A DNA stretch of 64,000 nt, taken from assembly GCA_024305405.1 (NCBI GenBank), contig JAKNDB010000098.1:1391501-1455500 (forward strand). Direction: 5' to 3'. The notes beneath the pieces are model-generated. The model saw only the letters and a program-made list of their open reading frames with translations. It searched no databases and was not told the origin of the DNA. Below, piece after piece: positions 1-64,000 of the stretch; position 1 is the first letter of the stretch; every line of letters begins with the position of its first letter. The stretch is from Dirofilaria immitis (Eukaryota; Nematoda; Chromadorea; Rhabditida; Onchocercidae). A program made the position numbers and the translations under genes.

Positions 1-587
1 AATGGCAGAAAAAAGTAGTAGAGATACATGATAAATAAATATATGGTGATCTGATATGATATTTTTCGTTAATTAATTAATATCACATAATGTCTTTTTT
101 TTTTTTTATTAATTTGACAAGATGAATAGAAGGATACGAATGAAAAAACCAAAGAAAGAAAATTTAGTTATTTTACTCAAATTTTTTATTTTTAAATTTT
201 TCTGAAATAATATAAAATGAAAGCAAAAAAACGAAAATTTCAATTATTTCGCGTTTAATTTTGGCTTCTTTTAATTTTTATAAAAATATTTGCAAAGAAT
301 AGAAATAATAAATTTCGTTTGTTATTTCTGTTCCTTTAAAAATTTATAATCATCTTTATAATCATCAATATTTAAAATATATATATTTAAAGTTTATAAT
401 TATAGTTAAGTAAACATTTTTCACTTTTTTTAATATTCATTTATTTATTAATTTTTTTCAATTTTATTTTATTTTTTGGCAATAGATGATTTGCGATTAA
501 CTTTACTGTTACAATTTTGTAATTAATGAAATGAAAAAAATTTTAAACATATTGAGTAAACAAACATCTATTCATCCGATTACCATG
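1..587. other. AT-rich 3' flank, no gene seen
   Basis: Sequence downstream of the MIG-18-like gene. It holds only A/T runs and no supported exon, RNA gene or clear repeat. Confidence 0.5.
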
Positions 588-3500
588 TCAACCCCGAGGC
601 TGATCGTACTGTAATCCATTTATTTTATGTACGATATCCTCAATATTGAATGTTTCCAAACTTGGCAAACCATCATTTTCTGGTTGCTAAAATGATTTTT
701 TAATTTAGACATTATTTGGAAAATATTATTATTAAAAATTTTATACTATTTTCTCGATTGATAAATGATATATGATTGATAAGCGATTGAGAAAGATTAC
801 ATGATATATTTTTTATAAAATAATTAATCCTTCGTGACAAGGTTTAATAATAATCAAAACATTCGTTGGAAAAAATGGTATGAATATCTAATTTTTCGTC
901 AGAATTTTCTTACATATTTTTCATTTTATTTTACTAAATGCAACTTAGACAATTTCAAGTAATTCGAATAATTTAATTTCAAATAATTTGTAACTTTCTC
1001 CTAATACTAACTATAATTAAAATTTATATGGAAATTTCTTTACAAAGTTCTTGCCTTCGCATTAAATTTAAAATTTCGGATTTTTATAAATTAAGAAATT
1101 TATTTCAAAAAAAAATAAATCGTTCAAAGAAAAAAAGAAAAGTGATTAAAAATTTAGATACCTTACAAAGAACTCCAATTGCTTTGCCATCAACTTGTTG
1201 ATGCCAAATAGTATAAGTGCCAGGATTAAGAAACAGTGTATCGTAACCTTTGTAAACAAAAATACATCCAAGTGTTTTCACTACTGCCTTACCATTCTCG
1301 AGAACACATTCTTGTTCCACCTTTGATCGTTTTGTCTCTTGATACCTGCATAGTGAATGAATTTTTGTATAATTATGATGTAATTTAAAAATTTTTTATT
1401 AATATATATAGCATTATGTCATGATGTAACAAATGTTTTATTAATGCATGATATTTTATCAATATATAACAATTATTCTTTTATTCAATGTTAGTTGATG
1501 ACTTTTATATTCGACAAAAAAATTGTCATTTAAAAGTATATTATAATTTATCATAGATATGTGAATAATATTTCAAATGATAGAATAATTTTAAAATATT
1601 TTAATAAAAATTTTGATTAAAAGAAATTAGCTAAGACAGAAAGGGAAAGATGCTAACCAATGATTTAAGAATTTTCAAATAATTTTTGAGAAAATCAAAT
1701 GAGTTTTCAATATGATTTTTCAATATAATATTCGATTTTCTTTGAAATCAAATACATTTAAATCAAATACAATGCATTTTCAATTCTTACCCAATTTTTA
1801 AAAAATTTATAAACAAATCAAATATGGTTTTAATTTTTTATCTTGATTTTTATAAAATATAATAAATTTTTATTTGTTTTCTGAAAAGAATATCTGGATA
1901 AACTTATAACTTTAGAACAGAATGCTTATGATACAGTATATTTTCTTACTGTATTACAAATATTCAATAAAATTTCCTATTAATTAATTGAAAAATTCTC
2001 TATTATTCAATTGAATTTTATTTCTTTTGAAAAGAGAATAATATTAAATAAATTCTTTGAATAAAATAGAGTTTACCATCTGCATCCGACGACTCTTTCT
2101 ACGGTGTCACCGTATTTATCACGTACGATACAAGCAACTGGTTTATGACTGTATTTATCCGGTCGTACTTCGCACATAAACACCGTATCATCTTTGTAAT
2201 AGCGATCACCATCATATAGCGATTTATTCTTGAAATTACATCCAACACAAATCTTCTGACAGCGGCCATTTTTATTTTACAATAGTAAATGAAATCGCCT
2301 TCCTGAAAATTTGTTAATTTCTTTCATTTTCACTAAATAAAATTAAAATATAATTAAATTATCTGAAAATCTATCAAATTAGCAGTACCATTCGAGAGCA
2401 AATAAGTACTTGGCAAAATTGAAGATCTCGAGAAAATTATACTATATTTTCATTCAAAAAAGAAAAATGAATTTTGCAAAGACATTTAAAGCATCAAAAT
2501 ATACTTCAAATTTCAGTAAAATTTAAGACTAAAACTAACAGCACATGAAAATATAAAGGTCAAGCTTGAAATTCAGGCTTAGCCCTTTATATTTCAAATT
2601 TAAAAATATTGCTAGGCTAGTTTAAACATGGCAAATTGATAGTAGTAATGTAAAAATTTCATTTTATTGAAATATCTTTAAATAATTTCTCTAGTTTATG
2701 ATTACAAAACAAATTCAATCAAATTTGTTTCATTTCTAACAATGTCGCTGAAATCGCAAGAACCAAAGAATTAGTAATTTCTTTATTCTGAATTAATGTT
2801 GAATCTAGGTATATGTTGTACATTCGAATTTACCGTGTAATGTAAAATGTAATTTAAAATCGTCAGTCGATTGTGTCAATGAGCTTTAACAAAGAGATCC
2901 ATTCCCACACGCTAACAAAGGCACTATTTCTTATAGTCGCAGAACAGTACTAGGATCCTCCACCTACTTGAATGAAGGGAGTCCTGCGCACTAAAGTCAT
3001 TAGGAAAGATGCGCTTCACGAGGCGGTTAGAAAACCATATCGGGCATTAATCTACGTTTTCTTTTAAGTTATATTATCCTCATTAAAACTTTTCTTTATA
3101 TCACTGAATCTGTATTATTGATCTTGTAGTTGCTAAGTTCGTTGGTGTATTATCAGCATTATCGCAGTAAAGGTTTAATTACCCAAGTTTGAGCTGTTGC
3201 CATTAAAAGGAAGGAGAACTGCCCATCATTGTCACAATTAAAGAAGATCGGCGATAAACAATGCAGGAGAAGTTAAACTTTCGAACTTTTGGATTTCAAA
3301 CTTCAAACAGCAAAAGTTCTTCTTTTCATTTTAAGACTTCTCAATCTTAATTCTCTTAAATTATAAAAATTTTCTAAAAACGGCGATTACCATTTTGCAA
3401 GCTTTTCCAGCATTCAATTCATCTTTGATGGATGAGCATTTTATGTAAATTTATTTGTAATTTAAAAGTAATTCTGACCAAAAAAATTGTGCAATATCTA

Positions 3501-6500
3501 AATCTTTTCATTCTAAAATATATCATTACAATTAATTAGATTAAATTTTCCGAATATTTTATGCAATATATTAAATGTTCGAATCAAATTAAAAACAAAA
3601 TATTTTTAAAATTTTCTTCTAAAAAATCGATGAAAAAAATAAGCTCATTCTTAATTATTTCGTTATTTGCGATACTGCTTAATTATCTCACTCATCCTAT
3701 TGTTTATTTTATTTGACTGTAGCTTATATACTTTCTAAGAAAATGTCTTGTGACAAATCCTTTCTCCGTATGTGGTTATACAAAAACTTTTTTTCCAGCT
3801 ATGGCTATAGCAAATTTAAAACAAATATTTTTTTATTTTCCCTTATATTTCTTATGTTTTATTTATGCCATTGAAATTAAAATTTAGGATGAATTGTAAA
3901 AATGCTAATGAATTTAATTTTCAATTTCACACAATTCTTATAAATAATATACGAAAATACTAATTAGTTTGAATTTATCATTTGTTAAATTTTAAGGAAA
4001 ATGATTGCAAATGTCACTATTTGATACTGAGTAATATATTCGTTACAGTTCAATTACTTAGAGGGCAGCATGTTACGCTTAACTTTTAGAAGACACACTA
4101 ACTTTCAAAACTTTCAAATTGTTGATATTAATGGCATTAATTTTATTCAAAATAAAATTTCAAAAAATAACTTTCAATGAAAGATAGAATAGAAAATGAA
4201 ATGAAATATATTTTTTGCTTTTAGCGAAATCCTTTTTACTCTTACTTTATCCGGACTGATTTTATATGATAATTCATGAATATAAAACACAAATGCCATG
4301 CATGCGAAACATACGCTCAGGTACGTGTACAAAAAATACATTACGCATATTGCATGAAGCATATAGTTTGTATTTATAATTTCATCAGACACTATTTAAT
4401 TAAATATAATAAGAAATTAAAAATCGAATATATTATGGCTATAAAATTTTATGGAATTATTTTGAATTTGAATTGCTATATTTTATAAATAAAATGTGAA
4501 AATGAAAGGATTTGATGAAAAAGAATCATCGAGCAATGTTTCTTTTTTCATCAAATTTCATTTCAAAACCTCGACTTTCGATGATTTTTGGTTCGTTAGT
4601 GATATATCTTGGACAAAAATTTTCAGATTTATGGTAATGTATCAACATAAGTTTCAAATGATAAAAGTCAATTATAAGAAAAAACAAAGAGAATAAGCAA
4701 TTCGATTCTAAATGATAAATAAGAAAACGTTAAGAATTTTATTGCATTGATCTTTTTCTTCCATTGCTGAAATAATTATTTGAAAATAAAAACTTTTCTC
4801 TTTCTAAATATACTTTAAAAATTGATCGCAAAAAACATGTCAATACTTTATTTTAACTCATATTTTACTACGTTAATGTGTGCAAATAAAAATATAGAAA
4901 CATTTATCAATTTAACGATTTAAAAGGGCTTTGTAAATATATTTTTTTGTTTTTAAATTTTTTAAAATAGTGCCAAAATTGGAATAAATGCATATATAAT
5001 TTGAGATAATCATTTTCGATCAAATTGAAAATATTGCAATATTCTTCATTTTCACGAAATTCTCGATAATTTGCAAAACTAAATTATTAAATTATCTGTA
5101 ATTTGCCTTTTTACGACAATTTTGAAAGAAAATTTTAGTAAGATTTTTTAAGGAAAAATTTCTATAATTTCTTAAATTAATTATTTAAAACAGTTGCATT
5201 ACAGTAATAATATGAAATGTACATGCATTTGTCTACCGTATAATTTTATATTAACTGCATTACAGTAAGGCTGATGCGAAGTGCACTTGCACCGTTTACT
5301 TGATGGTTTTACACTAATCGTATTACAGTAACACTGATGTAAAGTGCTGCATGCATTTCATCTTCTGCATACAACATTATTTCTACTAAATATAACAAAT
5401 TATTTTATGAAGAAAATGAAATGTTATAAGTTTGATTTATTCCTCTTAATTTCAAAGATTTAAATTGATTAAAGTAATTTTTATAAATTTAGTATTTGTT
5501 TTTATAAAATTTGGCAGTAATAAAGAATTTAATTATTCGGTTTATTTTTAATTAAATGAATTATTTTTTGATAAAATGAAATTATCAAACGCAAAAAATT
5601 AAAAAAGTAGAGTGAGCTCCAATATATTCATATCAATTTATTATCAATCATATTATTTGGTTTATAAAAACGTCGATTATAATACGAAATAGAAAAGGCT
5701 GAAAATAATGAAATGATTTCATTTCGTCTATTTTGTTTTTAGAATTAAGCCAATAAATAATAAATTAAAATTTTTTAAGATAAGATTAAATGATTTTTTT
5801 CATTCAAATTGATAATGACTTTTGCTAATTGTTCAATTTATGTTGAAATACTAATAAAGAGAAATATTGAATTAAAAAAGAATTGAAATACATGTATTTT
5901 AAATGATTCTAAAAAATATTTATCTAAATAAATATAAATTCCCTCAAAAATTGAAATATTTTGAATTATTTATTGGAACAAAATATTTGATACAATCAAA
6001 AGAATTAAAAATTTAAACAAAAATAAAAAAATTTTTTTTTTAAATGAAAATATTTTTGATAAAAAAGTCATTCGTTATGTTTTAATTTTATTTATGACAT
6101 GAAGGTAATTCATTTCATTTAATAAGCATTTTTCAAATTGAATAAAAATTAACTTTGATAAATTGCATTTAAAGAAACGAAAAAACTAAAATGAATTGAA
6201 ATTGAAAATAGATGAAAGCAAAGGTATCAATCAATTTTAATAAATCATTGTTAATTAGCATTGGATTTAATCCTTGCATAATTTCACTATAAGCACTAAA
6301 TAAATTACTGGTAATAATATGAAGAAAGAAAAAATCGATTGAGTAAGGAAATGAATTAATTAAATTTTACCGATTAATTGATATGTTCAATAAGTTTTAA
6401 AAAATAGAAAAAAATTGATAAATAATTTCTTCCTTTTCGAATATATTTTTTCAATATCTTTTCAAATATTCATTTCATTTTATTTATATTTATTCAAAAA

Positions 6501-9500
6501 TTTAAAAATAAAAACTTACAGTCCATTGTTCACCAATTTTATAATGAAGTCCATTATGTATACAACCAACTGAACACATTTGTACCGTACCATTATATTT
6601 CTTCTGACACTGATATCTGAAAAAAATCTCGAAAAACATAGTGCATTACTACTTAACTAATTATTTGATTGTTTAATTAAACCTAAGCCATTATTACTTC
6701 ACTGATTTTTTGATTAACATAATAATGTTCAGATAAAAGAAACCAATCATTATCGGAATATTTGATTTAAATTATTTGCTACAATTTTTATGTTTATTCT
6801 AATAAAAATAAAAATTTCAGAAAATCTTCAATAGAAAAAAAGGAGAGTATGCTAAGTTTTCATTCTTTTATTTTTTTATTTAAAAAGATTTTTTTTCAAT
6901 TTAAAAAAAAAAAAGAGAATTAATTCATCTATGCTATTAATTTCTTTTCTAAATTTCCTTTTAATTTTTTCAGTTGTATTTTTTTGTTTTTTGAAAATAT
7001 AAATTAAAAAAATTACAGATAACATTGTTGCATAAAATATTAATTATAAATATGAAAATGATAAAATTATTATTTATATTTCCTCTGACTTTAAAAAACA
7101 TTGTATATTTGAAAGAAAATGAATTTTGAAATGAACAAAAAAAGTTGAAACATTGTATATCAAAGTAAAGTTGAAAATAATAAAAATTTTTGTAGTTTAT
7201 TCAAAATTAAAAAAGTCAAAAAAATTTGAAAATATTTCGCATTTATGCATTATTAATTAATTATTGAAGTTAATAGAAAAATTTATGATATTAATTATAA
7301 TATTAAGTCAAGCATATATTATCATATTTCAAAATGAAAAATTTAAATAATTTAACTTCAAATTTTAAATTAATATAAAAGTTTTTCGTTTTTTCAATTT
7401 TGTTGATAGGAAAATTTAACAACAAAGACAAAAATTTAAATTAATGTAATATTTAAAACCCAATATAATTAAAAAGAAAAATTTAACAAAAAAATGATAT
7501 GCTAAAAATAACAAATAACAAACGTATATTCGCCGTAATCATATTTTTCATCAAGTTTTAGCCGCCGTGATTTATCGTGAGTTACGCAACCGCCAATTTC
7601 AACTCTCAAATATGGTCCATCCGCTTTACATTCAAACCAATACATATGCTATAATATGAAATGAAATGAAATGTAATTATTAAAATAAAAATTTATAAAT
7701 TAAATTAAGAATTAAAAATAAAAATTATAATATATTTTTATTTAATTTTGCTGAAAAATATTCTACCAAAAATATAAAATTTTTGATAATAAATCTATTT
7801 ATAAGATTGGTTTATTTTATTAATAAATTATATTTACACTAAATTACAGCTGTTATCATTATAAATTGTTATCATAAGAGAAATTCATTTTGGTATATTT
7901 ACTGATAATTAAATTCGCAGTAATTTATAGCCGATATTAATATTTTATAAGTAATGATCATAAGATGGGTTCTATAATTGTTATAATTATTTTACAGTCA
8001 TTATCATTAAAGTAGCTTCATATCGATATATTTATACTGACAGTTTATATTTGCAACAAATTGTAACTATTATCAGTATACCATAATTAATATTATTAAA
8101 ATAGATTTGTATCGATATATTTACCGATAAGTTATATTTGCAGTAAATTATTCATGGATCAGTTATTTATTTGACATTTCACGTGCGTTTACAAACTTTT
8201 CCTACCTGTTCATCTTCCCAAGTTTCATTGATCCTGTATCGTTTATCACCTTTTGGTACACATGCCGAAAATCCAAATTGTAGATAACCACTTTGATCAA
8301 GGATGCATTCAATTTCGTAACCATTTTCCACATATTTATCACCAATGTATAACTTATCATTAGTTAGTGTAAAGCAACCTTTCGGTTGCAATGTACCATT
8401 ATTACATTTGTACCAATATTTCCTTGAAATTTTATTAATTAATTTTTGATAACTTTAAATCGAATTTTCTAATCATCCAAACTTTTACTGACAATAAACT
8501 GATTTATGATAAGCTAATTAGTCTAAACTAAAAATTTAGAAATTGCAATGATTATTATCTTTTTCATACTTAAATATAATTCCTATAAAATTATCGCAAT
8601 GAAGGTATTTTTGTAAAAAAAAAAAAAAAATTATGACCTTTCCATGATTGTATGACCTTTAACGATAAATTGAGTTTCTTCTTTTATTGTGATCATAAAA
8701 TTTGATGATGGCATTAATGATGTGATGAATTTTTTAAGCTCGATTTCGATAATTTTCAAATTTTTTAATTTATATCCGAGATTTCTCTCGGCTTGTAACT
8801 AATTATTTTAGCTATTGATATGAGATTATATACTTTTTTTTCAAATAAGTTAGGTGTATGACCTTTAATGATTATATGACCTTTAATAATAAATTAATGA
8901 AAAATGATGAATGCTTTAACAATACGAATAGGAAAATTGATAATTGTTACTTCAATAATTATAATAATTTTTATGAAAATTACACGTGTTTATTTAAACG
9001 TACGTGACGAAATAATACAATAAATAAAAAAGTTACTGATAAATAGATTGCATTGATTTTATCAACTGATTGATCTCATTGTAAATTGAATTTGAAAAAG
9101 AATGAAATTCAGCATATCTTCTAAAAAGCTCAATAGACATATTTTATTGCGCAAAAAAATTAAAATAAAAAACTTAAAAAATGGATTATTTATAATTCAG
9201 TTCTTAGTTAAACTATAATTTTCTTAAAAAATAACTATAATTTTTCGAAAATTTATAAAAAATAGGAAAAGCGAACAATTTTAATTTCAAATTTAGAAAT
9301 GCATTTATTATCTAAAGTTTGTAACTTAAAGTTTATGAAATAATTTTATAGCTCCTAAAGTTTATGAGAATGCGTTTAATCTAAATTATAATCTTTTATT
9401 TTTGATTTTGTTTATTTAATCAATTATTTTAATTCAAAAAAATAACAAACCTCGACTGATAGGATCACCATGATTGAACCAACGAGCTGATTGACCATTA

Positions 9501-9607
9501 CCAGATGACCAACATCGTCGCTTTTCTGAATTCAGTGAATTTTCGTTCGCTGTTACGATGAACAAAGTGATCATCCAGAAAAAATACCGGAACATATCGA
9601 TTCGCAT
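588..9607 (-). CDS. Secreted multi-domain MIG-18-like fibronectin type I repeat protein
   Basis: Seven exons join in phase: 9451–9607, 8206–8422, 7524–7648, 6520–6616, 2077–2302, 1162–1345, 588–686, giving about 368 residues. The start at 9607 (or the ATG at 9595) is followed by a hydrophobic signal peptide, FRYFFWMITLFIV. The mature part is about eight Cys-rich units, each roughly 40 residues with the pattern GC…GD/E..…Y.C…GC, for example GCFTLTNDKLYIGDKYV and GCIHNGLHYKIGEQW. This fits the nematode MIG-18-like fibronectin type I domain; C. elegans MIG-18 is a secreted factor acting with MIG-17/ADAMTS in gonadal cell migration. That role is inferred from the family. No membrane segment is seen. 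The frame breaks once inside exon 5 (T run 2269–2278) and once at the exon 1/2 junction, each fixed by one extra base. Family call fairly sure; orthology to a named gene is not. Confidence 0.75.
2829..3265 (+). repeat. SL1-containing dispersed cassette, copy 1
   Basis: About 430 bp alignable by eye to 25486–25905 in the same orientation, 22.6 kb away. Shared blocks include a GTGTAATGTAAAAT-like start, CACAC.CTAACAAAGGC.CTATTTCTT, TATCACTGAAT.TGTATTATTGAT, and finally the SL1 sequence at 3172. It lies antisense in the long intron (2303–6519) of the MIG-18-like gene. The conserved TATCACTGAAT block sits about 60–90 bases upstream of SL1, where an snRNA-type proximal element would be expected. 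The copies are clearly diverged, so neither is a recent duplication. Confidence 0.7.
3172..3265 (+). pseudogene. Spliced-leader (SL1) RNA-like locus, probably degenerate
   Basis: Positions 3172–3193 match the full 22-nt nematode SL1 leader (starting GGTTTAATTACCCAAG, ending GTTTGAG). A working SL RNA needs a GT splice donor right after the leader, but here the next bases are CTGTTG. The downstream hairpin and Sm-like site visible in the second copy are also eroded here (GGAGAACTGCC then ATCATTGTC). It is therefore most likely an SL RNA pseudogene. A copied piece of a trans-spliced transcript is less likely because the upstream flank is shared with the other copy. Confidence 0.6.
5180..5365. 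repeat. Short degenerate tandem repeat (ATTACAGTAA units)
   Basis: Three imperfect units of about 60–75 bp built around ATTACAGTAA followed by CTGATG and AAGTGC (near 5200, 5262, 5320). They lie in the 4.2-kb intron of the MIG-18-like gene. Confidence 0.5.
7800..8155. repeat. Degenerate ~90–100 bp tandem repeat in an intron
   Basis: Imperfect units with the recurring order ATCGATATATTTA, GATAA/CAG, TTATATTTGCA, AAATTA and TTATCAT. The two clearest are 8020–8075 and 8105–8150, with weaker copies from 7800. They sit in the intron between exons 2 and 3 of the MIG-18-like gene. Confidence 0.4.
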
Positions 9608-9659
9608 TTCACAGATTATAAGCGATTTGTGATAGATGCGAATATAAAAAAATAATGAT

Positions 9660-9890
9660 ATTTTTATTAGAAGAACTAAAAAACCAGCATAAGGTCATTT
9701 CAATTGTACATATTAACTTTATTAAAAGGTCATTTCAATTTTACACATTTTAATTTTATCTAAAGGTCATTTCAATCATACACACTATATACGTTAGCCT
9801 TATTTAAAGATGATTTCAGTTATACGTTATACACGTTAACTTTACCTAAATATACATTCGAATTTATCTATGTACGTTAATTTTACTTAA
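9660..9890. repeat. Degenerate ~50-bp tandem repeat upstream of the MIG-18-like gene
   Basis: Four to five imperfect units: AAGGTCATTTCAATTGTACA…TTAACTTTATT, AAGGTCATTTCAATTTTACA…, AAGGTCATTTCAATCATACA…, AAGATGATTTCAGTTATACG…. They start about 60 bp upstream of the ATG, so they occupy the likely promoter side. Confidence 0.6.
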
Positions 9891-12800
9891 AATTACGTTT
9901 AAATTGAAATTAAGAAAAAGCATGTGGAACCAATTTTAAATAGAAAACGATTCAAACAAATTTTTATCTTCACTTTCTTTTTTTTTCTTCCCTTCTTTTT
10001 TTCTGTTTCAAAATTTTTATCAAAACCAGAAACTAAACTAACAACATTTACTTCCGTTTTTTTTTTTTTTTTTTTTCATTTTCCGTTCTCTTGTATGATC
10101 ATCAGATAATACAAATAACAAAATAAGATGGTACAAAATAGAAAAGGTAATAGTAAAATTAATATGAATGATGATGATGATGACGATGATGATGATGATA
10201 ATAATAAATGTTAATAATGATAAAAAGTAGAAGAGAGACAGAGAGAGAGAGAGAGAGAGGGAGAGAGGGAGAAAGAAGAAGAAAAAAGTTAATTGCTTAC
10301 GGTAAAAATAAATATCGGTTTTATGTTGTTATCTTTGATTAAGTAATTCTCGCTAATTTATTATTAACGATTTTCATCCTCTTTTCTCTTTCCAATTTTT
10401 TTTCTTATTCAATTTATGATCAATAATCAAACGATTATCACAACAAGATGAAAAAAAAGCGAAACTTTTCATTTTAAAAGTTTTCTAAAAAGATTTCAAA
10501 ATATTACAAATATCATATATGAAATAATGACAAATATTTCTCGAAAAAATTAATCGAAATTTGAAATTAATAATAAAAATTTTTCTGAGACAAAAAAATT
10601 TTTGTCAATTAAAAATTAGGTATTCAATATATTCTTGAGTTATAGGATAAGATAATCAGGAATTAAGTGGGTCGAGAATAGAGATTAAAAAGGAAAAAGA
10701 AAATAATACATTTTCTAGGCGAATATTTAAAATTTTCGCAAACAAAACTTGATGTTTACAGTATTCATTAAACAAATAATGAAAAGAAGAACAAGAAACT
10801 TAAAAATTTAACTCCAAGAATTAATTGAAAAATCCTGGGCCATTTAAAATAAATTAATTTATTAATCGAATTGATAAAGCAAAAATAAAAATCGGAACTC
10901 ATTTGTTATTCGTTGAAATTAATTTAAAATTAATTTGAAAAAGTTTGGGTTTAATTTGAAAAAAGTTTAATAAACCGTCAATTTTGATTAATTTCATATA
11001 TAATACTTTCAAATTACATCTAATTATATTTGTGAATAAATAAAATTAAAAAAATTGATGTAAATTTAAAGAATGATTAATCGAAATGTAAGTAATTTTT
11101 TCATTCATTTTATTTTAAGCAACGAAAATTTCATTGCACTTATCAACACGAAATATATAGGAATTGCTGATAAGAATGATATAAAAATTATATTAGAGAT
11201 ACGGTAAAATTTTGAAATTTTAAAAATTTTGAAGATTTATAAAAGATGATAGAAGACTTTTAAATCACCTAATTTAATTTATCATACGCTATCAAGTTGT
11301 CATTATTTGGCATACATTTTGAAGATTCGGCAGATTTTGTTTGAATTTCAAGGAATATTTATCATCCGTCGATACTATCAATCCTAATCATTAGCTCAGC
11401 AAAGATTGGACTTCGCTTACAAAGAGCACATTGAATAATTGAAATTGAAAATATTTTACATTTTAAATTTAAGTTAAATTTTTCACAATCAAATCTAATA
11501 AATTGAAAAATTTTCAAACTTAATTAGTCTAAAAAAGAACCAAATTTTTTGCTATTGAAAAGATCTAAAATAATAGAGGATGAAATAACTATTAAGGTTA
11601 ATCAATCTATCATTTACCTGTTTAAATGCTTATTTGCCTATCAAATTCATATAAATTCATTTCATCGTTGCTCTTTCCAAATATCACAAATGCAATCAAT
11701 TTAAGCTTAAATGAATAAATTGATCAAATTCATCTCAAAGCAGCAATTTAATCAATCATTTAATTAATTTTTGAAATTAAAAATTATTCCTAATTTTATT
11801 ACATCTGTTGAAAAAATTAAAAAAAAGAGAAAATAGAGGAAAAAAGTTAAGATTCTGTGAAATTTTTATAAAATTTCGACGAAACTCACGAAATTTACAT
11901 TTAGAAATTTGGAGATTTTATTAAAATTTTAGCAATAAAAGCATTTATTTTATAAATTTGATTACTAAAAATTTTACATTTAATAATTATTTAAAAATAA
12001 TAAAAATTTGGCGTACCAAAGAAGAAAGTTTGATTTTTACTTTCCAATATTTATTATAAAATTTGAAATGATTAATAAAATATCGTTGTTTGTATTTAAA
12101 AAGAATACGATCATTGTATAGTACTTAAAAGAAAAAATTGCCAAAAAGTTTAAAAATTTTTTGGCTTATTTAATTATTCATTTAATAATTGGGCCAAGCA
12201 AATGATCTATTGTCATAGTTTGATAATATTAACTGTCTCTCTGATAAACATTTGTAATGAGATTTACATTCAACATTGAAATAATTTAAATTTTGTGATT
12301 TATTGAATTGAACGATCAAATTACAAGTAGTTGTACAACAAGTTCAAGAAGAATTCTTACCTGTTTCAGGGAATCCTGAATCAAATTAAAACTGATATTA
12401 GCGTAATGGATATTATACACAGGAAGACGATTAATTGATTCTTTTAATTACCAATTATTTCACAGGTAAATAATAGGTATTTACGTTAGTTACCAACATC
12501 GTATGAATCTGAAAGAAAATGAAAATTATATAATTACGAAATGATTAAATGATCAACTATTATCAGAAAAGTATATTTAACCATTTTAAATTAATATATA
12601 CACTTGATATAACATCAAAGAACCTTTTTTCTATTCAAAAGAAATAAATTAATCTTTAAACAATTTAATAATTGATAAATTATTTATCAATTATTTATCA
12701 GTTTTTTAAAGAAAATATTCAGCGTATTTTCAAAATATTAATAGCATAAATTTGCAAATACATTCATACATTAGTTTTTTCTTTTTTTTTTGATTAATTA

Positions 12801-15800
12801 ATTTTACGATGAAAGATTAAATCTTTGCAAATTTAATGATTTCGTCGAAGGATAATTAATCATATTGATTTTTTTATTGATTAAAGAATTGATTAAAATA
12901 TCAAACAAAAACGTATATGCTTGAATAAAATTCGAATAGATTTTTTTTTCAATTAATTTTACTCGAGTTTTTCGTCCATCCCTTAATTTTTGCAAAACTT
13001 ATGCATATGCTTTTTGATCGATCAAAAATATTTCTTTGATCAATCAATATATCATTATGATCATAAAATTCATATGTATGTTTGTGAGACAAGCAATAAT
13101 TGAGATATTATAATTCAAGAATCATAATACTTTGTATATTTATTTTAGTAATAATAATATATGGAACTGAAAATAAATTTGAAATTTTAATAAATTTTCG
13201 AAATGAAAAATTACAAATTAATATATTTCCTTTTTCTTTTCTTAACTTTCTTTTTTTGCCTGAACAAAAATTGATTACTGTAATAGATTAGAAGATATCG
13301 TAATCTTTTATAACTTAAAATCATATATGGTATATATAGTATATATTTTATCGAATAATTTAAAAATTATTCGATAAAAAAATTTTTTTGCAAAAATTAA
13401 AAAATAGTTTAAAAACTAAAATTATTAGAAAAATATATTTTTTATGTTTTATTGATTTTTTAAATTTTATTAAGGGAATAAAAAATGAAAAAAATCATAA
13501 AATAGTATTTATAAGAAGAACTAATCTAAAAAAATGAAAGAAATTTTTTGCTTTCAGAAAAAAATAGGAAAAGATTTGAAATTTATCAAATAACCTTTCT
13601 TTTCGTCATAATTACTATAATTAAATAATATTTTAATACTGCCTTTTCAATACCATAAAAATAAATTGAAATCAAACTGATCATACATTTGATTAAATTT
13701 TGTATAACGGTAGCACAAATAAGAGATAATATTTTTTTGAAAACGATTAATAATTGATAATTGAGTAAAAATTATGATAAATGATAAAGATGAAGAAATG
13801 AATAACGAAAACAGAATTAAACAAATGATGAAGAAAGAAATGTGGCGAAAAGATAAGGATGTAGGAAATGATAAGATTTACGATGATAAAAATTGATAAA
13901 ATATTTACATATTAGGCTTATATGCTTACTTATTTTTCTTTATAAATCAAATTTCTTTTCTTATTTATAAAAGAGAAACTTTTGATATTTTGGGTTAAAA
14001 ATAAAAGGAAAAATTTTTTGCATTTTTAAAATTTCAAAAATAAAAATGAATTTGTGATTGAGTTAATAAAAATTTTTATGTACAAAACTACCAAATTGTA
14101 ATTTGGTATTATTATAAATGAAACGAAGAAAGTTTAACTTTTAAAGAAACTTCAAGAAATTCTAAAATTTGTTTGACAGCGATGAAAGATATCTTAATTG
14201 ATATCATCGATGAAAGATCAAATAAATTATATGGCAAAATTAATCTAAATTAAAAATTAAACAATTTTTTTCAAATCAAAAAGTATGTCAGCATGAATGT
14301 ATCATAACGAAAAGAAGATTGTAAACTGAATGATTGCTAAAAAGATATCTGCAAAAATAGAATTGAAATGAAGTGAAAAAAATAAAGTGAAAGATGAAAT
14401 GATTATTGAATAATTCAATTTTGAGTACTATTTTTTATCAATGATAAGATTTTTGAATGATTACATCAATTTGACACCTTTCAATCGATTACATCAAATA
14501 GAAAAATAAAATATAATCGAAATTTCGAATTAAAATATTGTTATTTTCATAAAATTATCAAAAAGCACCGAAATTTATTTGATCCGATTTACAATATTAC
14601 GATACAAAAAAATCAGATCAAGCCTTATCTCGATTAATTGTTGTTCTTCTCGATTGCGATAAAAATTGTTATCCATTGAACATAATTTTTATCAATGTTT
14701 TGCAATAATCTTAACAATTCTTGTCAATCAAAAGGTCTTCATCAAAATTTAAAAAAATCAAAATTCTCGAAAATCGATTATTTGAAAATAAACTTAGAAT
14801 TTCGAGAAAATTTAGCTCGAGGAATATTCAAAAAAATTTCTTTTAAATATCTCAAAATTTATAAATTTTTACGAAGTAAAAACAAATTGAATTCTTTTTT
14901 TAGAAAAATCAATTAGAAAAAAAGCGATAAATAAAAATAGGAATGAATCTATTTTAGATAATTATCCAAAAAAAAAAAAGAAAATAAAACTTGTATTTCA
15001 ATTTTTAAAGTCAACTTTTTAATTATTAATTAAAAGGTGAAATATTAGAAAAAAATTGCGAAAAAAAACGAATTTTCCGAAGAAATAAATTAAATTCAAG
15101 AAAAAGCTTGAAAACGAAAAAAAAAAGATATATTTCAAAGTTATTGTAATACATCAAAGTATACAGGTAACGCCAGGTAACGCATTATTTTTCATTTCAT
15201 TAATTTTTTTTTTTAATTTTACTCCAAATAAAAAAAAGGCATCATCCTAATTTGAATTTATTTTTTTCTTCTTTTGTCCTTTTTTGACTGTAATTAAACA
15301 AAAATGATAAAGTTTGGTTCTATTTATGAGAAGGACGAAAACAAAAAAAAAGAAAAGAAAAGAGAAAAAAAACAAAAACAAGAATACTTCGCAATACTAA
15401 AAAGAACTTATTTTTAATGAAAAGATTAAATAATTTGAAGTGACAATTTAAAATAATTCGTTTTTATTTGCATCTTACTTTTGTTTTAAATTAAAAATAA
15501 TTGGGAAAAAAAATTGAAATTTCTTAATCAATTATCACGTATCATTTTGTTAAATTTTTTTATTAACAAAATATTAGAATTAGCAATGATAATGATATAA
15601 TTAGGAAAAAAAAGGAAATAAAACATTAAATCTAATGATAAATTTTATAATTTTAATTCTTTAATTATTAAATTTTTTTCATCATCATTTCTTCATTTTT
15701 TTATTTTCAAATTTTTAATTTTTATTTTCCAAAACTTTTACATTGATTATTTGCAACTTGACAAGTTGCCATATTAAAATGTCTTATCAATTTTTTTGAT

Positions 15801-18229
15801 TTATTCAAAATTAATTTGAAACATTTATTGAGAAATAAATATATCGTCACATTTCTTTTATCTTCCTTATACATTCTGTGATAATTATCTGATTTTTTAA
15901 TTGGTTAAAAAATAGTTTGAAACTATTAATTTTTAAAATATTTTCATAGAAATAAACATTTTTATTTTTATGAAAATATTTTGCAATAATTTGTCAATTT
16001 TAATTTATTCAAAATTAATTTAAAATACTAATTTGAAATAACATTTTTAATATTTTTATCCAATTAATTTTAATTTGCCTTAAACAATTTAAATACTAAT
16101 TTTTAAGAATACTTTAACAAATTAATTAATTAGTCAATCAATTAATTGATTGATATTTAAATCAATCAATCGATTAACATTTATGTGAATGCTTTTTAAT
16201 TTTTGTTAAAGTTTTAAAATAGAAATATATACTTTGTTGTTTGTTTCATTTTTTCCTCTCCTTAAAAATATTATTAACCTGGTTTTATTTAAAAAAAAAT
16301 GGGAGACAAGAAAAAGGCAATATAAAAAAATAAGAAATGAAATTGATATATTACTTCAATTAAAATAAACAGGAAATTGAAATGCTAGCATAGATATTTT
16401 ACCTTTCCATCAATTTAAATACAAAGTTTGTTTTATTTGATTTTTTTTCTCATTTTACCATCAAAAATTGAAAACGATAAATATCATATCATTATCAAAA
16501 AATTATACTTATTTAATAATACTATGGTACCTATTTGAGGGATAATTTTTTAATTTCTTTAATTTATACCAGTTTAACTATTGGAAAAGATAGGAATGGA
16601 TATTTGCTGCGTAAATTTAATTTCAAATTTAGAATTAGTAATTGCGAAATGCAAGTAAATAAGTGATAAAGGATAAATGATAAACAAGCAAAGAAAATCA
16701 AGATGAACGATAGCAAATGAAAAATCAGAAAAAGCTTTTATAAAAAGATAAGAGATAAATAAACGATAAAAAAACGCTAAATTAAAAAGAATTTTTACAA
16801 ATGATAAAAGATAAAATAATGATAAGAAATGAAAAATCAAAAAGAAAATAATCAACTGTTTGGAATGAAAATTTAAATTTTGTAAGGAAATTTTATAAAA
16901 GCTTACTACTAAATTTCTAATTTAAAAAATTTATTTAAAATTAAATTAATAACTTAAAATTAATCTAATTTTAATTCATTTTCGATAGCATTTAGTTGAT
17001 TATTTTCAAAAATTATTTTTTTGAAAAAGGAAAAAATCAGAAATAATAATATAATTGTGATAAATTTATTTTTGCAAATATTATTATTTCATTTTTATTT
17101 GAATACAATAATATTTAGTTACTTTCATTTTATTTAAATCCATTCCGTTACTTCATTTAATGATTTGGGAACGATTAACATGCAATTATTTGATACTATC
17201 ATTATCATATCATTAAATATCAAACTTAAATGAAAGTAATTTCATAAATCTATGCATAATTTTGCTAATAATCGTAATAATTTTGTTTTCTTTAATTTTT
17301 TTATAATTTAATTTTTTGACAAAATTTGATAATATGAAATACTTTTTATAATATTTTCGAGCTTTTCTTCAATATCGTTTTTTTGGTAGAAAAAAATTAA
17401 TTATTAATATTTATCAAGTTTAATCACTGCAAATTGAATATAATTTAGAACTTATTGATATTTACACTAATCATAATATTTGTTAATTATTTGTTATTTA
17501 ATTTGAAAAAATTAATTATTATAATTTGAATATTATTTAGAACTAATCGATAATTACATTAATCATGACATTTATTAATTATTATTAATTAATATAATTT
17601 AAATCTAATTTAAAACATATTGCTACTTCCTTATTTAAAATAATATTTTAAGTAATTATCATTTTTTTCCTAAAATATATTTTCGTTTATTTTTATATTT
17701 ATTAGTAATGCATGTGTAATTTGCTAAAAGGAAGTTATTGAATCACAATGATTAGAATAATTAATTAAAATTAATTAATTAGAATTAATCAATTAGAATT
17801 AACAAAATTACAATTGATTTTCATACATCAATAATAAACCAATCATTTCCGGTTAACATTTGCATTTTTCAAATTAATTATTTCAAAATAAAAGGACTAA
17901 ATAAACGATAGATTGTTTAATTTTTATTGTTTTTTTTTATTTTTTTCATTTTTACAATTAATTTTTGCAATATTTTCTTTTTTTTGTAATAAAATAAAAA
18001 TTTATCTTTGCAACAATGCAAATTGATAAAATAAATCAAAAATTTTTCTCTTTTTCTTTTTAATCCTATACATTCTCATATATATATATATATATGTGTT
18101 TTATTTTTTCTTTCCAATCTATTAATTATAATTAAATCTTAAAATTATTGAATAAAAAAATTGTAAATTAAAAGTTAATAAAAGATTTGCTTTTTTTTCA
18201 TGCAAATATTAATTAATATTACTTCAGAT
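9891..18229. other. Gene-poor AT-rich interval
   Basis: Apart from the microsatellites at 10.1–10.3 kb I see no supportable coding exon. Open frames here are short, low-complexity (K/N/F/I-rich) and unspliced. Small oddities are an 18-bp perfect palindrome around GATCGATC at 13011–13028 and two 15-bp minus-strand stretches flanked by good splice consensus at 12361–12375 and 12494–12508. A short (TA)n lies near 18080–18096. Confidence 0.5.
10058..10290. repeat. T16 run, GAT-type and GA microsatellites
   Basis: A T16 run near 10060–10076 is followed by a GAT/GAC trinucleotide tract (about 10167–10204) and a GA dinucleotide tract (about 10234–10275). Simple sequence only. Confidence 0.85.
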
Positions 18230-18610
18230 TTGATATCAAATATATTATCATTTTTAATTCAATCATTATCAAACATGTTTCCATTTTTAAATCAATAATC
18301 AAACATATGTTATCACTTTTAAATTCAATAATCAAATGTGCTAATCACATTTAGATTCAATAATCAAATATGTTGTCACTTTTAAATTCAATTATCAAAT
18401 ATGCTGTCAACTGTGGATTTAACAGGTTTCTGACATCTTTACTAATCAAATATGTTGTCACCTTTAAATTCAATTATCAAATATTGTTGTCACTCTTAGA
18501 TTCAACAGGATGTTGTGTCATCTTTAAATTCAATAATCAAATATGCTATCACCTTTAGATTTGACAAGATACTTGTCACATTTCGATTAAATTATCATCG
18601 CTAAATTGAA
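18230..18610. repeat. Minisatellite, ~30–60 bp units
   Basis: About ten imperfect copies of a unit like TTCAATAATCAAATATG followed by CTATCACTTTTAAA or TTGTCACTTTTAAA. Unit length varies, giving an old, degraded tandem array. Confidence 0.7.
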
Positions 18611-21600
18611 TGTAAATTAAACATACTGTCACTTTAGCAATTTCAACATCTAATAAATTGTCATCAAACAAATTATATTGCCTTTTTTTTCTATCATTTC
18701 ATCAACATTTCATTTGTAATTGATAAGAAATTTATGTTATCTGGAAGGTAAAGCATATTTTTGTTGTCGAAAAAAATAATTATTACTTGGGAAAAGAAAT
18801 GAAAGAAATGCCGTAAACGATAAATTTCTCATATTTCCCGTCCTTGGAAAACAAAATTCAGTGTAAAAAGAAGGCAAAAGAAAGTTAAGGATTGATCAAG
18901 AATTTATAATGAAAATCAAAAATAACTTCATTGATAGCTTATCATTAAAATTAATCAACAAATTAATGTTTGGAGATTTTATGAAGCATTATTAATAATT
19001 ATTGTTAATATCATTAATAAAATTATCGTATCAAACATTAGTAGAAAGACGACAGATCTATTTTTTTCTTAAATCGTAAAGTTCAAAAGATAACCTTGAG
19101 AAGTTTATCAAACTTAAAATCTAAAGGTTTGTTTAAAATTAAAAATTAATTCATAGAATGAGAAGCAAACTATTCCAGAATTTATTATTCCAAATTAGTA
19201 ACAAACGAATTATCATTAATCATTTAACTTATGTGCAAATTAAAATTAATTAATACTAAAAATTTTTTTAAATATTATGCAAAGATTTTGTAATTTTATG
19301 AGTAGGTGATCGAGAAGTCATCTTGTCAAACTTTAATATTTTCTAATTACATTCTTGAACTGTTATTTACTTCCAGGTTACGTTCTTAAACTTCATTTTT
19401 GATGGCAAAAGGTAAAGATTCATTTATAAAATTTAAATTATGCAATTAAATATTAGTATCAATTTTAGAAATGCAAAAGAAATATAGGTATCTTTGTTTT
19501 ATTCCAAAAAGCTTTTTTCTTTAATTATAATTTTATGATCCATTCTCATCTATGAAGATTAATTACCATCTCTTATCATAACTAATATATTAAAATAAAA
19601 ACAAAAAAATTATTTTGTAATGGCTAATTTCTTAATGATTATAAAAATTAATTACAATTAATCTTAAATTTTATATAATCGCTATGAAAAAGCGAAAAAT
19701 TTTTATTTTATACCTTTTTCTCAACATTCACTTAAAAAACAAAAAGAATACGATCATATCAAACAAAAATTACGACTGAAAAAAAAATTTTTTTATCTTT
19801 AAAGCAGAACGAAAAGCAAAACAGGTTTAATTTGTTTTTTACATTTTTTAATAATTTAAGTTTTTTAATTCTGTTTTTACTAAAATGTCAAAATAAACAA
19901 GTTTATTCTTTTTTTAGATGTTTTTGATAATTATATTCCGTAAAATTCTGATAATTTAAATAAATTTTATTAATATCAAAAAATTTAGCATTAATAGCAT
20001 TTGTTTTTTATTTGGTAAAATTTATTTAATATTAGAAAAGTTTTAAAAAAAAGAGAATAGATTCAAAATTTCAGTATTTTCTGAATAAAAAAATATGCAA
20101 AAATTTTAACATTTGATAAAATGTAGTTGCACGCAGTGATTTTATGAAATAAGCATAAAATATAAAACGAAAAATCTACAAAATATAATCAAACTTCGAA
20201 AGTTCATATTTAACAAGAAGGAAGTAATGGTATTTTACTATGATTCTTAATCGACAAATGTTTGGATTTTCAAATCTGCAAAATGATTGCAAAATTTTAG
20301 CAAAAATCTAACATTTTAATTTTGCTGATAATCTCAGCGAAATGATAAAATATTTAAATCAGTTTTTTTTAATTATATTATTATTATACCATTTCTGCAA
20401 ATTTTTAATTGTTTATTTTTCAATATAATTAAAAATTCAATAAATTTATGTCGGATATCATTTATAATTAACGTAATTGAAGCATCTGAAGATAACTCTG
20501 TCAAATGTAAGTTGTATTTTATTACCATAAATATTTTTAATTTTTCGTCCACACAGATTTTCTAACATCATTGCATTTGAATGAATATAACTGATTGAGA
20601 AAGTACAGCATATGATTTTTATAGCGTTTTCACCATTCACATAGCTAATGTTCTACAGTATGCATTTCAGACTACTGTGTGAGAGACATACCGTAGTACA
20701 AGATATCATTAATGAGCAAGGAGCCATAATTTTTAAAATTATATACCTATCAAATGTTTTATCGGAAATAACTGCAAATATGTCATATATGCAAAAAAAT
20801 TGACTTAATTAATTTAATTAAAATTATTTTAGTAAGTATATTTAAATTAATTTAACAATTGCTAATTATTTAAATACATTTCCAATTTTAAACATTTCCC
20901 TTCTTTCATTCTGTAATATTATTTCAAATTAAATTATACAGTAAATTGTCATTTTTACTCAAATAAATTTAAAAAGAAATGATTTATATTTTGTGCGTAT
21001 TAGTCGAAAGTTTTTTAATTAATATTTTATTCGTAGAAATTAGCAAATAATTTTCGTTTTTGTTTTTTAAATTCTATGCAAAAATCATTCATATTTGATA
21101 AATAATTTTAAATTCAAATCTTAACATTCGGTTAAAATAAATGAAAGGAACGAAGTGAAATTAATAGTGTAAAATTTAATTCATATTTGTTGAATATCGA
21201 AATTTTAAAAAAAAGTTTATTTGAATTATAAAAACAGGGCGAAAAAAATTGTTATTCGGCGCCTTTCTGGCGCCAAATAAACGATTCTTCGCCATCGCCG
21301 TAAAATTTTTTTCGTCACTTTTTTTTGTTTTTCTTAAATAACAATCATATATTTTATTTTATCACTAAATAAGTGCTTTTCTTCAATCTTCATTTTAGAT
21401 TGAATTGATGGATTTTCCAGACGGCGAGAAATTTTTTTTGAAGCCGTTTTCGCTAAAAGTATTATTCAATAATTAAATTTAAAAAAAAAAGTTGAATTTA
21501 TCAAAGTAATGCAATTGGGGACTATTTGGCAGTTAAAAATATTTTTTCAATAATTGCGTAATAAAAACAAAAATTTAAATTGTAAAAATAATAAAATGGG

Positions 21601-22389
21601 AACTATTCGACATAATCAAACTATTTTGATTTTATTGAATGAATAAAAGATGCTATTTTATATATTTTCCAAATATTTTAATTAAAAAATATTTTTTAAT
21701 AAATTTATTTTTATCAAATTTATATCATTTCTCAAAATATAATTTGTTAAAAAGATAAATCTTTTTTATTCATAATTTATTGAACTTTGTAAAAATTATT
21801 TATCAAATATTTATAAAAATAGACGATAATATAAAACTTATTCAATATTATAGCCTTTCAAATTATTTGTTTTACGCCTTAGTTGGCTTAGTTTATAATG
21901 AATAATATCATATACCATTGTTTTTCTTTCTGTAATTAAAGCCTTAAAAAATAACAAGGATAAAAAAAAAGAAGTTGATAATATTTTAAACGGACCAAAG
22001 AGCCAATAATAACAATATTGGCAGCAAAGAAATATATGGCCAATTTACTGAAATTTTTGGCACTTCGAATTTTTTTAAATATAATTAACAGAAAATTTCG
22101 AACTTTATAAACATTGTGGAACATGCTTTGTAACAATACATCGAGAAATTAAATTTAATATCGTTATCATTTCTTATCAAGCATTAAGCCATATCACATT
22201 TGATAAAATGAAATATATCATGAATATTGTGATTATTCAATAATTATCTTGACATGTTATGTATCAACATTTATGATTAGCAAATAATTACAAAAGTTGA
22301 ATTATATTTTCGTGAAAATTTTTAGGGTACCATTTTCAAAGCATACTTCTATCATAGTAAAAGAAAATAGTTAATTTTAATTAATTATC
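18611..22389. other. Gene-poor AT-rich interval with one GC-rich hairpin
   Basis: No exon with convincing coding content. The only compositional exception is a GC-rich patch at about 21250–21310 containing a 12-bp-arm inverted repeat, listed separately. Confidence 0.5.
21252..21280. other. GC-rich inverted repeat (hairpin)
   Basis: TTATTCGGCGCC, a 5-base loop TTTCT, then GGCGCCAAATAA: 11 of 12 positions pair. It stands out in DNA that is otherwise nearly free of GC runs. No box sequences point to a known RNA class. Confidence 0.6.
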
Positions 22390-22965
22390 ATGTTATAACG
22401 AAACTTTCAATTATAATTCAATGTTTTAGAAATATAAAGATATCAAAAATATTCCAATTGTAATTTAATTTTTGAAAGGATGAAAATGAAAAAATGTCCA
22501 AAGGCATTCCGAATTCTCGAGAAATATTTTCTAATAAGATGATAAAATGCTTAAAAAAAACATTCTGATTACAATTCAATTTTTTGAACGATAAAAATGA
22601 TAAAATATGAAAGAGCATTCTAAATTCTCGAGAAATATTTTTAATAAATTCATATTATATTAAAATAAAATTATCTAAATTTAATCAACTATCATATTGC
22701 AACAAAGTTCTCCAATTATGATTCAATTTATGGGAAAAATGAAAACGACGAAATGTCAAAAATACTCCAAATTCTTGAAAAATATTTTTCAACAAGTTAA
22801 GTTGCTGTCGTTTTAGCATAATTTATTTCTGTCATATTAAAAAAAATTTTCTAATTTTAAGTCATCGATTCATATTTGTAAAAATTTTTCAAATTATAAT
22901 TCAGTTTTTGGAATTTGATAAAAATGATAAAATTTAAGAGAAACATTCAACAATAATTATTTGAA
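22390..22965. repeat. Degenerate ~120-bp tandem repeat
   Basis: Four to five imperfect units share TTCCAATTATAATTCAATTTTTG, then GAAAAATGAAAATGA, AAATGTC, GCATTCCAAATTC and TCGAGAAATATTTTTAATAA. The clearest copies begin near 22455, 22560 and 22700. No coding sense is seen. Confidence 0.55.
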
Positions 22966-25485
22966 TAAATGAAGAGAGAAGACCCAAAATGGAGGAAACA
23001 AAAATTGAAAAGTATTCAAAACTTGTTGGTAACAAAATTTTTTGGGAAAGAAAAAAGTAAGGAAAAATGAAACGCAAACTTTACTATTTCGTCGATGCAA
23101 AAAAGTATGGAATTTTGTTACTGCTACTTTGTGTACAAAAATTTACTTTAGTTTTTTACGAAGTTTCATTCATTATTAATTGTGTAAAATTTAAGCTAAC
23201 TTATTAAATGCCTAATCATTTTGTCATATTCTTTTTGTTAATTTAAATTAAATTAGTTTTAGTTAATTATTTTTATCATAACTAAAATTCGCCTTGTTCT
23301 TTTTCATTGATCGATAAATTAATTCGTAAATTCCTACGAAATGCAAAGCTAAAAATGAATGATAAAATAAGCGATTATTTTAAAATTTTGGTCTCATTAA
23401 ATTGCTCAAAAAAACAAACACTTGGAAAGTTTCATCCATTGCTGATTTGATTACATTGATAATTTTTAAATCGTGAAGATCGAAATTTTTGGAAATAATT
23501 AAAATTTTGTCAAGAATTTTTTCAAAATTCTTTCCTTCTTTTCCATTTTGATAGCATTTGAAACGATATAATTTAGTGTTAATTACCACAAAATATTACG
23601 TTTTTTTATTTCAGTTATTGCATTACCAAATTATTTGTGAATGCATTCAAATCGACAATAATAAGTATGAATTTTTTGGTGAAAAATGAAATAATAATTC
23701 AAAACAGTTGTGCTCAAGATTATCACCTGATTATTAAATTATCTCTTTGAAATACCAGTAATAGTAAAAGTTTTGTTGCCGAAAAAAATAAAAATAAAAA
23801 TTAAAACAAATTATTTTAGCAAATCGCAAAATTAATGAATTAAAAAAGAGTGATAATAAAGAAAAAGATTAATCGTTTTTAACATTATTAATTAATGATA
23901 ACAAAAGTCGACGGATAAGTGATTAATTTATTTTTAATTCTTGCTCATTAAACCGATCTTGAAATTTTCGAAAGAAAGAGAGGCAAAATTAAAACAATTT
24001 AACCTTTTCGAAAAATAATTCGCAGCTCATTTTTAGTTTTCTGTTTTTCTAATCTTTTTTACAAAATTTATTTATCACGATATTCGTTTATCATAAATGG
24101 ATCGGAAGAGTCGAAATAAAAAATTGCAAACCAATAGATGGGAAGTAAGAAAAATTTTTAAATTTCTTCTTTTTGCTACTAAAAACTTTTCCAATTCATT
24201 TTTTTGTTTGTTTACGAATTTTTCGAACAATCACAAAGGTTTTAATCAAATATAATTAATGAATTTGTTGTTTAATCTTTTTCCATTTCGCTTTTTTCTT
24301 TTTTATTCATTCGTCTTGCAAATGCACTATATTTTCATTGCCAATAAATGATAAAACGGTTATATTAGCCAACTATTACAATTAAAATGAAAGGTAAAAT
24401 TTTGATAATATCAAACTACGAATTTAAAATTGCAATTAACTTTAAAATTTTAAAGAATTAAAGAATGTTATTTTCTGTAAAATTTATTGATAATTTTGAA
24501 AATTTAAAAATGGAAAAATTTATTGTTAACTTTTTTCATAATGAGGCTATAATACTGAAAAAAAAGCTTTTCCTGATCATTAACTTTTAACTATGTGTCG
24601 AGAAAATTTTGCTTAGAAATTTTGTAGTGCCGAAATTTATAGTCTCGACATAGTTTCAGTTGAGCATTAAATCATTTCCTTTTTGAAAATAAGTTCAACA
24701 TATATTGTATTGTTATGCAAATGTAAATCATTTTTGAGTTGAAATGAACTTTGAACTATTTTAATTACCAATTTCAATTATTACTAAGCGAATAAAATCG
24801 AAAATGAGGAAGAAAATTGTAGCAGAAAGCAGTGTAAATTAGAAACTGAAGTTTTCAAAAATTTGATGGATGAAATGATTCGTAAATATTTGCGGTCAAA
24901 ATTTCGCTATCTTTTCCTAGTTCATAGTAATGGAAAAATTAATGCTATCATTAATACAAAAGTTATTTGAACTTTCTTTTTTTCCAGCATATTTCGATTT
25001 TTATAATGAATTTATCGAATTGCAAAAGGATGAGAAACAAACTCTTCAAACTTTTTTAAATGATAAATGATACTTCAAATTAACTTATCATCGTTTTGCG
25101 CTTGTTAAGTTTCAAGGAAATCATTTATTTAATACTTTGTTAATGATCAATATTTCGGCCATATTAGATATTTTGAATTAAATTAAAAATTGAATCTTTG
25201 CTTAGAATCTACGCAACAATTTACGTTTACTTTGCTTTTAAACTTTTTCATATATATATATATCAAATATATTTATATCACATTGTCTTCATGACATAAG
25301 CGTTTATCTATAATTTTATAAATGCATATATTACGTTTTCTCTTGCTTTTGCAAAATAGTATAATATCTTTATTCTTCTTTTGATTCATAAATTTTAGCA
25401 ATAAATAAACAAAATTAGAAAAATAAAATAATAAATGACGTTGGCATTGATATTGCAAAGTGCTTGATATATATTGTATGGGCGG
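22966..25485. other. Gene-poor AT-rich interval
   Basis: No supported exons. It contains the ~100-bp imperfect palindrome at 24574–24674, listed separately. Confidence 0.5.
24574..24674. other. Imperfect ~100-bp palindrome / long hairpin
   Basis: The left arm TGATCATTAAC…AACTATGTGTCGAGA pairs with the right arm TCTCGACATAGTTTCAGTTG…TTAAATCA. The inner AACTATGT(G)TCGAGA / TCTCGACATAGTT stem is complete except for one bulge. Arms are about 30–40 nt and the apical part about 35 nt. It could be a pre-miRNA-like hairpin or a tiny inverted-repeat element; sequence alone does not decide. Confidence 0.5.
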
Positions 25486-25905
25486 TTTTACTGTGCAATG
25501 TAAAATATGGCCTAAAATTGCACCGCCCCATTGTGTCTACGAGCTCTAACGAAGAGCTCCATTTCCACACATTAACAAAGGCGCTATTTCTTGTAGTCAC
25601 AAAATTATACCAAGATGTTCCATCCACGCTGAGGAAACAAAACCAAAACTGTTTTAAAAAGATGTGCTTCAATGAGGCAGATTGCATTAAGCTTGTTGAG
25701 CATTATTTGGTCATTTTCCCCTTTGAGTTATGGTATCGTCGTTAAAATTATTTTATTGATATCACTGAATTTGTATTATTGATATCGTAATCACTGCGTC
25801 AATTTACTGTAATAAAGGTTTAATTACCCAAGTTTAATGTGCAACCATTGAAAGGCAAAAGAATTGCCAATTTTTGTCACGGTTAAATATATCGGACATG
25901 TGCAC
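25486..25905 (+). repeat. SL1-containing dispersed cassette, copy 2
   Basis: Diverged copy of 2829–3265, same orientation. It keeps the upstream TATCACTGAATTTGTATTATTGAT block and the leader core at 25817. Overlapping short open frames on both strands inside it are not conserved in copy 1 and are not taken as genes. Confidence 0.7.
25817..25905 (+). ncRNA. Spliced-leader RNA-like gene (variant SL, possibly a pseudogene)
   Basis: The leader core GGTTTAATTACCCAAGTTT (25817–25835) is identical to SL1 for 19 nt, then reads AATGTG instead of GAGGT, so a GT is present at or near the donor position. It is followed by a hairpin GGCAAAAGAATTGCC and then AATTTTTG, which fits the Sm-binding site that follows a stem-loop in nematode SL RNAs. 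This order (leader, GT, stem-loop, Sm site) is what defines an SL RNA. The leader's last bases differ from SL1, so it is either a variant leader or a pseudogene. Confidence 0.55.
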
Positions 25906-26916
25906 TCTATTTACCAAAATTAATTCATTTCTTAAATGCTATAAAAATATCAGCCATCCGGGCTACAAATTCTGCCAGATTTTGAATATTGAAGCGATTA
26001 GATGCAATAAACAGCCAACAAAATTTTCAAATGCATAATAAAATTTAAATGTACTAAATTTATACCATTTTATCTCAAAAATATTGCTCTTTCCCACCAA
26101 AAAAAGAAACTTCTGATGGAGATGTCAAATGATAATTTTAGATAAATTTATTAGCGAAATCACGTATATGACATGTGAAATCAAATAGCAAAAATTACGA
26201 TCCATAGTGGATATAGTTTTAGGTGAGGAAAAATAATTAATTTCGTTTTTCATCAGTTCTTTACATCATTCCAGTATTGCAGTAGTCCCTAATACTAGAT
26301 ATTATTCGGCGAAAGGGTTTATCATTACTGATCACTCTTGATATTCAGCCAAATATTCTAACAAGAAGTTTTGATCAATGTGTAGTACTCACTGAATCTC
26401 TGTTTCAAGAGTAAACAATTAAAATATTTAAAAAAACATCACTAAGATTTTAAATCTGTCTCCTCCTATATCAGATATTAAAATTCCAATGTATATAATT
26501 GAATTAATGTTTAGGCAAATAATTAACAATAATTTACAGAAAGACGATGCCGTGCGAAAGATCTATCAATGAATAAACTAAATTCATTGCTTCTACACAT
26601 ACATTACCATCACAAATAAATTACATAAAACTGCTGCCAAAATAAATTCACGAACCAAGAAATGGAAAGATATTTTAATTTTGCATATCCACTCGACCTA
26701 CCCAAGTAGTAATAATGGGAGTGACGAAAGAGAAAATTCTGATTAATTATTGAAATATAAAATTAATTATTGAAATATAAATATATATAGCCCTTTCATA
26801 TACATACCTCTTTCGATCGTTTTGTGGATGAAACTGAATCCATTTTAATAAAACAGAGTGAAACAAATGAAAAAACTGTACAATTTTTGTGCAAGTTTAT
26901 AACATCGAATCTGATT
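25906..26916. other. Intergenic, no gene seen
   Basis: Downstream flank of the SDHB gene. It contains a short perfect duplication of ATTAATTATTGAAATATAAA near 26745–26785 and no supported exon. Confidence 0.5.
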
Positions 26917-29900
26917 TCAGAAATTGGCTGGTGCAGCTATAGGTGCTGGCTTTTATCGAAACCAGTAAGAAGTTTCTTAATTTCGCCAATTGCTTTTGCT
27001 GGGTTCAAATGCTAAAACTAAGCAAATCTGCAGTTCTTCGACAAATTCTTCTGATACCTTATATAGTATTATAGGTAGAAAAATATAATACATGTCAAAG
27101 CGATTAGAGGAAAAAATGAGTGAGCTTTGCAATGTTATACCTTCAACTAACTTCATCAGATAGATGTGATAGAGGAAAATATGAGTAAGTTTTGCAGTGT
27201 TATACCTTCAACTAACTTCATCAAATAGCAGAAGATACTACTCATTGAAGCTGAGGAATAGTAGTATTTTCTTCATTAAAGTTTTAAATAGAAATAAAAA
27301 TTAACCGACTTCTAGTAAGTATCTGTACATACCTTCGGGCAAGTTTTTGTACAATTTAAAATAGTATGGCATTTGAAAGCACTAAAATGATCGTGTATTT
27401 TTGACAGTCGCTCCTCAGCATAGTCATCTCGCGAATCAATCATCCATCTGCAAAATTACGAAATATTACTTTAAAAAAATGTTTAATACATCCAATTATA
27501 AGAAATCAAATATAACGACAGCTCATAGCATTCATTTTGCTGATTAACTTTTTTTTATTCGATTAACCTTTTCATGTGCATAACGAATGTTTGATTAATT
27601 GCTCATAGCAAAACCACAATAATCCAGATAAGATATACACACATATATTTATTTTAATCTCCGTCATCTACTCATAATTCGTTAGAATTTTAAATAAAAT
27701 ATCAAATAGCCGAATGATATCAAAAAATGATATTACCATAACCTGCCTTATTAATTACTAAAATGGCATCAATTTCTGTAACATTAATAATTTTTATAAT
27801 TTCTATGATTTAACAACAAATCATTATAATCAAAAGAACTATGAAACCATTATAGTCAAAAACAACTATGCTAATTTAAATTTATTCTAAAGCTTCACGA
27901 CCACTTTTAATCATTAAACCGTTGACCAAGCTCATTTTTCCGGTAACATGTGATCATCTGTAAGTGCCAGATTACTAACTACCAAACAGATTTGAATGAT
28001 GGTCGAGTTTAAAATACTCATAAAAAACCTTTAATATTTCTGGAAAAAGTAAACATTATAAAAATGCAAGCCTATAAGATTGCAGAAGAATCGCTGGTCC
28101 CAGATACTTGTCTGCATTCCACCAATACGATGGACAACTCGCGCTGCAGCAAGCACAAAGAATGCATTCATATAATCCATCCTGAACATACTGTCAGAAT
28201 TAACAACATAATACTTCATCTGTATTGATGATAGGGAGACGAAAAGATATTTTAAAATTCTGCAAATAACTATAATTTTAAAATTCTAATCAAATTTTCA
28301 TCTGCTAACCAGTTTTTCACGCTCCTTTTCTGTTTGATACATCTGTTTCTCACCAAGTACCAATTTGTTTTTCTTCTTCAGCCATGGCTCAATTGATGCG
28401 TATTGTGCGTAAAACAAGTTCATGTCTGGCACCAAATCCTTGAAAACGGGTATAATATACGTTACAAATAACAATTAGTGATTAATTCAGATCTGAGCCC
28501 TAGACGGCAACCTAGAACGGAAGTCTATAGATGAATAAAAATACAAAAACTATACACAGTGGAAGAGCAAATTTTAACCCTTGAAAATGCTCCACAGAAT
28601 TCAGCAGTACTTTATGGCATCAGTCAAGCTCTAGTCTATAAGATAAGGAAATGATGAGTCAGCAAATATAATTTTACGTCATAAAGTCCTACCTCTCTCT
28701 CTCTCGAGAAACGAACAGGCCGTTAAAGTCATGATTAAGTAGCTCTTCAAAAATCCATTTCTAGTTATTATGCCTAAAACTTACCTTGATAACAAACATA
28801 TGCGGCAGCGGATAGATTTTACAGCTTTTACTCGTATTTTCGTCAATTTTACAAATACATGCCAAGGTATTCTGGCCATCGATGTTCATAGCACATGAGC
28901 CACAAATGCCTAAGATATTTGTAATTTAAATTCCAATTCTCTTTGAAAATAATCTGTGTTGTCTATTTATCGTTGTAAGCAAGAAATAAAAATTATAATG
29001 TTCTAAGAAGTACATTAATGAACAAACAATGAAATATGAAATCTAATATGATATTATTCTTCAAAACCGACTAATAGTAGAACAGTCAATGTATTGACCA
29101 TAACGGTAAGAAAATTTCTTATTATTTACGAACTATGAAATATGCTAAGTTTCATTATTTTTTCCCATTGTGAGAAACTCTATCATAGTTATTCTCTCTT
29201 CAAAGAAACACATATGCAAAATACCTTCACGACATGAACGGCGGAAAGTAAGAGTTGGATCAACTTCATTTTTAATTTTGATCAGTGCATCCAAAATCAT
29301 TGCACCACATTCATCCAAGTCGATATCGTACTTCTGAAACAAAATTCACCAAATATAAGTGAAGCATACAGCGCATAACATATATATATATAAAGCCGTC
29401 AACTACGAGCGTTATAAATTCCGATTTCTAATTTAGTTAGGAATTTAGTAAACTACGAGCGTTATAAATTCCGATTTCTAATTTAGTTAGGAATTTAGTT
29501 TACATAAGTGTGTGTTGTCATAGATTTTTTTGTGACGAAGTTCAATATTTTTATAAATTGCTTAATAACATTCCAAAGTTAAATAATAATTAACGGCACA
29601 ATTACAACATACGTTGAATATCTTATTTATATATACAAAGCCGATGTAGAAAAAGGAAAAAATTTCCACATTTTTGTAGAGGTTCTCTTCAAATCCTCCT
29701 CTTGATAGAAGCTAGACTTCTATTCAACATTGCCAGCAATACGAGTATAATCGATAGAGGTGATACAAGGGGTATATGAATTCGATTAACTACTGCAATC
29801 TAACTTCCGATTTATTTAATCATTCTCAAATATCTGCAAACACTGCAATATCCTTACTATTTCATCACTCTGAAATTTCTTAAAAATTGCTAAATCAATT

Positions 29901-30081
29901 TAGATAGAAAGAACATAAGTCCTAACCTGCAATTTAGGTTGTGATCCGGGTTTTCCGGATCATAGCGATATATTTCGAATGTTTTAACACGTTTCCCTGT
30001 TGGTGGTGTTGATGATACGCAACGTGCCATCTGGCAAACAAGATTTCCGGTACGACAAAAACTGGTTGCACAACGAATCAT
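26917..30081 (-). CDS. sdhb-1: Succinate dehydrogenase [ubiquinone] iron–sulfur subunit, mitochondrial
   Basis: Complex II subunit B, passing electrons from the flavoprotein to ubiquinone on the inner mitochondrial membrane. Seven exons: 29927–30081, 29225–29333, 28785–28909, 28310–28438, 28072–28181, 27333–27447, 26917–27011, about 279 residues, the usual family length. All clusters are visible: [2Fe–2S] SCREGICGSC…C, [4Fe–4S] [12 protein letters not shown], and [3Fe–4S] [17 protein letters not shown]. The N-terminus [16 protein letters not shown] fits a mitochondrial presequence. Two single-base gaps break the frame: TT at 29939–29940 (…DHKPKLQ when restored) and the T run 26951–26954 near the C-terminus; unrepaired, the frame stops at 26937. 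Exon 5 ends with a GC rather than GT donor. Identification is certain; the gaps are read as assembly errors. Confidence 0.96.
27098..27236. repeat. Tandem duplication in the last sdhb-1 intron
   Basis: Two units of about 70 bp sharing GAGGAAAA(A)ATGAGT, TTTTGCA.TGTTATACC and TTCAACTAACTTCATCA. It is intronic. Confidence 0.8.
29401..29500. repeat. Near-perfect 50-bp tandem duplication in the first sdhb-1 intron
   Basis: AACTACGAGCGTTATAAATT… at 29401–29450 is repeated at 29451–29500 with only the last base of the unit differing. It is a recent event, or an assembly duplication. Confidence 0.9.
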
Positions 30082-30097
30082 TATTTTTTTTTGATAA

Positions 30098-30103
30098 CTA
30101 AAA
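30098..30103 (-). promoter_or_regulatory. Candidate SL trans-splice acceptor of sdhb-1
   Basis: A TTTTAG on the minus strand lies 16 bases upstream of the ATG at 30081 with no intron donor needed before it. This is the usual place for nematode SL trans-splicing. Confidence 0.45.
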
Positions 30104-30940
30104 CAAATGACATTTTTAAATGAGCATAATTAGTATGGATGTAATGAACGGAATGAATGAATGTAAAATTAACTATTATTTCAGCATGCTTATACATTAC
30201 ATAAATTGCTTGTTATATGATTATATTATATCAAATAACTATATGATATAATATAATATCAAATATATAATAGAGTTCTTTTTTCCCTTCCCCCTCCTTT
30301 TTAGCATTAAAGCTAAAATTAGCATATTTTGTATCTAAAAAAAAAAAAACAATAATTCAAACGAATGATTGATATTTTATTCTATTAAAAGTATAAAAGA
30401 GAGAAATAAAACGATGGTAAAATGTAATAATCAATATTTCCTCAATAATTAATAAATATTATCATATGATTTGTTAATAAAGAATAAGCGTCTTTTATTA
30501 TCAATACGCCTCAATAAATCAATATATAAAAAGTTTTTTTTTAAATGCTCAAACGTTTCTATTATGTATGATGTTAAAATTGCTTATATAAAAATAAGTT
30601 TAGCATAAATTTCATTCACGTGAAAATATATAATGTATTTATGATGACGTATATGAATAACGTTAAAAATGTATTTATGATGACGTATAGGAATAACGTT
30701 AAAAACGTCAAAAAACTAACTATCCCAATTGATAATGGAATATTTATTGATAAAAGAGAATGTTATGAAGAAGTGATGATCGATAGAAAGAGTAATGAAC
30801 GAACGATACGAACAACAAGTGCATTTTATGTGTATATAATACATATACGCAGAGATATATAGATATGTATGCAGAGATGCAGAACCGATATTCTAATTTT
30901 CCATCTTTCGATAATTCCTTCTTCGTTGATGCACTTTAAA
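30104..30940. other. Upstream flank of sdhb-1, no gene seen
   Basis: AT-rich sequence. A 33–34 bp direct repeat (ATGTATTTATGATGACGTAT.GAATAACGTTAAAAA) occurs twice at about 30631–30704. The open frame that spans it looks accidental. Confidence 0.5.
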
Positions 30941-30954
30941 GTGCACATACCATA

Positions 30955-31183
30955 TACGTATGAACACACATATACATACATACATATATACGCACACACA
31001 TACATACACATATACACATATATATATACATTATACATAGAAAAATACATATTCACACATGCTCACGCATATATACATACACATAACACACACATACACA
31101 CTCATATATATGCATATATACATCATATGTAGACGTACATACATACATATATGCATACATATATACATACATACATACATACA

Positions 31184-31216
<33 letters not shown>

Positions 31217-31460
31217 GCATACGTACGTACATACATACGTACGTAGATACATATATACATACATACATAAATACATGTATACATACATACATACACGTAT
31301 ACATATATACATACGCATACACATATATATACATACATCGTATTCACATACACACAGATATATATATATACGCTCAGACACACATGCACACTGATCTACA
31401 CACACACACACACACCACTGGTCTACACACACACACACACACACAGAGCGTGTACACGTA
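30955..31460. repeat. Large compound microsatellite (ATAC, TATACA, AC)
   Basis: About 500 bp of CATA/TACA repeats, including an uninterrupted run of ATAC units at about 31165–31215, then two AC tracts at about 31395–31445. It gives long Y/H/I/C/V open frames on both strands, which are artefacts of the repeat. Confidence 0.97.
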
Positions 31461-31784
31461 TGCATGCATCATATAAATAATGCGCATGCTCACATGATCA
31501 TATAAATAGAGTAGAGTAGGTAAAAACTAATTGGAATATAATGGATGGATGATTTGATGATGTACGTGTTATTTCACGTTGTGGTACGCGTTACAACTTA
31601 CGTGTTATAGTTGACTTAAATATTTTTTCTTCATTTATATGTGTATAAGAGAATAACAATCTATAAGTATTAACGGGAGTAGGACTTTATCAGCAAGTGA
31701 CGTGAATTTTTTTTAGAAAGGCTATCTATTGTATATCTATTGTATACGTACGTTTAATGCATCAAATAACAAACATGAAAGATC

Positions 31785-32315
31785 AGGAGATTCTGGTATG
31801 ATTTGATAGTTATTAGTAATTGATAGTTTCGGGAAAAATCTAACGTGAAGATAATGTGATTCAAGTTATTGCTATTAATTGATATCTTTAACCAAAATTA
31901 AACGTAAAATTAGTATAATTCAGTATTCTTTGTTAATTAATACCTTCAAGAAAATCTAATTTGAAATTAGTATGATTCAGTAGTTGTTATTAACTAATAC
32001 CTTTAACAGAATCTAATTTGAAATTAGTATTGTTATTAATTAACAGCTTCAAGAGAATCTAATTTGTAGTTAGTATGATTCAGTAATTATTACTAATTAA
32101 CAGATTTAAGAGAGAATCTAATTTCGTTTGATTTAATGGTTGTTACTAATTAGTAGCTTTAAGAGAGTGAAACCTGAAATTCATATGATTTAGATGTTAT
32201 TACTAATTGATACTTTTAAAAGAGTGTAATTCATATGGTTTAATTGTTATTACTAATTAATGCCTTCAAGAGAATTTAACATGAATTATTAATTAGTGAC
32301 TTCAACAAAATTATC
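31785..32315. repeat. ~65-bp minisatellite, about eight degenerate units
   Basis: Units follow TTATTACTAATTAATA, then CCTTTAAGAGAATCTAATTTG, then AAATTAGTATGATTCAGT. Good copies start near 31860, 31930, 31990, 32035, 32085, 32145, 32195 and 32245. Divergence between units suggests age. Confidence 0.85.
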
Positions 32316-33104
32316 ACTACATAGGATTAGCAATAACTGAGAAATCCTCTAAGTAGATCCATGGATTTTCCCAGAAATTCCGACAATCCGTAGCAATGAC
32401 CATTTGCGCATATTTGCGCAGATTATTCGGCTCTCATCGGATTAAATAGAATCGGGCTGAATCTCTTTCGTTACTCCGGTGTACTGCTATAGTCAAATTA
32501 TAATAAATATATCAAATCGGTGGTCAGAAAGTTCAATTATAAATGCTCAATTTATGAATAACATAGAGGAATTGATAACATTTGATTTTCAGAAAATCTT
32601 TCAGAAAACTAACAACTTTCTAGGGAACTTTGTATTTTTAGTTTTTAAATTTTGATGTAATTACTCAATTGATAACATTAATTATTAAAATTATCGGAAA
32701 AATTTTCCGCATAACAATTAAGGAAAAAGATTAGTACTTATTGAGTCAGTGCTTCCGGGCGGCACAAAATATCGAACATTTTTACTTTTTAAGATGTCTC
32801 TGTCATCATTACTGAGTGCATATTTATTGTATTTTTTTTTTTTTTTGGATATTTTGGAAGATGATATTCTCGGAGAAATGTATGAATAACAATGTAATAC
32901 ATTATTTTAAAAAGAATTACTTGTAAGATTGAAAATTAATCGTGTCGTTTAAGTGGTTTGCATTTAGTTCCACAATTTTAACATTTTTAACGGTTGGATA
33001 TAATTTCGGCATTGCTATAATGACTAAACATCAATTATATTTTCCGTGATCGCTTATTTCCGATTTCAGCTTAATGACATTATGATAAATCTAATCAACT
33101 GCAA

Positions 33105-33110
33105 TTGCAG
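33105..33110 (+). promoter_or_regulatory. Candidate SL trans-splice acceptor of the Tudor-like gene
   Basis: TTGCAG ends 34 bases before the ATG at 33145. Between them is a six-codon upstream frame (ATG at 33116, stop TAG) that could lower translation if the transcript starts here. Confidence 0.4.
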
Positions 33111-33144
33111 GTGCAATGTGCATAAGTTCTGATTAGTCACTTTG

Positions 33145-35902
33145 ATGACATCTCACAAAAATTCAGTAATTATTTCTGGAGCTGATAATTTAGATAACAG
33201 TACAGTGGAGCTTATCCCGGTTGATGGAATCAGACAGCATGAATCCGTGCAACAGCATCAGAATACCGCGGGCATGAGTTATACTACGGTACGTTTTATT
33301 TCCGCAAACACTTTTTGTACTGCAGAATAATAGTTCTTAAAAAACATTACATTTATTCAGCATTTAACATATACATTAGTTTCACTTCAAATATCAGCAA
33401 CAATTAATGTATATTTATTATTTCAGTAATTTCTTAAATCAGTAGATTTCTTATGAATCGTAGCTGACATTTGATTATATATGCATATATTTTTATATAT
33501 TAAAAATATTGCCATTATAATGCATAGCTTTATATATGACATGTTTTATATGATTGTATAACAATATATATGTAAATTCCAGATTGAAATCTTGTGCTTA
33601 AGAAATTACAAATTTTAGATTCCGTTGGAAGTACTAGAAGTAGCCGGTATTGATGTTCAGAATTCGGGTGAATTAACTCAAGAGCAAATAAGCACAATCA
33701 TGTCTTTGATAGAACCAACTAGTGCTACTCAGTCGCATAATTTCAAGCAAGAGCAAACTGATATACCGCAATCATCTTATGCTAATAGCATGCCAAGTTC
33801 TTCATCTGAAACCGGAGATCGTTTAACGCTGTATATTCTGGACGATGGCTCACTGAAACTTACGGATGCCGCACTTCAAAAGGAGTTTTTGTAAGCTTTC
33901 GATTTCATTATTTGAGTTCTATGGTTTTATTATTCAAAAATAGTTAATTAACAGTGCTAATAGTTTAACCTTTTTGATTGGTTTTGCTTAATGATTCATT
34001 GGCGTGACAATGTATATATATATATATATGTAATGAAAAATTGCGATACACTAACTAAGCGTCACATATGATTCTGAAACTCAGAAAGCAAAATAATATA
34101 GCATTACCTCGATCTTGTTTTGAGTTGTTCGAGTGTTAAATTTATAATTTCAGTTCACACCAAGAGAATTAGCATTGCACAATATTGATGTTGAAAATTT
34201 GACTGATGAAACATTAGAAAGAATCATTCAGATGGCAATGGAATCGTAAGATTTTACTTTTGTCTATTTTAAATAGACTTTCTAAATCAAATGCATAATT
34301 TAAAAAATATTTTAGATGATGACTTCTGAAAAAATTTAAGTCACACTTTAATCCAGAGATTAAAGTTTCATTTTCCAGAAACGAAGCGATGGTAATGAAA
34401 AGACGAAGAATGGAAGATGGTGATTGTGTGGGATTTGCAGGATTTTTAACTGTAAGTTCTCCATTCTAAAAGAAGTTGTTTATGTAGATTTACATTCACA
34501 TTAACACTCATTTATTAAGAAGAAAACCCTCACTTCAGAATACTTCAATGGAACCATCGACATCTACTTCTGCAAAAAGAGCACTCGTCACTGGTAAAAT
34601 TTTTATATTTTTATTGGATTTCTCTGAATTTATTGCTTTATTAAATTGTCAGAAATTGAATTCACTAAACTCTAGGCTTTCATTTTTAAGGGTTTGTTTC
34701 TTTCTATATATCAACGTAAAGTTCTTCAAATTTTAAATTTAATTTAAAAAGAAGGAATGTTAATGCGATTATTCCAGAAGATCACCATATCGAACCACCT
34801 CTATCCTTAATAGGCACTGAAGTTGAAATTAAACGAGGTGGTAAAGTATATTCCGCCACAATTAAATACTGCAGGCAGAGTAGTGGATACAAAGTGCAAT
34901 TTAGTGATGGTCATTTCGAATGGGTTAGTGAAGATGAAATACGATTACTTCCTGGTGTGTTTACATAATTTTAAATCAGTTCTCTTTTTTAATATTATCT
35001 TTTGTTTTTAATGTCATATTTCTATTAAAATCGGAAATTAATTAGTAATCTGTTGTCGTTCTAGATGAAAATACTAGAAAACGTACCGATCATGAATCCT
35101 ATAGTGAAAAAGTAGGAGCTATATCTTCCGGACCTGTTGATGAAGATACAATATCAAAAACTATTAATGGCCGAAGATGCATTTCTCAAATTCCAGGTAT
35201 GTATCTTTTATTTAATTATTCAATAATATTCTAGAATTAAAACCAATGATTATTTGGGTAATATATTCTAGGCATCAAAATTACTTCAGCGAATGGTTTT
35301 CATAAAGAAGAAGAGCCGAATTTTTGTTGTGTTGTATGCGATCAGAAAGTTTATCAAAAGGTTTGCTCTTCCTTATTACCATACTTTTGAAATTTGCATA
35401 TCCCTTTAATTTTCAAATAAAAATTAATTTCTTAAATAAATAAAAAACTAATTTTTAAATAAAATTATATCAAATTTGTATGGGGAGGGAAATGTTTTGT
35501 TTGGACTCTAGAAAATGATAATTTTACATAATGGAAGGAGGAAGTCGGAAATGGATGCAAGTAATCCATAGAATAATACAAAATGAAGCGGTATAATCAT
35601 ATAAAAGCTGTGATTACATCTGAATGTATGGAGAGCATCACGCAAAATTTCATTCCATAATTTAGTTTTTCGCACTTTTTGAAAATTGGAAATCGTCACC
35701 GTTTCTTATAATTCATTTACAAACATTTTAGGAACCACAGTATATTGTTATACGGATTCCTGCTTGCGATAGATGTGCTGAGCAAAAGATGATTTTGCTT
35801 GATGGTAACACAAAAGATTGTGAGGCGCAGACATGTACTAGTGTTCTGAAAAGTGATCATTGTACTGCTAATGTCGCAAATGACGAACAGAGAAGGAACT
35901 AG
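33145..35902 (+). CDS. Tudor-like domain protein with paired CxxC motifs, probably nuclear
   Basis: Nine exons: 33145–33288, 33619–33890, 34154–34245, 34379–34451, 34539–34593, 34778–34954, 35065–35196, 35272–35360, 35732–35902, about 401 residues. An in-frame TGA just upstream supports the ATG at 33145. Residues ~210–265 (LIGTEVEIKRGGKVYSATIK…VQFSDGHFEWV…IRLL) look like a Tudor fold, the type that reads methylated chromatin or protein arms. Near the C-terminus CCVVCDQK…CDRCAEQK gives two CxxC pairs, a likely zinc site. Two helical stretches in exons 2 and 3 resemble each other (LEVLEVAGIDVQN and RELALHNIDVENL). KRRR near residue 175 could be a nuclear signal. The exon 2/3 phase clash needs one extra T in the run 33886–33890. 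I do not recognise a named orthologue. Confidence 0.7.
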
Positions 35903-36464
35903 TCACAGTGATGGTTTTAATAATTCATGTGCATATTTTCAAAAACTTTTGGTCTTTCGATGGATGTAAAAATATATCTGCCAAGCACAGAATATTTAGG
36001 GGGCTTTTGTTATTGAATCATCGAAGCTTAATGACAATCTCGAGACATTCAGTGATATTAAGATATTGTTAGGAGAAAAAAATTTAATCAAAAGATGGGT
36101 TTTACTGTAAAATCTTACAGTTTATTTAAGAAATTCTGAATATAGAGACAAGTTTGCAGAATTTTCTGAACAAACGACTAGTTTTGTATAAATCACAAAA
36201 GCAAAGAAATTGTTTCATACATCCAACTTCTTTATTCTTTACTTACCTAAGAAATTAGACCGGTGATTATGTATCTGAAGTCTGATCATATATTTTTTCT
36301 TTTCTAGATCTCTTCAAAAAATCTTTCGGAAAAATTTTAGTGGAATGCATTTTCTGTAGATATCAGTAATTAGCAGTTGAATTCTTTATTTTATTTCAGA
36401 TTTCAAGTTTAAAGTTTGATATTAAGATTTATATTTTGAAAAAAAAAAGGAAGTCTTTGAGGGA
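35903..36464. other. Convergent intergenic spacer
   Basis: 3' flanks of the Tudor-like gene (plus) and the ECI2-like gene (minus). No exon or repeat is seen. Confidence 0.5.
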
Positions 36465-39256
36465 TCATTTCTTCCTTATCATAAATCGTTGTATTGCATT
36501 CAGACATTCCGCACTTTGCCAACGCTGCATCAGCAGAGAAGTCTCACGTTCATTTTGCGCGAGAAGTGCCTCACGATGTATGTTTCGGAGTAATTCCTTG
36601 TTATAAAATAATGATTCAGGTGGTAATTGCGATATTTTTCGCACATAGGCTTTTGCCTCTTCTTGAAAATTGACTGATGGCACTACCCGACATATTAAAT
36701 TTCGCTCAAATGCTTCTTGTGCAGTCAATTTTTATCGAAAATTAGAATTTCTGATGCCTGAAATGCTTTAACGACACAAAATTTATAATTTCTGTTAAAT
36801 TATGTCAATTTCACGAGGTGAAAATCTGTTGTTTGATAGCATAGCTTTGAACCCTGGCATAATTTGAAATCAGTTTGTATTCATATTCGTTTTAAAATTA
36901 TTTGTTTATCAGCCTACTAATTTATTATTCATGTCATTGCTAACCTTGCTATGTCCCATTATCATCGGAAATGTATACGATGAACAACCTTCCGGAGACT
37001 GTCCAAGTGATGTAAATGGTGTATTGAAAGTTGCCTAAAATTGCGAAGAATTTTTATCTATAAATTAACTAATCGTATTGTTAAAATCAAAAAGAGTAAA
37101 ATTAATTAATTTCCAACGAACCTTATTTGAAGCAATAACTAGGTCAAATAAAGGAAGTATGGTAACAGCAATGCCAATTGCAGGGCCATTAACAAGTGCG
37201 ATTAAGACTTTCTTGTGATTAATATAAGCAGCAATGTAAGAATTCAGTATCTGGCTTGCTTCAGAAGCCATCTGTGGTATATCATCAGGACTGTTGATTT
37301 TGGTAAAATTTGACAAGTCGTTGCCACTGCAGTAATAATGACCTGATCCTATTAATTCGGATTTATAGATTCGGAATATAATAATTTATAGAACTTCGAT
37401 TAAAATGCTCGAAAGTGAGGAATGTTTAGAAACAAAAATTGCTGACATGTTGGATAACATAATAAGAATACTTACCGATGAATGCAGTAACTGTGGTACC
37501 AATTTCGTTTGCATAATTCAAGGCATTCGTGATACCGCTATACATCTAAATCTTAGTCTTAAGTTCGAAACTTTAATTGGAATTAGGCCATTAATATTAA
37601 TCGTTTTTTATCATAAATCAATTTCGTATATGGTACAGTATTATTTCTTTAAAATGCTTTAATTTTACGTACATCCTTTGCGTTAAACTAAATTATATTA
37701 ACTGCAAACTGTTATTGGCTCAAATTTGAGTGACTTTATAATTATCCATTCAAACAATCAAAAAATATTGGAAATATTTTTTGATAATGTAAGAAATTTT
37801 CACTTATTTACCTCCAATGTTAAAGCATTATATTTGCTTGGCCTATTTAGTATTATCCATAAAATCTTGTCTTCAATCATAATATCAAGACCGGGCACAG
37901 GTTTCAAACTATCGCAGACTGTTGTAGACGAAGCTTCTGTAGTATCTGTCGCATATAATTTATTGACCATATCGATATACATCTTTTGTGCTTCGTCCTG
38001 AATATTTACAACAAAATTTTACCAGATTTGGATATGAGGAAATGGGAATAGAATGCATAAAATAAAAGTAAGAATTGGCATAAAATTTCATTATCATTAT
38101 GATTATTCAAAAAGGTAACACCATTGATTTTCCTTTGAATTCTTTCCAGGCATCATATTTCGCCTGTGAAGGTGATGGTAATAGTGGTCGCTTGTTTTCA
38201 ATATCACCAATCGTTGCCTTTGAAATAAATGAAAGTAACTATATGAATAATCTCAAAATAATAATCGCAAAAATTTCTATTACAAAAAAAGAAATCCGCA
38301 TTTTATTAAAGAAGAGAATGATATGATAGATTTACTTGTTTATAAAGCCCATAAAGTTTCAGCTTCGTTGATATGTCTTGCTCTTCCGGCAATTGTTTTA
38401 CTTTTTCGACAGCTTGTTGAAATTCTGTTCTCCAAGATTTCAATCTGCAAATTCAATTTTAATTAATGTTCAAAATTTCGAAATTCAGAGAAAAAAATTC
38501 AAATTTTTAAGATAAAAAAAAATTGAAGGAAGGATTTGTTGATAATTTTTCTATCAAAATTCCAGCTTAAATTATCAATTTAAAAAGATAAAGTTTAATT
38601 TTTCACAATTAAATTTCTTCAAAGATTTTTAAATATAAGGCACAATTTATTAATTATGCTAAATTTTGAAGAAATAAAAGTGAAACTTTTGAGAAAATTT
38701 TTTTAACATATATAATTATGAGCTAATGGCAATATTTCAAAAATAATATTTCCATATTTTCTTACGTTCTTCACAAACACTGATAATATTAAAATTAAAA
38801 AATTGATCAAAAAATTAAAATTTCCATTTTCAATTTCTTTGTTTTATAACTTTTGCTAATAACATTAGTAACGATTTTTCAATTTTTAAATTAGTATTCT
38901 TTATATATTTTCTTATCTAATAGTCTTAAAAAAACTATTTCAAAATATGGTATTTAAGGGAAGACATTCAAGTAGCGAAAGTTTTGTATTTTTGAAATAT
39001 ATTTCAAGAAAGAATATTACGAAAGTTTTGTCTCTTTTTTACGATTAATGAAATATAATCGATTGATTTTATCATATATCTCGTATAGATATGCAATGAG
39101 TGTTTTGTAAATATATGAAGTATTTCAAGAAAATTTATACTTGAAAAAAATTGAATAAATAAATAGAAATAAAAAAGCTTACCTGAAAAGATTTTTTTGT
39201 AAAAAGAATTTTGATGATTGAAATTGTTGAAACCATAATGATGAAGTAAAATTCAT
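36465..39256 (-). CDS. ech-4: Acyl-CoA-binding domain / enoyl-CoA delta isomerase 2, mitochondrial
   Basis: Eight exons: 39183–39256, 38336–38444, 38122–38217, 37812–37997, 37476–37545, 37122–37348, 36945–37034, 36465–36757, about 381 residues. It shifts the double bond of 3-enoyl-CoA to 2-enoyl-CoA so that unsaturated fatty acids can enter beta-oxidation. The N-terminus [18 protein letters not shown] looks like a mitochondrial presequence. Residues ~26–115 are an acyl-CoA-binding domain ([14 protein letters not shown]…[13 protein letters not shown]). The crotonase fold follows, with oxyanion-hole parts [10 protein letters not shown] and NGPAIGIAV and the family's catalytic glutamate in [11 protein letters not shown]. 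The C-terminus ends IRKK, not a peroxisomal SKL-type signal. The frame breaks at the T run 36729–36733; one more base restores [16 protein letters not shown]. The domain order matches human ECI2 and C. elegans ech-4; the symbol is by similarity. Confidence 0.9.
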
Positions 39257-40651
39257 AGCAAAATAATTTTTAAAATAAACTTGAATTAACCGAACATATG
39301 ATGTTGCTGAAAGTGTTTAAATTGTTCTTTCAGAACAAACTACAAAATACAAAGATCAACATAACTGTTCGTATTTAGTATTATCGACAAAAAAAAAGAA
39401 GATGGCCACTAACATTACGAAACGATCGATAACTGCTCAATTCGTCGAAATGATTTTATCAAGAGTAACCAATCATCTGACAATAGAAAAAAAAAGATTA
39501 GTTAATTAATTAAAATCTATTTCTGTTACATTCTCATTAAAAATTCATTTCATTGTTACCTGAAATAACTCGTCGTTTCTTAAAATATCTATCCCAATTT
39601 TTACCTGGAATAACTATTATTGAACGACATAGCAATTTAAATTAGGCCTAGATCATCGTTTCTCAGGTAAGAGCAATCGGCTGGCTATAAATCATATTTA
39701 GTTTAATGAGATAAAAGTATGGAATGGTTATCATTTATTGTCCAATAGTTTTCTATATGACTATTTTAATCATTTTAATTAAATGATTGCAAATATTTGA
39801 ACCTGATGATGCAATAACAGATCAAGCGACTATGATCGATAAGAAAAATTATGCTTAATCATCTAGCTCTAATAAAATTATGCCCAATTATTGAATCCTT
39901 TGCGAAAAGAATATTTCAGGCTAACAATCATTACACTAATATCGAAATTCGTCTAACGTATTTTCTATTACAGACACGTTCCAACATATATATGATGAAT
40001 TTTGGGAATATTTGTGATGAATTAATTCGCACATGCCATTAAAGAGAAAAAAATTATTATCTAATCATATAAAATTTTCTTAACGTTCAAATTCAAACCA
40101 TAAAGAAAAATTTTCTGTGTTAAAATCGTATCTAAAAATAAATTTTATTAAACAGAAACATATTATTTCACATGAAAACATATTATTCACAGAACAAAAA
40201 CTTTTTACACAGAAACGTTGATAAAACAAAGAGTTGGAAATTTACAGCTATAACAAGCAGAAAGTTCTTTTAATTCTCTTCCAGTTCAAAATTAATCTGA
40301 AACATATCTCAATATATTTAACAGATGACGTTTATCATTTAAAAAGTATTAGGACACTATTACTAAAACAGAGAGAAGCTATTGATAAAATTTTTTTTAA
40401 AAAAGTAAATCTAAGAAGCAGGTAACCAAATATAAAATAACAGAAGACTTGATAATAAAAATATAATAAATCTAACGAACTGATTGACATACGGATTGGA
40501 ACATTTTTACATGAAATAAATTTCTGTTTAAACTTAATCTGGAACACATCCCGATATATTTACAAGACGATTTTTATCATAAGAAAACAGATTAGAGCAG
40601 TATTCACACAACCAAGAAAAGCAATGGTAAAAAGCATTAATAAAACTGAAC
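39257..40651. other. Intergenic between the ECI2-like and REC8-like genes, no gene seen
   Basis: Upstream side of the ECI2-like gene and downstream side of the REC8-like gene. It is unique AT-rich sequence, and the short open frames lack splice-joined coding sense. Confidence 0.5.
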
Positions 40652-43600
40652 TCATGGTAAACAAATGACAATTTCAGCAAAGTTTTCCCTTTGCTTGACT
40701 TTAACTCTTCGCTCCGCCAACAGCTCTATAATTGTTGTGAGTTAGTAAATAAAAAAATGCAAAGGAAAACTTTCGATCACTAATATTTTTATCAAAAATC
40801 AATTTATGAAAAAATAAAAGTTGAAATAAAGTTACAATATTATTTCGGAAATGATTCCATTAATCATTTAATATCATTCATAAAATTTTACAGTTTTGCT
40901 AAACCTGTAAGTCAGGAAAAAGATAAAACAAAGCATAAGAGAAAAAACATACGCAGCAAATTCGTAAAGCTTTAGCAGCAAACACTGCAGAACGACCGTG
41001 AATTAATTCCGAAAAGCATACTGTTGAGCCCTTGTGAGAATCGAGAAATTCAGTTATCAATCTGAAAAACACTTAAATTTATATTTATTAAATATAATTT
41101 TGAGAATAGGAAAGTTTTCCTAGCTTCATTAACAGAATAGATGAACTCGCAATTAAGTATAAAATGGTACTGACTAGTTAACAAATTCGAGCAATTTCTG
41201 TATGGAACAATAGCTATGACAAAAGGGATGTCAAGAGAAATAATATGAGGAGCGAATGTATGAATGATTCCTAAATTAATGTATTAATAATCAAAAGTAC
41301 AATAAAAGAAGTACCTAAAAAGATCATCAGCCTTTTGTGCCTGATAATATACTGGAATGGAACTATCGCCTGTTTCCACTGTACTTTCTACTCTACTAAC
41401 TTTCAACTGAAACGGATCCTGCATCATGGACATCTTCGGGATTTCTTTCTGAGAAACATCTTCCCGCATTCCATACTGCGGATATCCCTCATCTATAATA
41501 AAATAAAACTAATTTGCTTTTTTAAAAAATTTATAGGTATTAAATTTAAAATTTTAAATTATAATAATAAAAATTGTAGCATAACATAAATAAGTAATCA
41601 TAGACATGATTTATTCAAATTACGAAAAAATATACCAATAAGAACATTTTCAGTGCTACTTTCCAGTCTCGTTCCACGTAGTTCAGATTCTGTAAAATTA
41701 TGAAGTCAAAAACATGATCACCTTATTTTAACTTGTGACATTACAAATTATGATTTTAATCAAAATTTTGCTGTACTTACCAACCGCTAAGTTTGAAAAT
41801 AAGTCCGTGACTCGAGCTTTTCTGTTGACAAAATCAAGCTGTCTTCCACGCGCTGCAAATTAAAAATGCTATTTAACTGCAAACTTTATAGATGGAATAG
41901 TTAAAATGATTTTTTCTTTTTTACATATTTGCATTCTTTTTTTGAATAAAAATTTAAATTTTAATTGTTAAAAAAATCTAGTTATACAATTAAGCTTTTC
42001 TCTCTCAAGATAGTTCGTCCTAAAAAAAATCACTTTTCTAGTATTTTAATAGTTTATCAGTAATTGCCACTAACTTCAGTAACACGTCGTAATGCAAGAA
42101 TAGCAACGGATTGATGGTGTCGAATGTGATAAAATGTTTATTTCGGAAACTGCAAGTATGTCTAGAAGGAATCAGTGAGGACTGGTAAAGGAACATTTTT
42201 TAAGTTAGGATTTTCAAAATCCTAAGAAAAATGGATTGACTGTATTATCATGGCAATTATAAATAAGAGAGCGTCTGATATTCAATTATCAAAAGATATA
42301 TCAAGAATAATTGAGCCAATCCAAGAAAATTAATAATTAACAGATAAAATTTTATTTAAATTTTTATATTTGATCTAATTATTTTAGAATTATATAAGAA
42401 TTAATAAGTATATAATGTGCCTTAGATATAAGGTTAGCAAAAGTATGAGTATTTAATAAAATATTGACATGAAGAGCTTGCTTGCGGAGAGAAACAGGGT
42501 AGTAAAGTTATTGTTTATAGAGGTAATTTTATTTTGGTTCATATATCTATAAAAAGTGCTAAAGGAAGGCGGCCCTGGCATGCAAATTCCTGTAATGAAA
42601 ATGTGTTTGTTGAATTTTCTGGGATTTTTGTTGAAGAAGTAATTGCAACGATGATAGAGCTACCACGAGCACCACTTATTGCTGATAAATTAGCGCAACA
42701 TGCAGAGTTTTTAGTTTTGGCACTAATGATTTAACGCAAACAACCATGGCCTTTCAAGAGATGATTCAGTAAATTTTCTTGATTCTTACAAGGAAAACAA
42801 TATCTTCGGGAATGATTCATTCGGCATGTTTTTGTTCAAGATGAGTTAAAATTCTTATAGCTTGAACGTTGTGGTCAAATTCATATTTTTCACTATCAAG
42901 ATTCAAATCTCGAACTGATTTTTTAGAGCATTTTCACCTGTGTGACCAAATGGAGGATGACCAAGGTCATGTGCAAGTGCTATACATTCAGTAATGTCTT
43001 CGTCTAAACCCAGCCTACGTGCAATAGATCTTGCAATTTGTGCGACTTCAAGACTAATAAACACCTAAAGATTAATAATTAACACTATCTACGTTATCTT
43101 TATAAACTTTGTAGAAACCGTCAAAAAATATACTTGACCTACTTGCTCGTAGAATTACCTTCTGGTCAGTAGAGCTAATCTTAACTGCTATCTGATCAAA
43201 GATCACTGATTCCATCTGGCTTGCAATGGTTCTTTTCCAAATTAAATCATATAATCTGAATTGTTCTAGTGTTAAATAGTCGCATTTTTTTGTTTTTCAT
43301 TACTTTCAAATTCTTACCGCTTGTGATGATCCCTTCTCAGCAGTTCTTTCAAAAATAAAAGCCACAGACATTTTCATTTTGTCATCAAATTGTCGACTAT
43401 CGCTAGAGGCAATTGGCAATCCTGCATCTGATCTAAGCTGTGATGAAGGATCTGCGGTACGCTGAAATAATCTGACACTGGAATGATTCAAGTGACAATA
43501 CATGGAATCAATAAATAGAAATATGAAATTTAATCTTGAATAGAATAATATTTCAAGAAAATTTTGCAATTTTCAGCATATAATGACCGAAAAAGCACGT

Positions 43601-46600
43601 TTTTCAAAATTTCATTAATTAAGATATCAAAATTTTGTCAATTTCTAAAAAATCATGGAAATCGAATGAGAAAAGATTTCACGGAAGTTCTGGCAAATTA
43701 ATATAATCTGACAGGAAGCGCTACATTTATTCTACCAAAAATTAGTTATCGAAATAACGCTGGTAATTAAAATCGGATTTAGATGCGTAAGGAAAATGTT
43801 GAAATTATAAGCAGTGCTACATACTGTGCTACCATAAGCTGCTGTAGAAGTAGTATTTCGTCGTTCATATTCGATATCCTCCATCACTGGTGTAATCTGT
43901 CGTTCCAGATTTTGCAGTTTACTTTTCAAGGATGCATGAGACATAGATTCAGTTGACATCTCTCTTTTGCCGATAAGTTTTGCAACATTCGCATTGGTGG
44001 TGCTTGCATTGGTTCTAATTGCATTGCTTCTTCATATTGAAGTGGTGGTTCATCATATTCCGGTGCTGTGATCCAAGCATTCAAGTTTGATACAGGATTT
44101 TTCGAGAATTCTGCAACGTATACCCATAAGTTGAAAACTAAACGTTTCTGAAGATTCCCATCTTTCTAGCAATGAATCGTGAAACAATAAGTTTTGGCTT
44201 CCCTTACATTTTAATATTTTATGAATATATTTTAAGAAACTATTCGTACCAACAGAATGAATGATCAGTAACGGAATTACCAATTAAAAATAGTATATGT
44301 GAAATTAGAGAAATTCTTATCGAACTAAAACAACAAAAAAGAATTCAAATTTCACCACGCAATGTCACTGGATGAACATTAAATAAATCTTGAACTGTTA
44401 CTATCCCACTTTTTGGTATTTGAGAAATCATTTCATCGCGTGTATATAATAAGTCATGACTGCTATCGATCTGAGCTTGAAGCTGTGCCTGAAACTTGAA
44501 ATAAATTTCTCAATGTTAGTGAAAAACAATAACAAACATTGATAACAAATAAAGTACGAGACTTACCTTATTAAACATAGTAACTTCATCAATTATTATC
44601 CCATGTTTGCGACGTTTTTCTTTGGAATTTCCATTTGCGACTCATGCACGTCACTCAATTCGATTATCTGAAAAAATTAACTGAACGCCATCGGGTTTTG
44701 AATTCTGGAATGAAATTTTGAAGAACTTCGTTAAGCAATCTTGTTGTTATAAAAAGCAAACAGTATCGTATTTCAAAATGTGTAACATAAGTTTTTTTTG
44801 TTGCCCACAATAGTGAGTAGGGAAATCAAAATTCAAAAATTTATGCACCTATAAATTAGATTATTTAACAAAAAATATAATCATGATAAAAATTTACTGA
44901 TAAGCATGTCGGATGCTTAATCTCCGACTCCTGCAAAGTTTCATCAGATCCTAAATCGTACTGTCTCTCCTTACGTATCTCGCTTTCATCACTTACTTCC
45001 ATCATTTCAAATATCTGCTCCAGCTTTAAAATCATAAAAATAATAATTCTGGAATACAAATAAATTCTTTTTCTTCAAAATCTTTTATCGAAAGTAAATA
45101 GCGAAAAGAACGTCTTTCTACCAAAATTTTGTCCTTTTTTCTAGCAACAAATTATTGTTAATAGTTCATTGAGTTAATGGTATATAGAATTTTTATTTAC
45201 ATGTGTTGTTTTATTAGCAGTTGTATTAGTCGCCAACGCTTCAGGAACTACATTCATAATGAATTCTTTGGATCCATTTGTGCTTCCTGATTTACTTTCA
45301 ATAACATGTTCGATATCATCGTTCAAAAGAGCTTCCCTGATGAATAAATTGAGATCAGCCATTAGAAAAAAGCTTACCGAATTATCATATTGTTTACTAA
45401 CTGATAATGAGAGGACAATTACATACTGGAAAAGCTCTTTTTTATCTAGAAAAAGTAAAAAAGTAAATTGATAGCTCAATTCTTATTCATTCTATGATAT
45501 CTCAATCTCTAAATATTCTTGAGCTTAAAAATGGTTGAAGTTTTTAGTAAATTAATGTATTACATTTGTTGAGCTTCGGCTGCCGTCAGTGGTCCAAAAT
45601 CATCATTAAACATAGTGTCAATTTCTGGAAGTGGTATATCTTCACGTAATGTGATTGCACTGTAATCCAGCACAACCTTTAGATGTTCATTTTCCTTTAA
45701 AATACAAAGTTATTTAAAATAAAATGAAAAAGAAATTTAAGCATTATCAGAGATTAAATAAACTTAATCAAAGATAGTAAAAATGATTACTTTTCGGTAT
45801 GATATCATAAAAATCACCAGAGCTGATTGGAATGATATTCACAACGTAGAGAAGAAAGTTAACTTGAAACTCTTAATAGTTTTTAATCAATAGTTTTTAA
45901 TAAAAAAATCCAAAAATGAATAAAATTTTTACGATAGTCTCAAACGAAGAATTCAGCATAAGTGTATCGTTTAGTTTTGATACGCGTTTCTTCCGATCTT
46001 TTTACCTTTAATAAGGGATCTGTAACAGTTGGAAGCTTACTGCTGCATCATATAGAAGAAAACGAGAAAAATAACCCAAACTAAATCCTGTACTTCAATA
46101 AAAATAACAAATTTAGTGATATTATCATAATTCTCAAATGTAAGAATTGTATAAAAATACAAAAAAGAACTGACCAAATCACTTAATCTTATTTCATTAA
46201 AATATAAGAATAAAAATATGGATTTGATTAAAAATGAAATTTGAAAGAAAAGAAAAAAATACTCGTTTTCTTTTTCATACTGATAACGGCGTATGATCGG
46301 AATAAATGTTTCCATATCTCCTAAACCATAAATATTTCAAAACTTCTATATCCTTTTTATCCAAAAAGAATATTTCATAGAATTGAAAAACTTACTGCAC
46401 AGAATGTCACCTTGTTTTTGTACGATTAGTGCAACACCATAGGCAAGTTGTGCTAGTAAATAAGAGAAAACTTAATTTCGCCCGGGTTACCGTTCGGGAT
46501 TTTCCCGATTAGAAGCTCGCTGAAAAATCAGATATTTATTGCTAATTCACAAAATCACTTCAAATTTTATAATCAAGGATGATATAGAGATAAAATTATG

Positions 46601-47373
46601 CATTGTTATGAACTTGAAATGTTTCTAAATGTAAAAACACCAATGAAGTTTGAACAAAAAAATTATTTACATTATTTACACTACACAAAGGAGTGACAAA
46701 TACTTATCAGATGACTGATAAAAAAAAAAGATAAAAAATTGCGAACTAACCAAGCTCTTTGCACATTTACCTCTAAAATAATCTTTCGCGATGGTCTCCA
46801 TTTCTCATCGAAAACAATTCGCCTAAAAACATAAAAGAATTATTAATCTAAAATATTTTTGAAGAATGGAAAGAATTTATAAATCCATAAAACTCTACTA
46901 ATAGCTGCTATAGATTAATCTTATAAAGAAATTATTATTTAGGCATTCTTTCGGAGGAAAGTTAACAATTCTATAAACTTATACTTAATGATATAATCAT
47001 GTAATCGTTATCAGATTCCAATTGTTATTATCAATTTTCATAGCATATCATTGTTCCTGCCAACTAGTAATTGTTTGTATTTCAAAATTAAGCTAGTCAA
47101 GCATTATCTGATTGATTGATTGATTAATTAAAACAGTCAGGTAATAAATGATCGGTTGAACGATTATTGCAAATTAATTTTAGTTGTAATTATAAATCAT
47201 ATAATTTACAAATAAAAATTATCTTCCGATATGATTATATATAAATCAAAAATATGATGATATTATAATATCTTATAATATTCAAAAGAAACATAATCTT
47301 TTAAGTAAGTAACTAACCAAATGATAGCCAAAGGTTCATTCCTTCTCATCAATAGAGAAGGTATGAAGAACAT
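40652..47373 (-). CDS. rec-8: REC8-type meiotic cohesin kleisin
   Basis: Seventeen exons: 47318–47373, 46751–46822, 46396–46519, 46263–46320, 46006–46039, 45564–45694, 45201–45336, 44898–45023, 44567–44667, 44356–44488, 43825–44110, 43318–43461, 41781–41852, 41636–41689, 41315–41492, 40953–41061, 40652–40725, about 630 residues. Kleisins close the SMC1–SMC3 cohesin ring; REC8 types hold sister chromatids together in meiosis. The N-terminal domain shows [19 protein letters not shown], then [12 protein letters not shown] and [20 protein letters not shown]. The C-terminal winged helix is [15 protein letters not shown]…[13 protein letters not shown]. The middle is acidic and variable, as usual. 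Single-base gaps occur at 46458–46460, 44615–44619 and ~43959, with phase clashes at exons 12/13 and 16/17. COH-3/4-type kleisins are the main alternative name. Confidence 0.8.
42630..42829 (+). pseudogene. ppdK: Wolbachia-type pyruvate phosphate dikinase fragment (nuclear insertion)
   Basis: The plus strand encodes [22 protein letters not shown], then after a 1-base gap [14 protein letters not shown], then after another gap [19 protein letters not shown]. This is the bacterial PPDK active-site region (MIELPRA…[11 protein letters not shown]). The left end, between about 42540 and 42630, is unclear. With two frame breaks and both ends missing it cannot be functional. It lies inside a REC8-like intron, in the opposite orientation to that gene. 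Confidence 0.85.
42822..43060 (-). pseudogene. dgt: Wolbachia-type dGTP triphosphohydrolase fragment (nuclear insertion)
   Basis: The minus strand encodes [17 protein letters not shown], then [20 protein letters not shown], the HD-domain core of bacterial dGTPase-like proteins (HD in AHDLGH). After a frame break near 42915 it continues [19 protein letters not shown] then THLEQKHAE. Both ends are missing. It shares about 9 bases (TTCGGCATG) with the end of the ppdK fragment, as expected of an end-joined junction. Confidence 0.87.
43084..43292 (-). pseudogene. topA: Wolbachia-type DNA topoisomerase I fragment (nuclear insertion)
   Basis: An uninterrupted minus-strand frame of about 70 codons reads [34 protein letters not shown] and [15 protein letters not shown], a typical internal piece of bacterial TopA ([13 protein letters not shown]…FDGF.KVY). 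It has no start or end of its own. It begins only ~25 bases downstream of the 5' splice site of REC8-like exon 12 (donor at 43316–43317). With the ppdK and dgt pieces it makes a mosaic of about 0.7–0.8 kb. Confidence 0.88.
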
Positions 47374-47519
47374 TTTGAATGCTTGAAATATTTGATAGTT
47401 TAATTCGCAAAATGTTCTTTCATAGATTGCTAATAATAATAGTGCCTAAAAATTATTTTTGTAACACGTGAAATCCTAAATAAGGTGAAAGAGAATGAAA
47501 TTTTACATTATTGTACAAT

Positions 47520-47935
47520 ATAGACGTGAAGATACGTACTTGCTGAAACGCTGAGAATTATGATAAAAATTCGACGATATGATGAAGCATGAAGTCATTC
47601 ACGAATACATCGCAAATATGTAGTGAAATTATATGGTAAATAATTAACGAATAAGTGAGAACGCGAAGAAGCAGCACGATATACGTTTCATAGAATGCAT
47701 CAAAAGACGTAGGGAAATCTCATGGTAGATTAGAAAGTACGTAAACAAGTTGATTACAAATACGTTTACGAATATGTCAAAGACATAAAGAATCAATACC
47801 GTAAATAGCTTGCGAACACAATGAAGACATAAAAAAGCGACACGACAAATAATTTACGAATAAGTCGACGACATGAAGAAATCGGACTTGTAAATAGTTA
47901 CGAATACGCCACATGTCGTATTTTTTTACATCCAA
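47520..47935. repeat. Degenerate ~55–60 bp tandem repeat
   Basis: Seven or so loose units contain ATTTACGAATA.GTC, GACATGAAGAA and GCGACACGATA. It is GC-richer than its surroundings and just upstream of the REC8-like gene. Confidence 0.5.
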
Positions 47936-48354
47936 AATAATGTTCACAAATCATCATATCATCATAAATCATCGTAACAATTGAAGCAATATAGCAATAC
48001 TAGATTATATAATTAAACTTGATTAAATAGTTACTTGTTTGGGTTACGGTAACTATTTAGAAATGAAATGATAAGTTAAAGATAGGAATAGAATTCGATG
48101 CATAAACATTAATCAATGAAATGAAACTATCATAAGATAAGAACGAATTGATAACAAGTCAAAATAAAGCAAAAGATTAGTTAGTTCGAGAACAGTTTGA
48201 AATGAAAACAAAAAATAGTTTTCGAGATGTTGAACTTTATCTCTCATTTCATCCTTTCCCAAATTAATATAATAGTATATTTGAGTGAAATAATTATAAA
48301 ATCAAAAAATAGTATAATTATAATAAATATATTTGTTTTATAAAATTTATTTAA

Positions 48355-48640
48355 AAAGAAAAAAATTATATTATTCTATAAATTATGTATATTTTAAATA
48401 ATATAAATTGTCGAGAATCTGAAGAATATATTATTCTATATGTATATATTTTATATAATATAAATTGCCGAGAATTTAAAAATATATTATTCCATATGTA
48501 TATATTTTATATAATATAAATTGTCGAGAATTTGAAGAATATATTATTCTATATGTATATATTTTATATAATATAAATTGCCGAGAATTTAAAAATATAT
48601 TATTCCATATGTATATATTTTATATAATATAAATTGTCAG
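48355..48640. repeat. ~55–60 bp tandem array, five copies
   Basis: AATATATTATTCTATATG, then TATATATTTTATATAATATA, then AATTG(T/C)CGAGAAT recurs five times at about 48360, 48425, 48480, 48535 and 48595. Copies 2 and 4, and 3 and 5, match each other best, implying duplication of a two-unit block. Confidence 0.9.
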
Positions 48641-49119
48641 AATTTAAAGAAAAAATTATCAAAATTATTAATTAATTTTGGTAATTTCCTAATAAATTTA
48701 AATAAATTGAATTGAGAATTTTGAATTTATTTCGAGATTTTAAACAAGAAAAAATTGAATAAGCAATTTTAAGGAAAATATTTTACTATTTTGATAAAAA
48801 AAAAAAAGTAACATATAATTAAAAAGCACAATGAATGATATCAATTGATTAATTCTATCATCGTTAGCTTTTCCATTACCCTATTGCTAATGTAATTTTC
48901 TAGAATAATCGAGAATTTCCATTTTCATTATCATCATACGTGCACATTTCAATCATAGCCAATCAAATATCTCGACCGTAATCATCCGGACCATTTACAG
49001 TAATTAGCGAGATAAGAAGGAAGCGGAAGGATATCAATAGTATAAAATGTAACTCATTTAAGAACAAAAAAAAGTCATATAATTAGGAGTCAACTTTTTT
49101 TCAATAATTCTATTGATGC

Positions 49120-49350
49120 CAGGTGCGGTACTGTATCAAAGACTCAAATTACCTGTCGTACTGTATTAAAAGGTAATGCTTCCAATTAAAAACTCAGATC
49201 ACCTGATCGTTATGTATTAAAAGCTTAGATCACCTTTTATGTTTTAATTTAAAGCATTACCTGTCGTACCATATTGATAGCCACAGACTATTCGTTGCAT
49301 GTATTAAAAACATAAGTTATCAGTCGTACTATAGAAAGCATGGATTATCA
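49120..49350. repeat. Degenerate ~45–50 bp tandem repeat
   Basis: Units contain ACCTGTCGTACTGTATTAAAA followed by GCATAGATTATC-like sequence, near 49125, 49152, 49200, 49258, 49300 and 49330. Confidence 0.55.
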
Positions 49351-49982
49351 TTGTAAGAAAGTGATTTTACCAAAAAAAAAAAAAATAATGTTCAATCATG
49401 ATGTAGTTAGATACGATAAAAGTATTAACTTGAAGATTGATTTATTTTGAAACTTAATAAAAATGATGAGCTAAAAGTTATCATAGCATATAAATTTTGC
49501 GTATATAATTAAAAGCCCACATTGAAGCTGAGCATGAAATAGTAGGAATGGGAAAGATGTTGACGTAAAATTTTCCTTAATTTTTATAATGTTGAAAGTG
49601 GGAGTTCCGTGGTTACGTGGTTACGTTTAACACTTAAAGATGACTTCTTCAATCTGGCTAATTCATCGAATTAATCATTGAAATGACCTGAAAATAATTA
49701 TTTGAAATGATTTCAAATCCGTTTGAGTAGTAGGTTAAACATAATCTTCATTATGACTTTATAAGACTTCTTTGACGTAACAATTCATACGTAAGAATGA
49801 TCTCTTTTATCATGCTGATCTAAAAAAACAAATCACTGAAATCAAATAATCTATATTGATAATAATATTTTTGAATAAATGTATCAAATATACATGATTT
49901 AAGCCGATAGTATTTCGTTTCATCAATTAAATTAGTCGATATGTACTTTCGGATATCATTTAGTTGTGAATTATGAAGCAAA

Positions 49983-50077
49983 TGCCGATTCACGGACGCC
50001 TAAAATGGCACTGTGATATGACTTTAATCAGCAATTAGCAACATATCACAGCTCAATTTCAGGCGATCGGAAATCCA
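49983..50077 (+). ncRNA. mir-2: Candidate miR-2 family microRNA precursor
   Basis: A ~95-nt imperfect hairpin. The 5' arm ends CTGTGATATG (50011–50020) and the 3' arm begins CATATCACAG (50042–50051), a perfect 10-bp stem with a 21-nt loop. Pairing continues outward through TAAA/ATTT and TCCGC/AGGCG-type blocks with only small symmetric internal loops, about 22 of 29 positions paired. The 3' arm starts TATCACAG at 50044, giving seed ATCACAG, the miR-2/miR-13/miR-43 family seed, on the arm where that family keeps its mature strand. The predicted mature RNA is about 50044–50066. It lies in intergenic DNA, about 1.3 kb upstream of HEATR1. Confidence 0.72.
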
Positions 50078-50604
50078 GCATCCATGGGTTGACTAATCAA
50101 TCAGCGATATAAAATATTAGCAGAAGGAATAATGAAATGCAATTTTCTGACGTTGTTGATTCATAGATCACAAGAATTCTTGAAAGTGAAGAACAATAAA
50201 TTGCATGGATTCTTGAAGAGACAAATATGAGAGATACAGGAAAAGCTCTTCCACATAGATTCATCTCATCCATTTAAATAATAATCAATCATCCATTCAT
50301 TGAATTTCTCCCTCCGCTCTAATGATTCACATGGGATAATATTTATTGAACGTGCAATATTGAAATAAAAATTTTCCACTTACAAGGAATTCAATGATTG
50401 ACACGTATTCTAATAAAATTAAACGTAATAATTTTGATGAGAAAGATAAGGAAAGAGAAAGAGAGAAAAAGAAAGAGAAAAGGTGAAATTAAGAGAGATG
50501 AAATGAAAAGGCATGAATTATATTTTAAAAAAATATGCGATATATTATTTCAATCATTTATTTTAATCATATTACATGAACAAAGAATTTTCATACGTAT
50601 ACGG

Positions 50605-50690
50605 TAATAGCAATTATTTCGGAATGAATGATCGAGTCAAGATACTGTAATTATTTCGGAATGAATAACCGAGTCAAGATACTGTAATGA
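50605..50690. repeat. Short tandem duplication (~38 bp)
   Basis: TTATTTCGGAATGAATGA, CGAGTCAAGATACTGTAA is present twice (50616–50653, 50654–50689) with two or three changes. Confidence 0.85.
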
Positions 50691-51356
50691 TAAATAGATC
50701 GGAATGTTCTGATAATGATTAGATAAGCTAAATAGGGAGATATCATGATCAAACATCTTACGATCTAAAATAATTAAATGGAAAATATTTCTAAGAATAA
50801 ATTCTCCTAGTAATAATTCATCCGAATAGATTCATTTTTATAAAATACTTTTATTGTTGCTAGAAATTATTTATTGTTTTTCGACGTCGCAGAGAATTTC
50901 ATTTTAAAGATTGCATTAACAGAATTCATAAATATTAGTCCCGAGAAATTTCCCGACAACTCATTGGCAATATAATTATCATAGAGATGCTGAAAAGAAA
51001 TTAGTGATAATTGATGGGAAGACGAATTTCACATTAACTTCGTTGAAGTGACATAGAAATACGAAAGGTTTGATAATTAATTAATTCGAGATGCTGATCA
51101 GGATTGACTTTAACTTGTGTGTAATTAATTAGTCTAAAGTGATTAATGAGTCTAAAGTAATCTTAGTTAGTCCTGACATTTCTTTTATTAATTTTTCCAA
51201 ACACTAAGTAATAATTAAAAGGCATTCGAATACTTCATAAAATTTGCGACTTGAAATGGAATATGAAAAGCGAGAATTTTATGCTTTATAGAAACCTGAA
51301 ATGGAATATACCTAGCTTTGAAACTAGTCAATTTCAATTTTAAGTAATCTTCTCGA

Positions 51357-51359
51357 TAG
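51357..51359 (+). promoter_or_regulatory. Candidate SL trans-splice acceptor of HEATR1
   Basis: TTCTCGATAG ends one base before the ATG at 51361. Such leader-proximal acceptors are common in nematodes. There is no other AG between it and the ATG. Confidence 0.35.
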
Positions 51360-51360
51360 G

Positions 51361-54300
51361 ATGACATCGTTGGAGAAACAGCTGAACAAGCTACGAACGG
51401 CAGTTAGTGGACAACTTGGAGTGGAACGACCACATGTATCATTACTTTTTGATAAGAAAGATGCAGGCTCATTATATGTGGAAAATGCGTTACAAATCGG
51501 TCAGATATTTTTCATATTTCTTTTTTCGACAATCAATTTAAAATTGATTGTCGAAATTTGATTATTTCTGTTTTCTATATGAGGACCATTTTTTCATTGA
51601 GCACATAATGTTTTCAAATTACAGATCCATGTAAATAGCATCTCAATTTTTATAGTAAGCATAATCTAGTTTTTTTTTTTAAATTCCATTCATTTCTATT
51701 TTATCATTCACAATTCATCTGCATTTAATTATTTATTCTTATGTCAAAAATGTTCAATTATTCCCGTTTAGATTATCCACTAATAAAGATATCACTGGTA
51801 ACTTAGATAGTATGATATTAATTGACTAATATGAAGAAGCATATTATCAGTTTTTGTGGAACTTCGCAGTTATGTTACTTTTTAGCTTTATCCAGTTATT
51901 ATCATGGAATGGAGTAGTCTAATAATATGGCATTTCTTTGCAGTCATTGTCCTATATAATCAATTTTTTAAAATATTCTCCTAAAATTTAACTTTTTTGA
52001 CTGTAAATAATTACAGGGCGTGCTGGATTAGCGGGATTACGAAAAGTTGATCCAAAATTGCCATTGAAGAAGAAGACCTGTTTGATGATGCAGCAGTCAA
52101 TGTGCAACGTGCACTTTTGACAAAGGAAGAGAATGCTGTACTTGATAAGAAACTTGAACGTGTAATCATACAGCTTTCGGCTTACTTGCATCATCTCTCA
52201 GCTAAGCAAATATTGGAATGGTTGATATTTCAATTTCATGTAAGTTTTATATCCGGTTCCTGTTTTTTTGGTGCCTCACTTTCTAAGCTATATCCTATTT
52301 TCAAATTAAAAATTTTGGAAGAGCTTTTCTTTAAATTACTGACGTCATTAAAAGAGCAGTAAGTATGATAAAAAGACAATGAGCAGAAGTTGATGGATAC
52401 TGCATATCGTTGGAAAATTTTCAAATAATGAAAGTATCTGATTGATAAAAAATCATTTCACTTATGGGCTACAAATGAAGGTGCTTGCAAAATATTTTAT
52501 CCTCATAAGAACGAGGTGTTAGATTCAAATTGTCTCGAATAATATTAGGTAAAATTAAAAATAATTATTATTTGGGAAAGATTTGCAGTTTACTATAATT
52601 CAGTTGTGAATTTTTGGTTTGGTAATATTTTATAAAAAGTCATAAGGGCTTCCCATAAATTTAAACAAAAATTTTATTTGATAGCAATATTTAGGATGAT
52701 GATTCAACAAATATTGGCGATGAATCTTTACGACTGGCTCACATCTCATCTTTACACATTTTACTAGGAAAAATTTACTTTAAATTTTAGGTGCAAAGTT
52801 TCAATGCCGAAATATTATTTATTGCTTTTTTACCATATCATAATTCAAATATATTTGGACGATTACTATCCATACTCGATTTAAAAGGATTAGAATATGA
52901 TTGGATCAAAGAATATGCTAGTTTAGAAGCACCTATTCCAATGACAAAATTGGTTGTAATTTGTACTTCAAGAAATCATTCTTTGCTTACCCTTATACAC
53001 AATCATATCGAACGTGTTAGAGAGGCTAGTTTTAATTTTTTTTTCCTAATTATTTTAATTTGTACAACTCGGTTTACTGCGTAATTAGTTTAACCATGGC
53101 AGCCTTAAATAATTTCGAACATGAATAAAACGAATAAAAGACAAATTATTTAAAAAGATATATTGAAGAGATATGTTTCAATTTGGTGGTCTTAATAACA
53201 TGAAACAGAAGAGGTACAATTCCTTAATTGATTGTTATAATTAAATGATTCTCTATAATTTGTTTTGATAGTCATCTGTAGCTGGCTTTCACTTTGAGTT
53301 CTTCTTTTCTTCGAATCCTTTTTATGACAGATTGCGCGGACTAATTAATAAGAATTTTGAAAGTTGAATAAAATTTCTCAGAGTTCCATGTTTTCGAAGA
53401 CCATAAGTTTAAAGATGTTTAATAACTGATCTGTGATATTTGTACTTTTTTAGCTGTTTAGTGCAAAGTTTGTGGAAACTAAATTACCACACTTATTCAC
53501 GTTTTATGCTTCAATTTCTGTACATCTTTTGGCGAAATCCGATGTAACGGATGCTTTAGTTTCAAGAATGTTGCCTTTCCTGGCCAGAGGCTTGGTGTAA
53601 GTTCATGTTTTGATTTCTTTTTGTTGAGGAAGTTTTAATATGTTCCATGGTAAGAGAATTATTGTTTGAATAACAATTCAGCAATTGTAAGTTTTTCATT
53701 ATCACGTGACTCTGAGAAATTATTATTATATAATAGTTTGTTTTTTTTCGATCGCATTCATATTTCTGAAGAAATTGACGTTTTTAGATCAGATTTACTC
53801 TCTCTGCGATTGGCATGCCTTGTTGTAATAAGCCAGCTTTGCATAAATGTGAAGTTAGTGTCCAACAAGCTTGACTCAATAATTAAGATTATTTTACTGA
53901 AAATGGACAATTATACGATGAAAGAATCAATTGACACTTTGGTAGTTGTTTACCAGCGTCAAGAAATAACTAGTTTCCCACTAAAGTAAATTTCATTATC
54001 TTTTCACTGTTTCGATAATATTGCAATTGAGATAGCTTAAGTTTTTATTTAGCACGGCAGTCTGAAATAGCTATTAAAGATATTCCAGTTACTCATTAAT
54101 CTCTATTACCTATCAGAACCAATCAGTTTTTTTACGAATTCCAGTGGAATATTCTGATTTAAGTGATTTTGGATATATTTTCGATTGTTCCTAAATGTTT
54201 TGTAGCTCCTTTTTTTGTAAATATCTGTGAAATTTTTGATCCTTTTTTTGAAATAATTTTTCCATCTTCAGATTAAAGACCGCTTTAAAACTTGCTAGAA

Positions 54301-57300
54301 AAGATGAATATTTGCATATTTCGGAATATGTAAAATCTTTATTTTCCATTACGGACATGCGAAAATTTATTGCCGCATTTGCACAAACTTTTATTCCTTT
54401 GCTGTCAAAATGTGGTAAGTTCTCGACTAACACTTAGTTATTTTTTTGTTTGTTATTGGTCTTAAATAATTGTTCAAGCTTGCATTTGCATAAATATATA
54501 TTTCCCAGGATTACTGGAATAAAAGTCATGAAATTTTTTTTTGGTGTTTAGGAAATGATATAAGTTCTAAAAAATTTCATTGTTTATTATTTTCCATAGA
54601 TGAGGAAGAAAAGTTGATGAAATTATGCAATTTCTGCATCAATTGCTTGGATTTAACCTTACTGAATGATCGTATATCCGAAACAATCTTGAGTTTGGTG
54701 CTAGAAGTACTATCAGAAATGAATGATGCTGGAAAAATCCCAGATATTTTTTACAAACACATACGTGGTTTGGTATTTAGGTTTGTTTTTAGTAGATTTT
54801 AAAAAATATAACATTTGTTATAGATGACTACTGAAATATGATTTTCACCTTTTCTTTTCATCGCTTCATTTTTACTCTACAGATATTAATTTATTGAAAT
54901 TAAATGTAGATTTTGGAATATACACGTCAACAGATCATTGTCATTTGTCAAAAATGATGTACTTTGAGATTTTAGTTAATGAATCAGTGTCTGACTTTAG
55001 TTAATGAATGATTTGGTAATGCAATGAATTTAGATATTATGTCCATCTGCATAGTCCTGTAAAAAGCTTGATGCGGTTTCAGCCTGTCTTCCAAATATCT
55101 TAGATAATAGCAGTGCAATATAACAAATTAAGTAAGTAATATATAACAGATAAGTATACAGATAAGTAGCACTGCAATATAATAAAATATATCCTTTTCT
55201 AATAGTGTGATTTTAGATTTCCTAATGCTTTCGCAACGGTCAGCTCGGAGTGGAAAGTGCGCGATGAGAGTATTTATAATATATTACTGAAAGCTTGTAA
55301 ATTTGAGCAGTACGAGGTATTACTGTTTATTTCATTAACATTACAATTTCTAGTTTTCCTTATTTTTATCGCAATGTTTCATTATCTTCATTGCTGTGAA
55401 ATTATAACTATCCAATTAATTTATGTGAAGGAGGATTCACTTTTATATATTCATCACCTCGAAACTTGATGTGCAAGGTTGTAACTTTTATGTTATTTAG
55501 ATTGAAACCTTCGAGGTTACAGTGGAAAAAAAAAGCGGCGTCGACGTCATAGCAGCACTAAAAGTAGTGCAGGTGAGGAACAAAGTCAGTCTTCACCCAG
55601 TGTTTCCAAGCCTACATTGAAAAGGAAGCGACCGGAAGAAATTAAGGTAATAATCTGAATATTCATATTTATTTTGAATGATATGAAACAAACGATTATA
55701 ATTTATCATGAATTAGATATATTTAATGATTTTCTGAATGAGTTCTAAAACATTATTTTAATGTTAGTGATTTTCAGCAAGAACAACTGAATTCTGTTCG
55801 CGAACCACCCAAAATCGTATTCAAGGGTGATCCATTAGAAAAACTGATTGATATAATTAAAGCTGAAGATTGGCCGCTTGCAGAAGCTGGTCTTGAAGTA
55901 GGTCTTTTTCTCTTTTGTAGTTTATGCCATTTCCGAATAATAACATCATTCTAATCAGTATGATTGATCAAGGAGATGTTATTTAGTAAAATTTTTCGAC
56001 AAAATTGAAAGGTGAAGGAAAGATGCTTTTGTTTTCAATAAGTGAATCATGGAATCTATTTCTCCATTTCAGACTGTCATGTCTCTAATAAACCATTCTC
56101 TGTGTTGATTTTCATTTGAAACTTTAGCACTTCGTTCATCAATATTTGTGTATGACATACTTTAAATGCTAAGCTCATTATGTTTAAAAATATCTAATAC
56201 CTAATGTACGGTGGAAGTTATCAGTGACAAAATGATATAATGCACTTCGATGAAAGATGAAAAGCATGACCGTAAAAATAATAGACTTTTAGATTGTAAC
56301 GTTAAATTTTCATGGAAATACATGTTAATTTTTGGTACGAATCTTTTTGTATTTAATATTTTGCTACAATGCAGGTTTTATTTTAGAAATTGTGTACGCC
56401 TTCTTATTTAAAAAACCGAATAGCATCTGATTTTGAAATGTTTTCTCACAAATGGTTGCTATTGCCCTCGCAGAAGGAGCGCATCTAAAAACTGCAATAA
56501 AAAACACTTTGTCACAAGTAGGTTTAATTTTGTTGGCTTACTATTTACAATTCAAAATTAAAAAGTAAGCTATTCAGGTTTGCGAGAATTAGGAATGTTT
56601 TCTGGGATTTTCACTTAATTTGCGAAAATCCCATAGCGATTCTTTTTGTCATATAATTGTTTTTCTTTATTTTTTATAGAAGAAAAGTGATTTTCCGTTT
56701 TCACTAGTTCTTAATTTCTTTGCAGTTACCGGTGGATGTCAATTTTGCACTATCTTTATTAAAGCCTTATACGGAAACGAAGAGTGCCAGACGAATTCGT
56801 GATATATGCCATTGGTCCTGCTTTAAATATGAAGATATCGAGAAATTTAAAACTAGGCGTCTCTTTGTACTAGAATTATTGCTTATCAATCGTACTCTTC
56901 AAGCGTCAGCTAAACTATTTCATCAGCTCTACGAAATTTTAAAGGAGTGAGTCGGATTTTCGAAATGTAAATTCGGATTTTTGAAATATAAGCTTTTTTT
57001 TTTTGAAAATACTCAGAACACTTCATCCAGTTATAAATAACGATTATCGTTCTCTAGGGATCATTTTTTTTTATCATTTTTGTTGTCATTTATTTAACGC
57101 GCAATAATCTCATTTTATCTCGGCTTCATTTTGGAAAGTTGGGATAGCTTTTGGAATAAATACTAAATATATATTTATAAGTCAAAGAGGATTATGGATC
57201 AAAAATGGTGGAAATACTACCGATAGATTTTTCTGTTAAGAAGAAAAATTGTATTTGTAGGGCTATGCAGAAAGCTGATGAAGATAATCAGTACTTGGAG

Positions 57301-60300
57301 CAGTTGATTATCAATTTCATCGTATGCTTGATCAAAAACCCTCGTAAGGCGATTTCATTTTTTATTGTTTGTGAATATTCCGACATATAACAAGGATATG
57401 GGAAATAATTTGAAATAAATACTTTAACCTCAGTATGAATTTGTACTGTGACCATAAGAGTAGTGTGTCGGATAATTTGGCATTTCCGCATATTCTTCAA
57501 TTATTTTATTTGCATTCAATTTCGTGATATAATCATTTTTTTTAGCTTTATCTTGATAAGTTATTCTACTCAGTATTTTATATCATTTCGGCTATGTCTT
57601 GTAGTTTTAGGCGGTTATAAAGTTTTGGCTGACGATTTACAACTGGATACAATTGTTGATATTGTTCGCCATACTCAAAATCATCGGATTCTTCGAGATT
57701 GTTTGCAGTTGCTTACGTGTGCTGTAACTGTTTCACCAGTAGGCTTTAGAATTTTTAAGATTTATTGAAACTCTCAGAAATTGAAAATTTCAGATATTAA
57801 TATTAGAGAGTAAATTATCAAGAAATATCCGGTTAATTATATCCATTTTGCAGAAAAAAGTATTGGCACATTTGATGTCTGTTTACACGTTTATGGGTGA
57901 TGGAGTGCTAAAGAAAGATAACGATTTAACATTGAGTGTAATTGAGGAAACATTGAATGTATTGTTTTCGACTGTTATGAGTGAAAAGGTTGTACCAATG
58001 AATTCATTCAATTGAGATTCAAATATTTTTTCAGTACTTTTTATAAGTTTTTATGTTAGTTTCAAAATTTGCAGAAGTGAATGATTTTATATTTATCTAT
58101 CAAAGTATTTCGAAAACTTCAAGAATTTAATCTCTTCATTTCGGAATTGTTTTCAGGACCAATCATTTCACGAACAGCTGGTGACAACTTCTCGGTTATT
58201 TGCAGCATCAGTTACTGACATTCCAGCGCATCGGCGTGATAGAATTTTACGTGCCGTAGCTCGATCGGCTGGAGCACAATATATTTGGGCGGTGATCGCT
58301 ATTCTTTTGAACGGTATTGCTTAAACTGGACTAAAAAGCCAGAAGGTTCGTTACAGCATATGTCTTGTATCATAAGAGAGGATATTCCCTTATTTCTTGA
58401 ATTTTAGGTTTTTTCCTTTCCAAAATTTGTTCTTACGAAACATTTCGTGAATTATCATTTATAAGTGCTGAAAATTTATTGTTTGAAGAATAACAAATAT
58501 CTGAAGTAAAAAATAAGTGCCACATACACATCTTTTAAGTTTTGTGGTATTCAATTCAACTCTCTTAATATTGAATGTGCAATTTTTCCATCATTTAGCA
58601 GATTATAATGATTAGCCTTCAGGTCGAACGTCTGCTGAATTATATGAGGAAATGTCAACGATTATGGTTTCGGAATATGATGCTATAGAACAGCTTTCTT
58701 GCACAGCAAATATGATAAAATATATTATCAAATTGGGAGGTGATTTCTCAGTTTGCGAAAATCCAAATGCAGCCAATAGTCAGAAGGAGAAATTTTTGTC
58801 GAAAATATTTGATCGTACAAAACATTCGGTGCAAAAATTGCGACACTATCGTTTTGCTATGTTGGGATGGATTGCTAGACTTCTGGAAAGTGACGAATTT
58901 AAAGAAAAAGTAATGCATTTCTCATTGGATATTAATTTTTTGAACAAAAATATTTGAGCCATTTATATATAAACATTAAAAACTTTGGCAGTTATCGAAA
59001 TAAACTAATTGAATTCATCGGAATTCTTTATCCAATTAAAATATTTAAAAATTTCTGGTTTTTCATTTTCAGTTAGTAGCCGTTGATGATAATTCATATG
59101 ATAGGCTGCTTGAAACTGCTAAAATTCTTTTGTTTTGCTCTGTTGAGCTTGATGATTTCGTCACTACGGAAACATCAGATGCCGAGAAGCATAATGTGCA
59201 AGGAAATTCAGACCAACAAACTGCAAACAATTATAAATATTGGATTGCCGTTTCATCGCGTGCGGATATTGTCATTGAAAAGGTTCATCCAGACATTTTG
59301 AGTTTCAGTTGTGTGAATAAATGAAAATATTCGACTGTCAGTATCATGGAATTTTAAAGTTTTTAAAAGACGTTTAGATAAAACGATTCATTTGCTTTAG
59401 TGGTCAAAATCTTGTTTTAGTTCCAAAATTTGTTGCCAAGTAATGTTTGCGGACATATTGTGGTGGATGTTCTGGAACAAACTGCAACTATGCCAAAATT
59501 AAGAGATCGAGCACTGCAATTTTTGAATACCAAATTGCTGCAAGATGGTTCATATATATGTACAGTGAAAATAGATCACTTGAATAGCTTGATTACGAAA
59601 TTCAACTCTTGGCTACGAACGATTGGAAAGGAATTTGATGTAGGTTTATAGGATTTTATGGTTTGCAGCAAGCATTCTTGTTAATGGCTGATCACGGATA
59701 TCATCGCTTTCGATTCTCTGTTATAATTATGATAACTATGTAAAAAAAAGAAGTAAATTGTGAGTCGGTTTCGTAATTATGATACTGATTTTATTTTAGG
59801 TTGATCTGTGCCAGAAAGCAGCTCATACATTGAAACTAGTAGCACGTAATATGACATCATCAACAGGTTTCGTCTTATTGTCGGAGACGCTAGAATTAAC
59901 TGTGGAGTTGGTAAGTTCTACTTTGTACTAACGTTTATCAAAAATTTTGTTAATGAATTTATATTTTGGGATATTGGAAGATGGCCTCCATAGTTCGAGT
60001 GAAAAATGGCCCAAGTCGAAAATTTTATGTGCAATAGAATTAAATTGTGATGCCATTTTTTTAAAACCTTAATATATTTTGTTATCTTATTGTCATTTTT
60101 CTGCTCCCAATATATATTTTTAGCTGACTAATCGGAGTACGTATGATGAAGCAGTAACGGGTAGCTTACTTTTGTTAGCTGGTGAATTAATGCGCTTTCA
60201 ACGCGTAAAAATTCTATTCTATATTCAAATGCTCTGACGGATGTCTGTACTGAAATTCTCTTTGCGGTTCTTGAAACGCAAGCTATATTCGGAACTAGTA

Positions 60301-63300
60301 GTAGTCAGCAGGCTAATCCATCAAAAGATGGTGCTCTTTGTGGGCGAAGGCGGCGTAGGCAACACTCTATGAACGGTCGTTATGTCAGTAAGTTATAGTT
60401 CCGCTTTTGAAGATCAATTTAAAATCTGAATTTAGAAATTGAAGAGAAAATAAAAGGACTGAATTGATTGTAATCTTGATATTCCACTTTTTCTTTTATC
60501 ATATTTTTGATTTCACTGGAAAGATATTTCTCAAAATAATATTTGTAATTTAAAATCCAACACTCAAAATGCTATACCCTAATATTTTTAGCAAAGAGCG
60601 ATGCATTATTGATTTGTTCATTGGTATGTTTGCATCGGATTTTAGAAAATTTCGGTGAATTTATTTTCAAACATTTGCCATCCATTCTTATTATCATTTC
60701 ACGACTATGTTGCGTCTGTGATTACATACCCTCAGCGGTGAGTTTTGAATTGTTGATTTCTTGAAATTATGTACTTGTAGATTTATTTCGCATTGCAGCT
60801 TTTTTTCCTCATTTGTGGGCAGAGTAATATAACATTATCAGAATTCTATGCATTATTGCTGAGTCACAATGTTTTTAAAATTTGATGATTTGAATCTGAA
60901 GCAGTGCTAAACGATCTGTCATTGATCAGTCACTGGCTTAAAATTTTTATATAAAAATCACAAAAACTTCGTTGAACCACAATGCATATTAGAAATTTTT
61001 CCCTTTTTGATTGGAAATTAATTTAGAACTAGCAGGTTTATTTGGCCTAAGTGGCAGCTTCTAGATACTTCAGATCTTTAGCCAAATTCATATTTAGTTA
61101 TTTAGCAATTAGAAGAAAAAGGATATAGGAGCAAGATGTCTCCTTAGCGAATCTCTTTGATGAGTCAGTTTTTCTTTTTCAATCTTTGACAGTAATGTTT
61201 TCTTATAATAGGTACAAATATGCTGCTCTGCAAAATTTATATAATTTATTTACAAAGAAAATAAAAGTAAAGACGGCTAGAAAATAAAAATAGCACTGGA
61301 GAGATCAACGATCTTTCACTTGATAGCGTTATCTTTTTATCGTTCTCGCCGCATATATTACAAAAGTTATGAGAGAACGATTTTGCATATGAATTTATTT
61401 TTCAGGATTGTTCTGTTCAACAGGTGCAACCAGCGAATAAATTTTCAGCGGTCCAGCAACGGATTTCCTACATATGTCGCTCATTGTCAAAAATGGAGCT
61501 AAGGATTATTTTAGATGCTTTTGATGAAGCTTGCAAGACTTTGATAATCGAACCGGTAAGTTTTCATTTGTATTACATCCAACATTTCGTTAGTTTTGGA
61601 GATTCATGGAGTTCAGTGTTAATTTCTTTTCCTTCGCTTAGTTATATGCTTAAATTCAGCGGGTAATCAGACTGAGTTGAGGTCAAAAGAAAAAAATGAA
61701 TTATAACATATTGATTTGGATTTCCTCGGAATGAAAACTATTTGTTTGCTGCTATTAACATTTTGGCTTTGACATCAGACATTGGAAAATCCAGTGTTCT
61801 GAATAGATCATTGCAAGAATAGTTATAAAATTTGAAGTTGTGTTCACTTCACTTCATCTGCAACTCGTTACTATTCTTTTATATATCAATGCTTTAATTA
61901 TACATTTCTGTCATGTTTCTGCAAGTCTTTTCTATTTCTATCAAATCTTTTATCAAAGTTTGAAATTATCTACTAATATCTTCATAAAATCCTCGCAGAA
62001 ATATGGTATGCGGAAATTTGACAATGAAATTAGAATCTTGAAATTAGATAAAAAAGCCTAGAGAAAATGAAGATTCGACAAATTCTTTATAGAAGTGCAC
62101 TTCGACTTCATTTTTACTTATGATATTTATAGGCGGCGGCAGGCATACTTTTCAAAATGTTTTCGTTGATTAATGAAATCAAAAATAGGCAAACATTGCT
62201 AAAATTTGTCGAACGTATATGCGATGTTTACTTCCATGGTCTTGACGTGCGTTCAAGTAATGCGAAATTGGAGGTAAGTTACTGGATCTACGAACAATAA
62301 ATATTTTTAGCTTTCGAAATGCTATAAATATGAAATTGAGTTCATAGGAGCTTTTATTTTGCAGAAAAATGATATTATTGATAATGCTGAGCTTATGATT
62401 ATTGATAGTTTTTGGAAATTATTGATAATTTATCTGAAAATGAATTCCGGACGGTGACGAAATCTATTCACACGCGTTTACAAGATGCCTTATCACCTGA
62501 AGCCAAAATAGAAATGCGATATCGTTCGATTACAATATTTAGATTTTTAAATCGGTAAGTTATTTTCTCGAGATATTGCGAAAAAAGGAGTCGGGAAGCT
62601 TCGAATAATTTTTTCGTTCGTTAATTTTGATGAATTTCTTTTCATTTATTGGTCGTACCATATATAATTACATTATCTGAATTTTTTGTCTGCAAACTAT
62701 ATTTTGGTTAACACTATTATAAAAATTTTAAGCGAAATTTAGTGTCGTCAGTTATCTCGCACAACAATTAAGAATAATCATTTTGTTGATGAAACTTCTT
62801 CACATTTTTCATATATTTTGAATCGAATATTTTCCGTTAAATTTTAAATCATGTAGTTCATTTTTATTGCACATTATTTCAGTTTCTATGAATCATACAA
62901 AAATATATCATTACCTCATTTTGGTCGATTTTTCGGTTTCTTACCTGATATCTTTTCGCGGTGCAATTCTCACACAATTGGTATCATTTTTTTCCGCGTT
63001 TATGCATTACTATTATAAACTAAACTTAAGGATTTTAAATTCTGGAATCTCAATCAGTATGCTTATTTGCAGATTCTAAGTTACTGATATTCTATGATGG
63101 AGAAGATTTAGCTACTGCCGCCACTGTTTCAGTGGACTATTTGTTGACCGTTGTAATTGACTTTGTAGCAAATTGTGCTCGTCATCCTCCATTTTTACTT
63201 TGTCAGTTGTTATCATACTTTTGTTTGTTTAAATTTTCTCACTCAAATCATAAATGACTTTTCGCCTGTAGCATAAGGATATTTTTTTTTATAAAATTTT

Positions 63301-64000
63301 CTTTGAATAAGATTATAGCATATTTTTGCTTGCTTTCATTTTCGAAATCAAATTTCATCATAAGTTTTCAGGGAACGCGCAAAAATCGTATTGGATTTTT
63401 AGTGGATGAGTTAGAAAATAAAGACATACCGGGACATGAGCTCCGCTGTGTACCGCATCTTGCTCAATGCTTCTATAATATTATTGACTGTCAAAATGAA
63501 ATCCTTATGGATACAATTAATAAAATCATGTTGAAAACGCGTAGTCGAAGTTCAAAGGTACTAATTTTGCAGAAAAAAAGAAATGATTATTGCAGATATT
63601 CCGGAAGTATATTGCGTCTGATCTTCAAATACTGGAAGGTAGAATTAACTTCTACAAGATCAACTAAAGGAAGAATTAGTAAAACTCGATTTCCGCGTTT
63701 TTATTTTATTTTCAAAACTTTCTAATCCCAGTTCTTATTTATCAGATGCATGTCAGTGTGCAATAAAATCAGCTGCTTTATCAATATTGCTTTCAAATTT
63801 CAAAACTTGAAGTGTCGTTTTGATTGTAATGAATAAGATATGATCGTTATAGATTCGTTACCGCACGTTATTAGTTTTGGAATGGTTATTCGAGCATATG
63901 GGTGATGCAGTTGCTCCAACATTGCCGTCGGTGCTACCATTTTTAAGTGAACTTCTCGAAGGTATATTTCTTTAATTTTAAAATCCAAAAAGAATTGATG
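51361..64000 (+). CDS. heatr1: HEATR1/UTP10, U3 snoRNP-associated HEAT-repeat protein (3' end outside the window)
   Basis: Large nucleolar scaffold of the small-subunit processome (t-UTP), needed for rRNA transcription and 18S processing. At least 28 exons: 51361–51499, 52017–52239, 52791–53015, 53454–53596, 53788–53985, 54272–54414, 54600–54780, 55217–55316, 55501–55646, 55778–55897, 56387–56517, 56726–56946, 57261–57343, 57611–57738, 57854–57988, 58157–58313, 58623–58909, 59073–59282, 59421–59639, 59800–59910, 60124–60387, 60592–60737, 61406–61555, 62133–62273, 62365–62554, 63073–~63207, 63372–63557, 63853–63961. About 1,540 residues. The N-terminus MTSLEKQLNKLR and the C-terminal MLKTRSRSSKIRYRTLLVLEWL with PFLSELLE match the family; the middle has a basic KKRRRRHSS tract. 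Frame gaps: 52061–52065, 55526–55534, 56484–56486, 60224–60225, 62409–62413, and ~63078. Exon 26 boundaries are unsure. C. elegans counterpart: toe-1. Confidence 0.9.
60738..61405. other. HEATR1 intron 22, no further exon recognised
   Basis: A 668-bp intron, longer than most in this gene. I see no convincing exon, though a small one cannot be excluded. Confidence 0.4.
61609..61684 (-). pseudogene. 28S rRNA 5'-end fragment inserted in a HEATR1 intron
   Basis: Read on the minus strand, 61684 to 61609 begins GACCTCAACTCAGTC, continues TGATTACCCGCTGAATTTAAG, CATATAACTAAGCGAAGG, then AAAAGAAATTAACA. This is the very start of eukaryotic 28S rRNA, the conserved stretch where universal ITS2/28S primers anneal, with a few changes and one missing base. 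The AT-rich flank beyond 61684 may be a remnant of ITS2. Similarity fades before 61609, so only about 75 nt remain. It is not a functional rRNA gene. It lies between HEATR1 exons 23 and 24, antisense to that gene. Confidence 0.85.

What the first reader, a model, noticed from the sequence alone, without database searches (positions are those of the whole stretch)
49983..50077. miR-2 family hairpin in the REC8–HEATR1 intergenic region
The hairpin geometry and the seed ATCACAG on the 3' arm together match the miR-2 family, including which arm is mature. No miR-71, its frequent partner, is seen nearby, so it looks like a stand-alone locus.
Basis: partly seen in the sequence, partly recalled or inferred. 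Interest (0 to 1): 0.75.

Follow-up and report, generated by a model that had tools for sequence, protein, structure and literature searches.

The report
miR-2-type microRNA gene in filarial worm
A filarial worm genome carries, between two ordinary genes, a hairpin that is very probably a microRNA gene of the old miR-2 family, most likely read from the opposite DNA strand to the one first proposed.

Summary
The hairpin is real and not chance. In 300 dinucleotide shuffles of the 64-kb window, none of 408 TATCACAG sites formed such a hairpin; in the real window 2 of 4 sites do, both being this one locus read on its two strands. Of 138 distinct TATCACAG sites folded from the same genome, three loci stand out: this one, a canonical mir-2 about 3.3 kb from mir-71, and a locus carrying the exact top miR-2 sequence reported for Dirofilaria immitis (PMC3598945).

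The stem is nearly palindromic, so ATCACAG lies on the 3' arm whichever strand is read. The minus strand fits better: -44.6 versus -33.6 kcal/mol, 20 versus 17 of 22 mature bases paired, Rfam mir-2 35.3 versus 28.1 bits. Best reading: mature UAUCACAGUGCCAUUUUAGGCG, 50018 down to 49997 (-), not the + strand at 50044.

The neighbours are a REC8-type kleisin (-) and HEATR1 (+); no cluster partner was found. This is a probable new, unremarkable member of a known family, perhaps already catalogued, since miRBase could not be searched. Neither strand reaches Rfam's cut-off, and no small-RNA data were available, so expression is inferred.

The parts
49980..50083 (-). primary microRNA stem-loop (inferred transcribed strand)
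   Evidence: fold of the minus strand -44.6 kcal/mol, 41 pairs of which 7 G-U, 14 pairs below the 22-mer
49997..50018 (-). predicted mature 3p guide UAUCACAGUGCCAUUUUAGGCG, seed AUCACAG at 50017-50011
   Evidence: 20 of 22 bases paired to the 5' arm; RF00047 match 49992-50068 (-), 35.3 bits. End positions are inferred from the family register; 21-23 nt possible
50042..50063 (-). predicted star strand CCUGAAAUUGAGCUGUGAUAUG
   Evidence: placed by 2-nt 3' overhangs on the minus-strand fold; inference
50019..50041 (-). terminal loop region between the two arms
   Evidence: minus-strand fold, centroid equal to the minimum
   Evidence: 17 of 22 paired; RF00047 28.1 bits on +; weaker reading, not excluded
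43309..47373 (-). neighbour: REC8-type kleisin gene; the start codon at 47373 and exons down to about 43309 were read by eye against homologues, the gene continues further to the left
   Evidence: filarial homologues, O. ochengi 69% over 79% of the query; N-terminus [19 protein letters not shown] at 47373 resembling P0011
51361..58954 (+). neighbour: HEATR1/UTP10 gene, start codon at 51361; the right end was not determined and probably lies further on
   Evidence: exon 52051-52359 matches human HEATR1 (7mq8, E 8.2e-05) and fungal Utp10; weak PF23243 HEAT_HEATR1 match, 13.2 bits under a cut-off of 27, for 58616-58954; start codon

Best explanation
The element is a microRNA gene of the miR-2 seed family, transcribed from the minus strand in the divergent intergenic stretch between a REC8-type kleisin gene (-) and HEATR1 (+) of a filarial nematode. 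Shown here by sequence and computation: a hairpin found once in the genome, strongly folding, with the AUCACAG seed at nt 2-8 of the 3' arm product, best on the minus strand. Inferred from general microRNA biology: transcription as an independent unit, Drosha cut at the base of the approximately 22-bp duplex, Dicer cut at the loop, loading of the 3' arm (U first, A-U end, against a G-C end for the star) into Argonaute, and repression of mRNAs that carry CUGUGAU-type sites in their 3' UTRs. The most likely guide is UAUCACAGUGCCAUUUUAGGCG (50018 down to 49997).
For: Minus strand -44.6 kcal/mol, z -4.93; 77-nt core z -6.64 on minus, -5.18 on plus. RF00047 matches full length on both strands, minus better. 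0 of 408 shuffled sites pass the hairpin filter. Three loci in a sample of 138 genomic TATCACAG sites fold at -29 kcal/mol or lower; the other two are a canonical mir-2 linked to mir-71 and the exact top D. immitis miR-2. The DNA search reports one copy in the 86.7-Mb genome, which speaks against a repeat or transposon end. Strand control by Rfam score: true strand higher in 4 of 4 both-strand controls (mir-71 69.3/30.5, mir-2a 63.8/36.4, mir-228 40.3/22.5, mir-279 47.5/34.9). Strand control by folding energy: true strand lower in 5 of 7.
Against: RF00047 score 35.3 is under the gathering score 45.5. The strand gap is 7.2 bits, less than the 12.6-38.8 bits of the four controls. Folding energy pointed to the wrong strand in 2 of 7 controls (mir-228, mir-279, by 0.9-4.4 kcal/mol), though here the gap is 6.7-9.1 in favour of minus. 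The + strand mature is marginally closer to this genome's miR-2a (15 versus 14 of 22) and miR-2b (13 versus 12 of 22), and one weak Rfam family, mir-5, scored the plus strand higher (19.4 versus 17.8 bits). No small-RNA reads and no orthologous DNA from another filaria could be examined.
Confidence: 0.72

Rival explanations
1. One reading: the microRNA is on the + strand, mature UAUCACAGCUCAAUUUCAGGCG from 50044, perhaps from the 5' leader of a HEATR1-side transcript.
For: The + strand folds well (z -3.15; 77-nt core z -5.18) and matches RF00047 at 28.1 bits. Its mature has 15 of 22 identities to this genome's miR-2a against 14 for the minus mature. mir-228 and mir-279 show that folding energy can point the wrong way.
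Against: Only 17 of 22 mature bases paired, with four in a row unpaired (nt 9-12); 11 kcal/mol weaker; lower RF00047 score, a measure that was right in 4 of 4 controls.
Confidence: 0.12
2. Bidirectional locus: both strands are transcribed and processed, giving two different microRNAs that share the miR-2 seed but differ after nt 8.
For: Both strands give significant hairpins with the seed in the same 3p register. Winter et al. mention bi-directional microRNAs, often very similar in sequence, and two such intronic pairs in Brugia (PMC3282659, passages read). The locus lies between divergent genes, so both strands may be transcribed.
Against: The mirror-image seed follows from the near-palindromic stem: the canonical mir-2 at C24 also scores 36.4 bits on its antisense strand. 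The + strand is clearly the weaker.
Confidence: 0.1
3. A chance or decayed inverted repeat, or a retired miR-2 copy, that makes no microRNA.
For: Rfam score below the gathering cut-off on both strands; no expression data.
Against: 0 of 408 shuffled sites; E 2.1e-05 with RF00047 over 261 bases; pairing extends into a 14-pair basal stem. microRNAs sequenced in D. immitis also fail gathering scores in this genome: the exact D. immitis miR-2 at 23.6 bits, miR-279 47.5 of 56, miR-228 40.3 of 51.3 with the mir-263 model.
Confidence: 0.06

Closest known systems
mir-2 family (Rfam RF00047; cel-miR-2, bma-miR-2a)
   Same: Seed AUCACAG at nt 2-8 of a 3p product, U first, CAUAUCACAG at the loop-side junction, similar length and loop position; full-length RF00047 alignment.
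   Different: 35.3 bits against 63.8 for the canonical mir-2 of the same genome; different letters after the seed (14 of 22 identities in all); not linked to mir-71, which lies on contig C24.
miR-2b of filariae (D. immitis TATCACAGGCCTGATGCAGCGAG; lsi-miR-2b-5p)
   Same: Same seed and arm; the locus is on the same contig C26, about 1.19 Mb away. I call it miR-2b because its 5' arm resembles lsi-miR-2b-5p (PMC6903752, passage; compared by eye).
   Different: 12 of 22 identities; that locus has a mir-36-like hairpin beside it, this one has none that I could find.
B. malayi miR-2e or another unclustered bma-miR-2
   Same: B. malayi has 11 miR-2 members (9 sequences, 2a to 2i, plus 2 duplicates), about half of them clustered (PMC4019659 section 11). 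Loci resembling 2a, 2b and the mir-279/mir-250 cluster of 2c are found elsewhere in this genome, which leaves 2e as a candidate by elimination; the search for 2d and 2f-2i was not complete.
   Different: Letters of bma-miR-2e could not be obtained (supplements and miRBase not available), so orthology is untested.
Bi-directional microRNAs of Brugia (Winter et al. 2012)
   Same: An antisense hairpin with a very similar product would be expected here if both strands are expressed.
   Different: No reads; antisense similarity is a by-product of the palindromic stem.

Membership tests
miR-2 family microRNA | seed AUCACAG at nt 2-8, U at nt 1 | tested here: met
   50018-50011 on minus; also 50044-50051 on plus
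miR-2 family microRNA | seed carried by the 3' arm of a single hairpin of about 70 nt | tested here: met
   minus; plus
miR-2 family microRNA | Rfam RF00047 gathering score of 45.5 bits (curator's cut-off, not a biological definition) | tested here: not met
   35.3 (-) and 28.1 (+) bits. The exact D. immitis miR-2 locus of this genome scores only 23.6 (E 1.44), in a search in which 8 of 14 bacterial and archaeal control genomes also gave some match at E up to 10, so the cut-off does not delimit filarial members
microRNA gene | stable fold beyond composition, at least 16 of 22 mature bases paired (threshold recalled) | tested here: met
   z -4.93 and -6.64, 20 of 22 paired on minus
microRNA gene | expression as a 20-24-nt RNA with fixed 5' end and star with 2-nt 3' overhang | not testable with these tools
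   no small-RNA reads held
microRNA gene | conservation of the hairpin in related species | not testable with these tools
   the tool states that G000 has no relatives here
mir-71/mir-2 cluster | mir-71 within a few kb on the same strand | tested here: not met
   mir-71 is at C24:32898 (-), about 3.3 kb from the canonical mir-2; no miR-71 seed word in the window
miR-2/miR-36 cluster of filariae | miR-36 hairpin nearby | tested here: not met
   TCACCGG occurs once in the window, at 36266 (-), without a hairpin; apart from this locus the best hairpin window within 5 kb is -25.0 kcal/mol. Rfam alone is not a safe test: it missed the mir-36-like and mir-2b hairpins of L034 at E 0.5
bidirectional microRNA locus | reads from both strands | not testable with these tools
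   structure permits it; no reads

The most novel reading that the evidence does not exclude
A bidirectional miR-2 locus: one quasi-palindromic hairpin between two divergent genes makes two distinct microRNAs, one per strand, that share the AUCACAG seed but differ in their 3' halves. A mirror-image seed would then be a built-in property of miR-2-type stems (canonical mir-2 of this genome also scores 36.4 bits antisense).
Probability: 0.1. Interest if true: 0.5.

Novelty: new member of a known kind. Interest (0 to 1): 0.25.

Why it matters
It adds a probable stand-alone paralogue to the miR-2 family of filarial worms, described as the largest microRNA family in B. malayi (PMC4019659 section 11). 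It also gives a concrete warning: miR-2-type stems can be close to palindromic, so seed and arm alone do not tell the strand, and primers designed for the + strand mature would probably miss the real one.

Tried and rejected
Transposon or MITE end: not supported, the DNA search reports a single match in the genome. Coding function: open frames over the hairpin are short (59 residues at most) and nothing marks them as exons. Mitochondrial COX1 as species marker: only short or stop-broken fragments. C. elegans-type miR-36 word at up to 3 mismatches: 4 hits against 3 for the reversed control, uninformative. My first motif check for cluster partners was weak: its miR-36 and miR-250 words do not match this genome's own mir-36-like and mir-250 hairpins, so one search repeated it with words taken from this genome.

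Mature letters in print: 13 stretches taken from the two mature forms, in RNA or DNA letters, gave no paper on microRNAs (one search asked for 3 of 5 terms; one search listed two unrelated papers). Only main texts were searched; supplements and miRBase were not available. CTCCGCCC, recalled as an upstream motif of worm microRNAs: a one-mismatch copy lies at 50312, but 6 such copies occur in the window against 1.99 expected, so no weight is placed on it.

Papers: PMC4019659 (section 11 and passages), PMC3282659 (passages, outline with abstract, section 12), PMC4102413, PMC6903752 and PMC3598945 (passages only); all others search listings only. Among the unopened ones are all 13 papers (UAUCACAG) and 11 of the 12 (TATCACAG).

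Limits of the site sample: the loci then held came from the first 30 of 192 CATATCACAG places, all 100 listed of 124 GTGAT-TATCACAG places (rest fetched) and the other genome searches, so it is enriched for hairpins; 23 of 138 sites passed a loose pairing filter. In one search only 60 of 27,756 candidates were scored.

Full report
Observation. The window holds an inverted repeat with arms 49987-50020 and 50042-50075, 76% complementary over 34 nt with 21 nt between. The + strand of 49970-50090 folds at -33.6 kcal/mol (z -3.15). The word CTGTGATATG occurs only twice in the window, once for each arm (0.11 expected).

Is it chance? The seed alone is not rare (8 against 5.25 expected). With a filter for TATCACAG, at least 17 of 22 bases paired to one upstream arm and at most -29 kcal/mol, 300 dinucleotide shuffles of the window gave 0 passes among 408 sites. 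The real window gave 2 passes among 4 sites, both from this locus. In a scan of 12,782 100-nt windows of both strands, the minus-strand hairpin at 49981 reaches -41.5 kcal/mol. Four windows fold lower, all at 31131-31221, inside the ATAC microsatellite.

The window's own genome. It is held as 86.7 Mb in 65 contigs; the window is C26:1391501-1455500. The DNA search reports the hairpin once. I folded 138 distinct TATCACAG sites from the loci fetched up to then. Three loci reach -29 kcal/mol or lower with at least 17 of 22 bases paired upstream. The first is C24:29526-29596 (-), the only locus over the RF00047 cut-off among the 60 of 27,756 candidates scored (63.8 bits), about 3.3 kb from mir-71 (69.3 bits). 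The second is C26:255137-255205 (+). It carries the exact 23-nt sequence that Table 1 of PMC3598945 gives as the top member of the D. immitis miR-2 family (TATCACAGGCCTGATGCAGCGAG; count 78,387, which I take as the family's; passage read). The third is this hairpin. A further cluster on C18 has mir-279 (exact D. immitis mature), mir-250 (76.5 bits) and another ATCACA hairpin; it resembles the Brugia mir-279/mir-250/mir-2c cluster described in PMC3282659 (passage).

Which strand? The stem is nearly palindromic, so both strands show the seed on the 3' arm. Minus against plus: fold of the 121-nt span -44.6 against -33.6 kcal/mol; 77-nt core z -6.64 against -5.18; 41 pairs with 7 G-U against 35 pairs with 2 G-U, and 20 against 17 of 22 mature bases paired; RF00047 35.3 against 28.1 bits.

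I tested these measures on other microRNAs of the genome. Folding energy favours the true strand in 5 of 7 (mir-2a, mir-71, mir-2b, mir-36-like, let-7) and the wrong strand by 0.9-4.4 kcal/mol in mir-228 and mir-279; here the gap is 6.7-9.1 kcal/mol for minus. The orientation of the mir-36-like hairpin rests on its seed only, and the letters of miR-2a are recalled from C. elegans miR-2. The Rfam score favours the true strand in 4 of 4 loci where both strands hit the same family and the mature sequence fixes the orientation (mir-71, mir-2a, mir-228, mir-279). Left out of that count: let-7 (55.1 on the true strand, its antisense hit went to the clan-mate mir-3596 at 45.2), mir-250 (76.5/29.2) and a mir-10 match near let-7 (35.0/24.0), whose orientation I did not fix independently, and mir-2b, with only its true strand listed.

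Against minus: the gap of 7.2 bits is smaller than in those four controls, the + strand mature is one base closer to each of this genome's miR-2a and miR-2b, and the weak mir-5 match scores plus higher (19.4 against 17.8). I put about 0.8 on minus, given that it is a microRNA.

The Rfam cut-off. Neither strand reaches 45.5 bits. That does not exclude membership here: the exact D. immitis miR-2 scores 23.6 in the same model, the exact miR-279 47.5 of 56 and miR-228 40.3 of 51.3 with the mir-263 model.

Surroundings. To the left is a REC8-type kleisin on minus: a joined exon query matched filarial Rad21/Rec8-type proteins (O. ochengi 69% over 79%; Loa loa 58%; C. johnstoni 54-66%; B. pahangi 77% over 34%; W. 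bancrofti 54%). Its start codon is at 47373. To the right is HEATR1/UTP10 on plus, start codon 51361; an exon matches human HEATR1 in the PDB. The predicted precursor (50063 to 49997) lies about 2.6 kb upstream of the REC8 start codon on the same strand and about 1.3 kb upstream of the HEATR1 start codon on the opposite strand.

Cluster partners. None was found. In the window the words TGAAAGACA (miR-71), TCACAGCCAAC and TGACTAGAAC (this genome's mir-250 and mir-279) do not occur, TCACCGG occurs once at 36266 without a hairpin, and apart from this locus the best hairpin window starting within 45000-55000 is -25.0 kcal/mol. Within 44000-56000 the only Rfam matches up to E 0.5 are at this hairpin, but Rfam at that level also missed the mir-2b and mir-36-like hairpins of L034. 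A diverged partner is therefore unlikely but not excluded.

Mechanism. A minus-strand primary transcript would fold into the stem 50083-49980. Drosha and Dicer would release a duplex of 50063-50042 (star) and 50018-49997 (guide). The guide starts with U at an A-U end, favouring its loading, and would repress mRNAs with CUGUGAU-type sites. All steps after the fold are inferred from general microRNA biology; no expression data were available.

Novelty. The candidate is a new member of a known kind. B. malayi has 11 miR-2 members (PMC4019659 section 11). By elimination this could be the orthologue of miR-2e or another unclustered member, but those letters could not be obtained, and none of the queries for the mature sequence found it in the held main texts.

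Noticed in passing
window 42820-43296 (-): Bacterial-looking fragments within the REC8 gene region: a DNA topoisomerase I piece (PF01131, E 9.8e-11), 83% identical to a Wolbachia endosymbiont of Litomosoides brasiliensis and 85% to a Rickettsiales MAG, beside a piece that looks like a dGTPase (my reading, untested). Likely an old Wolbachia-to-nucleus transfer in an intron (inference).
   Followed up: partly
window 48388-48659: Tandem array of a 56/113-bp AT-rich unit (91% and 96% matches) in the same intergenic stretch as the hairpin.
   Followed up: no
window 30972-31338: Long ATAC-type microsatellite, open in several frames; it outranks the hairpin in the folding scan.
   Followed up: no
L034 1541 and about 1712 (+) (G000:C26:255 kb): miR-2b hairpin identical in its mature part to D. 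immitis miR-2, with a mir-36-like hairpin about 170 nt downstream; on the same contig as the window, 1.19 Mb away.
   Followed up: partly
L230 899-977 and 1212 (+) (G000:C18:1.495 Mb): mir-250 (76.5 bits) and a further hairpin with GCATCACAGCACGATTCGGCC, downstream of mir-279: looks like the Brugia mir-279/mir-250/mir-2c cluster.
   Followed up: partly
G000 C26, C58, C64: COX1-like fragments, 5 of 6 with internal stops, at several places: perhaps mitochondrial or Wolbachia-derived insertions.
   Followed up: no
method: Fold energy picks the wrong strand for mir-228 and mir-279, while the Rfam model score picked the right strand in all four both-strand controls counted; model score may be the safer strand test.
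   Followed up: yes
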